From a bacterium (GTDB lineage Bacteria; Myxococcota_A; UBA9160; SZUA-336), in contig JAAELY010000452.1 of assembly GCA_024226335.1 (NCBI GenBank), positions 1 through 40,158 of the forward strand: a stretch of 40,158 nucleotides of DNA, in the 5' to 3' direction. The notes below the pieces were generated by a model. That model had not been told where the DNA came from. It ran no database searches and saw only the letters and a program-made list of their open reading frames with translations. Every line of letters starts with the position of its first letter. Within the stretch, counting starts at the first letter, position 1. Below, one piece after another: positions 1 to 40,158 of the stretch. A program made the position numbers and the translations under genes.

Positions 1-135
1 CTGTGGGGCTTCGACAAGACGCGCTACCGGGGGATCGCGGAGAATCTGGCCCGCGCCCAGACTATGTTCGCGCTCGCCAATCTCTATGCCGTGCGCCACC
101 AGCTGATGCCCCCGCAGCAGAGGTGCGCCTTGTGA
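1..135 (+). mobile_element. C-terminal end of an IS5-type DDE transposase (partial)
   Basis: The window opens inside a reading frame in frame 1 that ends at a TGA at 133-135. The 44 visible residues include GFDKTRYRGIAENLARAQT followed by MFALANLYAVRHQLM. This matches the C-terminal pattern of IS5-group transposases (K-x-RYRG-x-x-x-N followed by a hydrophobic ALxNLY helix). The catalytic DDE residues would lie to the left and cannot be seen, so I cannot tell whether the element is intact. No terminal inverted repeat was recognised in the 157 bases before the next gene. The family call rests on this short tail. Confidence 0.6.
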
Positions 136-292
136 TCGATCTCGCAACGACGATCCGTCTCTCGAAGCCCGAAACGGGCAACGAGCGCGGTCCCGAACTA
201 CGAGGCATCACCTACGAGCGCCGCGCACCCGCATGTGCAGAGGTTCCCTAGAGGCTCAGGCTGCTTCGTTCTCGTGTGAGCGTGCTTTCCGG

Positions 293-916
293 TCAGGCGG
301 CGAGTGCGCGACTCGATGTCAGGATCAGATTCTCGATGAAGGCTTCGCGACCGAGTGGCGGCCTCATCCCGGCTTCGAGCATTCGGGCTCGCTCACATAG
401 CGAGGAAGTGATCCACGTCATCAGGTCGGTCGCGCGCTGTCGCCACACCGCGTCCGAAAGATCGGGAAGCGTGCGCCGGAGCCTGAGGAAGATTTTCTGA
501 CTCGTGCGGTCGTGTTCTCCCTGCCAGACGCGGTGGTGGGAGTGGCCGCGGATCGACACCAATTGGGACAAGACCCGCACCCAGCAACCCCACGAGGGCT
601 CGCGGCAAACGCGCTCCGCCAGGGGGCGAACGAGCGCTTCGACGAGAAGTTCGACACTAGGGGCCGTCGTTTCCTCGTCGAGACGAAGGAGTGCGGCAGC
701 CCGCTCCCGCTCCAACGCCCCCATGCGCCGCTCGATCAGCGTTTCGAGCAGTCCTTCCTTGCTTCCAAAGTGGTACCGAACGGCCGAGGTGTTGCGCTGT
801 CCGGCGGCCGCGTTGATCTGGCGGACCGATGCGCTCTCGATACCCGATTGCGCGAAAGCTTCTTCCGCGGCCGCCAATAGCTTTTCGGCGGTCGCGTCAT
901 CTTGCCGGTTGGCCAT
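293..916 (-). CDS. TetR/AcrR-family transcriptional regulator
   Basis: This 207-residue protein has the usual TetR length. The N-terminal helix-turn-helix spans about residues 8-54, with the recognition region INAAAGQRNTSAVRYHFGSKEGLL typical of the family. The rest is a helical ligand/dimer domain. I chose the ATG at 914-916 because a GGAGG sits nine bases upstream. The ATG at 923-925 would abut that GGAGG with no spacer. The gene is divergent from the exported metallo-beta-lactamase-fold hydrolase at 988. A perfect palindrome lies between the two starts, so this protein probably represses both genes. The inducer is unknown and could be the hydrolase's substrate. Confidence 0.9.
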   Translation of the reverse strand: MANRQDDATAEKLLAAAEEAFAQSGIESASVRQINAAAGQRNTSAVRYHFGSKEGLLETLIERRMGALERERAAALLRLDEETTAPSVELLVEALVRPLAERVCREPSWGCWVRVLSQLVSIRGHSHHRVWQGEHDRTSQKIFLRLRRTLPDLSDAVWRQRATDLMTWITSSLCERARMLEAGMRPPLGREAFIENLILTSSRALAA

Positions 917-942
917 GCTTGACATCCTCCGATCGACGTGAA

Positions 943-958
943 TAATACAAACGTATTA
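943..958. promoter_or_regulatory. Palindromic operator between the TetR gene and the hydrolase gene
   Basis: The sequence TAATAC-AAAC-GTATTA is a perfect inverted repeat with 6-base arms and a 4-base spacer. It lies in the 71-base gap between the divergent starts at 916 and 988. It is AT-rich in an otherwise GC-rich neighbourhood. Size, symmetry and position fit a TetR dimer operator that could overlap both promoters. Binding is inferred, not shown. Confidence 0.7.
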
Positions 959-987
959 CAGCGAGATCAACCCCAAGGAGCTTCTCC

Positions 988-2727
988 ATGCGATTCTTCA
1001 TCGTCGGCCTGCTTCTCGCGGCCGCGACCCTTGCCACCAGTGCAGCGACCGCCGGCCCTGAGCGAGAGGTGACGCCCTCGGTTCACCCAGAACTCCAGCA
1101 CCTGGCCGACCGGTCCGGCGAGCCGCGCATGATCCAGGTTTCGCCGCGGGTGCATGTCGCCTTCGCCTACGACTTTGCCAACATCACCTTCATCGAAGGG
1201 GACGACGGAGTGATCGTGATCGATGCGGGCTGGGCGAAGGATGCCGCCGCCGAAGCCATCGCGGCCTTCCAGAAGCAGGTCAGCAAGAAGCCCATCGTTG
1301 CCCTCGTCTACTCCCACGGCCATGCGGATCACGTTGGGGGAGCCGCGGCGTTCATCGAAGCTGCAGGTCCGAACCTTGCGGTGTACGCAGAAAAGAGCTG
1401 GAAGGAGTATCAGCTCGAACGTGTGGGGCCTTCGGCGACGCACTTCGTCGTTCGCGCGGTCGCACAGATGGGTCTGTTGCTCCCAGTCGGGCCGGAGGGA
1501 CGCATACCGACGGGCGGTGGACGCATGCGCGCGACCTCGCTGGGCTTCCGCTACGTCCCTGCGACCCACGCAATCGATGGCGAAACCGAACTCCAGATCG
1601 CCGGTGTGCGCATCGTGGCGATTCCGATGCCCTCCGAAACCAGCGACCAGCTTCTCTTCTGGCTTCCCGACGAAAAGGTCGCCTTCGCAGGTGACATTGC
1701 GGCCGGAGCGCTCCCTATTCTTTCGACGCCGCGCGCGGAGCGCACCCGGGTTCCGACTGGCTTCATCGACGGAATCGAGCGGCTGATGTCACTTCCTCTC
1801 GAAACCCTGATCGCCGGACACAATCCGCCGGTCGTGGGAAGAGCCGAGGCACTCGATGCGCTGACGCAATATCGAGACGCCGCGCAGTTCATCTATGACC
1901 AGACCATGCGCGCTCTCAACCGGAACCTCAGTCTCGAACAGGCGGCACAGGCCGTTCGCCTTCCCCCGCACCTCGCAAACCACCCCTTGCTCCAGGACCA
2001 CTACCACCGCCTGCCCTGGGTCGTGAAGGGTGTCTACTCGCGCTTCGGCGGTTGGTTCCAGGGGGATGCTGCCACCTTGAATCCCCTCGAACCCCAAGAA
2101 GAGGCCGAACGGATGATTGAACTGGCCGGTGGAGCCGATCGCATATTGGAACGCGCGCAGTCGGCGTTCAAGGAGGGCGACTACCCATGGAGCGCGCAGC
2201 TCGCGGGCTATCTGATTCGTACGAAGACGAAGCTCCGAAAGGCCGTCGCACTCAAAGCCGACGCGCTGCGCGCCATGGCGTATGCGTCGGACAGTGGGAA
2301 CGAACGCAACTACATGCTGACCCAGGCCCTCGCGATGGAGGGCAAGCTCGACACGTCGCGCGCCATGCGCGCACCGAAGCCCCTCGAATTGATGCGGATG
2401 CTCAACACCCGTGAGCTCTTCCGCCTGGTCGGACCCAATCTCGACCCCAAGCGCTGTCTGGAGGACGACCTGACCGTTGGTTTCGACTTTACCGATCTGG
2501 GCGAAGAGCACCGGTACACGGTACGGCGAGGCGTCGGCCACTATCGCGCCCGGAGCGGACCCGAACCCGCCGTTCGCGTGAAGCTATCTCGCGAAACCTT
2601 CGAACGCATTCTGGCGAACCGTCTTTCGTGGAGCGCTGCACTCGAACAAAGCAAAGCCGTCGTGAGCGGTCCAGCGGATCGCTTCGATCACTTCCTGTCG
2701 TTCTTCGACGGATGGTCGCAGAACTAG
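988..2727 (+). CDS. Exported metallo-beta-lactamase-fold hydrolase, alkylsulfatase (SdsA1-like) family
   Basis: The protein has 579 residues. Residues 1-22 form a signal peptide (charged start, hydrophobic run, Ala-rich cleavage region), so it probably acts in the periplasm. The metallo-beta-lactamase domain covers about 45-290 and carries the metal motif SHGHADH, with H110, H112, D114 and H115, followed by FAGD and IAGH motifs. Residues about 300-430 fit the alkylsulfatase dimerisation domain, and 440-579 fit the SCP2-like C-terminal domain that binds the alkyl chain. Known relatives hydrolyse alkyl sulfates such as SDS. This one is shorter than SdsA1 (about 650 residues), so its substrate may differ. 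AAGGAG lies 7 bases before the ATG. It is probably controlled by the divergent TetR. Confidence 0.82.
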   Translation: MRFFIVGLLLAAATLATSAATAGPEREVTPSVHPELQHLADRSGEPRMIQVSPRVHVAFAYDFANITFIEGDDGVIVIDAGWAKDAAAEAIAAFQKQVSKKPIVALVYSHGHADHVGGAAAFIEAAGPNLAVYAEKSWKEYQLERVGPSATHFVVRAVAQMGLLLPVGPEGRIPTGGGRMRATSLGFRYVPATHAIDGETELQIAGVRIVAIPMPSETSDQLLFWLPDEKVAFAGDIAAGALPILSTPRAERTRVPTGFIDGIERLMSLPLETLIAGHNPPVVGRAEALDALTQYRDAAQFIYDQTMRALNRNLSLEQAAQAVRLPPHLANHPLLQDHYHRLPWVVKGVYSRFGGWFQGDAATLNPLEPQEEAERMIELAGGADRILERAQSAFKEGDYPWSAQLAGYLIRTKTKLRKAVALKADALRAMAYASDSGNERNYMLTQALAMEGKLDTSRAMRAPKPLELMRMLNTRELFRLVGPNLDPKRCLEDDLTVGFDFTDLGEEHRYTVRRGVGHYRARSGPEPAVRVKLSRETFERILANRLSWSAALEQSKAVVSGPADRFDHFLSFFDGWSQN

Positions 2728-2999
2728 TTCCGGACAGGAGGAAACCTTCAGGAGGCGAGGCCTGGTCTGGCCGGGCTGTCGGCAGACGGTGTTCTCTTGG
2801 TGGGTCTGTTCGGAGATGCGTCAGGGGAGAGCGGGTAGCTTGTATCCGAACCCGCGTCCATGGCGTTGATGCTGCGATGCGGTGCGCTATTCCTGCTGCG
2901 GCATGGCGCGCAACACGAGTTCTTCCGTCGACGTCCAGTCGCAATACCGATTCGGATCGTCGCGCCTCCGAACTAGCGACTTCGGATCTCCGTACCCTT

Positions 3000-4349
3000 C
3001 TAGAGATCGAACCCGTTTTTTGCCGCGACCTCTGCGTACCAGCGTGCCGAGGCTTTCGGGATGCGCTCGAGTGTCTTGAAGTCGCAATGGACCAGGCCGA
3101 AGCGCTGTTCGTAGCCTTCGGCCCATTCGAAGTTGTCCAGAAAACTCCAGGCGTGATAGCCGCGCACCCGGGCACCGGCGTCGATCGCCCGCGCCACGCC
3201 GGACAGGTAACCCTTGTAGAACTCGATGCGCCGCTGGTCGTCATTGATGCCATTGGCGTCCGGTCCGTCTCCGTAAGAGCATCCGTTCTCGGTGACTTCG
3301 ATGATCGGGGCGTCGTAGTCGCGGGTGACGCTCATGATCTGGTCGTGTAGCGAATCGGGCCAGACCTCCCAGCCGAAGTCCGTGCGCGGCCCGTCGTGAC
3401 CACCGCCGGGCGAGCCGTCGGCAGCATTGAGGTTGCCGTCCTCGACGTGCGTGACGAGGCTGCGGTTGTAGAGGTTGATGCCCACGAAGTCGAAGTCCGC
3501 CCTTACTTCGTCCATGTCGCCGTCTTGAATGCCCATGGCTTCGGCCGGCAGGCCGTCGGGGAAGGCGTCGGGGTATTCGCCTTTCAGATTCGGATGAATG
3601 AACCAGCGATTGACGAAGGCGTCCCAGCGCTTTGTCGCCGAAGCATCCGCCGGCGAGTCGGTCAGCGGTTCGCACGGCGACATATTGTAGGCGTTCGAGA
3701 CTTCGAAACTCGGATCGATCGACTTCAGTACCGCGAAGCTACGACCGGCCGCGCGGTTCACGGTGTGGGTTGCGCGCAGGAAGTCGTCGCGGTTACTGCG
3801 GCCCGGCGCGTGGATGCCGACCAGATAGCCCATGACCGTGAAGACCTTAGGCTCGTTGAAGATCATCCAGTGCTTCACGCGGTCACCGAGTGCGCGCCCC
3901 ACGATCTCGGCGTAGTCGGAGAAGCGCTCGGCGAGATCGCGCTCGGGCCAGCCGCCGGTGTCCTCGAGGGCCTGGGGCAGATCCCAGTGGTAGAGCGTGA
4001 CGAAGGGTCGGATATCGGCGCCCAGTAGTTCATCCACGAGGGCGCTGTAGAAGTCGAGGCCCTTCTGATTGGGGGCTCCCTGTCCCTGCGGCTGGATGCG
4101 CGGCCAGGACAGCGAGAAGCGGTAGCTGTTGAGGTTGAGCTGCTTCATCAGCGCCACATCCTCGCGGAAGCGGTTGTAGTGATCGCAGGCGATGTCGCCC
4201 GTGTCGCCGTTTTTGATCTTGCCCTCGGTGTGCGCGAAGCGGTCCCAGACGGATTCGCCTTTACCGTCGCTCTTCCAGGCGCCTTCGATCTGGTAGGAAG
4301 CGGTGGCAGTGCCCCATTGAAAACCTTCGGGGAACTGGATCTTCGGCAT
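3000..4349 (-). CDS. Beta-glucosidase, glycoside hydrolase family 1
   Basis: This 449-residue protein has the normal GH1 length. It starts at the ATG at 4347-4349, which has AAGGAG just upstream. The open frame continues to 4619, but that extension is low-complexity Arg-rich sequence and overlaps the divergent gene. Family signatures are the N-terminal FQWGTATASYQIEGAW (residues 10-25), the acid/base motif FNEP with E166, and the nucleophile motif TENG with E354. The aglycone/glycone site segment HAWSFLDNFEWAEGY lies at 399-413. There is no signal peptide, so it is a cytoplasmic retaining glycosidase acting on beta-linked glucosides or related sugars. The exact substrate cannot be read from sequence. 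A GPH-type sugar symporter lies 9 kb away. Confidence 0.95.
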   Translation of the reverse strand: MPKIQFPEGFQWGTATASYQIEGAWKSDGKGESVWDRFAHTEGKIKNGDTGDIACDHYNRFREDVALMKQLNLNSYRFSLSWPRIQPQGQGAPNQKGLDFYSALVDELLGADIRPFVTLYHWDLPQALEDTGGWPERDLAERFSDYAEIVGRALGDRVKHWMIFNEPKVFTVMGYLVGIHAPGRSNRDDFLRATHTVNRAAGRSFAVLKSIDPSFEVSNAYNMSPCEPLTDSPADASATKRWDAFVNRWFIHPNLKGEYPDAFPDGLPAEAMGIQDGDMDEVRADFDFVGINLYNRSLVTHVEDGNLNAADGSPGGGHDGPRTDFGWEVWPDSLHDQIMSVTRDYDAPIIEVTENGCSYGDGPDANGINDDQRRIEFYKGYLSGVARAIDAGARVRGYHAWSFLDNFEWAEGYEQRFGLVHCDFKTLERIPKASARWYAEVAAKNGFDL

Positions 4350-4468
4350 CTTGGCTCCTTGGACTCGGGATGTGTTCGGGGTCCGATGATAGCGGGCGTC
4401 GCCGTTTCGTGTGACATCGGGCCTTTGCCCGCGCTGGTGTCGGGTCCCCCGCAGTGTAGACTCGCTCG

Positions 4469-6280
4469 ATGGGGAAGCGGCGCGTCGAGGGAGTAATCTG
4501 CCTGGGCCTCGTGGCGGCCGTGTTGCTGCTCTACGGGCAGACCGCCTGGCACGACTTCCTGCCCTTTGACGATCTCGGATACGTGGTCGAAAACCCGAAT
4601 GTGAATCGCGGTCTGACACCCGAGGCTGTGCACTGGGCGTTCACCGGCGCGGAACACGGCGGCAACTGGCATCCGCTGACTTCGCTCTCGCATATGCTGG
4701 ATGTCGAGTTGTTCGGGTTGCGACCGGGCCCCCATCATCTGGTGAATGCGGGGCTCCACGCGCTGAACGCCATGCTGCTATTCCTGGTGTTGAATGCACT
4801 CAGTGGCGCGCGCTGGTGCTCGGCCTCCGTCGCCGCGATCTTTGCGCTTCATCCCCTGCACGTGGAATCCGTTGCCTGGATTTCGGAACGCAAGGACGTG
4901 CTCAGTGGCGCCATGTTCATGGTCGGCCTGCTGGCTCACACCCGCTATGCACGCACAGGTGACAAGCGCAGCTATGGCATGCTGTTTGCGGCCATGGCTC
5001 TGGGCATCCTGGCCAAGCCCATGCTCGTCACACTGCCGTGCGTGTTATTGCTTCTCGATTTCTGGCCGTTGGAGCGGGGCGGGAGAGTCGGCTGGTGGAG
5101 GCTCGTCGCGGAGAAGTTGCCGCTGTTTGCGCTATCGCTCCTCTCCGCTGGCATGACACTGCGCGCTCAGACTGCAGCGGCTACGCTTGCCTTGCTAGCG
5201 GACGACATCACGCCCGTCTGGAGTCTGGTGCAGGCCCCGCTGAGCTATGTGGCCTATCTGCGAGACGCCGCCTGGCCCACGGGCCTGGCGGTGATCTATC
5301 CACATCCCGCGATCGTTACACCAGATCGACTGGCGAACCTGGCGTTATGGGCGGGTGCAGCGGTTGTTCTGCTCGTCGGGTTTACCGCGATGGCCTTTCG
5401 CATGCGTCGCTCGCATCCCTATGTGCTCATAGGCTGGCTCTGGTACCTGGGAATGCTCGTGCCCGTGATCGGTTTCGTTCAGGTCGGCGTACAGGCGAGT
5501 GCGGATCGCTACGCGTACCTGCCGATGATCGGCATCTACATACTCGTCGTCTGGGGGACTCGGGGTCTCCTTGGGGGGCGTCCGCAGGCGCGTGCAACGG
5601 CCACGGGCGTTGCGTTGTTGATCCTGCTCGCGCTCTCGGTACGAACGATGGGGCAGGTGGCGCTCTGGCGCGATGGTGTGACCCTGTTCTCGCACACCGT
5701 GCAAGTCACGGAGCGCAACTACCTGGCCGAGTTTCTGCTTGGGCGTTCACTGGAAGATCGCGGCGCTCTCGATGGTGCGCGCCAGCACTATGAACGATCC
5801 CTGGAGATCCGACCGGAGTTCAGGACTGCGCTCCAAAATCTAGGCGGTTTGAAGCTCGATGCTGGAGATGCGGACGGGGCCGAGCAGTTGTTCCGAAAGA
5901 ACGTATGGCTCTCGCCGAGCGATCCCGAAGCACATTTCCATCTTGCGTTGGCTCTTGCGGACCTGGGCCGGAGTGAGGCGGCGGCGGCGGCCTTTTCTCG
6001 CGCACTCGAATTCGACCCGACGCACGGCGGGGCACATAACAATCTGGGTCTGGAATTCATGAAGCGGGATCCCGCGCGCGCGCAGCGGCATCTCGAACAG
6101 GCCGTAAGGCATCGGCCAGGAGCCGAGACTCACAACAATCTGGGGCTGATCTTCTGGCAACGGAACGACCTGTACCGTGCCGAGTCCCAATTCGAAGCCG
6201 CACTGCGCTTCGAACCCGCGAACGAGATCATTCAGCGCAACTTGAAGGCCGTGCGAGAGGCATCGGGTTCGGATCGATGA
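4469..6280 (+). CDS. TMTC-like polytopic membrane protein with C-terminal TPR repeats
   Basis: This 603-residue protein has about 11 hydrophobic segments up to residue 400, then TPR repeats from about 405 to 595. The signature features are an acidic pair in the first loop (FDDLGYVVENPNV, D34-D35) and HPLHVESVAWISERKD at 128-143. A later segment reads PVIGFVQVGVQASADRYAYLP. This is the arrangement of the GT-C fold proteins that include eukaryotic TMTC O-mannosyltransferases. Bacterial members are common but their acceptor is unknown, so transfer of a lipid-linked sugar to a periplasmic protein is an inference. It overlaps the next gene by four bases (ATGA), indicating translational coupling. 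A clear paralogue lies at 37504-39465. Confidence 0.85.
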   Translation: MGKRRVEGVICLGLVAAVLLLYGQTAWHDFLPFDDLGYVVENPNVNRGLTPEAVHWAFTGAEHGGNWHPLTSLSHMLDVELFGLRPGPHHLVNAGLHALNAMLLFLVLNALSGARWCSASVAAIFALHPLHVESVAWISERKDVLSGAMFMVGLLAHTRYARTGDKRSYGMLFAAMALGILAKPMLVTLPCVLLLLDFWPLERGGRVGWWRLVAEKLPLFALSLLSAGMTLRAQTAAATLALLADDITPVWSLVQAPLSYVAYLRDAAWPTGLAVIYPHPAIVTPDRLANLALWAGAAVVLLVGFTAMAFRMRRSHPYVLIGWLWYLGMLVPVIGFVQVGVQASADRYAYLPMIGIYILVVWGTRGLLGGRPQARATATGVALLILLALSVRTMGQVALWRDGVTLFSHTVQVTERNYLAEFLLGRSLEDRGALDGARQHYERSLEIRPEFRTALQNLGGLKLDAGDADGAEQLFRKNVWLSPSDPEAHFHLALALADLGRSEAAAAAFSRALEFDPTHGGAHNNLGLEFMKRDPARAQRHLEQAVRHRPGAETHNNLGLIFWQRNDLYRAESQFEAALRFEPANEIIQRNLKAVREASGSDR

Positions 6281-8433
6281 CTCACAGGCGTCGACCCGAT
6301 CTCTTTGCTCTTGTCGTCTGCCTCGTCGCCACTGCGTACGTCGCGCAGGCGTGGAGCCCCTCGTCCTACGGTGTAGTCCTCGAACGGTTCGGCGCAAAGG
6401 GCGCAGGGTTGATCGCAGGTACACCCCTCGAGGCTCGGGCGGATGAGTGGTCGATCTGGACCCCTCAGTTCCAGGCGGTGGTCAATAACGACTTCGAACG
6501 TATCAACCGTACATCGATCTATCGCGAGGATCTGCGCAACTACAACGCGCTTCCGCTGGCCGACTGGGGGCTCGTGTTCAAGCCCTACCATTGGCCATTC
6601 TTCGTGTTCGACGCCGCACACGCCTTCTCGTTTGCGCACGCGTTCTTCATCGTGATGTTCCTGTTGGGGTTTCGGCAGCTCTTTCGGGTATTGGGTTTGT
6701 CACAGGCCGAGGCCGCACTGGCGGCGCTCTTGCTCTTCTTTACCGGTTGCGTGCAGGCCTGGTGGACGACCCTGGGCCCTCTTTGGGCGGGATTCCCCTG
6801 GATGCTGGTTCTGGCGAGCGCGCCGCTCTCGCCCTGGGTCAAGGCCACCGGGCTCGCCTATCTTTCGGCGTCGTGGTTGCTCGCGCATCTCTACCCGCCG
6901 CAGCTGATCAGCCTCGCCTTTGCAGCCGTCGTACTTCTTCTGGCTTTTCGGCGCGATGTATTGCGGCCAGCCAATCTGGCCGTGTGCGCAGGGGGGACGG
7001 CCCTCGGGCTCGCAATTGTGTTGCTCTACCTATGGGAGCCCCTGCAAGCCATGGCTGCGACGGTCTTCCCGGGCGAACGGGTGAGTGACGGCGGCGGTCA
7101 GTCCTCGCTGCAGTGGTGGAGTCAGCTCTTACCCTATCTCGCGCGAAGTGGAAATCGGGCCCTGGCCAACGGCAACATCTGCGAAGCCTCGACCATTGGC
7201 AGCTATCTGCCGCTGTTCTGTCTGCTATTCCTCGATCACCGCGGGTTGCTGGCGCGCTGGCGATCTGGGGATGCCGCGATCCGAGCTCTGTTGCGAGACG
7301 TCGCACCGCTGCTTGTCGCCGTCCTGCTGTGTTCGCTCTGGATGCTCTGGCCGATTCCGTCGGCGCTGGGTCGTATCCTGCTCTGGGATCAAGTTCCTCC
7401 GTCGCGGATGTGGTTCACATGCGGCTTGCTGATCTTCGCACTCGCGTTGCGGCTTCTGGGACTGCCCCTACGAGTCACCCCAGTACGGATTGCAGTCTGT
7501 GCGACCGTCGTTCTGGGCGCGGCGTACGGTTCGGAGGTCATACTCGGACAAGGTTCGCTTCTCGATGAACCGGCCGAGGGGGCCGTGCTTCTGCCGTTGC
7601 TATTCGGCGGTCTCCTGATGCCCGAAGGCTCGCGGGCGACGCGCCAGGTGCTGCTCGGCGTGACGCTATTCGCCAACCTGGCGGGTTTTGCACTCTTCAA
7701 TCCGATCCAGTCGGCGAAACCGATCTTCGAACGACCTGTGACGCCGATTACTCGCAATCTCGATGAGTTTGCCGCGCGCCATGCGCGTGGATGGCTCGTG
7801 CTTGACGGAATAGGAGTGTGGGGCTCGGTGTTGAACGGCTGGGGATGGGCCGCGCCGGCCCATGTGCTGATTCGGCCGCGCATGCCGATGTTTCGAACGT
7901 GGTTCCCATCGCTTCCCGAACATGAATTCGAACAGTTGTTCAACCGCTTCCTGCATGTAAAGCTGACTTCCGAGAAGCGCCCGACTCCCTGGGCTTCAGA
8001 TGGAACTGTCGTTCCGGTCGACGTATTCGACCCTCCCGAGATCCCCGTACTTCTGGCCTCTGGCGTCGCTACTCGCCATCCAGGAAGCGGTGAAGTGAAC
8101 TATCAGAAGGTCTATGCCGAGGATCCCGAACCGTACGCTCTGATCATCGGCTGGTCGGAATTTGTCGCTACGGATCCGGAGGCCCAGCTTCGCGTGACAA
8201 CGAACATGCCTGTTCTGCGGGCCTTTGCCGTCCCGGTTCTGCGCCAGGACGTGGCCCGCGGTCTGGGCTCTCCGGAGCATGTTGCATCGGGATTCAGCCT
8301 GCGCCTCGATCTAGCGCCGGGCTGGCGCGATGTGGTCTCGCCCAGGTTCTGCATCGTATCGCGCAACCGCGACGGTGAAGAGTACCTTCTGCCTTCGGGT
8401 TCCGGATGTGAGGCAATGGAGATCCGGAACTGA
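6277..8433 (+). CDS. Large polytopic membrane protein, GT-C-like, function unknown
   Basis: The 718-residue protein has an N-terminal membrane helix (about 10-28), then a non-membrane loop with an ADEW motif (D56-E57) and the segment FKPYHWPFF. Some 11 further hydrophobic segments reach to about residue 490. A soluble C-terminal region of about 220 residues follows, probably periplasmic. An acidic motif in the first loop followed by many helices and a soluble tail is the layout of GT-C glycosyltransferases and YfhO-type proteins, but I do not recognise the exact family. The start codon overlaps the stop of the TMTC-like gene, so the two products probably act together in surface or protein glycosylation (inference). 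Confidence 0.7.
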   Translation: MTHRRRPDLFALVVCLVATAYVAQAWSPSSYGVVLERFGAKGAGLIAGTPLEARADEWSIWTPQFQAVVNNDFERINRTSIYREDLRNYNALPLADWGLVFKPYHWPFFVFDAAHAFSFAHAFFIVMFLLGFRQLFRVLGLSQAEAALAALLLFFTGCVQAWWTTLGPLWAGFPWMLVLASAPLSPWVKATGLAYLSASWLLAHLYPPQLISLAFAAVVLLLAFRRDVLRPANLAVCAGGTALGLAIVLLYLWEPLQAMAATVFPGERVSDGGGQSSLQWWSQLLPYLARSGNRALANGNICEASTIGSYLPLFCLLFLDHRGLLARWRSGDAAIRALLRDVAPLLVAVLLCSLWMLWPIPSALGRILLWDQVPPSRMWFTCGLLIFALALRLLGLPLRVTPVRIAVCATVVLGAAYGSEVILGQGSLLDEPAEGAVLLPLLFGGLLMPEGSRATRQVLLGVTLFANLAGFALFNPIQSAKPIFERPVTPITRNLDEFAARHARGWLVLDGIGVWGSVLNGWGWAAPAHVLIRPRMPMFRTWFPSLPEHEFEQLFNRFLHVKLTSEKRPTPWASDGTVVPVDVFDPPEIPVLLASGVATRHPGSGEVNYQKVYAEDPEPYALIIGWSEFVATDPEAQLRVTTNMPVLRAFAVPVLRQDVARGLGSPEHVASGFSLRLDLAPGWRDVVSPRFCIVSRNRDGEEYLLPSGSGCEAMEIRN

Positions 8434-8537
8434 CCACAGCATCTCGCTCGGAATACTCTACGCTAGTTTCCCAATATGCCACTTGCTCGAACAGGGGAGT
8501 TGCTTCGAGCCAGCAGGGAACCAGGAGAAGTGTCCGT

Positions 8538-9179
8538 ATGAAACCTGCATGTGATCCAGAGACCGACTACAAGGAAGTCGTGCGACGAGGCTACGACTCC
8601 TGCTCGGAGAGCTACTCCGCGGCACGCCAGGATGAACCTCCTGTGGAACTCGGGAGACTCACTGAAAGACTGCTTCCGGGTTCGGCGGTACTGGATCTGG
8701 GCTGCGGTGCCGGGCAGCCGATCGCGCAGGCTCTCTCTGAGAACTTCCAGGTGACCGGCGTCGACTTCTCGGCCGAGCAGATCAGCCGAGCGAAGAAGGC
8801 CGTTCCTCGCGCAACGCTCCTGTGCATGGATGTGATGGACTTTTCTCCGGAACCGGCGACATTCGACGCAATCTGCTCGTTCTATGTGCTGTTCCATCTG
8901 CCACGCGAACAACAGGTGGAACTGGTTCGGCGCATGCACGAGTGGCTGCGACCTGGCGGAGTGTTCCTGGGTTCGGTCGGTCGGGTCAACGAGCAGCCCT
9001 ATACGGAGAACGACTTTTTCGGGGCCACCATGTTCTGGACCAACTTCAGCCTCGGCGAGTACATGAGCATCTTTCGCGAGGCCGGATTCGAAGTCTCTGA
9101 GGCGGGAGGGCTCGGAGAGGGATTTCGTACTTCCTCTTTGGCGGCGCGCCATCCGTTGCTCTTCGCCGAGCGTCGCTAG
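8538..9179 (+). CDS. Class I SAM-dependent methyltransferase
   Basis: This 213-residue protein carries motif I VLDLGCGAG at 51-59 and the acidic end of strand beta2, GVDFS, at 74-78. Further along are motif II/III-like segments (ATFDAICSFYVLFHLP) and the post-motif LRPGGVFLGSVG. These are the features of the Methyltransf_11/25 group acting on small molecules. The substrate is not evident. A purine-rich GGAG precedes the ATG. It lies 104 bases after the large membrane protein on the same strand and may or may not share its transcript. It converges with the unrecognised gene ending at 9225. Confidence 0.88.
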   Translation: MKPACDPETDYKEVVRRGYDSCSESYSAARQDEPPVELGRLTERLLPGSAVLDLGCGAGQPIAQALSENFQVTGVDFSAEQISRAKKAVPRATLLCMDVMDFSPEPATFDAICSFYVLFHLPREQQVELVRRMHEWLRPGGVFLGSVGRVNEQPYTENDFFGATMFWTNFSLGEYMSIFREAGFEVSEAGGLGEGFRTSSLAARHPLLFAERR

Positions 9180-9224
9180 ACCTGCCCGGAACTCGGCCGG
9201 ATCTCCAGCCACTCGCGATCGTTC

Positions 9225-10010
9225 TCACGAACGCCCGTCGATGTTCCCTCTGTCGATGCCGTAGAAGCGATAGAAATCCTCAACGGGTGCCAGTGCGATC
9301 AGAGCTGGTAGAGGGAACGCACGCCATAGTTTCGCTAGATCGAGTCGTGGTAGATTCTGCAGGAAGATCGCACCAAGATCAGCTCGGACACACTCGCGAT
9401 GGTCGAGGAATTGCCCCCAGCTGGACGAGCCGTCGAAGCGGGGATTGCGCTCGGGTTCTTTCAGCGTGTCGATGAAACTCGCTGGGAAGAGTCTTCTGTA
9501 CGCTTCTCGATGGTACAACCACGAACCGCCTCGAATGGCTTTCGCAGACGGGGCGTGCTCACTCAGGTGAGCGAAGAGCTGCTGAAGCTCGCCCGTTCGC
9601 CGATCCACCTTGCCCGAACTCAGTGGCCCGGATGCGAATCCGACCTCGCGGTTTTCGAAGTGGATCCGCACGACCCCGTCTTGATTCGGAGGTTCGTAGG
9701 CGAAGCACCCAAAGCGCGGCTGGTCGGTCGGCGGAGGTTCCTTGGAAGAGTGCGCGAAGAATTCCTGCGCCCACTCGACGCGCTCGTCGTGTATTTCGAT
9801 TCGGGCCAGACGAGCTGCGAATTCTCTCCAGGCTTCCGACTCTTCACCGGTGACGGCTCTTCCGAGTCCGAATCGGCGATGCAGATTCGTGAAACGAGCC
9901 ACGCTGGCTGCGATGGTCTCGGAATTCAGTACCGATATCCGCTCCGCGAAATGAAGCTGGAGATCGAAGTAGTCCCGCAGGCGTTCTGCTCCGGCAAACC
10001 GATCGCTCAC
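9225..10010 (-). CDS. Hypothetical protein, 261 residues, unrecognised
   Basis: I do not recognise this protein. It has no signal peptide or membrane helix and looks like a soluble globular protein. The middle contains several aromatic/basic clusters (for example GGSWLYHREAYRRLFP at about 160-175), and the C-terminal half holds FYRFYGIDRG. Codon use, length and the lack of any better frame support it as a real gene. It lies 41 bases beyond the stop of the nitronate monooxygenase-like gene on the same strand, so it could be the last gene of the crotonase-monooxygenase transcription unit. Confidence 0.7.
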   Translation of the reverse strand: MSDRFAGAERLRDYFDLQLHFAERISVLNSETIAASVARFTNLHRRFGLGRAVTGEESEAWREFAARLARIEIHDERVEWAQEFFAHSSKEPPPTDQPRFGCFAYEPPNQDGVVRIHFENREVGFASGPLSSGKVDRRTGELQQLFAHLSEHAPSAKAIRGGSWLYHREAYRRLFPASFIDTLKEPERNPRFDGSSSWGQFLDHRECVRADLGAIFLQNLPRLDLAKLWRAFPLPALIALAPVEDFYRFYGIDRGNIDGRS

Positions 10011-10051
10011 GCTCTCAATCTAGCGGATTGAAACAGGGCAGGGCATCCCGC

Positions 10052-11002
10052 CTAGCCGACGATTGTGTTGAGACGCTCCAGTTCTGTTTCGGCCTCATCT
10101 ACGATCTCGCGGACGATGTCGCCCGCCGGTTTCACACTGGTGATCAGACCCGCGCCGGTACCCGCGATGTAGTTGCCCTTGCTTCCGTCGGCGTCGTCGG
10201 GAATTCGAGCCATTCCCTCGCCCTGAATCCCCATGAAGTCCATGGCGCTCTTGCCAGGCGCGTCGAGAGCATTCATTTCCTCGAAGAAGGAGTTCTGAAT
10301 CATCCGTGTGGGAGAGGACTGTCGACACGCAACGGCGGTATCCCCGTCCCCCGCATTGATCAGGACCTTCTTCCAGTTGTCGTGAGCAGGGGATTCGTTG
10401 CTGGCCAGGAAGCGAGTTCCCATCTGGGCGCCCTGGGCGCCGAGCGCCAGCACCGCCAGCAGTCCGCGCCCGTCCGCCAGTCCGCCCGCGCCGATGATGG
10501 GGATGTCCACCTCTTTCGCCACCAGCGGGATCAGTGAGATCGCGGGGATGTCTTCGCGGCCCACCTTGCCTCCGGACTCGATTCCTTCGACCACGATGGC
10601 GTCGACCCCGGCCTGCTGAGCTTTGACTGCATTTCGCAGCGACGAAACCACGTGAAGCACGATGATGCCAGCGTCTTTGAGCTGGCTGGTGAACTTCTGC
10701 GGGCTACCTGCGGAGGTCGTGGCGATCGTCACGCCGCATTCAGCCGCGATCTTCACGAGTTCGGGAACCATGGGGTGGAAGATCGGGAGGTTGAGCGAGT
10801 AGGGTTTGTCGGTGATCTTGCGGATCTTCTCGATCTCGCTTCGCGTGCCGTCGGGACCAAATGTAGCGGTCGAAAGCGTGCCCAGGGCGCCGGCTTCCGA
10901 GACGGCAGCGGTCAGCTTCCCGTCGCTGATTCCCATCATTCCGCCCAGGATGATGGGATGGTCGATTCCGAGCAGGTCACAAATCGGTGTGTGGATCGGC
11001 AT
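10052..11002 (-). CDS. Nitronate monooxygenase / 2-nitropropane dioxygenase-family FMN protein
   Basis: The 316-residue protein forms a TIM barrel of the NPD/FabK type. It begins with ICDLLGIDHPIILGGMMG, the usual flavin-binding entry strand. It continues with a VVEGIESGGKVG segment at 137-148 and the phosphate-binding IIGAGGLADGRG and GAQGAQMGTRFLAS. In characterised nitronate monooxygenases and FabK the central motif is EAGGH, with the His acting in catalysis. Here that position is Lys (K146), so activity on nitronates is doubtful. Alternatives are another flavin-dependent oxidation or reduction of an acyl or nitro compound. The start lies 35 bases after the crotonase stop, suggesting a shared operon and possibly acyl-CoA catabolism. 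Confidence 0.85.
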   Translation of the reverse strand: MPIHTPICDLLGIDHPIILGGMMGISDGKLTAAVSEAGALGTLSTATFGPDGTRSEIEKIRKITDKPYSLNLPIFHPMVPELVKIAAECGVTIATTSAGSPQKFTSQLKDAGIIVLHVVSSLRNAVKAQQAGVDAIVVEGIESGGKVGREDIPAISLIPLVAKEVDIPIIGAGGLADGRGLLAVLALGAQGAQMGTRFLASNESPAHDNWKKVLINAGDGDTAVACRQSSPTRMIQNSFFEEMNALDAPGKSAMDFMGIQGEGMARIPDDADGSKGNYIAGTGAGLITSVKPAGDIVREIVDEAETELERLNTIVG

Positions 11003-11037
11003 GTCGTTGTTCCTCTTGGGGGTTCGATCGTAGGGGT

Positions 11038-11742
11038 TCAGGCGCCGGTCGGGAAGGAGCGGGCCATATCGTCGGCGAGGCTCGCTTCGATCTTGTCGAG
11101 TGTCTCTCCGCGCACGAGCCTGCGCGTACCGATGAATGCCCCCCGTGGTAGTTGGGCCAGTCGTTGGGCTTCCTCGAGTGCACTGGCGAACACCTCATCC
11201 GGCGCCAGTACCCGGTCGAGAAAACCCGCGTCGACTGCCGTTTCAGGTCCGTAGATTTCGGCCAGTACGGTGGCGCGATGCAGGTGGCGTTTGGAGAGGC
11301 GCTCGCGGGCCAGTTCGACCAGGAACACCGGCGTGGTCATTCCGATGGCTACCTCATTGAAGCCGATCTTGAAATCACCGGAGGTTCCGACGCGCACGTC
11401 GGCCGCCAGGAGCAGCACGGCTCCCATCGCCAGCGCGTGACCGTTGCAGGCGATGACCACGGGTGCGGGATGACGCGCGATCTGCAACGCGAGATTTGCA
11501 CCGCCTGTGACCATCTTCCGCGCTGCATCGGGGCCGCCCTCGCGCATCACGTTCAGATTGAAGCCCGCCGAAAAGCGCTTGGGGCGGCCGGTGATCAGGA
11601 CCGAACCGGCCTCCTTTTCCGCCCGCTCCAGGGCCTTGCTCACGGCGTCGATGAGCGTCGGGTCGATCGCATTGGCCTTGCCGTCGTCCATCCGAAGAAT
11701 CGCGACATCACCTGATTTTTCGTACTGAAGAGAGTCACTCAT
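11038..11742 (-). CDS. Enoyl-CoA hydratase/isomerase (crotonase) family protein
   Basis: This 234-residue protein is slightly shorter than the usual 255-260. It has the crotonase fold markers: KANAIDPTLI near the N-terminus, the oxyanion-hole segment FSAGFNLN at about 57-64, and the second one NGHALAMGAVLLLAADVRVG at about 100-118. The two catalytic glutamates of the classical hydratase are not clearly in place (GMTTPVFLVEL follows the usual site), so isomerase or another acyl-CoA activity is possible. It is the first gene of a probable unit with the flavin protein at 10052-11002. Confidence 0.9.
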   Translation of the reverse strand: MSDSLQYEKSGDVAILRMDDGKANAIDPTLIDAVSKALERAEKEAGSVLITGRPKRFSAGFNLNVMREGGPDAARKMVTGGANLALQIARHPAPVVIACNGHALAMGAVLLLAADVRVGTSGDFKIGFNEVAIGMTTPVFLVELARERLSKRHLHRATVLAEIYGPETAVDAGFLDRVLAPDEVFASALEEAQRLAQLPRGAFIGTRRLVRGETLDKIEASLADDMARSFPTGA

Positions 11743-11824
11743 GCGAGGACTCTATCAGATCCCGGATCGGATAGTAGGCATAGAAAAACCGTCGGATATC
11801 CGTCCGGCGATCGGGCTGGATCGG

Positions 11825-11841
11825 GGATTCGCTGCGAATCC
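11825..11841 (-). terminator. Hairpin downstream of the Nudix gene
   Basis: GGATTCG-CTG-CGAATCC is a perfect 7-base-pair stem with a 3-base loop. It lies 18 bases beyond the stop of the Nudix gene and before the crotonase start. The position fits a transcription terminator for the minus-strand Nudix gene, but no U-tract follows in that direction, so it is a weak call. Confidence 0.3.
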
Positions 11842-11858
11842 GCAGATTCTTCTTTCGA

Positions 11859-12338
11859 TCAGGCAGAAATCGAAAACGGCTTCAGCGGAGGGCCGTCGCG
11901 CAAGAGTTCGGAGATCAGCTGGGCGAGTCTTCCGGGTGCGATCTGTGCGCGGGTCTCCAGGAGCTGCGCTGCCGACCACCAGCGATACCCCCGAAACCAG
12001 TCCTTTTCGAATCCATCCTCGAGAGTGTCTGAGCTCGGTTCGAACTCATCCGTCTGTACGAGGAAGTAGCGCTCGCGTAAAAGGGTCTTGCCGCTGGGTA
12101 AATCGATCAGATGATCGCGGGTCCACAACTCGGGTCCCAGTTCGTCCACCACGAATCCGGTTTCTTCGCGCACTTCGCGAACCGCTGCTTCTCGGGCCGT
12201 TTCCCCCGACTCGATTCCGCCCCCGGGGGTGATCCAGATTTCCTCATCTCTCCACGGAAACCGGTTCTTCATCATGAGCACCCGGTCCTCCGGCGTAAGG
12301 ATGAGCGCCCGCGCTGCTGGACGTTCTGTTGCTTCCAT
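11859..12338 (-). CDS. Nudix hydrolase
   Basis: The 159-residue protein starts at the ATG at 12336-12338. The open frame runs back to 12818, but that part is low-complexity antisense of a neighbouring pseudogene. The Nudix box G-x5-E-x7-REVREETGF is complete at residues 40-62, with the metal-binding REVREE at 54-59. The first strand (AARALILTPEDRVLMM) and the WITPGGG entry are typical. It probably hydrolyses a nucleoside diphosphate linked to another group. The small size fits an ADP-ribose or (d)NTP-cleaning enzyme, but the substrate cannot be assigned. Its start region abuts the pseudogene at 12386 in divergent orientation. Confidence 0.88.
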   Translation of the reverse strand: MEATERPAARALILTPEDRVLMMKNRFPWRDEEIWITPGGGIESGETAREAAVREVREETGFVVDELGPELWTRDHLIDLPSGKTLLRERYFLVQTDEFEPSSDTLEDGFEKDWFRGYRWWSAAQLLETRAQIAPGRLAQLISELLRDGPPLKPFSISA

Positions 12339-12385
12339 GATCTGGAGCCTAACGCCGGCGTCGCAACTGGCAATCAACCCGAACC

Positions 12386-13312
12386 GTGGGTGCCGGAAAC
12401 AGGAAGCAACCGGTTCCGCTCGGGATCGTTTTCTACCCCCTGATTCTCGCCTGGTGGCTGCCGCGTGCGGAAACCGCGAGTGGGCGCGACGCCATCGGAC
12501 TCGCGGGCTCGCCCTCGTTTCGTACTTCTTCCATCCGCTGAGTTTCGTCATCAGCGTCAGTGGTCTGGGCTTCGTGCTTCTGGCGCGAGCCTGGCCTGGA
12601 GATTCCGCGGGCCGATTCTCGCGGATGCTGCGCTTCGGCCGTCTACCCGCACTCGCACTGCTTCCCTCGCTGGGTCTACTGGCCGCGTTCCTGTTGCGAC
12701 CGACCGAAGGCGGCAAAGTCTCGCGCCTGTCTCCGATTGAACTGATTGACGGCTTCGCGCGCGCCCGCGATCTCGTTTCCTGCGGCACTTGGGAGACGTG
12801 GATCGCGCCCGCGGTCACGCTGCTATTGGTCGCGGCGATCGCAATTGGATTGCGCCAGATGTCCAGGGCGAGCGCCGAGGATGGCCTTCGTACCGGTCTG
12901 GGCCTGCAGGCCGTCTTCTTGTTCGCCTTGCTCTTCGCATTGCCCGACTCGGTCGCCGGAGGCGTGTAGCGGTTGTAGCCCTGGCGCTCAACGGGGCGAA
13001 GTTCTCGATGCTACCCCGAATGCAGGAAGATCTGCACGAGTATCCCCTACTCAAATCGGAGATCGAACCGGGCACGGTCGTCATGCCGATGAACTACTTC
13101 CCCGGAACCCGTCTGCGGGGCGCCGTCCCGAGTACTTCCTTCTCTGGGGGCTCGAACAGCCCGTTTTGCGTTCCAGCGAAGAGCACCTCGAACTCATGCG
13201 CGAACAGATCAGATCGCTGGAGATTGACTTTGAATCCGGGGCGCGTTCGGAGCCGATGGGGCGGATGTTTCTCTACCGATCGAAGAGTCTCGGAGTAGAC
13301 ACTCCTCTGTAG
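12386..13312 (+). pseudogene. Frameshifted remnant of a polytopic membrane protein
   Basis: Coding-like membrane-protein sequence runs through three frames. Frame 2 begins with a GTG at 12386 and gives PLGIVFYPLILAWWLPRAET before a stop near 12542. Frame 1 then carries hydrophobic helices (ALVSYFFHPLSFVISVSG, LLPSLGLLAAFLLRP, APAVTLLLVAAIAIGL, FLFALLFALPDSVAGG) until the stop at about 12967. Frame 3 continues as RRVAVVALALNGAKFSMLPR through PMNYFPGTR to about 13120. Frame 2 resumes with EYFLLWGLEQPVLRSSEEH to the TAG at 13310-13312. At least three indels are needed to join it. The helix-rich body with a soluble tail resembles a GT-C-type enzyme. The intact family is not recognised. Sequencing error is less likely because several indels are required. 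Confidence 0.7.
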
Positions 13313-13395
13313 GTGGCCGGGTCCGCAAGCCGCGAACTCTCTTCTGAGTATTGAGTTCATCGAACGGCTAGAATGGAAAGAACGATGTAGCTCCT

Positions 13396-15261
13396 ATGGC
13401 TACACAGATCCAATCTTCGGCCCAGATTCCTTTTTGCCGGTACCAGGAGAACTCGTACTTGCCCCCATCCCCCCCCGCAGCACCCGCTCCGCCGAGCGCC
13501 GCCCATAGACTCTCGCTCTCGACCAAGCTGATCTTCAGCCTGCCGAGCACGGCCGGGGCCGCGATTGCCATTCCGATCTTCGTGCACATGCCGAAGTTCT
13601 ACTCGGACACGGTTCTGGTTCCTTTGGGCTGGCTGGCGATCGGAATCGCACTCGCGCGTTCGCTCGATGCCATTACCGATCCGCTGATGGGCTGGATCTC
13701 GGATCGAACCAAGACGCGTTGGGGTCGGCGCAAGCCCTGGATCGTGCTTGGCGTTCCGCTCTGTGCGGTGGCGCTCGTGGCCTTGTTTACACCGCCGGAG
13801 AACCTCGAAACCGGACAGGCAGCACTCTGGTTCGCGGTGTTCTTCGTGCTCTACTTCATCTTTCACACGATCTACGATCTGCCGCATTACGCTCTGGGTG
13901 CGGAACTCACTCCGGACTACCACGAACGCACGAGTTTGTTCGGTATCCGGGCGGGTTTCATCCTGATCGGGATCGTGGTCGCGACCGTCTTGCCAGGGGT
14001 CCTGCTGGACGCAGGCCTGCCTCCGCGCCGGGTCTTTTTTTGGGTCTCGACGTTTTTCGCCAGTGTCCTGGTGGTTTCGTACGCGGTCCTGGTCATGCGT
14101 GTCCCGGAGCGGCCGGACTATGTCCAGCGCGAATCGAATCCGCTGGTTCCGGGTATTCGTCGCGCCATGCGGAACCAGCCGTTTCGCGTCCTGTTGCTGA
14201 CCTATGTGGCCGGTAGCATTCCGGGAGCGATTCCGGGGACTTTAATGCCGTTTTTTACGGAGTACGTGCTGCAGGTCGACGACCCGGATGCCTGGCTTAC
14301 ACGCTTTCTGTTGGCCTACTTCGTATCGGGGGCGGCCTGGCTTCCCGCCTGGATCTGGCTGGCGCGCCGGATCGGCAAGCTGCGGGTCTGGTTGCTCAAC
14401 TTCGGCATCGGTATCAGCGGGGGGGCCGGGCTCTTCATGATGGGTCCGGGAGACGAATACTGGGTGTTGCTCCTGCTCGCCTATACGGGGATGCAGTTTG
14501 GCGCGGGCTTCTTCATTGGTCCCGCCATGCAGGCCGACGTGATCGACTACGACGAACTCCACACGGGCAAGCGACGCGAGGCACAGTACGGAGCGTTCTG
14601 GGCGATTGTGACCAAGCTGGTCGTGATCCCGAGTGCGGCTTTTCCACTCGCCTTTCTAGGGATGATGGGTTATGTCCCGAATCAGCCGCAGTCCCCCGAT
14701 GTGATCTTCGCCATACGCGCGATCTTCTCTCTGGCCCCGGCGTTTTTCTCGCTGATCGCCTTCTTCTTCGCGTTGCGCTACCCGATCTCGGAGCGGATTC
14801 ATCGCGACATCCAGATCGGTGTCGCGAAACACGCAGCCGGTGAAACCACCATCGACCCTCTGACGAGTCGCGAGTTGCCGCCTCCAGACGGGCGGACTGT
14901 CGACGAAGAGACGGGCTGGATGCTCGACACGTTTACTCCGCGCGAACTCAAGCGCTTAGGTGCGGAAGGGGCGACACCGGTTCTGCGCAGCGTCGTGCTC
15001 AAGTCGGTCGCGTGGGGAGGGGCGTCCGCCGTATTGCTCGGCGGAGCAGCGCAATCCGTACTCGGTGTCGGTACCGATCTCGATGATGTGCAGAAGTTCG
15101 GGATCACCAGCGGTGTGGTTCTGGGAGGAGCTGCGCTCGCAGGACTGCTATTTCATCTGGTGCGCCTGCGTCCTGCGCGCAACCTACTCACATCGCCGCC
15201 TCCCAAAGAGGCGGTGGATGCACATCTGGCCGCCCTTGAAGCTTCTGCGGAGCAGGTCTGA
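13396..15261 (+). CDS. MFS transporter, GPH (glycoside-pentoside-hexuronide:cation symporter) type
   Basis: This 621-residue, 12-helix transporter carries the GPH/MelB signature DAITDPLMGWISDRTKTRWGRRKPW at 91-115, with the cation-site Asp residues and the Arg/Lys-rich cytoplasmic loop. It is longer than usual because of a C-terminal tail (about 490-621) containing a soluble stretch and two more hydrophobic segments. Relatives import sugars or other small solutes with Na+ or H+. Many environmental members have no known substrate. The annotated ATG at 13396 lacks a ribosome site. A TTG at 13459 has AGGAGA eight bases upstream and removes 21 non-conserved residues, so it is a serious alternative start. 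The gene converges with the DUF1330-like gene with one base between stops. Confidence 0.88.
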   Translation: MATQIQSSAQIPFCRYQENSYLPPSPPAAPAPPSAAHRLSLSTKLIFSLPSTAGAAIAIPIFVHMPKFYSDTVLVPLGWLAIGIALARSLDAITDPLMGWISDRTKTRWGRRKPWIVLGVPLCAVALVALFTPPENLETGQAALWFAVFFVLYFIFHTIYDLPHYALGAELTPDYHERTSLFGIRAGFILIGIVVATVLPGVLLDAGLPPRRVFFWVSTFFASVLVVSYAVLVMRVPERPDYVQRESNPLVPGIRRAMRNQPFRVLLLTYVAGSIPGAIPGTLMPFFTEYVLQVDDPDAWLTRFLLAYFVSGAAWLPAWIWLARRIGKLRVWLLNFGIGISGGAGLFMMGPGDEYWVLLLLAYTGMQFGAGFFIGPAMQADVIDYDELHTGKRREAQYGAFWAIVTKLVVIPSAAFPLAFLGMMGYVPNQPQSPDVIFAIRAIFSLAPAFFSLIAFFFALRYPISERIHRDIQIGVAKHAAGETTIDPLTSRELPPPDGRTVDEETGWMLDTFTPRELKRLGAEGATPVLRSVVLKSVAWGGASAVLLGGAAQSVLGVGTDLDDVQKFGITSGVVLGGAALAGLLFHLVRLRPARNLLTSPPPKEAVDAHLAALEASAEQV

Positions 15262-15262
15262 A

Positions 15263-15739
15263 CTACTGGCCTGCGATCGCTACGACCCGCTGGCGCGCGA
15301 CCGCCGCCCGGCGGTGTCCATAGGCCTCGCAGTAGGCTTCGTCCTCAAAGAGCGCGAGCAGGGCATCGCCAGACGGATAGCTTCCGATGACGACCATGTC
15401 CCAGTCCTCGTCCTCGCCCATCAGCGTTGTTTCAAAAGGTGCGGTGAGCACGAACCGTCCGCCCACATTCTCGAGGCTGGGAACGCTCACTGCCGCGTAT
15501 CGCACCATCGCTTCGCCACCACTGCCTGAGGGTTCGGGAGCCCCGGAAGCATCTCCGTAGTCGGCGACGCTGCGCAGCTTCAGGAAGTTGATCAGTGTGA
15601 CCGGCTGCTCGCCCGGTCTGGCCAGGATGCTTCGCCACTGATCAGCCGTTGGTGCGGAGCCGTCGCTCCCATCCCCGTAACGAGCCATGAGGTTGGCGAT
15701 CCGGGATTCAATGGAAGAGTTGGAACTCGGTTTTCCCAA
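15263..15739 (-). CDS. DUF1330-like dimeric alpha/beta-barrel protein
   Basis: The 158-residue protein contains PVTLINFLKLR (about 46-56), a mid-region GGRFVLTAPFETTLMG, and WDMVVIGSYPSGDALLALFEDEAYCEAYGHRRAAV near the end. These are the strand-helix elements of DUF1330/EthD-type ferredoxin-like dimers. The family has no settled function. The start is a TTG at 15737-15739, chosen because AGGAG lies five bases upstream and no ATG is available. It is divergent from a TetR gene with an inverted repeat between them, so it is probably that regulator's target. Confidence 0.75.
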   Translation of the reverse strand: MGKPSSNSSIESRIANLMARYGDGSDGSAPTADQWRSILARPGEQPVTLINFLKLRSVADYGDASGAPEPSGSGGEAMVRYAAVSVPSLENVGGRFVLTAPFETTLMGEDEDWDMVVIGSYPSGDALLALFEDEAYCEAYGHRRAAVARQRVVAIAGQ

Positions 15740-15762
15740 TGGGTCTCCTGTGTGAGTTCAAT

Positions 15763-15776
15763 TTGACGTGGGTCAA
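15763..15776. promoter_or_regulatory. Inverted repeat between the DUF1330-like gene and the TetR gene
   Basis: TTGAC-GTGG-GTCAA has perfect 5-base arms with a 4-base spacer in the 59-base divergent gap. The left arm also resembles a -35 box. Size and position suit a TetR dimer operator controlling both genes. Binding is inferred. Confidence 0.5.
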
Positions 15777-15798
15777 TTCTGAACGCTAAGTTTGTCGC

Positions 15799-16389
15799 AT
15801 GTCAAGCCTGCATCCCAGGACGATTCGGACACGAGCAGCCATTCTCGACGCCGCGTGGAAGCTCATCGTGGAGCGCGGACTCGATGTGGGCATGGCGGAA
15901 ATTGCCGGGGAAGTGGGGATGACGCGCCAGTCCATCTATGTCCACTTCAAGACCCGGGGCGGGCTGCTGATCGCGCTCGTGCGTCGAGCCGATGAACTCG
16001 AAGACATCCACGCGCGTTTTCGCGGCGCGCTCGTCACGGAAGGCCCGGTGGAACGCCTGGATGCCTTCCTGCGTGTCTGGTTTTCCTTCGTTCCCGTGAT
16101 CTACCCGGTCGCTCGGCAACTGATAGCGGCGCGCCAGCAGGATCCGGAGGCGGGAAGGGCGTGGAATGATCGCATGGACGAGTTGCACTACGGTTTCTCG
16201 CTCCTGACCCGTCGCCTCAAGCGCGACGCCGCTCTCGCGAAGGAATGGACCGCACCGCGGGCTGCGGACTTTCTCTGGGCGGGGGCATCCCTGCCGGCCT
16301 GGGAGGCGCTCGCGGTCGATCGCGACTGGGGTGCAGCGAAGACAGGCAAGACGTTGAGGCGAACTCTCGCCAGCGCAATTCTCGTCTGA
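15799..16389 (+). CDS. TetR/AcrR-family transcriptional regulator
   Basis: This 196-residue protein has its helix-turn-helix at about residues 10-55 (RAAILDAAWKLIVERG, then IAGEVGMTRQSIYVHFKTRGGLL), an exact TetR pattern. The C-terminal helical domain is typical in size. It is divergent from the DUF1330-like gene. It converges with the selenoprotein gene, whose stop is only 15 bases away across a small tandem duplication. Autoregulation and control of the DUF1330-like gene are inferred from the shared intergenic repeat. Confidence 0.9.
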   Translation: MSSLHPRTIRTRAAILDAAWKLIVERGLDVGMAEIAGEVGMTRQSIYVHFKTRGGLLIALVRRADELEDIHARFRGALVTEGPVERLDAFLRVWFSFVPVIYPVARQLIAARQQDPEAGRAWNDRMDELHYGFSLLTRRLKRDAALAKEWTAPRAADFLWAGASLPAWEALAVDRDWGAAKTGKTLRRTLASAILV

Positions 16390-16390
16390 A

Positions 16391-16422
16391 TCAGCGCTCC
16401 TGCTCAGCGCTCCTGCTCAGCG
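16391..16422. repeat. Tandem 13-base duplication over the selenoprotein stop codon
   Basis: The 13-base unit TCAGCGCTCCTGC occurs twice in tandem (16391-16403 and 16404-16416), followed by a partial third copy to 16422. On the minus strand the unit encodes the last residues and stop of the selenoprotein (AEQER, TGA). One unit is therefore coding and the other repeats it just past the stop. It is a local replication-slippage duplication with no expected functional effect. Confidence 0.85.
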
Positions 16423-17132
16423 GACAGGTAGTTTCGGATCGCGTCTTCCCATTCGGCCGGGCGGAAGAACATGGGCCCCATGCCTCCCTGGTAGGCCACG
16501 CGACCGTCGCGTCCGATCAAGTAGAGACGCTCGGGCAAGGCGGCGTAGGCGCTAGTGACCGCGTTGTCCATTTCGTCGATCAGTGCGGGCATCTCGAGCG
16601 CCAGCTTGAGCATGCACGACTGTCCGACTTCGATGCGTTCATCCATCGACTGGTGCTGTCGTACGAGCACCGTGTCTTCCTCGTTTTCGGCCACCTGCCA
16701 GCCATCGGTCGGATGGATTTCCTTGATGTACACGACGTAGAAGTCGACCTGCTCGCGGTAGCGCTGGTAGATCTCGTTGAGGGACCCAGCCTGGGCCCGA
16801 AATGGCGGTCAGGTGTAGCTGCCGAAGATCAACCCGACGGGTCGTTTCCCGAAGTGTTGAGAGAGCGCGACGCTCGCGTCGTCCTGGGCGCCGTACCCCG
16901 GCAGATAAGACAGTTCGAAGTCGGGTGCGGGCGCGCCGACCTGCGCCGAACCGGGACCGGATTCGAGCATTTCCTGCATCGTTTCGAGTGCCTTGGGCCG
17001 GAACATTGCGTCCCGCAGGCGTTCCAGTGTCAGCCCCTCCATCTTCTCGCCCTCACCGGATTCGAGTGCGGCGAGCATTTCGTCCCGCGTCTTCGCGAGC
17101 ATTTCCAGGCTGGGTTTATCGGATGCGCTCAT
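16404..17132 (-). CDS. Selenocysteine-containing iodothyronine deiodinase-family protein (UGA read-through)
   Basis: This is one gene that conventional translation splits in two. From the ATG at 17130-17132 (GGAGGA six bases upstream) the frame runs 107 codons to an in-frame TGA at 16809-16811, then 134 codons to the TGA at 16404-16406, giving 242 residues with Sec at 108. Sequence on both sides belongs to the thioredoxin-fold deiodinase family. The active site reads LIFGSYT-U-PPFR, and downstream comes VVYIKEIHPTDGW with E138, H140 and W145, matching the YIxExHxxDGW motif of vertebrate deiodinases. The C-terminal half ends with LYLIGRDGRVAYQGGMGP. No signal peptide is seen. The native substrate is unknown and need not be iodinated; a thiol/selenol redox role is equally possible. 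The gene is divergent from a DHA2-type transporter. Confidence 0.9.
16781..16798 (-). promoter_or_regulatory. Candidate bacterial SECIS hairpin
   Basis: In the mRNA, GGG-CCCA-GGC-UGGG-U-CCC folds into seven base pairs with one bulged U and a 3-base apical loop whose first two bases are G. There are 17 bases between the UGA and the loop. Bacterial SECIS elements lie inside the coding region just after UGA, have a short stem, and have a G in the first two loop positions at roughly this distance. The fold was drawn by eye, without an energy calculation. Confidence 0.65.
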
Positions 17133-17199
17133 GGCCACTCCTCCGTCTTCTGATGCCTATAGTAGCCGTCCGGGTGTCGCGTCTGCTACCTGAAGGACC

Positions 17200-18663
17200 G
17201 TGCCGAACACCCTGCCTCCCACCGAGACTTCCCCTGTCTCACCCAAAGGGCCCCCCCTGCATCGCGGCAATCGCCCCGGTCGAGCGTGGCGCGTGCGCGA
17301 CCGCTGGATCGCGGATCTGAAGGCTCGCGGGGTTCACCAGCGTTGGATCCTGTTTGCTGGACTCGCCGGAATGTTCGCGACGAATTTCACCTTTACCGTG
17401 TTGGCGGTCTCGTTGAAGAACATCGCTGCAGAACTCGGATCCAAGGAGACGACCCTGGCCTGGGTCGTGACCGCACCGATCTTGTTCTCGGCTGTCGCGC
17501 TACCGGTGCTCGGTAAGTTCGGCGATATGTACGGACATCGCCGCATCTTTCTGGCCGGGTCGGCGGCTGCGACTCTGCTTTCGTTCGTGACTGCTGCCGC
17601 CTGGGATGCCTACTCTCTGATTGGTCTGCGTGTGGCGGCTTCCGTCGTCGGCGCGGCCTCGGGTCCGAGTTCCATGGCATTGATCTTCAGCGCGTACAGC
17701 CCGGAGGAACGCACGCGCGCCATGGGTTGGTGGTCGATGATGGGCGCGGGTGCACCGGCTCTGGGTCTGATCGCGGGAGGCCCAATGGTCCAGTACATGG
17801 GCTGGCGCATGCTCTTCATCGTTCAGGGTGTGTTCTCGATACTCGCATTGGCTCTCGCCTGGTTCGTACTCATCGAGACTGTGCGACAGAAAGTTCGATT
17901 TGATGCTCTGGGTTCCGCGCTTCTGGCTGTGAGTGCGGGTTTCTTGATGTTCGCGCTCGGTCAGGTCGGTGAGCTGGGCTTGAGCTCTCGATGGGTCTGG
18001 GGCGCGGTCGCGCTCAGTTTCGTCTTCCTGGTCGGGTTCGTGCGCGTCGAGAAGAAGACGGAGGATCCACTGCTGCCCCTGCAGTTCTTTTCGTTGCGCA
18101 ACTTCACTGCACCCATCCTCTCGGGTGCGCTGCAGGGTGGCGCCTATATGGGGGCTTTCGTGCTCGCCCCATTTCTGTTGCAAAACGTGTTTGGACTGAA
18201 CGTCGCTTCTGCTTCGCTCTTCATGATTCTGCGCACTCTCACCCTGACCCTGGCCTCTCCTCTGGGAGGGGTTCTCGGAACGCGTGTCGGAGACCGCTGG
18301 GCTTCGATGATCGGAACCGCGACGATCATGATTTCGATGGCCGTACTCGCGACGGGCGCTTCGTCGGAGTGGATCGCGGTCGTGGGCGCGGGGCTGGTTC
18401 TCCAGGGACTCGGTCAGGGACTCTGCGGCCCTTCGCTGAATGCGGCGGTCGCTGGAGCAGTTCCGCCGGAGCATCTGGGAGTGGCCACTGCAGCCAATCG
18501 CCTGATCAATCAAGTTGTGACCGCCTTCGGGATCGCTTTGCTCGCAGGCCTGTACGCCGGGGGGGCGGGATATCAGCCAGCCTTCCTCGCGGGAGGAGTC
18601 ATGGCTCTACTCGCGCTTTTCGCCGCGACCTTCATGAAAAAGGACCGGCCGCAGTCCATCTGA
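17200..18663 (+). CDS. MFS transporter, DHA2 drug:H+ antiporter type
   Basis: The 487-residue protein has a charged N-terminus of about 45 residues followed by about 12-14 membrane segments. MFS motif A appears as GKFGDMYGHRRIFLAGS (about 105-121), and the motif C-like region GAGAPALGLIAGGPMVQYMGWRMLF (about 186-210) points to exporters of the DHA2 group. The GTG start at 17200 has GAAGGA close upstream. It is divergent from the selenoprotein gene with 67 bases between starts, so the two may share control. The substrate is unknown. Confidence 0.87.
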   Translation: MPNTLPPTETSPVSPKGPPLHRGNRPGRAWRVRDRWIADLKARGVHQRWILFAGLAGMFATNFTFTVLAVSLKNIAAELGSKETTLAWVVTAPILFSAVALPVLGKFGDMYGHRRIFLAGSAAATLLSFVTAAAWDAYSLIGLRVAASVVGAASGPSSMALIFSAYSPEERTRAMGWWSMMGAGAPALGLIAGGPMVQYMGWRMLFIVQGVFSILALALAWFVLIETVRQKVRFDALGSALLAVSAGFLMFALGQVGELGLSSRWVWGAVALSFVFLVGFVRVEKKTEDPLLPLQFFSLRNFTAPILSGALQGGAYMGAFVLAPFLLQNVFGLNVASASLFMILRTLTLTLASPLGGVLGTRVGDRWASMIGTATIMISMAVLATGASSEWIAVVGAGLVLQGLGQGLCGPSLNAAVAGAVPPEHLGVATAANRLINQVVTAFGIALLAGLYAGGAGYQPAFLAGGVMALLALFAATFMKKDRPQSI

Positions 18664-18668
18664 GTCTT

Positions 18669-19442
18669 TCAGGCCAGGTCTGCGATTACGGGTGCGTGGT
18701 CCGAGGCGGTCAGACCGTCCTGCTTCTTGCGATAGTCGCGATCGATCTCCACTGATTGCAGGCGCTCGACGACGGGTCGTGTGCCGAGCAGGAAATCGAT
18801 GCGCAGACCCAGGCCGCGGTGGAACGCACCGCCGCGGTAGTCCCACCAGGAATACAGTTTCTCGTGAGGAAACTTCTTGCGGAACAGATCGACGAATCCC
18901 CAGTCCAGTAGTTTCTGAAAGCGTTCTCGTTCGGCGGGCGTGTGGAAGATGTCCTCGGGTCCGGCGCGATCGTCGTGGCTGTCGATTGCTTCCGGGCACA
19001 CGTTGAAGTCACCGCACAAGACCTCGGGGCGCTCTGGATCGTGAGCTTCGCGGATGTGTTCGGCCAGCGTCTCCATCCAGGCGAGTTTGCGCGGGAAGTC
19101 TTCGTGTTCGGTGTGTTTGCCGTTTGGCAGGTAGAGGGTGGTGAAGCGCAGGTCGTCGACGTCGACACTGATCAAGCGACTTCCGAAGTCTTCCTGTCCG
19201 GGCAACCCGCGCTGTACGGCTTCGATTGGTTTACGGCTGAGGATTGCAACACCGTTCCAGCTCTTCTGTCCGTGGCATACGGTCTGGTACCCAGCGGCTT
19301 CGAACTCCCGATGCGGGAAGTTCTCGTCGGTCAGCTTGAGTTCCTGCAGCCCTACGAGATCGGGCTGGCGAGAGCGGAGCCAGTGCAGCACGAAGTCGAG
19401 TCGCGCGCGAAGTCCGTTGACGTTCCATGTGGCGATGCGCAT
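18669..19442 (-). CDS. xth: Exodeoxyribonuclease III / AP endonuclease
   Basis: This 257-residue protein has the normal ExoIII length. It begins MRIATWNVNGLRARL with N7 and continues with QELK (E34), GDFNV (D145, N147) and the C-terminal TASDHAPV (D248, H249). These are the metal and catalytic residues of the ExoIII/APE1 family. It cuts DNA at abasic sites and removes 3' blocking groups in base-excision repair in the cytoplasm. The start lies 28 bases after the stop of the hybrid kinase, so it may be co-transcribed with it. It converges with the DHA2 transporter with five bases between stops. Confidence 0.95.
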   Translation of the reverse strand: MRIATWNVNGLRARLDFVLHWLRSRQPDLVGLQELKLTDENFPHREFEAAGYQTVCHGQKSWNGVAILSRKPIEAVQRGLPGQEDFGSRLISVDVDDLRFTTLYLPNGKHTEHEDFPRKLAWMETLAEHIREAHDPERPEVLCGDFNVCPEAIDSHDDRAGPEDIFHTPAERERFQKLLDWGFVDLFRKKFPHEKLYSWWDYRGGAFHRGLGLRIDFLLGTRPVVERLQSVEIDRDYRKKQDGLTASDHAPVIADLA

Positions 19443-19470
19443 GGCGCCGATTCTAGCAGCCTGCCGGTGC

Positions 19471-22203
19471 TTATCCGGTCTTGCGGCTCTCGAGCAGACA
19501 AGCCGCCATTTCGACCAATTGCCGGCGCTTTACCGGTTTGGTCATGTACTCGTCACAACCCGCCGTAAGGGCGGCTTCGCGATCTTCGGGCTGGGCATGT
19601 GCGGTGAGTGCGACGATTGGAGCCGTGAAGCCGTTCTCTCGCAGCCGACGCGTCGCTCCGTGGCCATCGAGTATCGGCATGGCGATGTCCATGAACACCA
19701 TGTCGAACGGTTCCCCGGCTTCTTCGGCCTGTGCGGCGAACTCACACGCGAGTTGTCCGTTTTCGGCAATCGTCACGTCGAGTCCGGCTTTGCTCAGGAA
19801 CATCTCGATGATGCGTTGGTTATCAAGGCCATCTTCGGCGACCAGCACGCGGCCGCAAAGCCCTTCGGGCAGTTCCTTGGACTTGCTGGATCTGGCTGGC
19901 GTCGCGTGTTCCCCAATCGGACCCACGCCCACGCCCACGCTCAGGCGGAATACGCTACCTCGGCCCGGTTCACTGCTGATCTCGATACTTCCGCCCAGTA
20001 ACGATGCCAGACGTCGTGAGATCGCAAGACCCAGTCCCGTGCCGCCGCGTTGGCGCGTCGAAGAGCCATCGGCCTGGAAGAAGGCTTCGAAGACTCTCGC
20101 TTGAGCGTCGGGTTCCATGCCGATTCCGCTATCGAGTACATCGAATTGCAGCAAGCCTCGTTCAAGATCGCTGCCATCGTCGCGACCCACTCGCAATTTC
20201 ACGAAACCCGCGTCGGTGAACTTGATTCCATTGCCGATCAGGTTGACCAGCACCTGGCTCAAGCGGACCGGATCGGTTTCGATACTCGCCGGTACACGAG
20301 GCGAACACTCGAACTCGAGTCGGATGCCTTTCTCTTGCGCTTGTTCGGAGAGCATCCGTACGATCTCTTCGCCAAGGGCAACCGGACAGATCCGTTTCCT
20401 CTTCAAAGCGAGATCGCCTGTCTCGATTCGGGACAGATCGAGGATGTCGTTCACCAGCGCCACGACGTGTTCGCCATTCAGACGCATCGCCTCGCTCATC
20501 TGAGATCGTTGTTCCGCGCCGATCTTCGGATCGCAGAGCAGATCGGTGTACCCAAGCACGGCATTGAGTGGCGTGCGGATCTCGTGACTCAAGTTTGCGA
20601 GGAACTCGGTCTTGGCGTTGTTCGCGGCCACCGCGATGTCAGTTGCCTCGCGCAGGTCGCGGATCAAGTGATCGGTCGTGCCCGCAAGTGCGATCAAGGC
20701 CGCGACGGCTTCGATCGTGTCAATCTCGGATTGGTCCGGGAGGGAAATTCGAGGATAACCGGCGACGAGCACGCCGATCTGCTGAACATCGGTTTCGAGT
20801 GGCACATAGAGTTCCTGCTCTGCGCCGTTCGCTGAAAATGCAGTCTGCATCGCACCCGCTGTGATGGAGTCCCGTGCTGTGCCCAGGTCTGGGTTCGGTG
20901 GGGCGCCGGAACGCGCCCAGCCAGGGGGATCCGGCTCGAATCCTCCCTTCACGCGCGCCGGCAATAGCACCAGCCAGTTCGCGGACGTGACTTTGCCCAG
21001 TAGTTCGAGTGCCATCACGTTCCTGGAGTTGTCGCTTGATGAGGCGATCTTGCCGATGTTCACGAGTGCGCCAAGTGACTGATCGCGAGCCTGAATCCGC
21101 TCCAGGAAGCGGATTCTCAAACGCTCGATCCCCCAGACGTAATGCAGGATGACGACCAGAAGGGCGGAGATCGGTTCAACGAGCACACTGCCCATCACAA
21201 GCAAGCCAAGCGACGCGACCGGAGTCAACGCGCATAGCGCCGCACCTGCAAGTACGCGTCGAAAATGTGTGCCCGATCCAAGCCAGCGCATCAGCGCCGA
21301 GAACAGTAACGCCAGGGTGAACCGCAGGCCGAGTCCCGCGCGCGAGAGCGGGCGCTGACCGGCCCGATCCGCGGCGTAGTTGCGATACTCGATCGCGTGG
21401 ATCATCACCCCGGGAATTCGCGCGTGAACGGGTGTCTTCCAGAGATCTTGAAGGACCGGTGCGGTCGCTCCGACAAAAACGACCCGTCCGGCGAGTTCGC
21501 GGGCAGGGACGTCTCCGGCCAGCAGATCGACGATCGAGAAAACCGGAATCTCGGGTCGACTGCGTCGGAAGTCCACGACGCGAATGGGCTGCAGGCTCAG
21601 CGGATCGGATTGGCCCAGAATGACTTCCAGGGTGGTCAACGCCAGGGAGGGCAACCATTTCTCGCCGATCTGTGCGACCGGTCGCGCCATGCGTACCGTT
21701 CCATCGGGATCAAAGGGCACCATGCCACTGCCCACGGTTGCACCCTGGGCGATGACCTGGACCGGGCGATGGATCATTTCGATACGGCCGGTTCCGGGAA
21801 GTTCCTGGATGTCGCGAAACGCGCCCAGTACCACCTTGCCTGAGCGCACGATCGCGGTGCCAAACTCCGCGTCGAGTTTCGGATCGCGCGGCGTCGAGAA
21901 GTCGATGTCGAAGGTGATCGCGCGGACCTCGGCGGCTTCCAACACTTCGATCAATCGCGCGTATCGGTTGCGAGGCCAGGGCCAGTCGTCGAAGGCGTTC
22001 AAGCTGCGGGTGTCCAGGGCTGCGACCACGGCGTCGGGGATTTCGGCGGGATGAGTCGGGGGCCAGTTCGACCCGGTCCGCAGTAGCGCATCGAGAGCCT
22101 GATTCTCGAACGACGATAGCGGGGTCCAGATGAGCAAGCAGAGCGCCAAAAGCGCCGTGCCCAGCGCGGCCACCGCATGCACCGAAAGGGAGCGCGAATC
22201 CAT
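19471..22203 (-). CDS. CHASE2-domain hybrid sensor histidine kinase with receiver domain
   Basis: The 910-residue protein starts with one membrane helix (about 8-27), then an extracytoplasmic CHASE2 domain (about 30-285). Three membrane helices follow (about 290-357), then a GAF-like region (about 378-510). The HisKA domain contains FLANLSHEIRTPLN with H540. The HATPase domain has the N box NLIGNGIKFT, G1 DSGIGM and G2 GTGLGLAIS. The C-terminal receiver (about 785-905) has phospho-acceptor D839 in FMDIAMP and K889. No output domain is present, so it must pass phosphate to a separate partner, none of which is adjacent. The signal sensed by CHASE2 domains is generally unknown. It lies between a crotonase gene and xth on the same strand. 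Confidence 0.95.
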   Translation of the reverse strand: MDSRSLSVHAVAALGTALLALCLLIWTPLSSFENQALDALLRTGSNWPPTHPAEIPDAVVAALDTRSLNAFDDWPWPRNRYARLIEVLEAAEVRAITFDIDFSTPRDPKLDAEFGTAIVRSGKVVLGAFRDIQELPGTGRIEMIHRPVQVIAQGATVGSGMVPFDPDGTVRMARPVAQIGEKWLPSLALTTLEVILGQSDPLSLQPIRVVDFRRSRPEIPVFSIVDLLAGDVPARELAGRVVFVGATAPVLQDLWKTPVHARIPGVMIHAIEYRNYAADRAGQRPLSRAGLGLRFTLALLFSALMRWLGSGTHFRRVLAGAALCALTPVASLGLLVMGSVLVEPISALLVVILHYVWGIERLRIRFLERIQARDQSLGALVNIGKIASSSDNSRNVMALELLGKVTSANWLVLLPARVKGGFEPDPPGWARSGAPPNPDLGTARDSITAGAMQTAFSANGAEQELYVPLETDVQQIGVLVAGYPRISLPDQSEIDTIEAVAALIALAGTTDHLIRDLREATDIAVAANNAKTEFLANLSHEIRTPLNAVLGYTDLLCDPKIGAEQRSQMSEAMRLNGEHVVALVNDILDLSRIETGDLALKRKRICPVALGEEIVRMLSEQAQEKGIRLEFECSPRVPASIETDPVRLSQVLVNLIGNGIKFTDAGFVKLRVGRDDGSDLERGLLQFDVLDSGIGMEPDAQARVFEAFFQADGSSTRQRGGTGLGLAISRRLASLLGGSIEISSEPGRGSVFRLSVGVGVGPIGEHATPARSSKSKELPEGLCGRVLVAEDGLDNQRIIEMFLSKAGLDVTIAENGQLACEFAAQAEEAGEPFDMVFMDIAMPILDGHGATRRLRENGFTAPIVALTAHAQPEDREAALTAGCDEYMTKPVKRRQLVEMAACLLESRKTG

Positions 22204-22305
22204 GCTCTACGGATCGGGAGGAAGATCATCGAGCGTGAGATCCGCCTGCCTGATTTCGTTCGAGTTCTCGCAATTCTGGCGAGCCTGGGCGGGTCTGTCG
22301 CTACG

Positions 22306-23109
22306 TCAGTCCTCGTAGAGCGGTTTGCGCTTTTCTTTGCGCGCGCGAATGGCCTCGTCGAGGTTGTTCGTCGTCAGGCGCACCAGCAACTGGTTGCGGT
22401 TCTCCAGGTCGATGGCCTGTGCGAGGCTGCCGCCTTCCAGGTTCGACCACAGCACTTTCTTGGTCTCAAAAACGCCGTGTGAGCTGAAGTCGCAGATCCC
22501 TTCCGCCAGGCTGAGAGCCTCGCTCATCAGTCGCTCATCATCGACCGTGCGGGAAACCAGGCCAATTCGCTCGGCCTCGTCGGCGCCGACCTCGCGCCCG
22601 CTCAGAATGATCTCCCAGGCGCGCGAGGCGCCGATCGCGCGGGGCAGCAGGAAACTGATGCCGAGTTCCGTTCCGCTCAGTCCGTTGTTGATGGCCGCGT
22701 TGCGAAAAACTGCGGAGCGCGCAGCAAGTCTGATATCCGCACCCAGACACAGGCACATTCCCCCGCCGTACGCGGGGCCGTTGATCGCGGCGATCACGGG
22801 TTGCTGCATCTTGCGCAGGGCCGGGACGAGATTGGACATGTATTCCATGGCGCTGATCGCGATACGCGAGAGCTTGAGGCCTTCGATGTTCGGAGGGACT
22901 CCGTGGTCTTCTAGATCCAGACCCGAGCAGAAGCCGCGTCCGGTGCCTGTCAGGACGGCCACCCAGCAATCGTTGTCGTTGCCGACTTCTTCGATCGCCT
23001 CGTAAAGGGGCGCGACCGTGTCGAACGAAAGCGGATTGAGTCGGTCGGGTCGGTTGAGTCGGATCACGCTCACGTGTGGCTTCGGTTTTTCGATCGTTAC
23101 GTAACCCAT
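22306..23109 (-). CDS. Enoyl-CoA hydratase/isomerase family protein
   Basis: The 267-residue protein starts at the ATG at 23107-23109, which has GGAGGGG upstream. The longer open frame to 23238 overlaps the protease gene and is not family-like. Crotonase markers are RLNRPDRLNPLSFDT near the N-terminus, the first oxyanion segment GFCSGLDLEDHG, and the second NGPAYGGGMCLCLGADIR. Then comes NNGLSGTELGISFLLPRAIG, which places an acidic residue (the E of TELG) near the usual second catalytic position. It probably acts on an acyl-CoA in lipid or steroid-like degradation. It lies 40 bases after the protease stop, and this association has no obvious functional logic. Confidence 0.92.
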   Translation of the reverse strand: MGYVTIEKPKPHVSVIRLNRPDRLNPLSFDTVAPLYEAIEEVGNDNDCWVAVLTGTGRGFCSGLDLEDHGVPPNIEGLKLSRIAISAMEYMSNLVPALRKMQQPVIAAINGPAYGGGMCLCLGADIRLAARSAVFRNAAINNGLSGTELGISFLLPRAIGASRAWEIILSGREVGADEAERIGLVSRTVDDERLMSEALSLAEGICDFSSHGVFETKKVLWSNLEGGSLAQAIDLENRNQLLVRLTTNNLDEAIRARKEKRKPLYED

Positions 23110-23149
23110 GGCCCCTCCGGAGTGCGCCAGTCTCGGACCGGCGCAGTCA

Positions 23150-26100
23150 TCAATACAACGGCGCGGCGGATCGCTGCGCAATCCGCCGATGTCTGCGCCA
23201 CAAGATACGCATCTGAGCGGTGTCGTGGGATTGGCCATCGCTGACGATCAGCCACAGACGCTCGAGTCCCGGCCGATCTTGCGTGTGGGTCAACCGACAC
23301 CCGCTTCCCAGGATTCGACCCCGTCGATCCCTCCAGCTGAAACTCAGTTCGTCGCCGTCGCGATCGAAGCTATGACAACCGTTCAAGTGGACGCTCTTTC
23401 CGACACGAGCCATGCGCCAGCGGGGAACGCGTGCTCTCGGCGGGTGATTGACCGGAACTACTTCGATGGAAATCGTCGCTCGGCTCTTCAGCTTGCCCGG
23501 CGTCTCGCCCGTGAAGCTGATTTCGTGACGTCCCGCCTGTGTCCTGTTCGGTACCCAGGAAAAAGTTCCCGTGCCATTACCGAAGTCTTCGAACTTCGCA
23601 CCCAGGGCCGATAGCGGTTCAGCGTCGATCTGGGTGGCGCTCAGGGCAATGGATTTCAGGCTTCCCGGGTGGCCTGTCACGCGCACTCGCAGGAGTTCAG
23701 CGGAGTTCGCGGTCCGGTCGCGCAAAGGCTCCAGGCTCGGTAGATCGAAGACGGCGATGCGCGGAATGCCCTCGCGGGAATCCTGCCAGACCACCCGCTT
23801 GCCTTCGATGCGCGCATGGCTCTGATCGTCGAAGCTCGCCGTCAGGCGCTGGACGGGACACGTTCCGTTGCGGGCTTCGTATTCACAGAAGAACAGATCG
23901 GTTGCGGCTCCCCCCTGGCTGTCATTCCAGACCACGGTGTTGCCGGAGATGTCGTGGAAAGGGTCCGGGTGCGTGTCGTTGCGGTCCAGTTGCGAGATGA
24001 GCATCGGCTGGCAGATCGCGTTTTCGAAATCGACTTCGCAGATTCGCAACTCGGGGGGGCGGAACTGCTTGTAGGCGAGTAAAGGTTTCGGCCGGCTCGA
24101 AAGCAGCGGGAAGCCAGCGGAGTCACTATCGGCAGCGATACGTCGCGGCACGCAGCCTTCGGGGGAATCGGGTTCACAGGTGTAGATGTCGATCGCGAGC
24201 GGTGCGAAGCGCGAGTCGTTCCAGATCAGACGCTTGCCATACCGTCGAGGCTGGAACTGGAGCGAGTCGAAAGGTGCGAGCGGCGGGCCGGTGCAGGCTC
24301 TTCCGGGTCTCAGAGCACAGCTGAAAATCTGCGGATAGCCCGGTGGATCGTAGTTTGTCCACAGAACAGTGTTGTTTGTGACGAACGGTGTGCCGAATGT
24401 GATCTGGAACGGAGCGACGTTGCGCGCGGAACAGCCCGAAGGGCTGCGGTCGAAGAGGCAGGTTCGGATCTCTCCACCCGATGCGGCCTTGCCTTCCAGC
24501 CACGCAATCCGAAGGCCGTCGATCGAGGCCGAGTGCTCCCGCTCGGGTGACGCCGAAACCGGGTATTCGACGCCATCGTCGAGGTCGGTGACGAACAGTT
24601 TCTGTTCCTGGTCCTCTTCGCCAGTACTGCGTGCCGAGCGCCAGACGACCAGCGAGCCTGAGATCGCCGGCTGTAACGCAGCCGCTCCCGGAGACGAGAT
24701 CATGCTGGGCAGATTGCTGTCCAGGCTGATGAGGTCGAACTCGTAGAACTCCTCGCCGTCGCTGGATTCGAGCGAGAGGCGCACTGTATAGGGGCCGGGT
24801 GGGAGTTCACTCGCGTCCCAGATGGCCAGTACGCCGTCACGGATCGGTTCGGGCGAAGCGGATCCGATCGGGAAGAAATGATCGGGCGCCAATCCGGCGC
24901 CGTACGAGAGCGCGTAGCTCACCAGGTCGCGCCCTTCTGCACTTCCTCGGATCTCGATCGGGTCCAGCGGATTTCCGAGTCGAGGCAGGTCGATTGCGCC
25001 GAACACCTCGCTGGGCGAATCCATCGTCAGGGCCCGGGAGGCGTTGATGCGACCCGCGCCGAAGAACGGATCGTGACCCGGTTCACCGAGGTCGTCTGCA
25101 CTGTCGCGAATGACCCGCCGTACCTGCTCTCGAGTGAACTCTGGATGATGCGAGCGAATCAACGCGGCGAGTCCGGCCACGTGGGGTGCGGACATCGAGG
25201 TTCCCGCCAGGCGCAGGTAGCGATTCGCGGGTCCCACCGGTGTATTGAAACTCGAGTTGGATGCGTTCAACGACAGGATGTTGCGAGTAGGAGCGAAGCC
25301 CGGAGGGGCCCGGTCGAGTCCGCCGCCCGGTGCTGCCACGTCGACCAGCAGTCCGCGATTCGTGAACGAAGTGGGGACGTCGTCCTGAGTCGACGCCGAT
25401 ACGACGAGCGTCTCGCGAAGATTCTGAGGACTGAAGAAGACGGGATCGTCGCGGCGATTTCCGGCGGAGAACACCAATGTGACACCCAGTGCCGTCGCGG
25501 TTCGCACCGCGTCTTCCGCAAGCGGGTTGCTCGGGCAGCGGGAGCCGCAAGACCAACTGTTATTGATCACGAGTGCGCCGTTTTCTGCAGCGTATACGAT
25601 GCCCCGTGCGAGGGCCTCGATGGTACCCGATCCCCCCGCGCCCAGGCCTTTGATCGCCATGATCTTTGCGCCCGGAGCGACGCCAATCACTCCGATGCCG
25701 TTATTCCCGACAGCTGCCACGGTTCCCGAAACATGCGTGCCATGCCCGTGATCGTCGAACGGATCGCTATCGCAGCGCACGTTGGGATCGAAGCCATCGT
25801 CAGCCTGGCAACCCGCGCTCGAGTTGTGGAAATCAAAACCGTACAGGTCGTCGGCGAAACCATTGCCGTCGTCGTCTATGCCGTTGAGGTCTTCGGGATC
25901 GACCACTCCGTCGCGGTCGAGATCCTCGCCGGGATTCAACCACATGTTTTCTTGCAGATCGGGGTGGTCGTAGTTGACGCCAGTGTCGACGACGGCGACG
26001 ACGATGTCTTCGCCCAGGCTTTCTTGCCAGGCCGCGTGAGCGCTGATGAGCGTGAGTCCCCAGAGATCTTCATATCCCTGGCCCCAGGAGTTGCTGGAAA

Positions 26101-26623
26101 AACGGTACGGGTCGTCGGGTTCGTAGTTCGCGCTGACTCGGTAGTTGGGCTGTGCGTACTCGACGTGAGGATCCTTTCGATACGAAGCAAGAGCCGCTTC
26201 GGCGCGTGCGGCATCCGGGAATTCGATCGCGTAGATGGCCGAGAGATCGGGCACCGTTGCAACGCGCGCTCGCGTGGCGAGACGACTGCGCAGTAGGTTT
26301 CGTTGTACCGAGAAAGGGCGGCCGTCGGGGCGACGGAAGAGGGCGCGGATCTTGCGCGGCTTCAGTCGGTGGTGCAGGCGATCGATTGAATCGGAATCGT
26401 CGCTCGTGAAAGCTCGAAAGGGGCTTCGCGAGCGGTTCAGGGTCTCGGCACAGGCGGTGACTGCGTGCTCACCCTCGTTGTGGAACTTGACGATGACTAC
26501 CCTGATGTCTGCCGGCGAATCCGTCTCCTGGGAGGCTGCAGGACCTGTCCAGCCCACAACGCAGAGCAGGGTGAGGGCTGGGCAGATTAGCGATCGAAGA
26601 TGGCCGGAAGAGATGCCTTGCAT
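23150..26623 (-). CDS. Secreted subtilisin-like (S8) serine protease with long C-terminal beta-rich region
   Basis: The 1157-residue protein has a signal peptide (residues 1-31, ending near AAS-QE). An inhibitor-like propeptide covers about 35-165 and includes the YAIEFPD and DPHVEYAQPNY features. The S8 domain spans about 185-530 with D213 (VVDTGVNYDHPDL), H294 (DDHGHGTHVSGT), oxyanion N389 (FSAGNR) and S476 (AGTSMSAPHVAG). An acidic Ca-binding-like insertion, DLDRDGVVDPEDLNGIDDDG, lies near 235-254. The C-terminal half contains TolB-like repeats with recurring WxDxR elements (about 640-970) and finally two Ig/PKD-like segments. The role is probably extracellular protein degradation or maturation. 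No sorting motif is evident at the very C-terminus, which is Arg-rich. Confidence 0.93.
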   Translation of the reverse strand: MQGISSGHLRSLICPALTLLCVVGWTGPAASQETDSPADIRVVIVKFHNEGEHAVTACAETLNRSRSPFRAFTSDDSDSIDRLHHRLKPRKIRALFRRPDGRPFSVQRNLLRSRLATRARVATVPDLSAIYAIEFPDAARAEAALASYRKDPHVEYAQPNYRVSANYEPDDPYRFSSNSWGQGYEDLWGLTLISAHAAWQESLGEDIVVAVVDTGVNYDHPDLQENMWLNPGEDLDRDGVVDPEDLNGIDDDGNGFADDLYGFDFHNSSAGCQADDGFDPNVRCDSDPFDDHGHGTHVSGTVAAVGNNGIGVIGVAPGAKIMAIKGLGAGGSGTIEALARGIVYAAENGALVINNSWSCGSRCPSNPLAEDAVRTATALGVTLVFSAGNRRDDPVFFSPQNLRETLVVSASTQDDVPTSFTNRGLLVDVAAPGGGLDRAPPGFAPTRNILSLNASNSSFNTPVGPANRYLRLAGTSMSAPHVAGLAALIRSHHPEFTREQVRRVIRDSADDLGEPGHDPFFGAGRINASRALTMDSPSEVFGAIDLPRLGNPLDPIEIRGSAEGRDLVSYALSYGAGLAPDHFFPIGSASPEPIRDGVLAIWDASELPPGPYTVRLSLESSDGEEFYEFDLISLDSNLPSMISSPGAAALQPAISGSLVVWRSARSTGEEDQEQKLFVTDLDDGVEYPVSASPEREHSASIDGLRIAWLEGKAASGGEIRTCLFDRSPSGCSARNVAPFQITFGTPFVTNNTVLWTNYDPPGYPQIFSCALRPGRACTGPPLAPFDSLQFQPRRYGKRLIWNDSRFAPLAIDIYTCEPDSPEGCVPRRIAADSDSAGFPLLSSRPKPLLAYKQFRPPELRICEVDFENAICQPMLISQLDRNDTHPDPFHDISGNTVVWNDSQGGAATDLFFCEYEARNGTCPVQRLTASFDDQSHARIEGKRVVWQDSREGIPRIAVFDLPSLEPLRDRTANSAELLRVRVTGHPGSLKSIALSATQIDAEPLSALGAKFEDFGNGTGTFSWVPNRTQAGRHEISFTGETPGKLKSRATISIEVVPVNHPPRARVPRWRMARVGKSVHLNGCHSFDRDGDELSFSWRDRRGRILGSGCRLTHTQDRPGLERLWLIVSDGQSHDTAQMRILWRRHRRIAQRSAAPLY

Positions 26624-26796
26624 CGAGGCGTCTCATGATATCTCAGGTGAGACCGTCGTTCCCAGGGAAGTTCCTGAGCCGGGCCGCGATTTCTCTTGCG
26701 AGAGTGCGGAGATGTTCCACCGCATTCGCACCGCGGCGAGAAATGCGGGCTAGAACAACCAGGTTGGAATCCGCCCCCCCGGTGCGGATTCGCGAT

Positions 26797-26871
26797 CTAC
26801 TGGAAAGTGAGTGCGGTCGTCAGCAGTCCGAGACCGATGAAGATCGCCATCAGGACATGGGTTGTATTCAT
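26797..26871 (-). CDS. Small membrane peptide of 24 residues (candidate)
   Basis: The ATG at 26869-26871 is preceded by GAGAGG five to six bases upstream. The 24-codon frame ends at a TAG and encodes MNTTHVLMAIFIG followed by LGLLTTALTFQ, a single membrane helix. It lies alone in the gap between the protease and phosphatase genes. A perfect CRP-type palindrome and a GATATC -10-like hexamer precede it at canonical class II spacing, and this raises my confidence that it is a real gene. It resembles in size the accessory peptides of membrane complexes (CydX-like and others), but no partner gene is near. Function is unknown. Confidence 0.45.
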   Translation of the reverse strand: MNTTHVLMAIFIGLGLLTTALTFQ

Positions 26872-26918
26872 AACACCTCTCCCAGAACCGAGATATCGAG
26901 AAATTGCCGGCTTCTTGC

Positions 26919-26934
26919 TGTGATCCCGATCACA
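26919..26934. promoter_or_regulatory. CRP/FNR-superfamily binding site
   Basis: TGTGATC-CC-GATCACA is a perfect palindrome that contains the CRP half-sites TGTGA-N6-TCACA. Its centre (26926.5) is 41.5 bases upstream of a predicted minus-strand start near 26885 if GATATC (26892-26897) is the -10 box. This is the class II activator position for the small membrane peptide gene. It also lies about 146 bases upstream of the phosphatase gene on the other strand. No CRP-family gene is in the window. Confidence 0.7.
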
Positions 26935-27072
26935 AGGGAATCGGCGTCGTCTGCCGAGGGCGAATGCGTCGCTTGGCGATTCCACCTGTCGTCGTCTGTA
27001 CCTGGAACCCGGGGGCGGGCGCTAGACCAAGTGATTTCAACGGGTTACGCTTATTTTCTCTAGGGGGTCATC

Positions 27073-27915
27073 CTGTCTCAAATACAGCCCGACGAGATTC
27101 AACTCGCTTCGCTGACGGACACCGGGCGGGTACGCTCCGAGAACCAGGATGCTTTCGGCTCTTTTCGCCGGGAGGATGGAGCCCGCCTGATCGTCGTGGC
27201 CGACGGAATGGGCGGACACCGCGGCGGCGCGACGGCTAGCCGGATGTGCATCGAGGCTGCGGGGCGTGTCTTCTGCGAAAGCGGAGCGAAACCCGAGGAG
27301 TGCCTGCGCGAGAGCCTGCTCACGGCGAATTCCGAGCTTCGGCAGGCTTCTGAGCTCGATCCCGAGCTCAGGGGCATGGGGACGACGGCTGTCGCGATCC
27401 TGTTCGAGGCCAATGGCGACGCTTTCATCGCCTGGGTCGGAGACAGTCGCGCCTATCTACTCCGCGGTGGAGAGCTGCGACCGCTCACCGAAGACCACAG
27501 CCTGGTCGCGATGTGGGTGCGCGAGGGCATCCTGACCCCCGAGCAAGCAGAAGAACATCCGCGACGCAACGAACTCATCCGCGCGATCGGAGTCGTAGAT
27601 GAGATCGAAGTCGACATCGTGCAGTACGAGCCGCAGCGGGGAGACCGTCTCGTCCTGTGTTCTGATGGCCTCTGTGGCGCTGTTTCACCCAAAGTGATCC
27701 AGGCGGGCCTCGAGATCGCCGAACCCGAAGAGGCCGCCCGGGTGCTCGTCGCGAGCGCGATCGATGCCGGAGGTTCCGACAACATCACCGTTCAGGTGAT
27801 CGCCGTTCCCGACGCCGGAGGCAACCGAGATGAGGGAAGGAAAATGTTGACGTTCGTATTGCTAGGCATCTTGGTCGTGATCACAGCCTTGGGCGTAATG
27901 TCGTTGATGCGTTAG
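27073..27915 (+). CDS. PP2C-type serine/threonine protein phosphatase with C-terminal membrane anchor
   Basis: The phosphatase sequence begins well before the first GTG at 27196, because DTGRVRSENQDAFG (metal-binding D26) is an obligatory PP2C motif. An in-frame stop at 27061-27063 limits the start to 27064 or later. CTG at 27073 with AGGGGG five bases upstream is the best choice and gives 280 residues. Other motifs are VVADGMGGHRGG (D44, G45), GMGTTAV, WVGDSRAYLLR, LTEDHSLV, LCSDGLCGAV and SDNITVQVI, so the catalytic set is complete. A single membrane helix (LTFVLLGILVVITALGVMSL) closes the protein and places the enzyme on the inner face of the membrane. No kinase gene is adjacent. It precedes the sigma54-controlled kinase-regulator-PspA operon. 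Confidence 0.92.
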   Translation: MSQIQPDEIQLASLTDTGRVRSENQDAFGSFRREDGARLIVVADGMGGHRGGATASRMCIEAAGRVFCESGAKPEECLRESLLTANSELRQASELDPELRGMGTTAVAILFEANGDAFIAWVGDSRAYLLRGGELRPLTEDHSLVAMWVREGILTPEQAEEHPRRNELIRAIGVVDEIEVDIVQYEPQRGDRLVLCSDGLCGAVSPKVIQAGLEIAEPEEAARVLVASAIDAGGSDNITVQVIAVPDAGGNRDEGRKMLTFVLLGILVVITALGVMSLMR

Positions 27916-28257
27916 TTGTTCTCGGCGCGCTTCTTCTTTCCGGGAAACCACTTTTTTCAGACACTTATCCGTTCGAGTTGCCTACTCATCGATGAGGGCC
28001 AGGTCGCCCCCGCATGTCGGCTTGCCGAGTCTCCCTCAGCTTTCGCTGACAGCACACAATTGTCGGAGGAAGCCTGGCCCTCACCGCGCTCGTCAGCGCG
28101 CCCGCCAGCGCTGGATTCAGGATTGGAAGGCACCCCGCCTGAAGACCGCCACCACCGCTCGAGCTGCAGTTCTGTTGCTGCACCTGCCGCGCAGGAACTG
28201 CGCCATTTTCGCTTTTCTCATCCCGTAAGTACCTGAATTTGCTGGGTTTGGATTTCC
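27916..28257. other. Non-coding stretch upstream of the sigma54 promoter
   Basis: No open frame here has gene-like composition or family similarity. The stretch carries a short T-run near 27951-27957 just after the phosphatase gene, without a convincing preceding hairpin. It also carries the 7-base inverted repeat at 28166-28201 described separately. Its length and position suit an upstream regulatory region for the operon starting at 28373. Confidence 0.5.
28166..28201. promoter_or_regulatory. Possible upstream activator site for the sigma54 promoter
   Basis: GCAGTTC (28166-28172) and GAACTGC (28195-28201) form a perfect inverted repeat of 7 bases separated by 22 bases. It ends 57 bases before the -24 element. 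NtrC-type activators bind dyads upstream of their promoters, usually about 80-150 bases from the start site. The spacing between arms is longer than usual, so the assignment is weak. Confidence 0.3.
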
Positions 28258-28272
28258 GGCACGACGATTGCT
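28258..28272 (+). promoter_or_regulatory. Sigma54 (-24/-12) promoter
   Basis: The sequence GGCACG-ACGA-TTGCT matches the sigma54 consensus TGGCACG-N4-TTGCW in every position except the first T. GG (28258-28259) and GC (28270-28271) are separated by exactly ten bases, as the holoenzyme requires. Transcription would start near 28283, giving a leader of about 90 bases before the histidine kinase ATG at 28373. The operon it precedes encodes its own sigma54 activator, so autoregulation is likely. Confidence 0.8.
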
Positions 28273-28372
28273 CTCTTGCGGATGCATGAAGAGCCGTACA
28301 ATTCAGAAGGCCTGCCCGGATGCCACCTGGCCACTGCCGGGAGGGCTTCTGGATTGGTTTGGAGTACATGCG

Positions 28373-29431
28373 ATGTCCCGAGAAGAGGACGGCTCCCGAA
28401 AGAGGGGTTCCCGTTCGAATCGGCGCAGCCGACCGAAGCGGCGCCGCAAGAAGGAATTGACCCCCGAAGAACAGGCGTATCGCGAAGCCCGCGAGCGCGC
28501 CGAGAAGAAGCTGAAATTCGTCCAGCACTTCGTTTCGTACTTCTTCGTATGCATATTCCTGCTCTTCGTCACGGGTCGTTTCGTCGCGACGATGGTGGCC
28601 CTGGGCTGGGGGATCGGACTCGCATCCCATTTCTTCCAGGCGATCATCGCGCCCGATCTGAGGAAACGCTGGGTGCGCTCCGAGGTGGACCGCGCGGTCG
28701 CCAATAGCGTCACGCGAGAGCGGCGCGTACTCGAAGACGAGAAACTGCGCTCGCTCGAAGAACTCTCTGCGTCGATCGCACACGAGATCCGCAATCCAAT
28801 TACCGCGGCCAAGAGTCTCGTGCAGCAGATGGGTGAGGATCCTTCATCGGGTGAGAACGTGGAGTACGCCGACGTTGCACTCGAAGAGCTCGATCGCGTA
28901 GAGCGCTCGATCTCCCACCTTCTGCGCTACGCGCGAGAGGAGGCGATGGCTTCGGAGTCGATTCGCATGAGCGAAGTGATCGACAGCGCACTCGATTCTC
29001 TCGGCGATCGCCTCGAAGCACTCGGAGTGAACATCGAACGCCACCAGGACACCGAAGGTGAGATGGTCGGTGATCCGGAGAAACTGCGCAGGGTATTGAT
29101 CAATCTGGTAGGCAACGCGATCGATGCGTTCGAAGAGGCGGATACGTCTTCACCCGCGCTGCACATCTCGATGGGCGAAAATCTGGCGGGAACCGATGTC
29201 TGGGTGCGCGTGAAGGACAACGGCCCGGGCATCGATGAAGAGACGCAAGCGCGCATATTCACGCCGTTCTTCACTTCGAAGGCGAACGGTACAGGACTCG
29301 GACTGGCGATCACGCGCAAGCTCGTGGACGCACACGGCGGTGAGATCGAGATCGGTTCATCGCCGGGCAATGGAACTGAATTCGTGGTGCAACTTCCCAA
29401 GCACCCCATCGCCGAGGAGATTCGCTCGTGA
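28373..29431 (+). CDS. Membrane-bound sensor histidine kinase (2TM domain)
   Basis: The 352-residue protein starts at the ATG at 28373 with GGAG eight bases upstream. The frame opens at 28268, but that lies inside the sigma54 promoter. Residues 1-45 are strongly basic. Two membrane helices (about 52-70 and 72-92) with almost no external loop form a 2TM-type domain, so the signal is probably sensed within or at the membrane. HisKA carries LSASIAHEIRNPITAAKSL with H137. The HATPase domain has NLVGNAIDAFEEA, DNGPGI and GTGLGLAITRKLVDAHGGEI. The stop overlaps the response regulator start (GTGA), indicating coupled translation and a cognate pair. Confidence 0.93.
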   Translation: MSREEDGSRKRGSRSNRRSRPKRRRKKELTPEEQAYREARERAEKKLKFVQHFVSYFFVCIFLLFVTGRFVATMVALGWGIGLASHFFQAIIAPDLRKRWVRSEVDRAVANSVTRERRVLEDEKLRSLEELSASIAHEIRNPITAAKSLVQQMGEDPSSGENVEYADVALEELDRVERSISHLLRYAREEAMASESIRMSEVIDSALDSLGDRLEALGVNIERHQDTEGEMVGDPEKLRRVLINLVGNAIDAFEEADTSSPALHISMGENLAGTDVWVRVKDNGPGIDEETQARIFTPFFTSKANGTGLGLAITRKLVDAHGGEIEIGSSPGNGTEFVVQLPKHPIAEEIRS

Positions 29432-30828
29432 CGGCGCGCATTTTGATCGTAGAAGACGAGAAGGGCATCCAACTGGCGCTGCGCGGTCTACTGCGACGCG
29501 ATTCCTATGACGTCGATTTGGCCGACACCGGAGAAGAAGCTCTGCGGCGCCTCGAGAATTCTTCTTACGATCTGGTTTTGACCGATCTGGCCCTGGGCCG
29601 CGGCATCACCGGTATGGACGTGCTTCGCGCGGTCAAGCAGGATCGACCCGAGACCGCGGTCGTGATGATCACCGCACACGGCAGCGAAAAGATCGCAGTC
29701 GATGCGATGAAAGAGGGCGCGGAAGACTACGTTCCCAAACCCTTCGACAACGAGGAGATGCGCGTCGTCGTGCGCCGGGCGCTCGAGAAGACTCGTCTGC
29801 AGCGCGAGAACCGCATGTTGCTGGAGCGCGTCGAGCGCGAATACAGTTTCGAGAACCTGATCGGCTCCGGTCCCGCGATGCGGCAGATCTTCGAGACGAT
29901 CCAGAAGGTGGCCGAAACCGATCTGTCGCTGCTGGTTCGCGGCGAGAGCGGCACGGGAAAGGAACTCGTCGCGCAGGCGCTGCACCAGCGCAGCCCGCGT
30001 CGCAATCGGCCCTTCGTCGCGGTGAATTGTGCGGCGATCAATCAGGAACTGGTCGAGAGCGAACTTTTCGGTCACGAGAAGGGCGCCTTCACTGGTGCGG
30101 ATCGCAGTCGCATCGGCAAGTTCCAGGCGGCCGACGGCGGTACGATCTTCCTGGACGAGATCGGCGACATGGCGCCCGAGACCCAGGCGAAGGTACTGCG
30201 CGTCCTGCAGGAGCACTCCTTCGAACCGGTCGGGGGCGATAGTGAGGTGAACGTCGATGTGCGCGTGGTCGCGGCGACCCATCGCGACCTCGAAGCCGAA
30301 GTGAAAGCGGGCAAGTTTCGCGAGGATCTGTACTACCGCTTGAAGGTGGTCGAAGTGACGCTGCCGCCTCTTCGCGAGCGCTTGGAAGACCTGCCGGCGC
30401 TAGTCGAACGCTTCCTGACACAGGTGGCCGAGCGCCTGGGGCGAGAGAAAAGGCAGATGGATTCTGACGCGCTCGCGCACCTGGCTCGCCATGCCTGGGG
30501 CGGAAACGTGCGCGAGCTGCGCAACGTGATCGAGCGCGCCGCGGTGCTTTCGGCTGGAGAACTGATCGGTGTGTCCGATGTCGCACTCGATGCGGAGGTC
30601 AGCGTCGATGGGCCGACTCCGGGGCTCCCGCCTGGCACGAGTTTTCGCGACGCCAAGCGCCAGACCGTCGAAGGTTTCGAACGCGCCTTTCTGATCGGAG
30701 CCTTGCGCGAGAACGACGGGAACGTGTCCCGCACCGCCGAAGCGATCGGCATGGTGCGACAGAGTTTGCAGCAGAAGATTCGAGAACTGGATCTGCGGTC
30801 CGAAGACTGGACCGGGGACTCCAGGTAA
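29428..30828 (+). CDS. NtrC-family sigma54-dependent response regulator
   Basis: The 466-residue protein starts at a GTG overlapping the kinase stop. Its receiver domain (about 4-118) has phospho-acceptor D53 and K104. The AAA+ domain (about 140-370) has Walker A GESGTGKE at 172-179, the sigma54-contact loop GAFTGA at 219-224 and Walker B GTIFLDEIGD. A Fis-type helix-turn-helix lies at the C-terminus (NVSRTAEAIGMVRQSLQQKIREL). All parts of a functional sigma54 activator are present. The preceding consensus -24/-12 promoter and the following PspA-like gene suggest it plays the role of PspF, but with phosphorylation rather than PspA binding as the input. Confidence 0.95.
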   Translation: MTARILIVEDEKGIQLALRGLLRRDSYDVDLADTGEEALRRLENSSYDLVLTDLALGRGITGMDVLRAVKQDRPETAVVMITAHGSEKIAVDAMKEGAEDYVPKPFDNEEMRVVVRRALEKTRLQRENRMLLERVEREYSFENLIGSGPAMRQIFETIQKVAETDLSLLVRGESGTGKELVAQALHQRSPRRNRPFVAVNCAAINQELVESELFGHEKGAFTGADRSRIGKFQAADGGTIFLDEIGDMAPETQAKVLRVLQEHSFEPVGGDSEVNVDVRVVAATHRDLEAEVKAGKFREDLYYRLKVVEVTLPPLRERLEDLPALVERFLTQVAERLGREKRQMDSDALAHLARHAWGGNVRELRNVIERAAVLSAGELIGVSDVALDAEVSVDGPTPGLPPGTSFRDAKRQTVEGFERAFLIGALRENDGNVSRTAEAIGMVRQSLQQKIRELDLRSEDWTGDSR

Positions 30829-30838
30829 GGAGGCAAGA

Positions 30839-31606
30839 ATGACAAGCGATCGACCCAGAGGCCTGTTTGGCAGAGTCCGCGCACTACTCGAGGGTGTGTT
30901 TTCGAATTGGGTGCGCGACCGCGAAGTGGCCAGCCCGCACGCGGTCTACGAAAACGCGATCATCGAGCGCACGCGCCAGTACGCTGATCTGAAGCGCGCG
31001 GTTGCCGGAATCCTGTACATGCGCAACAAGATCGAAGGCGAGATTCGCGAAAGAGGCGCTGAACTATCGAAGCTGCAACAAGACATCGCTCGCGCAGTGA
31101 AGCACGGCGATGACGACGTGGCCCTGGCGCTGATTACGCAGAAGGACGCATTGCAGCAAGAACTGCAGCGGGCCGAGCACGAACTCGACGAAATCTCTTC
31201 CGAATGCGAGGTCGCCAAGGGAAACCTGGTGCAGTTCCGCGACGAGATCCGCAAGCTCGAGCGCGAGAAGGTGCGCGTGCTGGCCGCACTCGCCAATGCG
31301 CGTGCGCGCAAACGCATCCAGGAAGCTTTTGACAATCTGTCCCTCGACGGCGAGATGAAGGCTCTGGAAAGTGTGCGCGAACAGTTGTTGAGACTGAAGG
31401 CGGAGAACCGCATCGACAACGAGATCGGCGACGACGGACTCGAACTGCGGATCCGCGAGATTCGCGAAGAGGCCAAGACCGACGCCGCGCGTCTGGAACT
31501 CGAAGAACTCAAGCGACGCTTGCGCCCCGGTTCCCTCCCGTCCGCGGGCCGCGAAATCACCATTGAAACGGTCGAACCCGCCCAGGCGGCCTTCTCAGGC
31601 GCCTGA
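30839..31606 (+). CDS. PspA/IM30-family membrane-stress protein
   Basis: This 255-residue protein is almost entirely charged coiled coil from about residue 40 to 235, with an amphipathic N-terminal segment (GLFGRVRALLEGVFSNWV, 8-25). Central elements such as YADLKRAVAGILYMRNKIEGEI and ALITQKDALQQELQRAEHEL are the PspA/IM30 (ESCRT-III-like) pattern. AAGGAGG lies six bases before the ATG, and the gene starts ten bases after the regulator stop, so it is the third gene of the operon. Family members assemble on damaged inner membranes. The C-terminal tail ending ITIETVEPAQAAFSGA has no clear domain. It could be a divergent PspA paralogue rather than the housekeeping one. Confidence 0.82.
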   Translation: MTSDRPRGLFGRVRALLEGVFSNWVRDREVASPHAVYENAIIERTRQYADLKRAVAGILYMRNKIEGEIRERGAELSKLQQDIARAVKHGDDDVALALITQKDALQQELQRAEHELDEISSECEVAKGNLVQFRDEIRKLEREKVRVLAALANARARKRIQEAFDNLSLDGEMKALESVREQLLRLKAENRIDNEIGDDGLELRIREIREEAKTDAARLELEELKRRLRPGSLPSAGREITIETVEPAQAAFSGA

Positions 31607-31661
31607 GGCCTTCCCCCGGAAACACACCGACTCTCCCCCTCCCTCGGAGAGCCGATCCAAA

Positions 31662-31693
31662 GGAGCCCCGGCAGCAACGGATGTCGGGGCTCC
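31662..31693. terminator. Hairpin between the PspA operon and tRNA-Leu
   Basis: GGAGCCCCG (31662-31670) and CGGGGCTCC (31685-31693) form a perfect 9-base-pair stem with a 14-base loop, 55 bases after the PspA stop and 28 bases before tRNA-Leu. No T-run follows, so if it terminates the operon it is not a classical intrinsic terminator. A smaller CTCTCC/GGAGAG pairing lies just upstream (about 31631-31651). Confidence 0.45.
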
Positions 31694-31721
31694 GCTGTGT
31701 GAGCTAAGCTCCGCGACCCGA

Positions 31722-31806
31722 GCCGGGGTGGCGGAATTGGTAGACGCAGTGGCCTTAGGAGCCACCGCTGCAAGGCGTGCAGGTTCGAGTCCTGTCCCCG
31801 GCACCA
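31722..31806 (+). tRNA. tRNA-Leu (anticodon UAG)
   Basis: The acceptor arms GCCGGGG and CCCCGGC pair fully, followed by A and an encoded CCA. The D-loop contains TTGGTAGA. The anticodon stem GTGGC/GCCAC encloses loop CTTAGGA, giving anticodon TAG for CUA codons. A long variable arm (CGC...GCG) marks a class II tRNA, and the T-loop reads TTCGAGT. All structural checks for leucine are met. Genes to its right have accessory character, so the tRNA may be an integration point, although no matching 3'-end repeat was found. Confidence 0.97.
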
Positions 31807-32039
31807 GAAGCTCCTGATTTCGCTATGCCCGGGTCCGGGTCGTTCGTTGGCGATGTTCGATGCCACAGCTCACAATGAATTGACGCCGCACTCCGCATTC
31901 GATGGACAGACCCGCTTTGCTATTGCAACGGGCGCGCTCCAAAATGTCGTGAGACGCAACACGGTCGCGAGCTTCGGGGGCAGGTCAGTGCCAGATTTCT
32001 TGCCGGTCGCAATTTGATAACGAACAAGGGGTGTCAGCC

Positions 32040-33395
32040 ATGTCCAAAGGAAAAGAGCTCCTCGCCAGATATGAGAAAGAGGTCGAGGCGATCTGGTGCG
32101 ATATGACGCCGAAGTCCCGGGCGCTGTGCGAACGGGCTGAGGAGTTTACACCCGGCGGCGCGCTCAGATCCCATTCCACCGGCACCTATCTGGCTTATTG
32201 TGACCGGGTCGACGGAAGCCATATGTACGACGTCGATGGCAACAGCTACATCGACCTCATTGTGGGCATGACCAGTATCATCGGGCACAACCATCCGAAA
32301 GTCGCAGAGGCGGTTCAGAAGCAGGTGCCAAAGGGTCTCGTCACCTTCATGCCCGATGAGGGTTGGGACGTGCTGGCAGAAATGATGTGCAGACGCGTCC
32401 CCTCGGTCGAGAAGGTGTGGCCGGCCTTTGGCGGGTCCCAGGCGTTTATGTGGGCCATACGGGCGGCAAGAGCCCATACCGGCAGGGAAAAGATCCTGAA
32501 GATCTGGGGGGGATATCACGGCACCTATGATGATGCCTTTGCTATGCCGCCTAAAGTATTCCCCGGGCTGCCCAAGAATACGCTCGACAATATCCTGATG
32601 ACCAACTGGAACGACAAAGAGGGAACCGAAAAGATCATCCGGGAAAACAAGGATGATCTGGCGGCTGTCATCACCGAGGGATTTCAGACCGGTGGCACCG
32701 TCCCGCCGAAAGACGGTTACCTCGCCTTCCTGAGAGAGCAAACCGACAAACACGGCATTGTTCTCATCTTCGATGAAATTGTGAACTTCTGGCTCGATCA
32801 CGGCGGGACCGGAGCGCTCTACGATGTTAGGCCCGACCTATGCGTCTATGGCAAGGGCATCGGAGGCGGCCTGCCGATGGGTCTCGTGGGTGGCCATAAC
32901 GACATCATGAAACTCTTTAGCCAGAAAGAAGCGTTCAGGATAGCGGCCATCGCTGCTCACCAGGGTGATCCGGTGACTGTTGCCGCTAGTACGGCCTGTC
33001 TCAACATCATGACCGCCGATGAAATTGCGCGCATCAATGCCAATGGCGAACTGCTGGCCGATGGTATTCGGGGAGTTCTCAAGGACGTTGGCATCAGGGG
33101 CCTGGTGATTGGATATGGCAATCATCAGAGCGTTCACCTGACGACCGCCGACGAGGTCACCAATCCGCTCTCCTATTTGATGAATGCCAGTAAGCCAGGG
33201 CTGAAGGAAACCATGGCTCTCTTTCGCCGCTCGCTCATCAACAAGGGCGTCATCACACTCGAGGATCTAATGGCTCTGAGGGTTTCAACGCCGCTAACGA
33301 AGGGTGAGATAGAAACGTCGCTGGCCGCCATGCGTGAGAGCTTTACGGAGATCCATCCCATCCTCAAAGAGGTGGCGCCCGAACTCGTGGCCTAG
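32040..33395 (+). CDS. Class III aminotransferase, glutamate-1-semialdehyde aminomutase-like
   Basis: Starting at the ATG at 32040 (AAGGGG about ten bases upstream), the protein has 451 residues. A GTG nine bases earlier is an alternative start. Fold type I PLP features are present: GGSQAFMWAIRAARAHTGR (about 131-149), GYHGTYDDAF, IFDEIVNF with D245, and the Schiff-base Lys in YGKGIGGGLPMG (K272). The usual NSGTEA of true HemL is replaced by FGGSQA, so this is a paralogous aminotransferase rather than a haem-pathway enzyme. Codon use is less GC-biased than in neighbours (AGA, ATA and AAA are frequent), which suggests acquisition from another lineage. It is the first gene right of tRNA-Leu. 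Confidence 0.88.
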   Translation: MSKGKELLARYEKEVEAIWCDMTPKSRALCERAEEFTPGGALRSHSTGTYLAYCDRVDGSHMYDVDGNSYIDLIVGMTSIIGHNHPKVAEAVQKQVPKGLVTFMPDEGWDVLAEMMCRRVPSVEKVWPAFGGSQAFMWAIRAARAHTGREKILKIWGGYHGTYDDAFAMPPKVFPGLPKNTLDNILMTNWNDKEGTEKIIRENKDDLAAVITEGFQTGGTVPPKDGYLAFLREQTDKHGIVLIFDEIVNFWLDHGGTGALYDVRPDLCVYGKGIGGGLPMGLVGGHNDIMKLFSQKEAFRIAAIAAHQGDPVTVAASTACLNIMTADEIARINANGELLADGIRGVLKDVGIRGLVIGYGNHQSVHLTTADEVTNPLSYLMNASKPGLKETMALFRRSLINKGVITLEDLMALRVSTPLTKGEIETSLAAMRESFTEIHPILKEVAPELVA

Positions 33396-33550
33396 CTGAA
33401 GAAGAGGGGCAACGAGCAGATCTGTGAGGCAGCACGTTCTGTAGTCGTTGGGGCCTGGTCTGGCACTCTTGGTGAAAATGCCGCTGCATCGATTGGGGAG
33501 GTGGTACCATCGCCGTCGATCGATGCGACGTGATGGAGGAGGGCGGACGT

Positions 33551-34756
33551 ATGAAGAACGACGACGCACTGCGAACTCGGGCCCAGAAGGTGATTCCCGG
33601 CGGGATGTATGGACACATGTCGCCCCGCGGGCTGCCGAAGAACTACCCGCTGTTCTTCGCGCGTGCCGACGGCTGCCGGCTCTGGGACGTGGATGACAAC
33701 GAGTACATTGATTTCATGTGCTCCTACGGTCCCATGATCGCGGGCTACGGCAACCCGCGTATCCGCTCAGCGGCCGATGCGCAGCGCCAGGCGCTGGACA
33801 TCGCGAACGGCCCGGCCCCCGTTCTGGTGGACCTCGCCGAGCGTCTGGTGTCGCAGGTGGGGCATGCGGACTGGGCGATCTTCGCAAAGAACGGCAACGA
33901 TGCGACGACGGTTTGCAATATGGTGGCGCGATCCCGGAGCGAGAAGCGCAAGATCCTGGTCGCGGCCGGTGCCTACCACGGTGCTCAACCCTGGGCGAAC
34001 CGCACGTCTCGCGGCACTCCACACGATGAGCACGCGAACTACCCAACCTATAGCTTCAACGACGCGGAGAGCGTGCGGGCAGCTGCCGAGGCATGTGCCG
34101 GTGACCTCGCGGGGATCGTCGTCTCGGCTTTCAAGCACGACGCGGGCCTCCCGCAGGAGCTCGTCGACCCGGCTTTCGCGCGCGAGGTGCGACGCATCTG
34201 CGACGCCGCGGACGCTGCGCTCATTCTCGACGACGTCCGGGCCGGGCTGCGCCTGTCGCTGGACGCGAGCTGGGCCGTGCATGGCGTCAATCCTGACCTT
34301 TCAGCCTGGGGGAAGGCGCTCGCGAACGGCGAGCCGCTCGCCGCGATCCTGGGCAGCGAGGCCTATCGCGACGCGGCGTCCCAGGTTTTCGTGACGGGCT
34401 CGTTCTGGTATCAGGCCGCGCCCTTCGCCGCGGCGCTCGCGACCCTCGACGTGCTCGAGGAACTGGACGCACCGACGCGTCTCGAAAAGCTGGGGCAGGC
34501 GTTCCGGGACGGCCTCGAGGGGCAGGCGCAGCGCCATGGCCACGCGATCTGCCAGACCGGACCGCCGCAGATGCCCACCGTGATGTTCGAGGACGATCCC
34601 AAGTTCAGGAAGGGTCGGGAGTTCTGTGGCCACGCGCTGACTAACGGCGTCTACCTGCACCCCTGGCACAATATGTTTCTCTCGGTCGCGCACACCGAGC
34701 GCGACATCGAGCACGCGCTGGCTGCCACTGAGCGCGCGTTCCAGGCGCTCGGCTGA
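33551..34756 (+). CDS. Second class III aminotransferase, glutamate-1-semialdehyde aminomutase-like
   Basis: The protein has 401 residues from the ATG at 33551, which has GGAGGAGGG seven bases upstream. Earlier GTG and ATG codons at 33530 and 33533 lack such a site. PLP-fold landmarks are VIPGGMYGHMSPRG, WDVDDNEYIDFMCSYGP, KNGNDATTVCNMVARS, AAGAYHG, LDDVRAG with D227, and the Schiff-base Lys in WGKALANGEPLAAILG (K255). It is only distantly similar to the preceding aminotransferase and has a much higher GC content. The two are therefore probably not a recent duplication but two enzymes brought together. The substrate is unknown; amino-acid, amine or keto-acid partners are all possible. Confidence 0.88.
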   Translation: MKNDDALRTRAQKVIPGGMYGHMSPRGLPKNYPLFFARADGCRLWDVDDNEYIDFMCSYGPMIAGYGNPRIRSAADAQRQALDIANGPAPVLVDLAERLVSQVGHADWAIFAKNGNDATTVCNMVARSRSEKRKILVAAGAYHGAQPWANRTSRGTPHDEHANYPTYSFNDAESVRAAAEACAGDLAGIVVSAFKHDAGLPQELVDPAFAREVRRICDAADAALILDDVRAGLRLSLDASWAVHGVNPDLSAWGKALANGEPLAAILGSEAYRDAASQVFVTGSFWYQAAPFAAALATLDVLEELDAPTRLEKLGQAFRDGLEGQAQRHGHAICQTGPPQMPTVMFEDDPKFRKGREFCGHALTNGVYLHPWHNMFLSVAHTERDIEHALAATERAFQALG

Positions 34757-35244
34757 GTCCGGAAGAGTCCCCACCGACCACAGGCGGGATTCCCCAGGTT
34801 GTTCCGGGGAGTGTTTCCAGGATAGATAGGAGCCTTTGTGCCTCGCCGCGGAGATGGGTGTCTTCGGATCGGCCTGGAAGCAGATCAGTTCGGTGCCCAA
34901 AGCATGGACAAGCGGAAAAGGTTTCATCTCGAGTGCGTTCAGGAAGGCGATTCTCCAGGAGGAAGGGAAACCGCCGGAAGCTAACTCCGGATCTGGTCCG
35001 GGAAACCCAAGCGGCTCACAGAAGCAATTCTCTCAGGTTTCAATCGGTCCGAATATCCCCAGGCAGGTCATGCTGACGGGAAGCAGTTTGTGACTTCACC
35101 GGGAGTCAAGCGTATAGGGACGACTCCGGGCAACTCGGGTGGTTGCCCAGGTCGCACCAGGCCTTCGCGCGGCACCAGTCGTGGTTTCGCGAAGCCGAGA
35201 GGCGCAGGTTCGAATTGCCGAGCGTGGATTGCTCAGCCCGGGAG
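34757..35244. other. 488-base stretch without a convincing gene
   Basis: Open frames here (for example 34836-35093 in the plus direction) are low-complexity and match no family I know. A TCCCC/GGGGA pairing lies at 34791-34810 just after the aminotransferase stop. A stronger hairpin lies at 35128-35148. The segment at 35198-35207 shares ten bases (GCAGGTTCGA) with the T-arm of tRNA-Leu but has no other tRNA feature. Confidence 0.5.
35128..35148 (-). terminator. Hairpin downstream of the monooxygenase gene
   Basis: GGGCAAC-TCGGGTG-GTTGCCC is a perfect 7-base-pair stem with a 7-base loop, about 97 bases beyond the stop of the minus-strand monooxygenase gene. No U-tract follows, so a role as terminator is only possible. 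Confidence 0.3.
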
Positions 35245-37059
<1,815 letters not shown>

Positions 37060-37074
37060 GCGGGTCTCCAATGA

Positions 37075-37095
37075 AGTGTTGACGACCAAAACACT
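37075..37095. promoter_or_regulatory. Inverted repeat upstream of the monooxygenase gene
   Basis: AGTGTT (37075-37080) and AACACT (37090-37095) form a perfect 6-base inverted repeat with a 9-base spacer, 16 bases upstream of the monooxygenase ATG. It may be an operator for the lost divergent TetR regulator or for another regulator. Evidence is only symmetry and position. Confidence 0.35.
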
Positions 37096-37167
37096 GTAAG
37101 TGACTCATATACAGGAGCCACCTACAATTCGAGCATGGAGTAACAAGAAGAGGCTCAGGGGGTTCAT

Positions 37168-37227
37168 TTGCTTCGAGAGCGCAAGAAGGCCAGGACGCGA
37201 GCCGCATTGACCGAGGCGTCTCGACGG
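37168..37227 (+). pseudogene. N-terminal remnant of a TetR regulator
   Basis: From a TTG at 37168 the sequence reads LRERKKARTRAALTEASRRV, which is the first helix of many TetR proteins. After that the frame loses all family resemblance. The helix-turn-helix core (the IAxxAGVSxxTxYxHFxxKExL region) is absent from all three frames downstream. It is placed divergently to the monooxygenase gene, where an intact TetR gene would be expected. The call rests on about 20 residues. Confidence 0.45.
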
Positions 37228-37503
37228 GTGAGGAGAAGCATCTCGAAGAGTGGGGGCGCGTCAAGCGGATCCTACGCCTCGGCTCGCTGCATGGTGTCGA
37301 TGATCCGTACTAGACGGACCGCTACGGTGCGGAGCTCTGGGCGCCGGGCCTTTCGGAGACAAGACGATGGCGACTACAGCCATTGGTCTTCGACATCACT
37401 GACTCGCTCCCGAACTCGAACAGGCGGACGAGAGGAACCCAGCTCGTCCGCTCGATCAGTCATGCACTGCTCTGCGTAAAGCCGCAGATTGGGCCGAAGG
37501 CTC
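37228..37503. other. Non-coding or decayed stretch
   Basis: Short plus-strand frames (for example LAPELEQADERNPARPL near 37400-37450) look residually coding, but none is complete and I recognise no family. It probably represents the debris of the broken regulator gene or of another lost gene between the monooxygenase and the TMTC-like gene. Confidence 0.4.
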
Positions 37504-39465
37504 TCAATGCTTGGAAGCGCGGTAGCCCTCGAGGCGCCGAAGAAAGTCGGGCTCTTGCTTCTTGTCGGTAAGGGCCTCGATTGCACGCAACTGCGTCGTT
37601 GAAGCATCCTCGTATCGGCTCGCCGATGCGTAGGCGGCCGCGAGCGTGTCGAGAAAACTGGCATTGCCCGGCTCTTGCGACAGCGTCCTCTCGGCGAGTC
37701 GCACAGCTGTCTCGGGCTCACGCAGCTTGAAATCGTGGGCCGTCGCCAGCAACCACGCGAGATTGTTCGAGACTTCCAGGTTACGGGGGTCTGCCTTCTG
37801 CGCGGCTCTATAGTGGCCGATCGCCGTCCGATGCTCCCCCATTCGATCCGCCACCAAGCCCAGCGCCGCCTGAGTCTCTGCATCGTTGCGCCGGGATGTC
37901 TGAACACCTGCCAGCTCGGCCCGTGCCGCCGCAAGTTGTCCCTTGCTGGCCAATAGGATTGCGAGCTCGATTCGCGCAGTGTCGTAGGTCGGCTTCATTC
38001 GGAGGGCGTCTCGCAAGTGACCTTCCGCTTCTTCGAGATTGCCCGTCACACGTAGTGCCGTGCCGAGTGAAGCGTGGGCGAAGTAGTTGTTCTCCGTAAC
38101 CGCGACCGCGTGCGCAAAGAGCGTTTGCGAGTCCTTCCAGTGCCGAACCTGCAGGCTTGCAACCACTGAGAGCAACACGATGAGCACTGCACTCGCGGCT
38201 GCCAAGCGGCGCTGTTGCGTGCGCGAATCGCCCGCAGCCCGAACACACGCCCACGTCACCGCAAGCATCACACCAATGAGCGGTACGTACATGTATCGAT
38301 CGGCGCGTGCTTGTGTCCCCACCTGCACGAGGCCGATGACCGGAACCAGCGTTCCAAGGAACCAGAACCATCCCACCAAGAGGTGTGGATGCCGAGAGCC
38401 TGCGCGCAGGCAAAGCGCACTCGCGGCCACAAGGATCACACCGGCACCGATCCCTCCCCATTTGAGTTCTTCCGCGCCTGGGTAGGGATAGAAGATCGCA
38501 AGCCCGGCCGGCCATACGCTGTCCTGCAGGTAGGCGAGGTAGGAAAGCGATGCGTTCGCCACTCGAAGCAGCATGGGCACCTGTGACGAGTGCTCGGCTC
38601 CCGCGGCTCTTTGCGCCAAGAGAGTGACGACGCACGAGACGGCAACGAGCCCGAACAACGGAAGCTTCTCGCGAACTGCACCTCCCAGGCCTGAAAGCTT
38701 CGAGAGCCGACCACCTTCCCCGGTACCGATGCGGCCTAGTGGCCAGTAGTCGAGCAGCAGGAGGGCAAACGGGAGGGTGACGGCGAGAGGCTTCGAAAGA
38801 AGTGCCAATGCGGTGCCGATCAACACGAGTACATAACGCCGTGGGCTCGGCACTTCGATATAGCGCGCGTATGCAACGAGGGTTGCCATCCAAAAGAATC
38901 CAGCAAGTACATCCTTACGCTCGGACGCCCACGCAACTGATTCCACATGAATGGGGTGAACCACAAAGACCGCAGCGACAAAGAGGCTCGCGACCCAGTG
39001 TCGAGTCATCCCGACCAGGGCGAGGAAGAGCAGAGCGGCGCCGGCACCGTGTAGCACCACGTTGGTGACGTGAATGCCCGCTGGGTTCGTTCCGTAGAGG
39101 GCGTTGTCGAGGGCGATCGACAGTGAGGTAAGGGGAATCCAATTCGCGGAATAGGGCTCGAGGAAGGCGCTTCGCAGATCGTCGAGACCCAAGGCGCCGT
39201 CGAGGTGCGGGTTGGCGACGAAGTACACCTGGTCGTCGAGCGAAATGAATTCGTGACCGACGACCGGGAAATAGACGACGGCGGTCAGAGCGGCCAGAAG
39301 GGCAACCCCGAGGATCTTGCCGCGGACACCCGCCGACCAGGCCTCCGTGTCTGGTGGGTTCGAGTCGCTCTTCGCGGTGGCGTTGTCTTGCCGAGTGGAC
39401 GCCTTCCTCGGGCTGCCTGAGCGGGATCGGCGGCTCTTGGCCTTTGTGTTCTTCTTGCGTCTCAT
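37504..39465 (-). CDS. Second TMTC-like membrane protein with C-terminal TPR repeats
   Basis: The 653-residue protein starts at the ATG at 39463-39465. The longer frame to 39699 is antisense-like and covers a separate pseudogene. Residues 1-45 are a basic tail (MRRKKNTKAKSRRSRSG). About 11 membrane helices follow to roughly residue 455, then TPR repeats to the end (for example AHASLGTALRVTGNLEEAEGHL). Signatures shared with the 4469-6280 protein are the acidic pair FISLDDQVYFVANPHL (D77-D78), HPIHVESVAWASERKD at 170-185 and PVIGLVQVGTQARADRYMYVP. As for that protein, a GT-C glycosyltransferase role is inferred from fold and from eukaryotic TMTC proteins. Nearest neighbours are remnants, so the acceptor is unknown. 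Confidence 0.85.
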   Translation of the reverse strand: MRRKKNTKAKSRRSRSGSPRKASTRQDNATAKSDSNPPDTEAWSAGVRGKILGVALLAALTAVVYFPVVGHEFISLDDQVYFVANPHLDGALGLDDLRSAFLEPYSANWIPLTSLSIALDNALYGTNPAGIHVTNVVLHGAGAALLFLALVGMTRHWVASLFVAAVFVVHPIHVESVAWASERKDVLAGFFWMATLVAYARYIEVPSPRRYVLVLIGTALALLSKPLAVTLPFALLLLDYWPLGRIGTGEGGRLSKLSGLGGAVREKLPLFGLVAVSCVVTLLAQRAAGAEHSSQVPMLLRVANASLSYLAYLQDSVWPAGLAIFYPYPGAEELKWGGIGAGVILVAASALCLRAGSRHPHLLVGWFWFLGTLVPVIGLVQVGTQARADRYMYVPLIGVMLAVTWACVRAAGDSRTQQRRLAAASAVLIVLLSVVASLQVRHWKDSQTLFAHAVAVTENNYFAHASLGTALRVTGNLEEAEGHLRDALRMKPTYDTARIELAILLASKGQLAAARAELAGVQTSRRNDAETQAALGLVADRMGEHRTAIGHYRAAQKADPRNLEVSNNLAWLLATAHDFKLREPETAVRLAERTLSQEPGNASFLDTLAAAYASASRYEDASTTQLRAIEALTDKKQEPDFLRRLEGYRASKH

Positions 39466-39571
39466 CGCACGCGGAACTCTAGCAGTCGAAGGGAGAATGC
39501 GTCTTCCAAGGTGTGACCGGTGGGAACTTGGACACAAGCTCACGATTCGTATCGCGAAGACCCTTCGAACT

Positions 39572-39787
39572 CTACTCAGTGACCAGGTCGGATCTCTTGA
39601 TCTCGATCGCCAATCGACCATCAATGACCAGGCCGACTTCGAACCCCGACGTGCTTTCGCCAACAGCCAGCTTGGTGGTGTAGTATGGCCTTCTTGCATA
39701 GTTCTTCAGGCGGGGCGTCTTGGCTCGCAGAAGCCTGAGCCAGGCGGCTGTGGCTTCTGATCCGAGGCAGACTTGACCACGGCCCAG
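39572..39787 (-). pseudogene. C-terminal fragment of a DUF4143/AAA-type ATPase-like protein
   Basis: A minus-strand frame of 71 codons between a TGA (39788-39790) and a TAG (39572-39574) has no start codon of its own with a ribosome site. It contains ARRPYYTTKLAVGESTSGFE followed by VGLVIDGRLAIEIKRSD. This is the C-terminal pattern of DUF4143 proteins, in which a PD-(D/E)xK-like strand reads SGxEVDLVIxxxxAIEIK. Only this end remains; the ATPase domain is absent. It is probably a relic of a transferred gene. Confidence 0.5.
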
Positions 39788-39918
39788 TCACGCTTTCACT
39801 ACACAGACACTCCCGATCCTATCCAAGCGAATCGCATTGCCCGAAGAGACGAGACGCGTTGGTGCAGACGGAGATGCAACCAAGTGATTCACCTCCTCTC
39901 CCCTCACCAGGAACGTCA

Positions 39919-40104
39919 TCAATGACATGACGTCGGCTTCTCGACGTCGGCCGTGCCTCGGTGAAGCCAGCATCGAATCATCGACCCTGGAGTCTGCAAC
40001 TCAGCAAAGAGATCAGGATCGCGTGTCGCGCAAATCGCCGCGTGGATCCGGCGGTCGTGGTTGCGTCGGGGAGGAGTTACCTGCATACGAGATCGTATCG
40101 GCAC
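39919..40104 (-). pseudogene. N-terminal transposase-like fragment with a frameshift
   Basis: The minus-strand frame reads RRNHDRRIHAAICATRDPDL, then FAELQTPGSMIRCWLHRGTADV, which looks like the helix-turn-helix start of an integrase-core transposase. It then leaves frame and stops. GCCGACGTC occurs twice, 14 bases apart (plus-strand 39929-39937 and 39943-39951). Removing one 14-base unit would continue the frame as ADVMSLMTFLVRGEEV and on to the stop at 39788. The family call is from memory of similar N-termini and is weak. Confidence 0.35.
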
Positions 40105-40158
40105 CTTGACGGACCGGCCTTCCGGATCGGCTTCGAAACGTATCTACTCTACAAAGCC

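Follow-up and report, generated by a model that had tools for sequence, protein, structure and literature searches.

A predicted deiodinase-family selenoprotein encoded across an in-frame UGA in a bacterium of the Myxococcota_A

Deiodinase-like proteins with Sec or Cys were described in Sargasso Sea bacteria, where a redox function was proposed for them (Zhang et al. 2005, PMC1088965), and the family recurs in later surveys and a review [GOS survey, PMC2398784; PMC9312934; PMC13188914], with a UxxC motif given in reviews (PMC13188914, PMC9312934). In the literature searched, no bacterial member of PF00837 with an enzyme assay came to light. In the vertebrate enzymes the hormone pocket has been assigned to Phe258 and Arg275 of DIO3 (the latter Lys in DIO2) (PMC7506546, PMC11592359), and a proximal Cys recycles DIO1 and DIO3, the role of the distal Cys239 of DIO3 being unsettled (PMC9141512). 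For bacterial SECIS elements the bSECIS model gives a loop of 3-9 nt with G in the first two positions, a stem of 4-16 bp, a distance of 16-37 nt from the UGA and an energy of at most -7.5 kcal/mol (PMC13188914).

The window, that is, the whole stretch of 40,158 nucleotides analysed here (contig JAAELY010000452.1 of assembly GCA_024226335.1), carries a gene (Table 1) that almost certainly encodes a single 242-residue selenoprotein of the PF00837 deiodinase family; this degree of confidence applies to the identity of the protein and not to its substrate. ORF 1 and ORF 2 lie in one frame, with a TGA (16811-16809) and then 75 open nucleotides (16808-16734) between them. This layout, given in the preliminary description without a strand, is confirmed in coordinates and translation, with the correction that the gene is on the minus strand. 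The GGAGG sequence lies 7 nt upstream of the ATG at 17132, which is therefore the likely start, giving 242 residues and placing the TGA at codon 108. Counted from the GTG at 17138 the protein has 244 residues and the selenocysteine is Sec110; this GTG-start numbering is used below for the conserved residues (Ser107, Thr109, Sec110, Tyr137, Cys175 and the others). As had been proposed, LIFGSYT-U-PPFR and VVYIKEIHPTDGW occur in the joined protein, and standard annotation would yield two proteins of 109 amino acids. The 75 bases between the ORFs (16734-16808) contain the SECIS hairpin together with conserved coding sequence, and a two-ORF annotation would omit them. Automatic annotation splits the gene in two and conceals the active site.

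Table 1. Coordinates of the gene, its reading frames and its predicted signals within the window.
Feature	Position	Strand	Description
Gene for predicted Sec-containing deiodinase-like protein	16404..17132	-	242 aa, Sec108; ATG start at 17132, TGA stop at 16406-16404
ORF 1	16809-17138	-	109 codons, GTG start, TGA end
ORF 2	16404-16733	-	109 codons, GTG start
In-frame UGA, predicted to be read as selenocysteine	16809..16811	-	TGA in 82/82 nearest homologue copies
Post-UGA part of thioredoxin-fold domain	16407..16808	-	YIKEIHPTDGW loop, conserved distal Cys, cis-Pro position; PF00837 E 2e-26 alone, and conservation
Predicted bacterial SECIS hairpin	16782..16798	-	7-bp stem, GGC apical loop, 17 nt after UGA, -10 to -11 kcal/mol; synonymous conservation and covariation
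Shine-Dalgarno sequence GGAGG	17140..17144	-	7 nt before ATG 17132; read from sequence

The match of the joined protein to PF00837 (E 9.3e-34, 117 bits; the Pfam gathering cut-off is 27 bits) is far beyond chance, and the 134 residues after the TGA match the family when searched alone (E 2.2e-26). Both the Sec active site and the YIxExHPxDGW loop of the family are present. Mouse DIO3 and mouse DIO2 are matched by the joined sequence with E 5.5e-28 and E 5.8e-21 respectively, and the NCBIfam model NF038285 (deiodinase family protein) is matched over residues 60-234 (E 4e-57), although the score of 194 bits lies below the model cut-off of 250. An AlphaFold model of the joined protein, made with 57 sequences, has a pLDDT of 89.8; its best fold matches in the PDB are DIO3 (4tr3) and DIO2 (9h48), with ResA, Bcp and AhpE/peroxiredoxin folds following. 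Pfam matches to AhpC-TSA (E 4e-7; 30.4 bits, just above the cut-off of 26) and Redoxin (26.3 bits, just below the cut-off of 26.6) are far weaker than that to PF00837.

The gene belongs to the bacterial deiodinase-like selenoproteins reported in 2005, sharing with the Sargasso Sea-type proteins the PF00837 domain, Sec at the deiodinase active site, a SECIS element directly downstream and a bacterial host (PMC1088965). The earlier reading as a deiodinase-family selenoprotein is supported, none of the three refuting conditions named with it having been borne out, but its novelty is lower than had been supposed. The branch departs from the published description in its U-P-P-F site, in a distal Cys that hardly varies and in having no members with Cys in place of Sec. 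The published family has UxxC, whereas the site here is U-P-P-F-R without UxxC, with a conserved Cys 65 residues downstream; and where earlier surveys reported Cys forms (PMC1088965), the present branch is Sec-only among 96 distinct sequences.

Relatives were sought in 84,980 species genomes; 227 were found, and the best 80 of these 227 loci, comprising 82 gene copies, were read. TGA stands at the Sec site in every one of the 82 copies and TGC or TGT in none, with Acidobacteriota, Chloroflexota, Planctomycetota, Verrucomicrobiota, Armatimonadota, Poribacteria, Actinomycetota, Pseudomonadota and Myxococcota represented; the relatives include Myxococcota/Deltaproteobacteria MAGs, which makes Myxococcota the probable phylum of the host. 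Among class hits, 28 of 30 have a homologous frame with exactly one TGA. The Sec codon is kept in all 96 distinct close relatives, with Cys replacement in none; since one of the two search patterns was independent of the Sec/Cys residue, Cys forms would have turned up among the best 80 of 227 loci. The Cys forms that were seen are distant paralogues (L041, L136). In close pairs dN/dS downstream of the TGA is about 0.04-0.21, usually lower than the upstream value, and conservation among close homologues continues past the TGA. Judged from these substitution ratios, purifying selection acts on the part downstream of the TGA, in agreement with the preliminary description. Coding sequence is conserved both before and after the in-frame UGA, one of the marks of a bacterial selenoprotein gene.

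That the TGA is a real stop, leaving either a decayed gene or two separate short proteins, is highly improbable. Two 109-residue ORFs are indeed what standard annotation would yield, and a GTG is available as a possible start for ORF 2, but from that start it would begin inside the thioredoxin core and omit 75 conserved bases. Further against a stop are the retention of TGA at the same codon in copies from many phyla, the low dN/dS beyond it, the restriction of fixed synonymous codon choice to the hairpin, and the Sec machinery present in the genome. On these comparative grounds the UGA at codon 108 is shown to be a selenocysteine codon. Deiodinase-like selenoproteins are not a marine rarity, being spread across many bacterial phyla. 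The viral contigs searched hold no relative of the gene, and no neighbouring gene recurs consistently near the relatives; the neighbourhood offers no hint of the substrate or of the role of the resolving Cys.

The predicted hairpin (GGGCCCA-GGC-UGGGUCC) conforms to all four bSECIS rules, with a GGC loop, 7 bp, a distance of 17 nt and -10.1 kcal/mol. Folded as a single sequence, the hairpin region is no more stable than dinucleotide shuffles, and comparison was therefore used. The folding energy of the whole 45 nt against synonymous recoding was uninformative (mean z -0.6); what decided the matter was the search with the bSECIS model together with a test at the level of codons. The full bSECIS model is matched right after the UGA in 69 of 95 homologues; at other codons of these genes the rate is 15%, and after synonymous recoding it is 9%. 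Synonymous identity over codons +4 to +10 of the 12 nearest genes is 0.51 above expectation, the highest stretch of the gene (0.07 +/- 0.17 elsewhere); for instance, Ala is encoded by GCT in 12/12 (overall usage 11%) and Gly by GGG in 12/12 (overall usage 21%). Across subfamilies the hairpin occurs in two registers, and both carry compensatory changes well in excess of those in slid and shuffled controls [covariation 0.61 vs. 0.13 and 0.50 vs. 0.22; picking the sequences by register and for diversity favours pairing but affects the compensatory changes less]. With two covarying registers, the hairpin offers a clear comparative case of bacterial SECIS elements within one protein family.

The assembly (5.75 Mb, 556 contigs, 97% complete, estimated contamination 3.7%) contains selA, selB, selC and selD, all on contigs other than that of the deiodinase-like gene. 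By this gene content the host can make and insert Sec, as the preliminary description had expected. SelA scores 514 bits, SelB 301 bits with the SelB-specific winged helix, and SelD 336 bits, with a TGA at its catalytic position (GGUARKL); selA was found in 54 of 60 relatives. The tRNA family model gives scores to Ser tRNAs as well and produced hits in every control genome, so that for tRNA-Sec it is the ARAGORN call (SeC, anticodon TCA) and the score of 72.7 bits that carry weight. The SelD gene (L021, G000:C545:82897-83823) is a selenoprotein gene itself, with a GGACCTG-GTT-CAGGTCC hairpin after its TGA. A changed genetic code, in which TGA is read as another amino acid such as Trp, would equally leave the frame open, but it deserves next to no credence: TGA terminates about half of the likely genes in the window, the deiodinase-like gene included; relatives with a coded residue at the site have Cys, the residue that Sec replaces; and the genome encodes a tRNA-Sec with the anticodon TCA.

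The protein resembles vertebrate DIO1-DIO3 (structures 4tr3 and 9h48) in fold and in the position of Sec. Its Ser, Thr, Tyr, Glu, His and Arg residues have as counterparts the proton-relay and loop-anchor residues of DIO3 (PMC7506546, PMC11592359), and the whole DIO3 relay (Ser167, Thr169, Tyr197, Glu200, His202, His219 and Arg225) is present in the 16404-17132 protein, as is the loop Trp207 of the vertebrate enzymes. The position of His219 is Pro in most other bacterial members. Ser107, Sec110, Pro111, Pro112, Tyr137, Glu140, His142, Arg168 and Pro202 occur in 96/96 bacterial members, Thr109 in 95, Cys175 in 92 and Trp147 in 85. The hormone pocket is different: DIO3 Phe258 is replaced by Pro in 96/96 bacterial members, and Arg275 by Met in the 16404-17132 protein and by variable residues in the others, so that the pocket residues expected of a functional iodothyronine deiodinase are not kept. 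The proximal Cys168 of the vertebrate enzymes is Tyr here (Tyr or Phe among bacterial members), and Cys175, the distal Cys at a spacing of 65 residues downstream of Sec, falls at another alignment position than the distal Cys239 of DIO3. No N-terminal membrane anchor like that of the vertebrate deiodinases is apparent in the 16404-17132 protein, and the SECIS element lies within the coding region, whereas in vertebrate deiodinases it lies in the 3'-UTR. With peroxiredoxins and ResA-type oxidoreductases the protein shares the thioredoxin-like fold, Pro at the Phe258 position and a second redox Cys, but it differs from them in having the YIxExHPxDGW loop and no CxxC.

In the mechanism that we propose, SelB and Sec-tRNA would read the UGA under the guidance of the hairpin 17 nt downstream, with SelA and SelD from this genome taking part. 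The product would be a soluble thioredoxin/peroxiredoxin-fold reductase, with Sec108 placed where the first helix of the fold begins and probably activated by a Ser/Thr-Tyr-Glu-His network as in animal deiodinases. The selenolate would then attack an electrophile, for which a hydroperoxide is judged the most likely candidate, at about an even chance, and a halogenated aromatic the second, at distinctly lower probability. Oxidized Se would be resolved by the distal Cys175 as a selenenyl-sulfide, which thioredoxin or a small thiol may in turn reduce.

A natural role as a peroxiredoxin-like hydroperoxide reductase, with Sec peroxidatic and Cys175 resolving, is evenly poised between being right and wrong. 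It would account for the AhpC-TSA and Redoxin matches, the ResA, Bcp and AhpE fold neighbours and the near-invariance of the distal Cys at its spacing from Sec, but not for retention of the deiodinase-specific loop, which ordinary peroxiredoxins are not known to have. Reductive dehalogenation of iodinated or brominated aromatics by the same selenoprotein, as in animal deiodinases, is possible though rather unlikely. The deiodinase proton relay and the loop tryptophan are kept, and several relatives are from marine or Poribacteria MAGs, settings in which halogenated aromatics can be expected. The lack of any replacement of Sec in 96/96 is also as expected if Cys were far less active, and exchange of Sec for Cys cuts deiodinase activity about 1000-fold (PMC11592359). 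Against dehalogenation stand the loss of the DIO3 pocket residues, the Tyr or Phe in place of the proximal Cys of DIO1/DIO3 and the origin of many relatives from soil and groundwater. Deiodination of thyroid hormones themselves is unlikely. With the relay kept and the hormone pocket lost, what deiodinases did before thyroid hormone becomes directly testable.

A distinct Sec form of the family occurs in the same phylum, in 8-13 Mb genomes of family f17 (L130-L134, in G371, G342, G369, G297 and G262). It has an N-terminal hydrophobic stretch resembling a membrane anchor, lacks Cys175 and scores higher against PF00837 than the 16404-17132 gene. An origin of the animal deiodinases within the bacterial tree is possible: in a quick tree mouse DIO2/3 group with these f17 copies (SH-aLRT 87), but a tree with the bacterial proteins as a clade of their own withstands an AU test (p 0.69). 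The wider proposal, that a widespread Sec-only bacterial branch carries out Se-dependent reductive dehalogenation of environmental iodo- and bromo-aromatics with recycling by the distal Cys instead of the proximal one, and that this is the ancestral chemistry out of which the animal thyroid-hormone deiodinases were recruited, is speculative and probably incorrect in at least some part.

Two more deiodinase-like loci, with one TGA each, are found in the same genome. The second copy (L002, G000:C522:43918-44319) is of a different subfamily, common to Chloroflexota and Gammaproteobacteria, and has a perfect 7-bp hairpin with an AGUU loop after the TGA. The third (L003, G000:C256:12531-12782) has a Sec site, and its family match ends soon after; it looks internally deleted or frameshifted, by decay or by an assembly join. 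Elsewhere two Sec deiodinase-like genes of different subfamilies adjoin on opposite strands with their ends facing (L139, G281:C238:16400-17900), and a similar neighbour pair, its second copy without the Sec site, occurs on G012:C473. Tandem duplicates of Sec deiodinase-like genes less than 1 kb apart are found in a betaproteobacterium (L101) and an alphaproteobacterium (L112), each copy with its own TGA followed by a hairpin.
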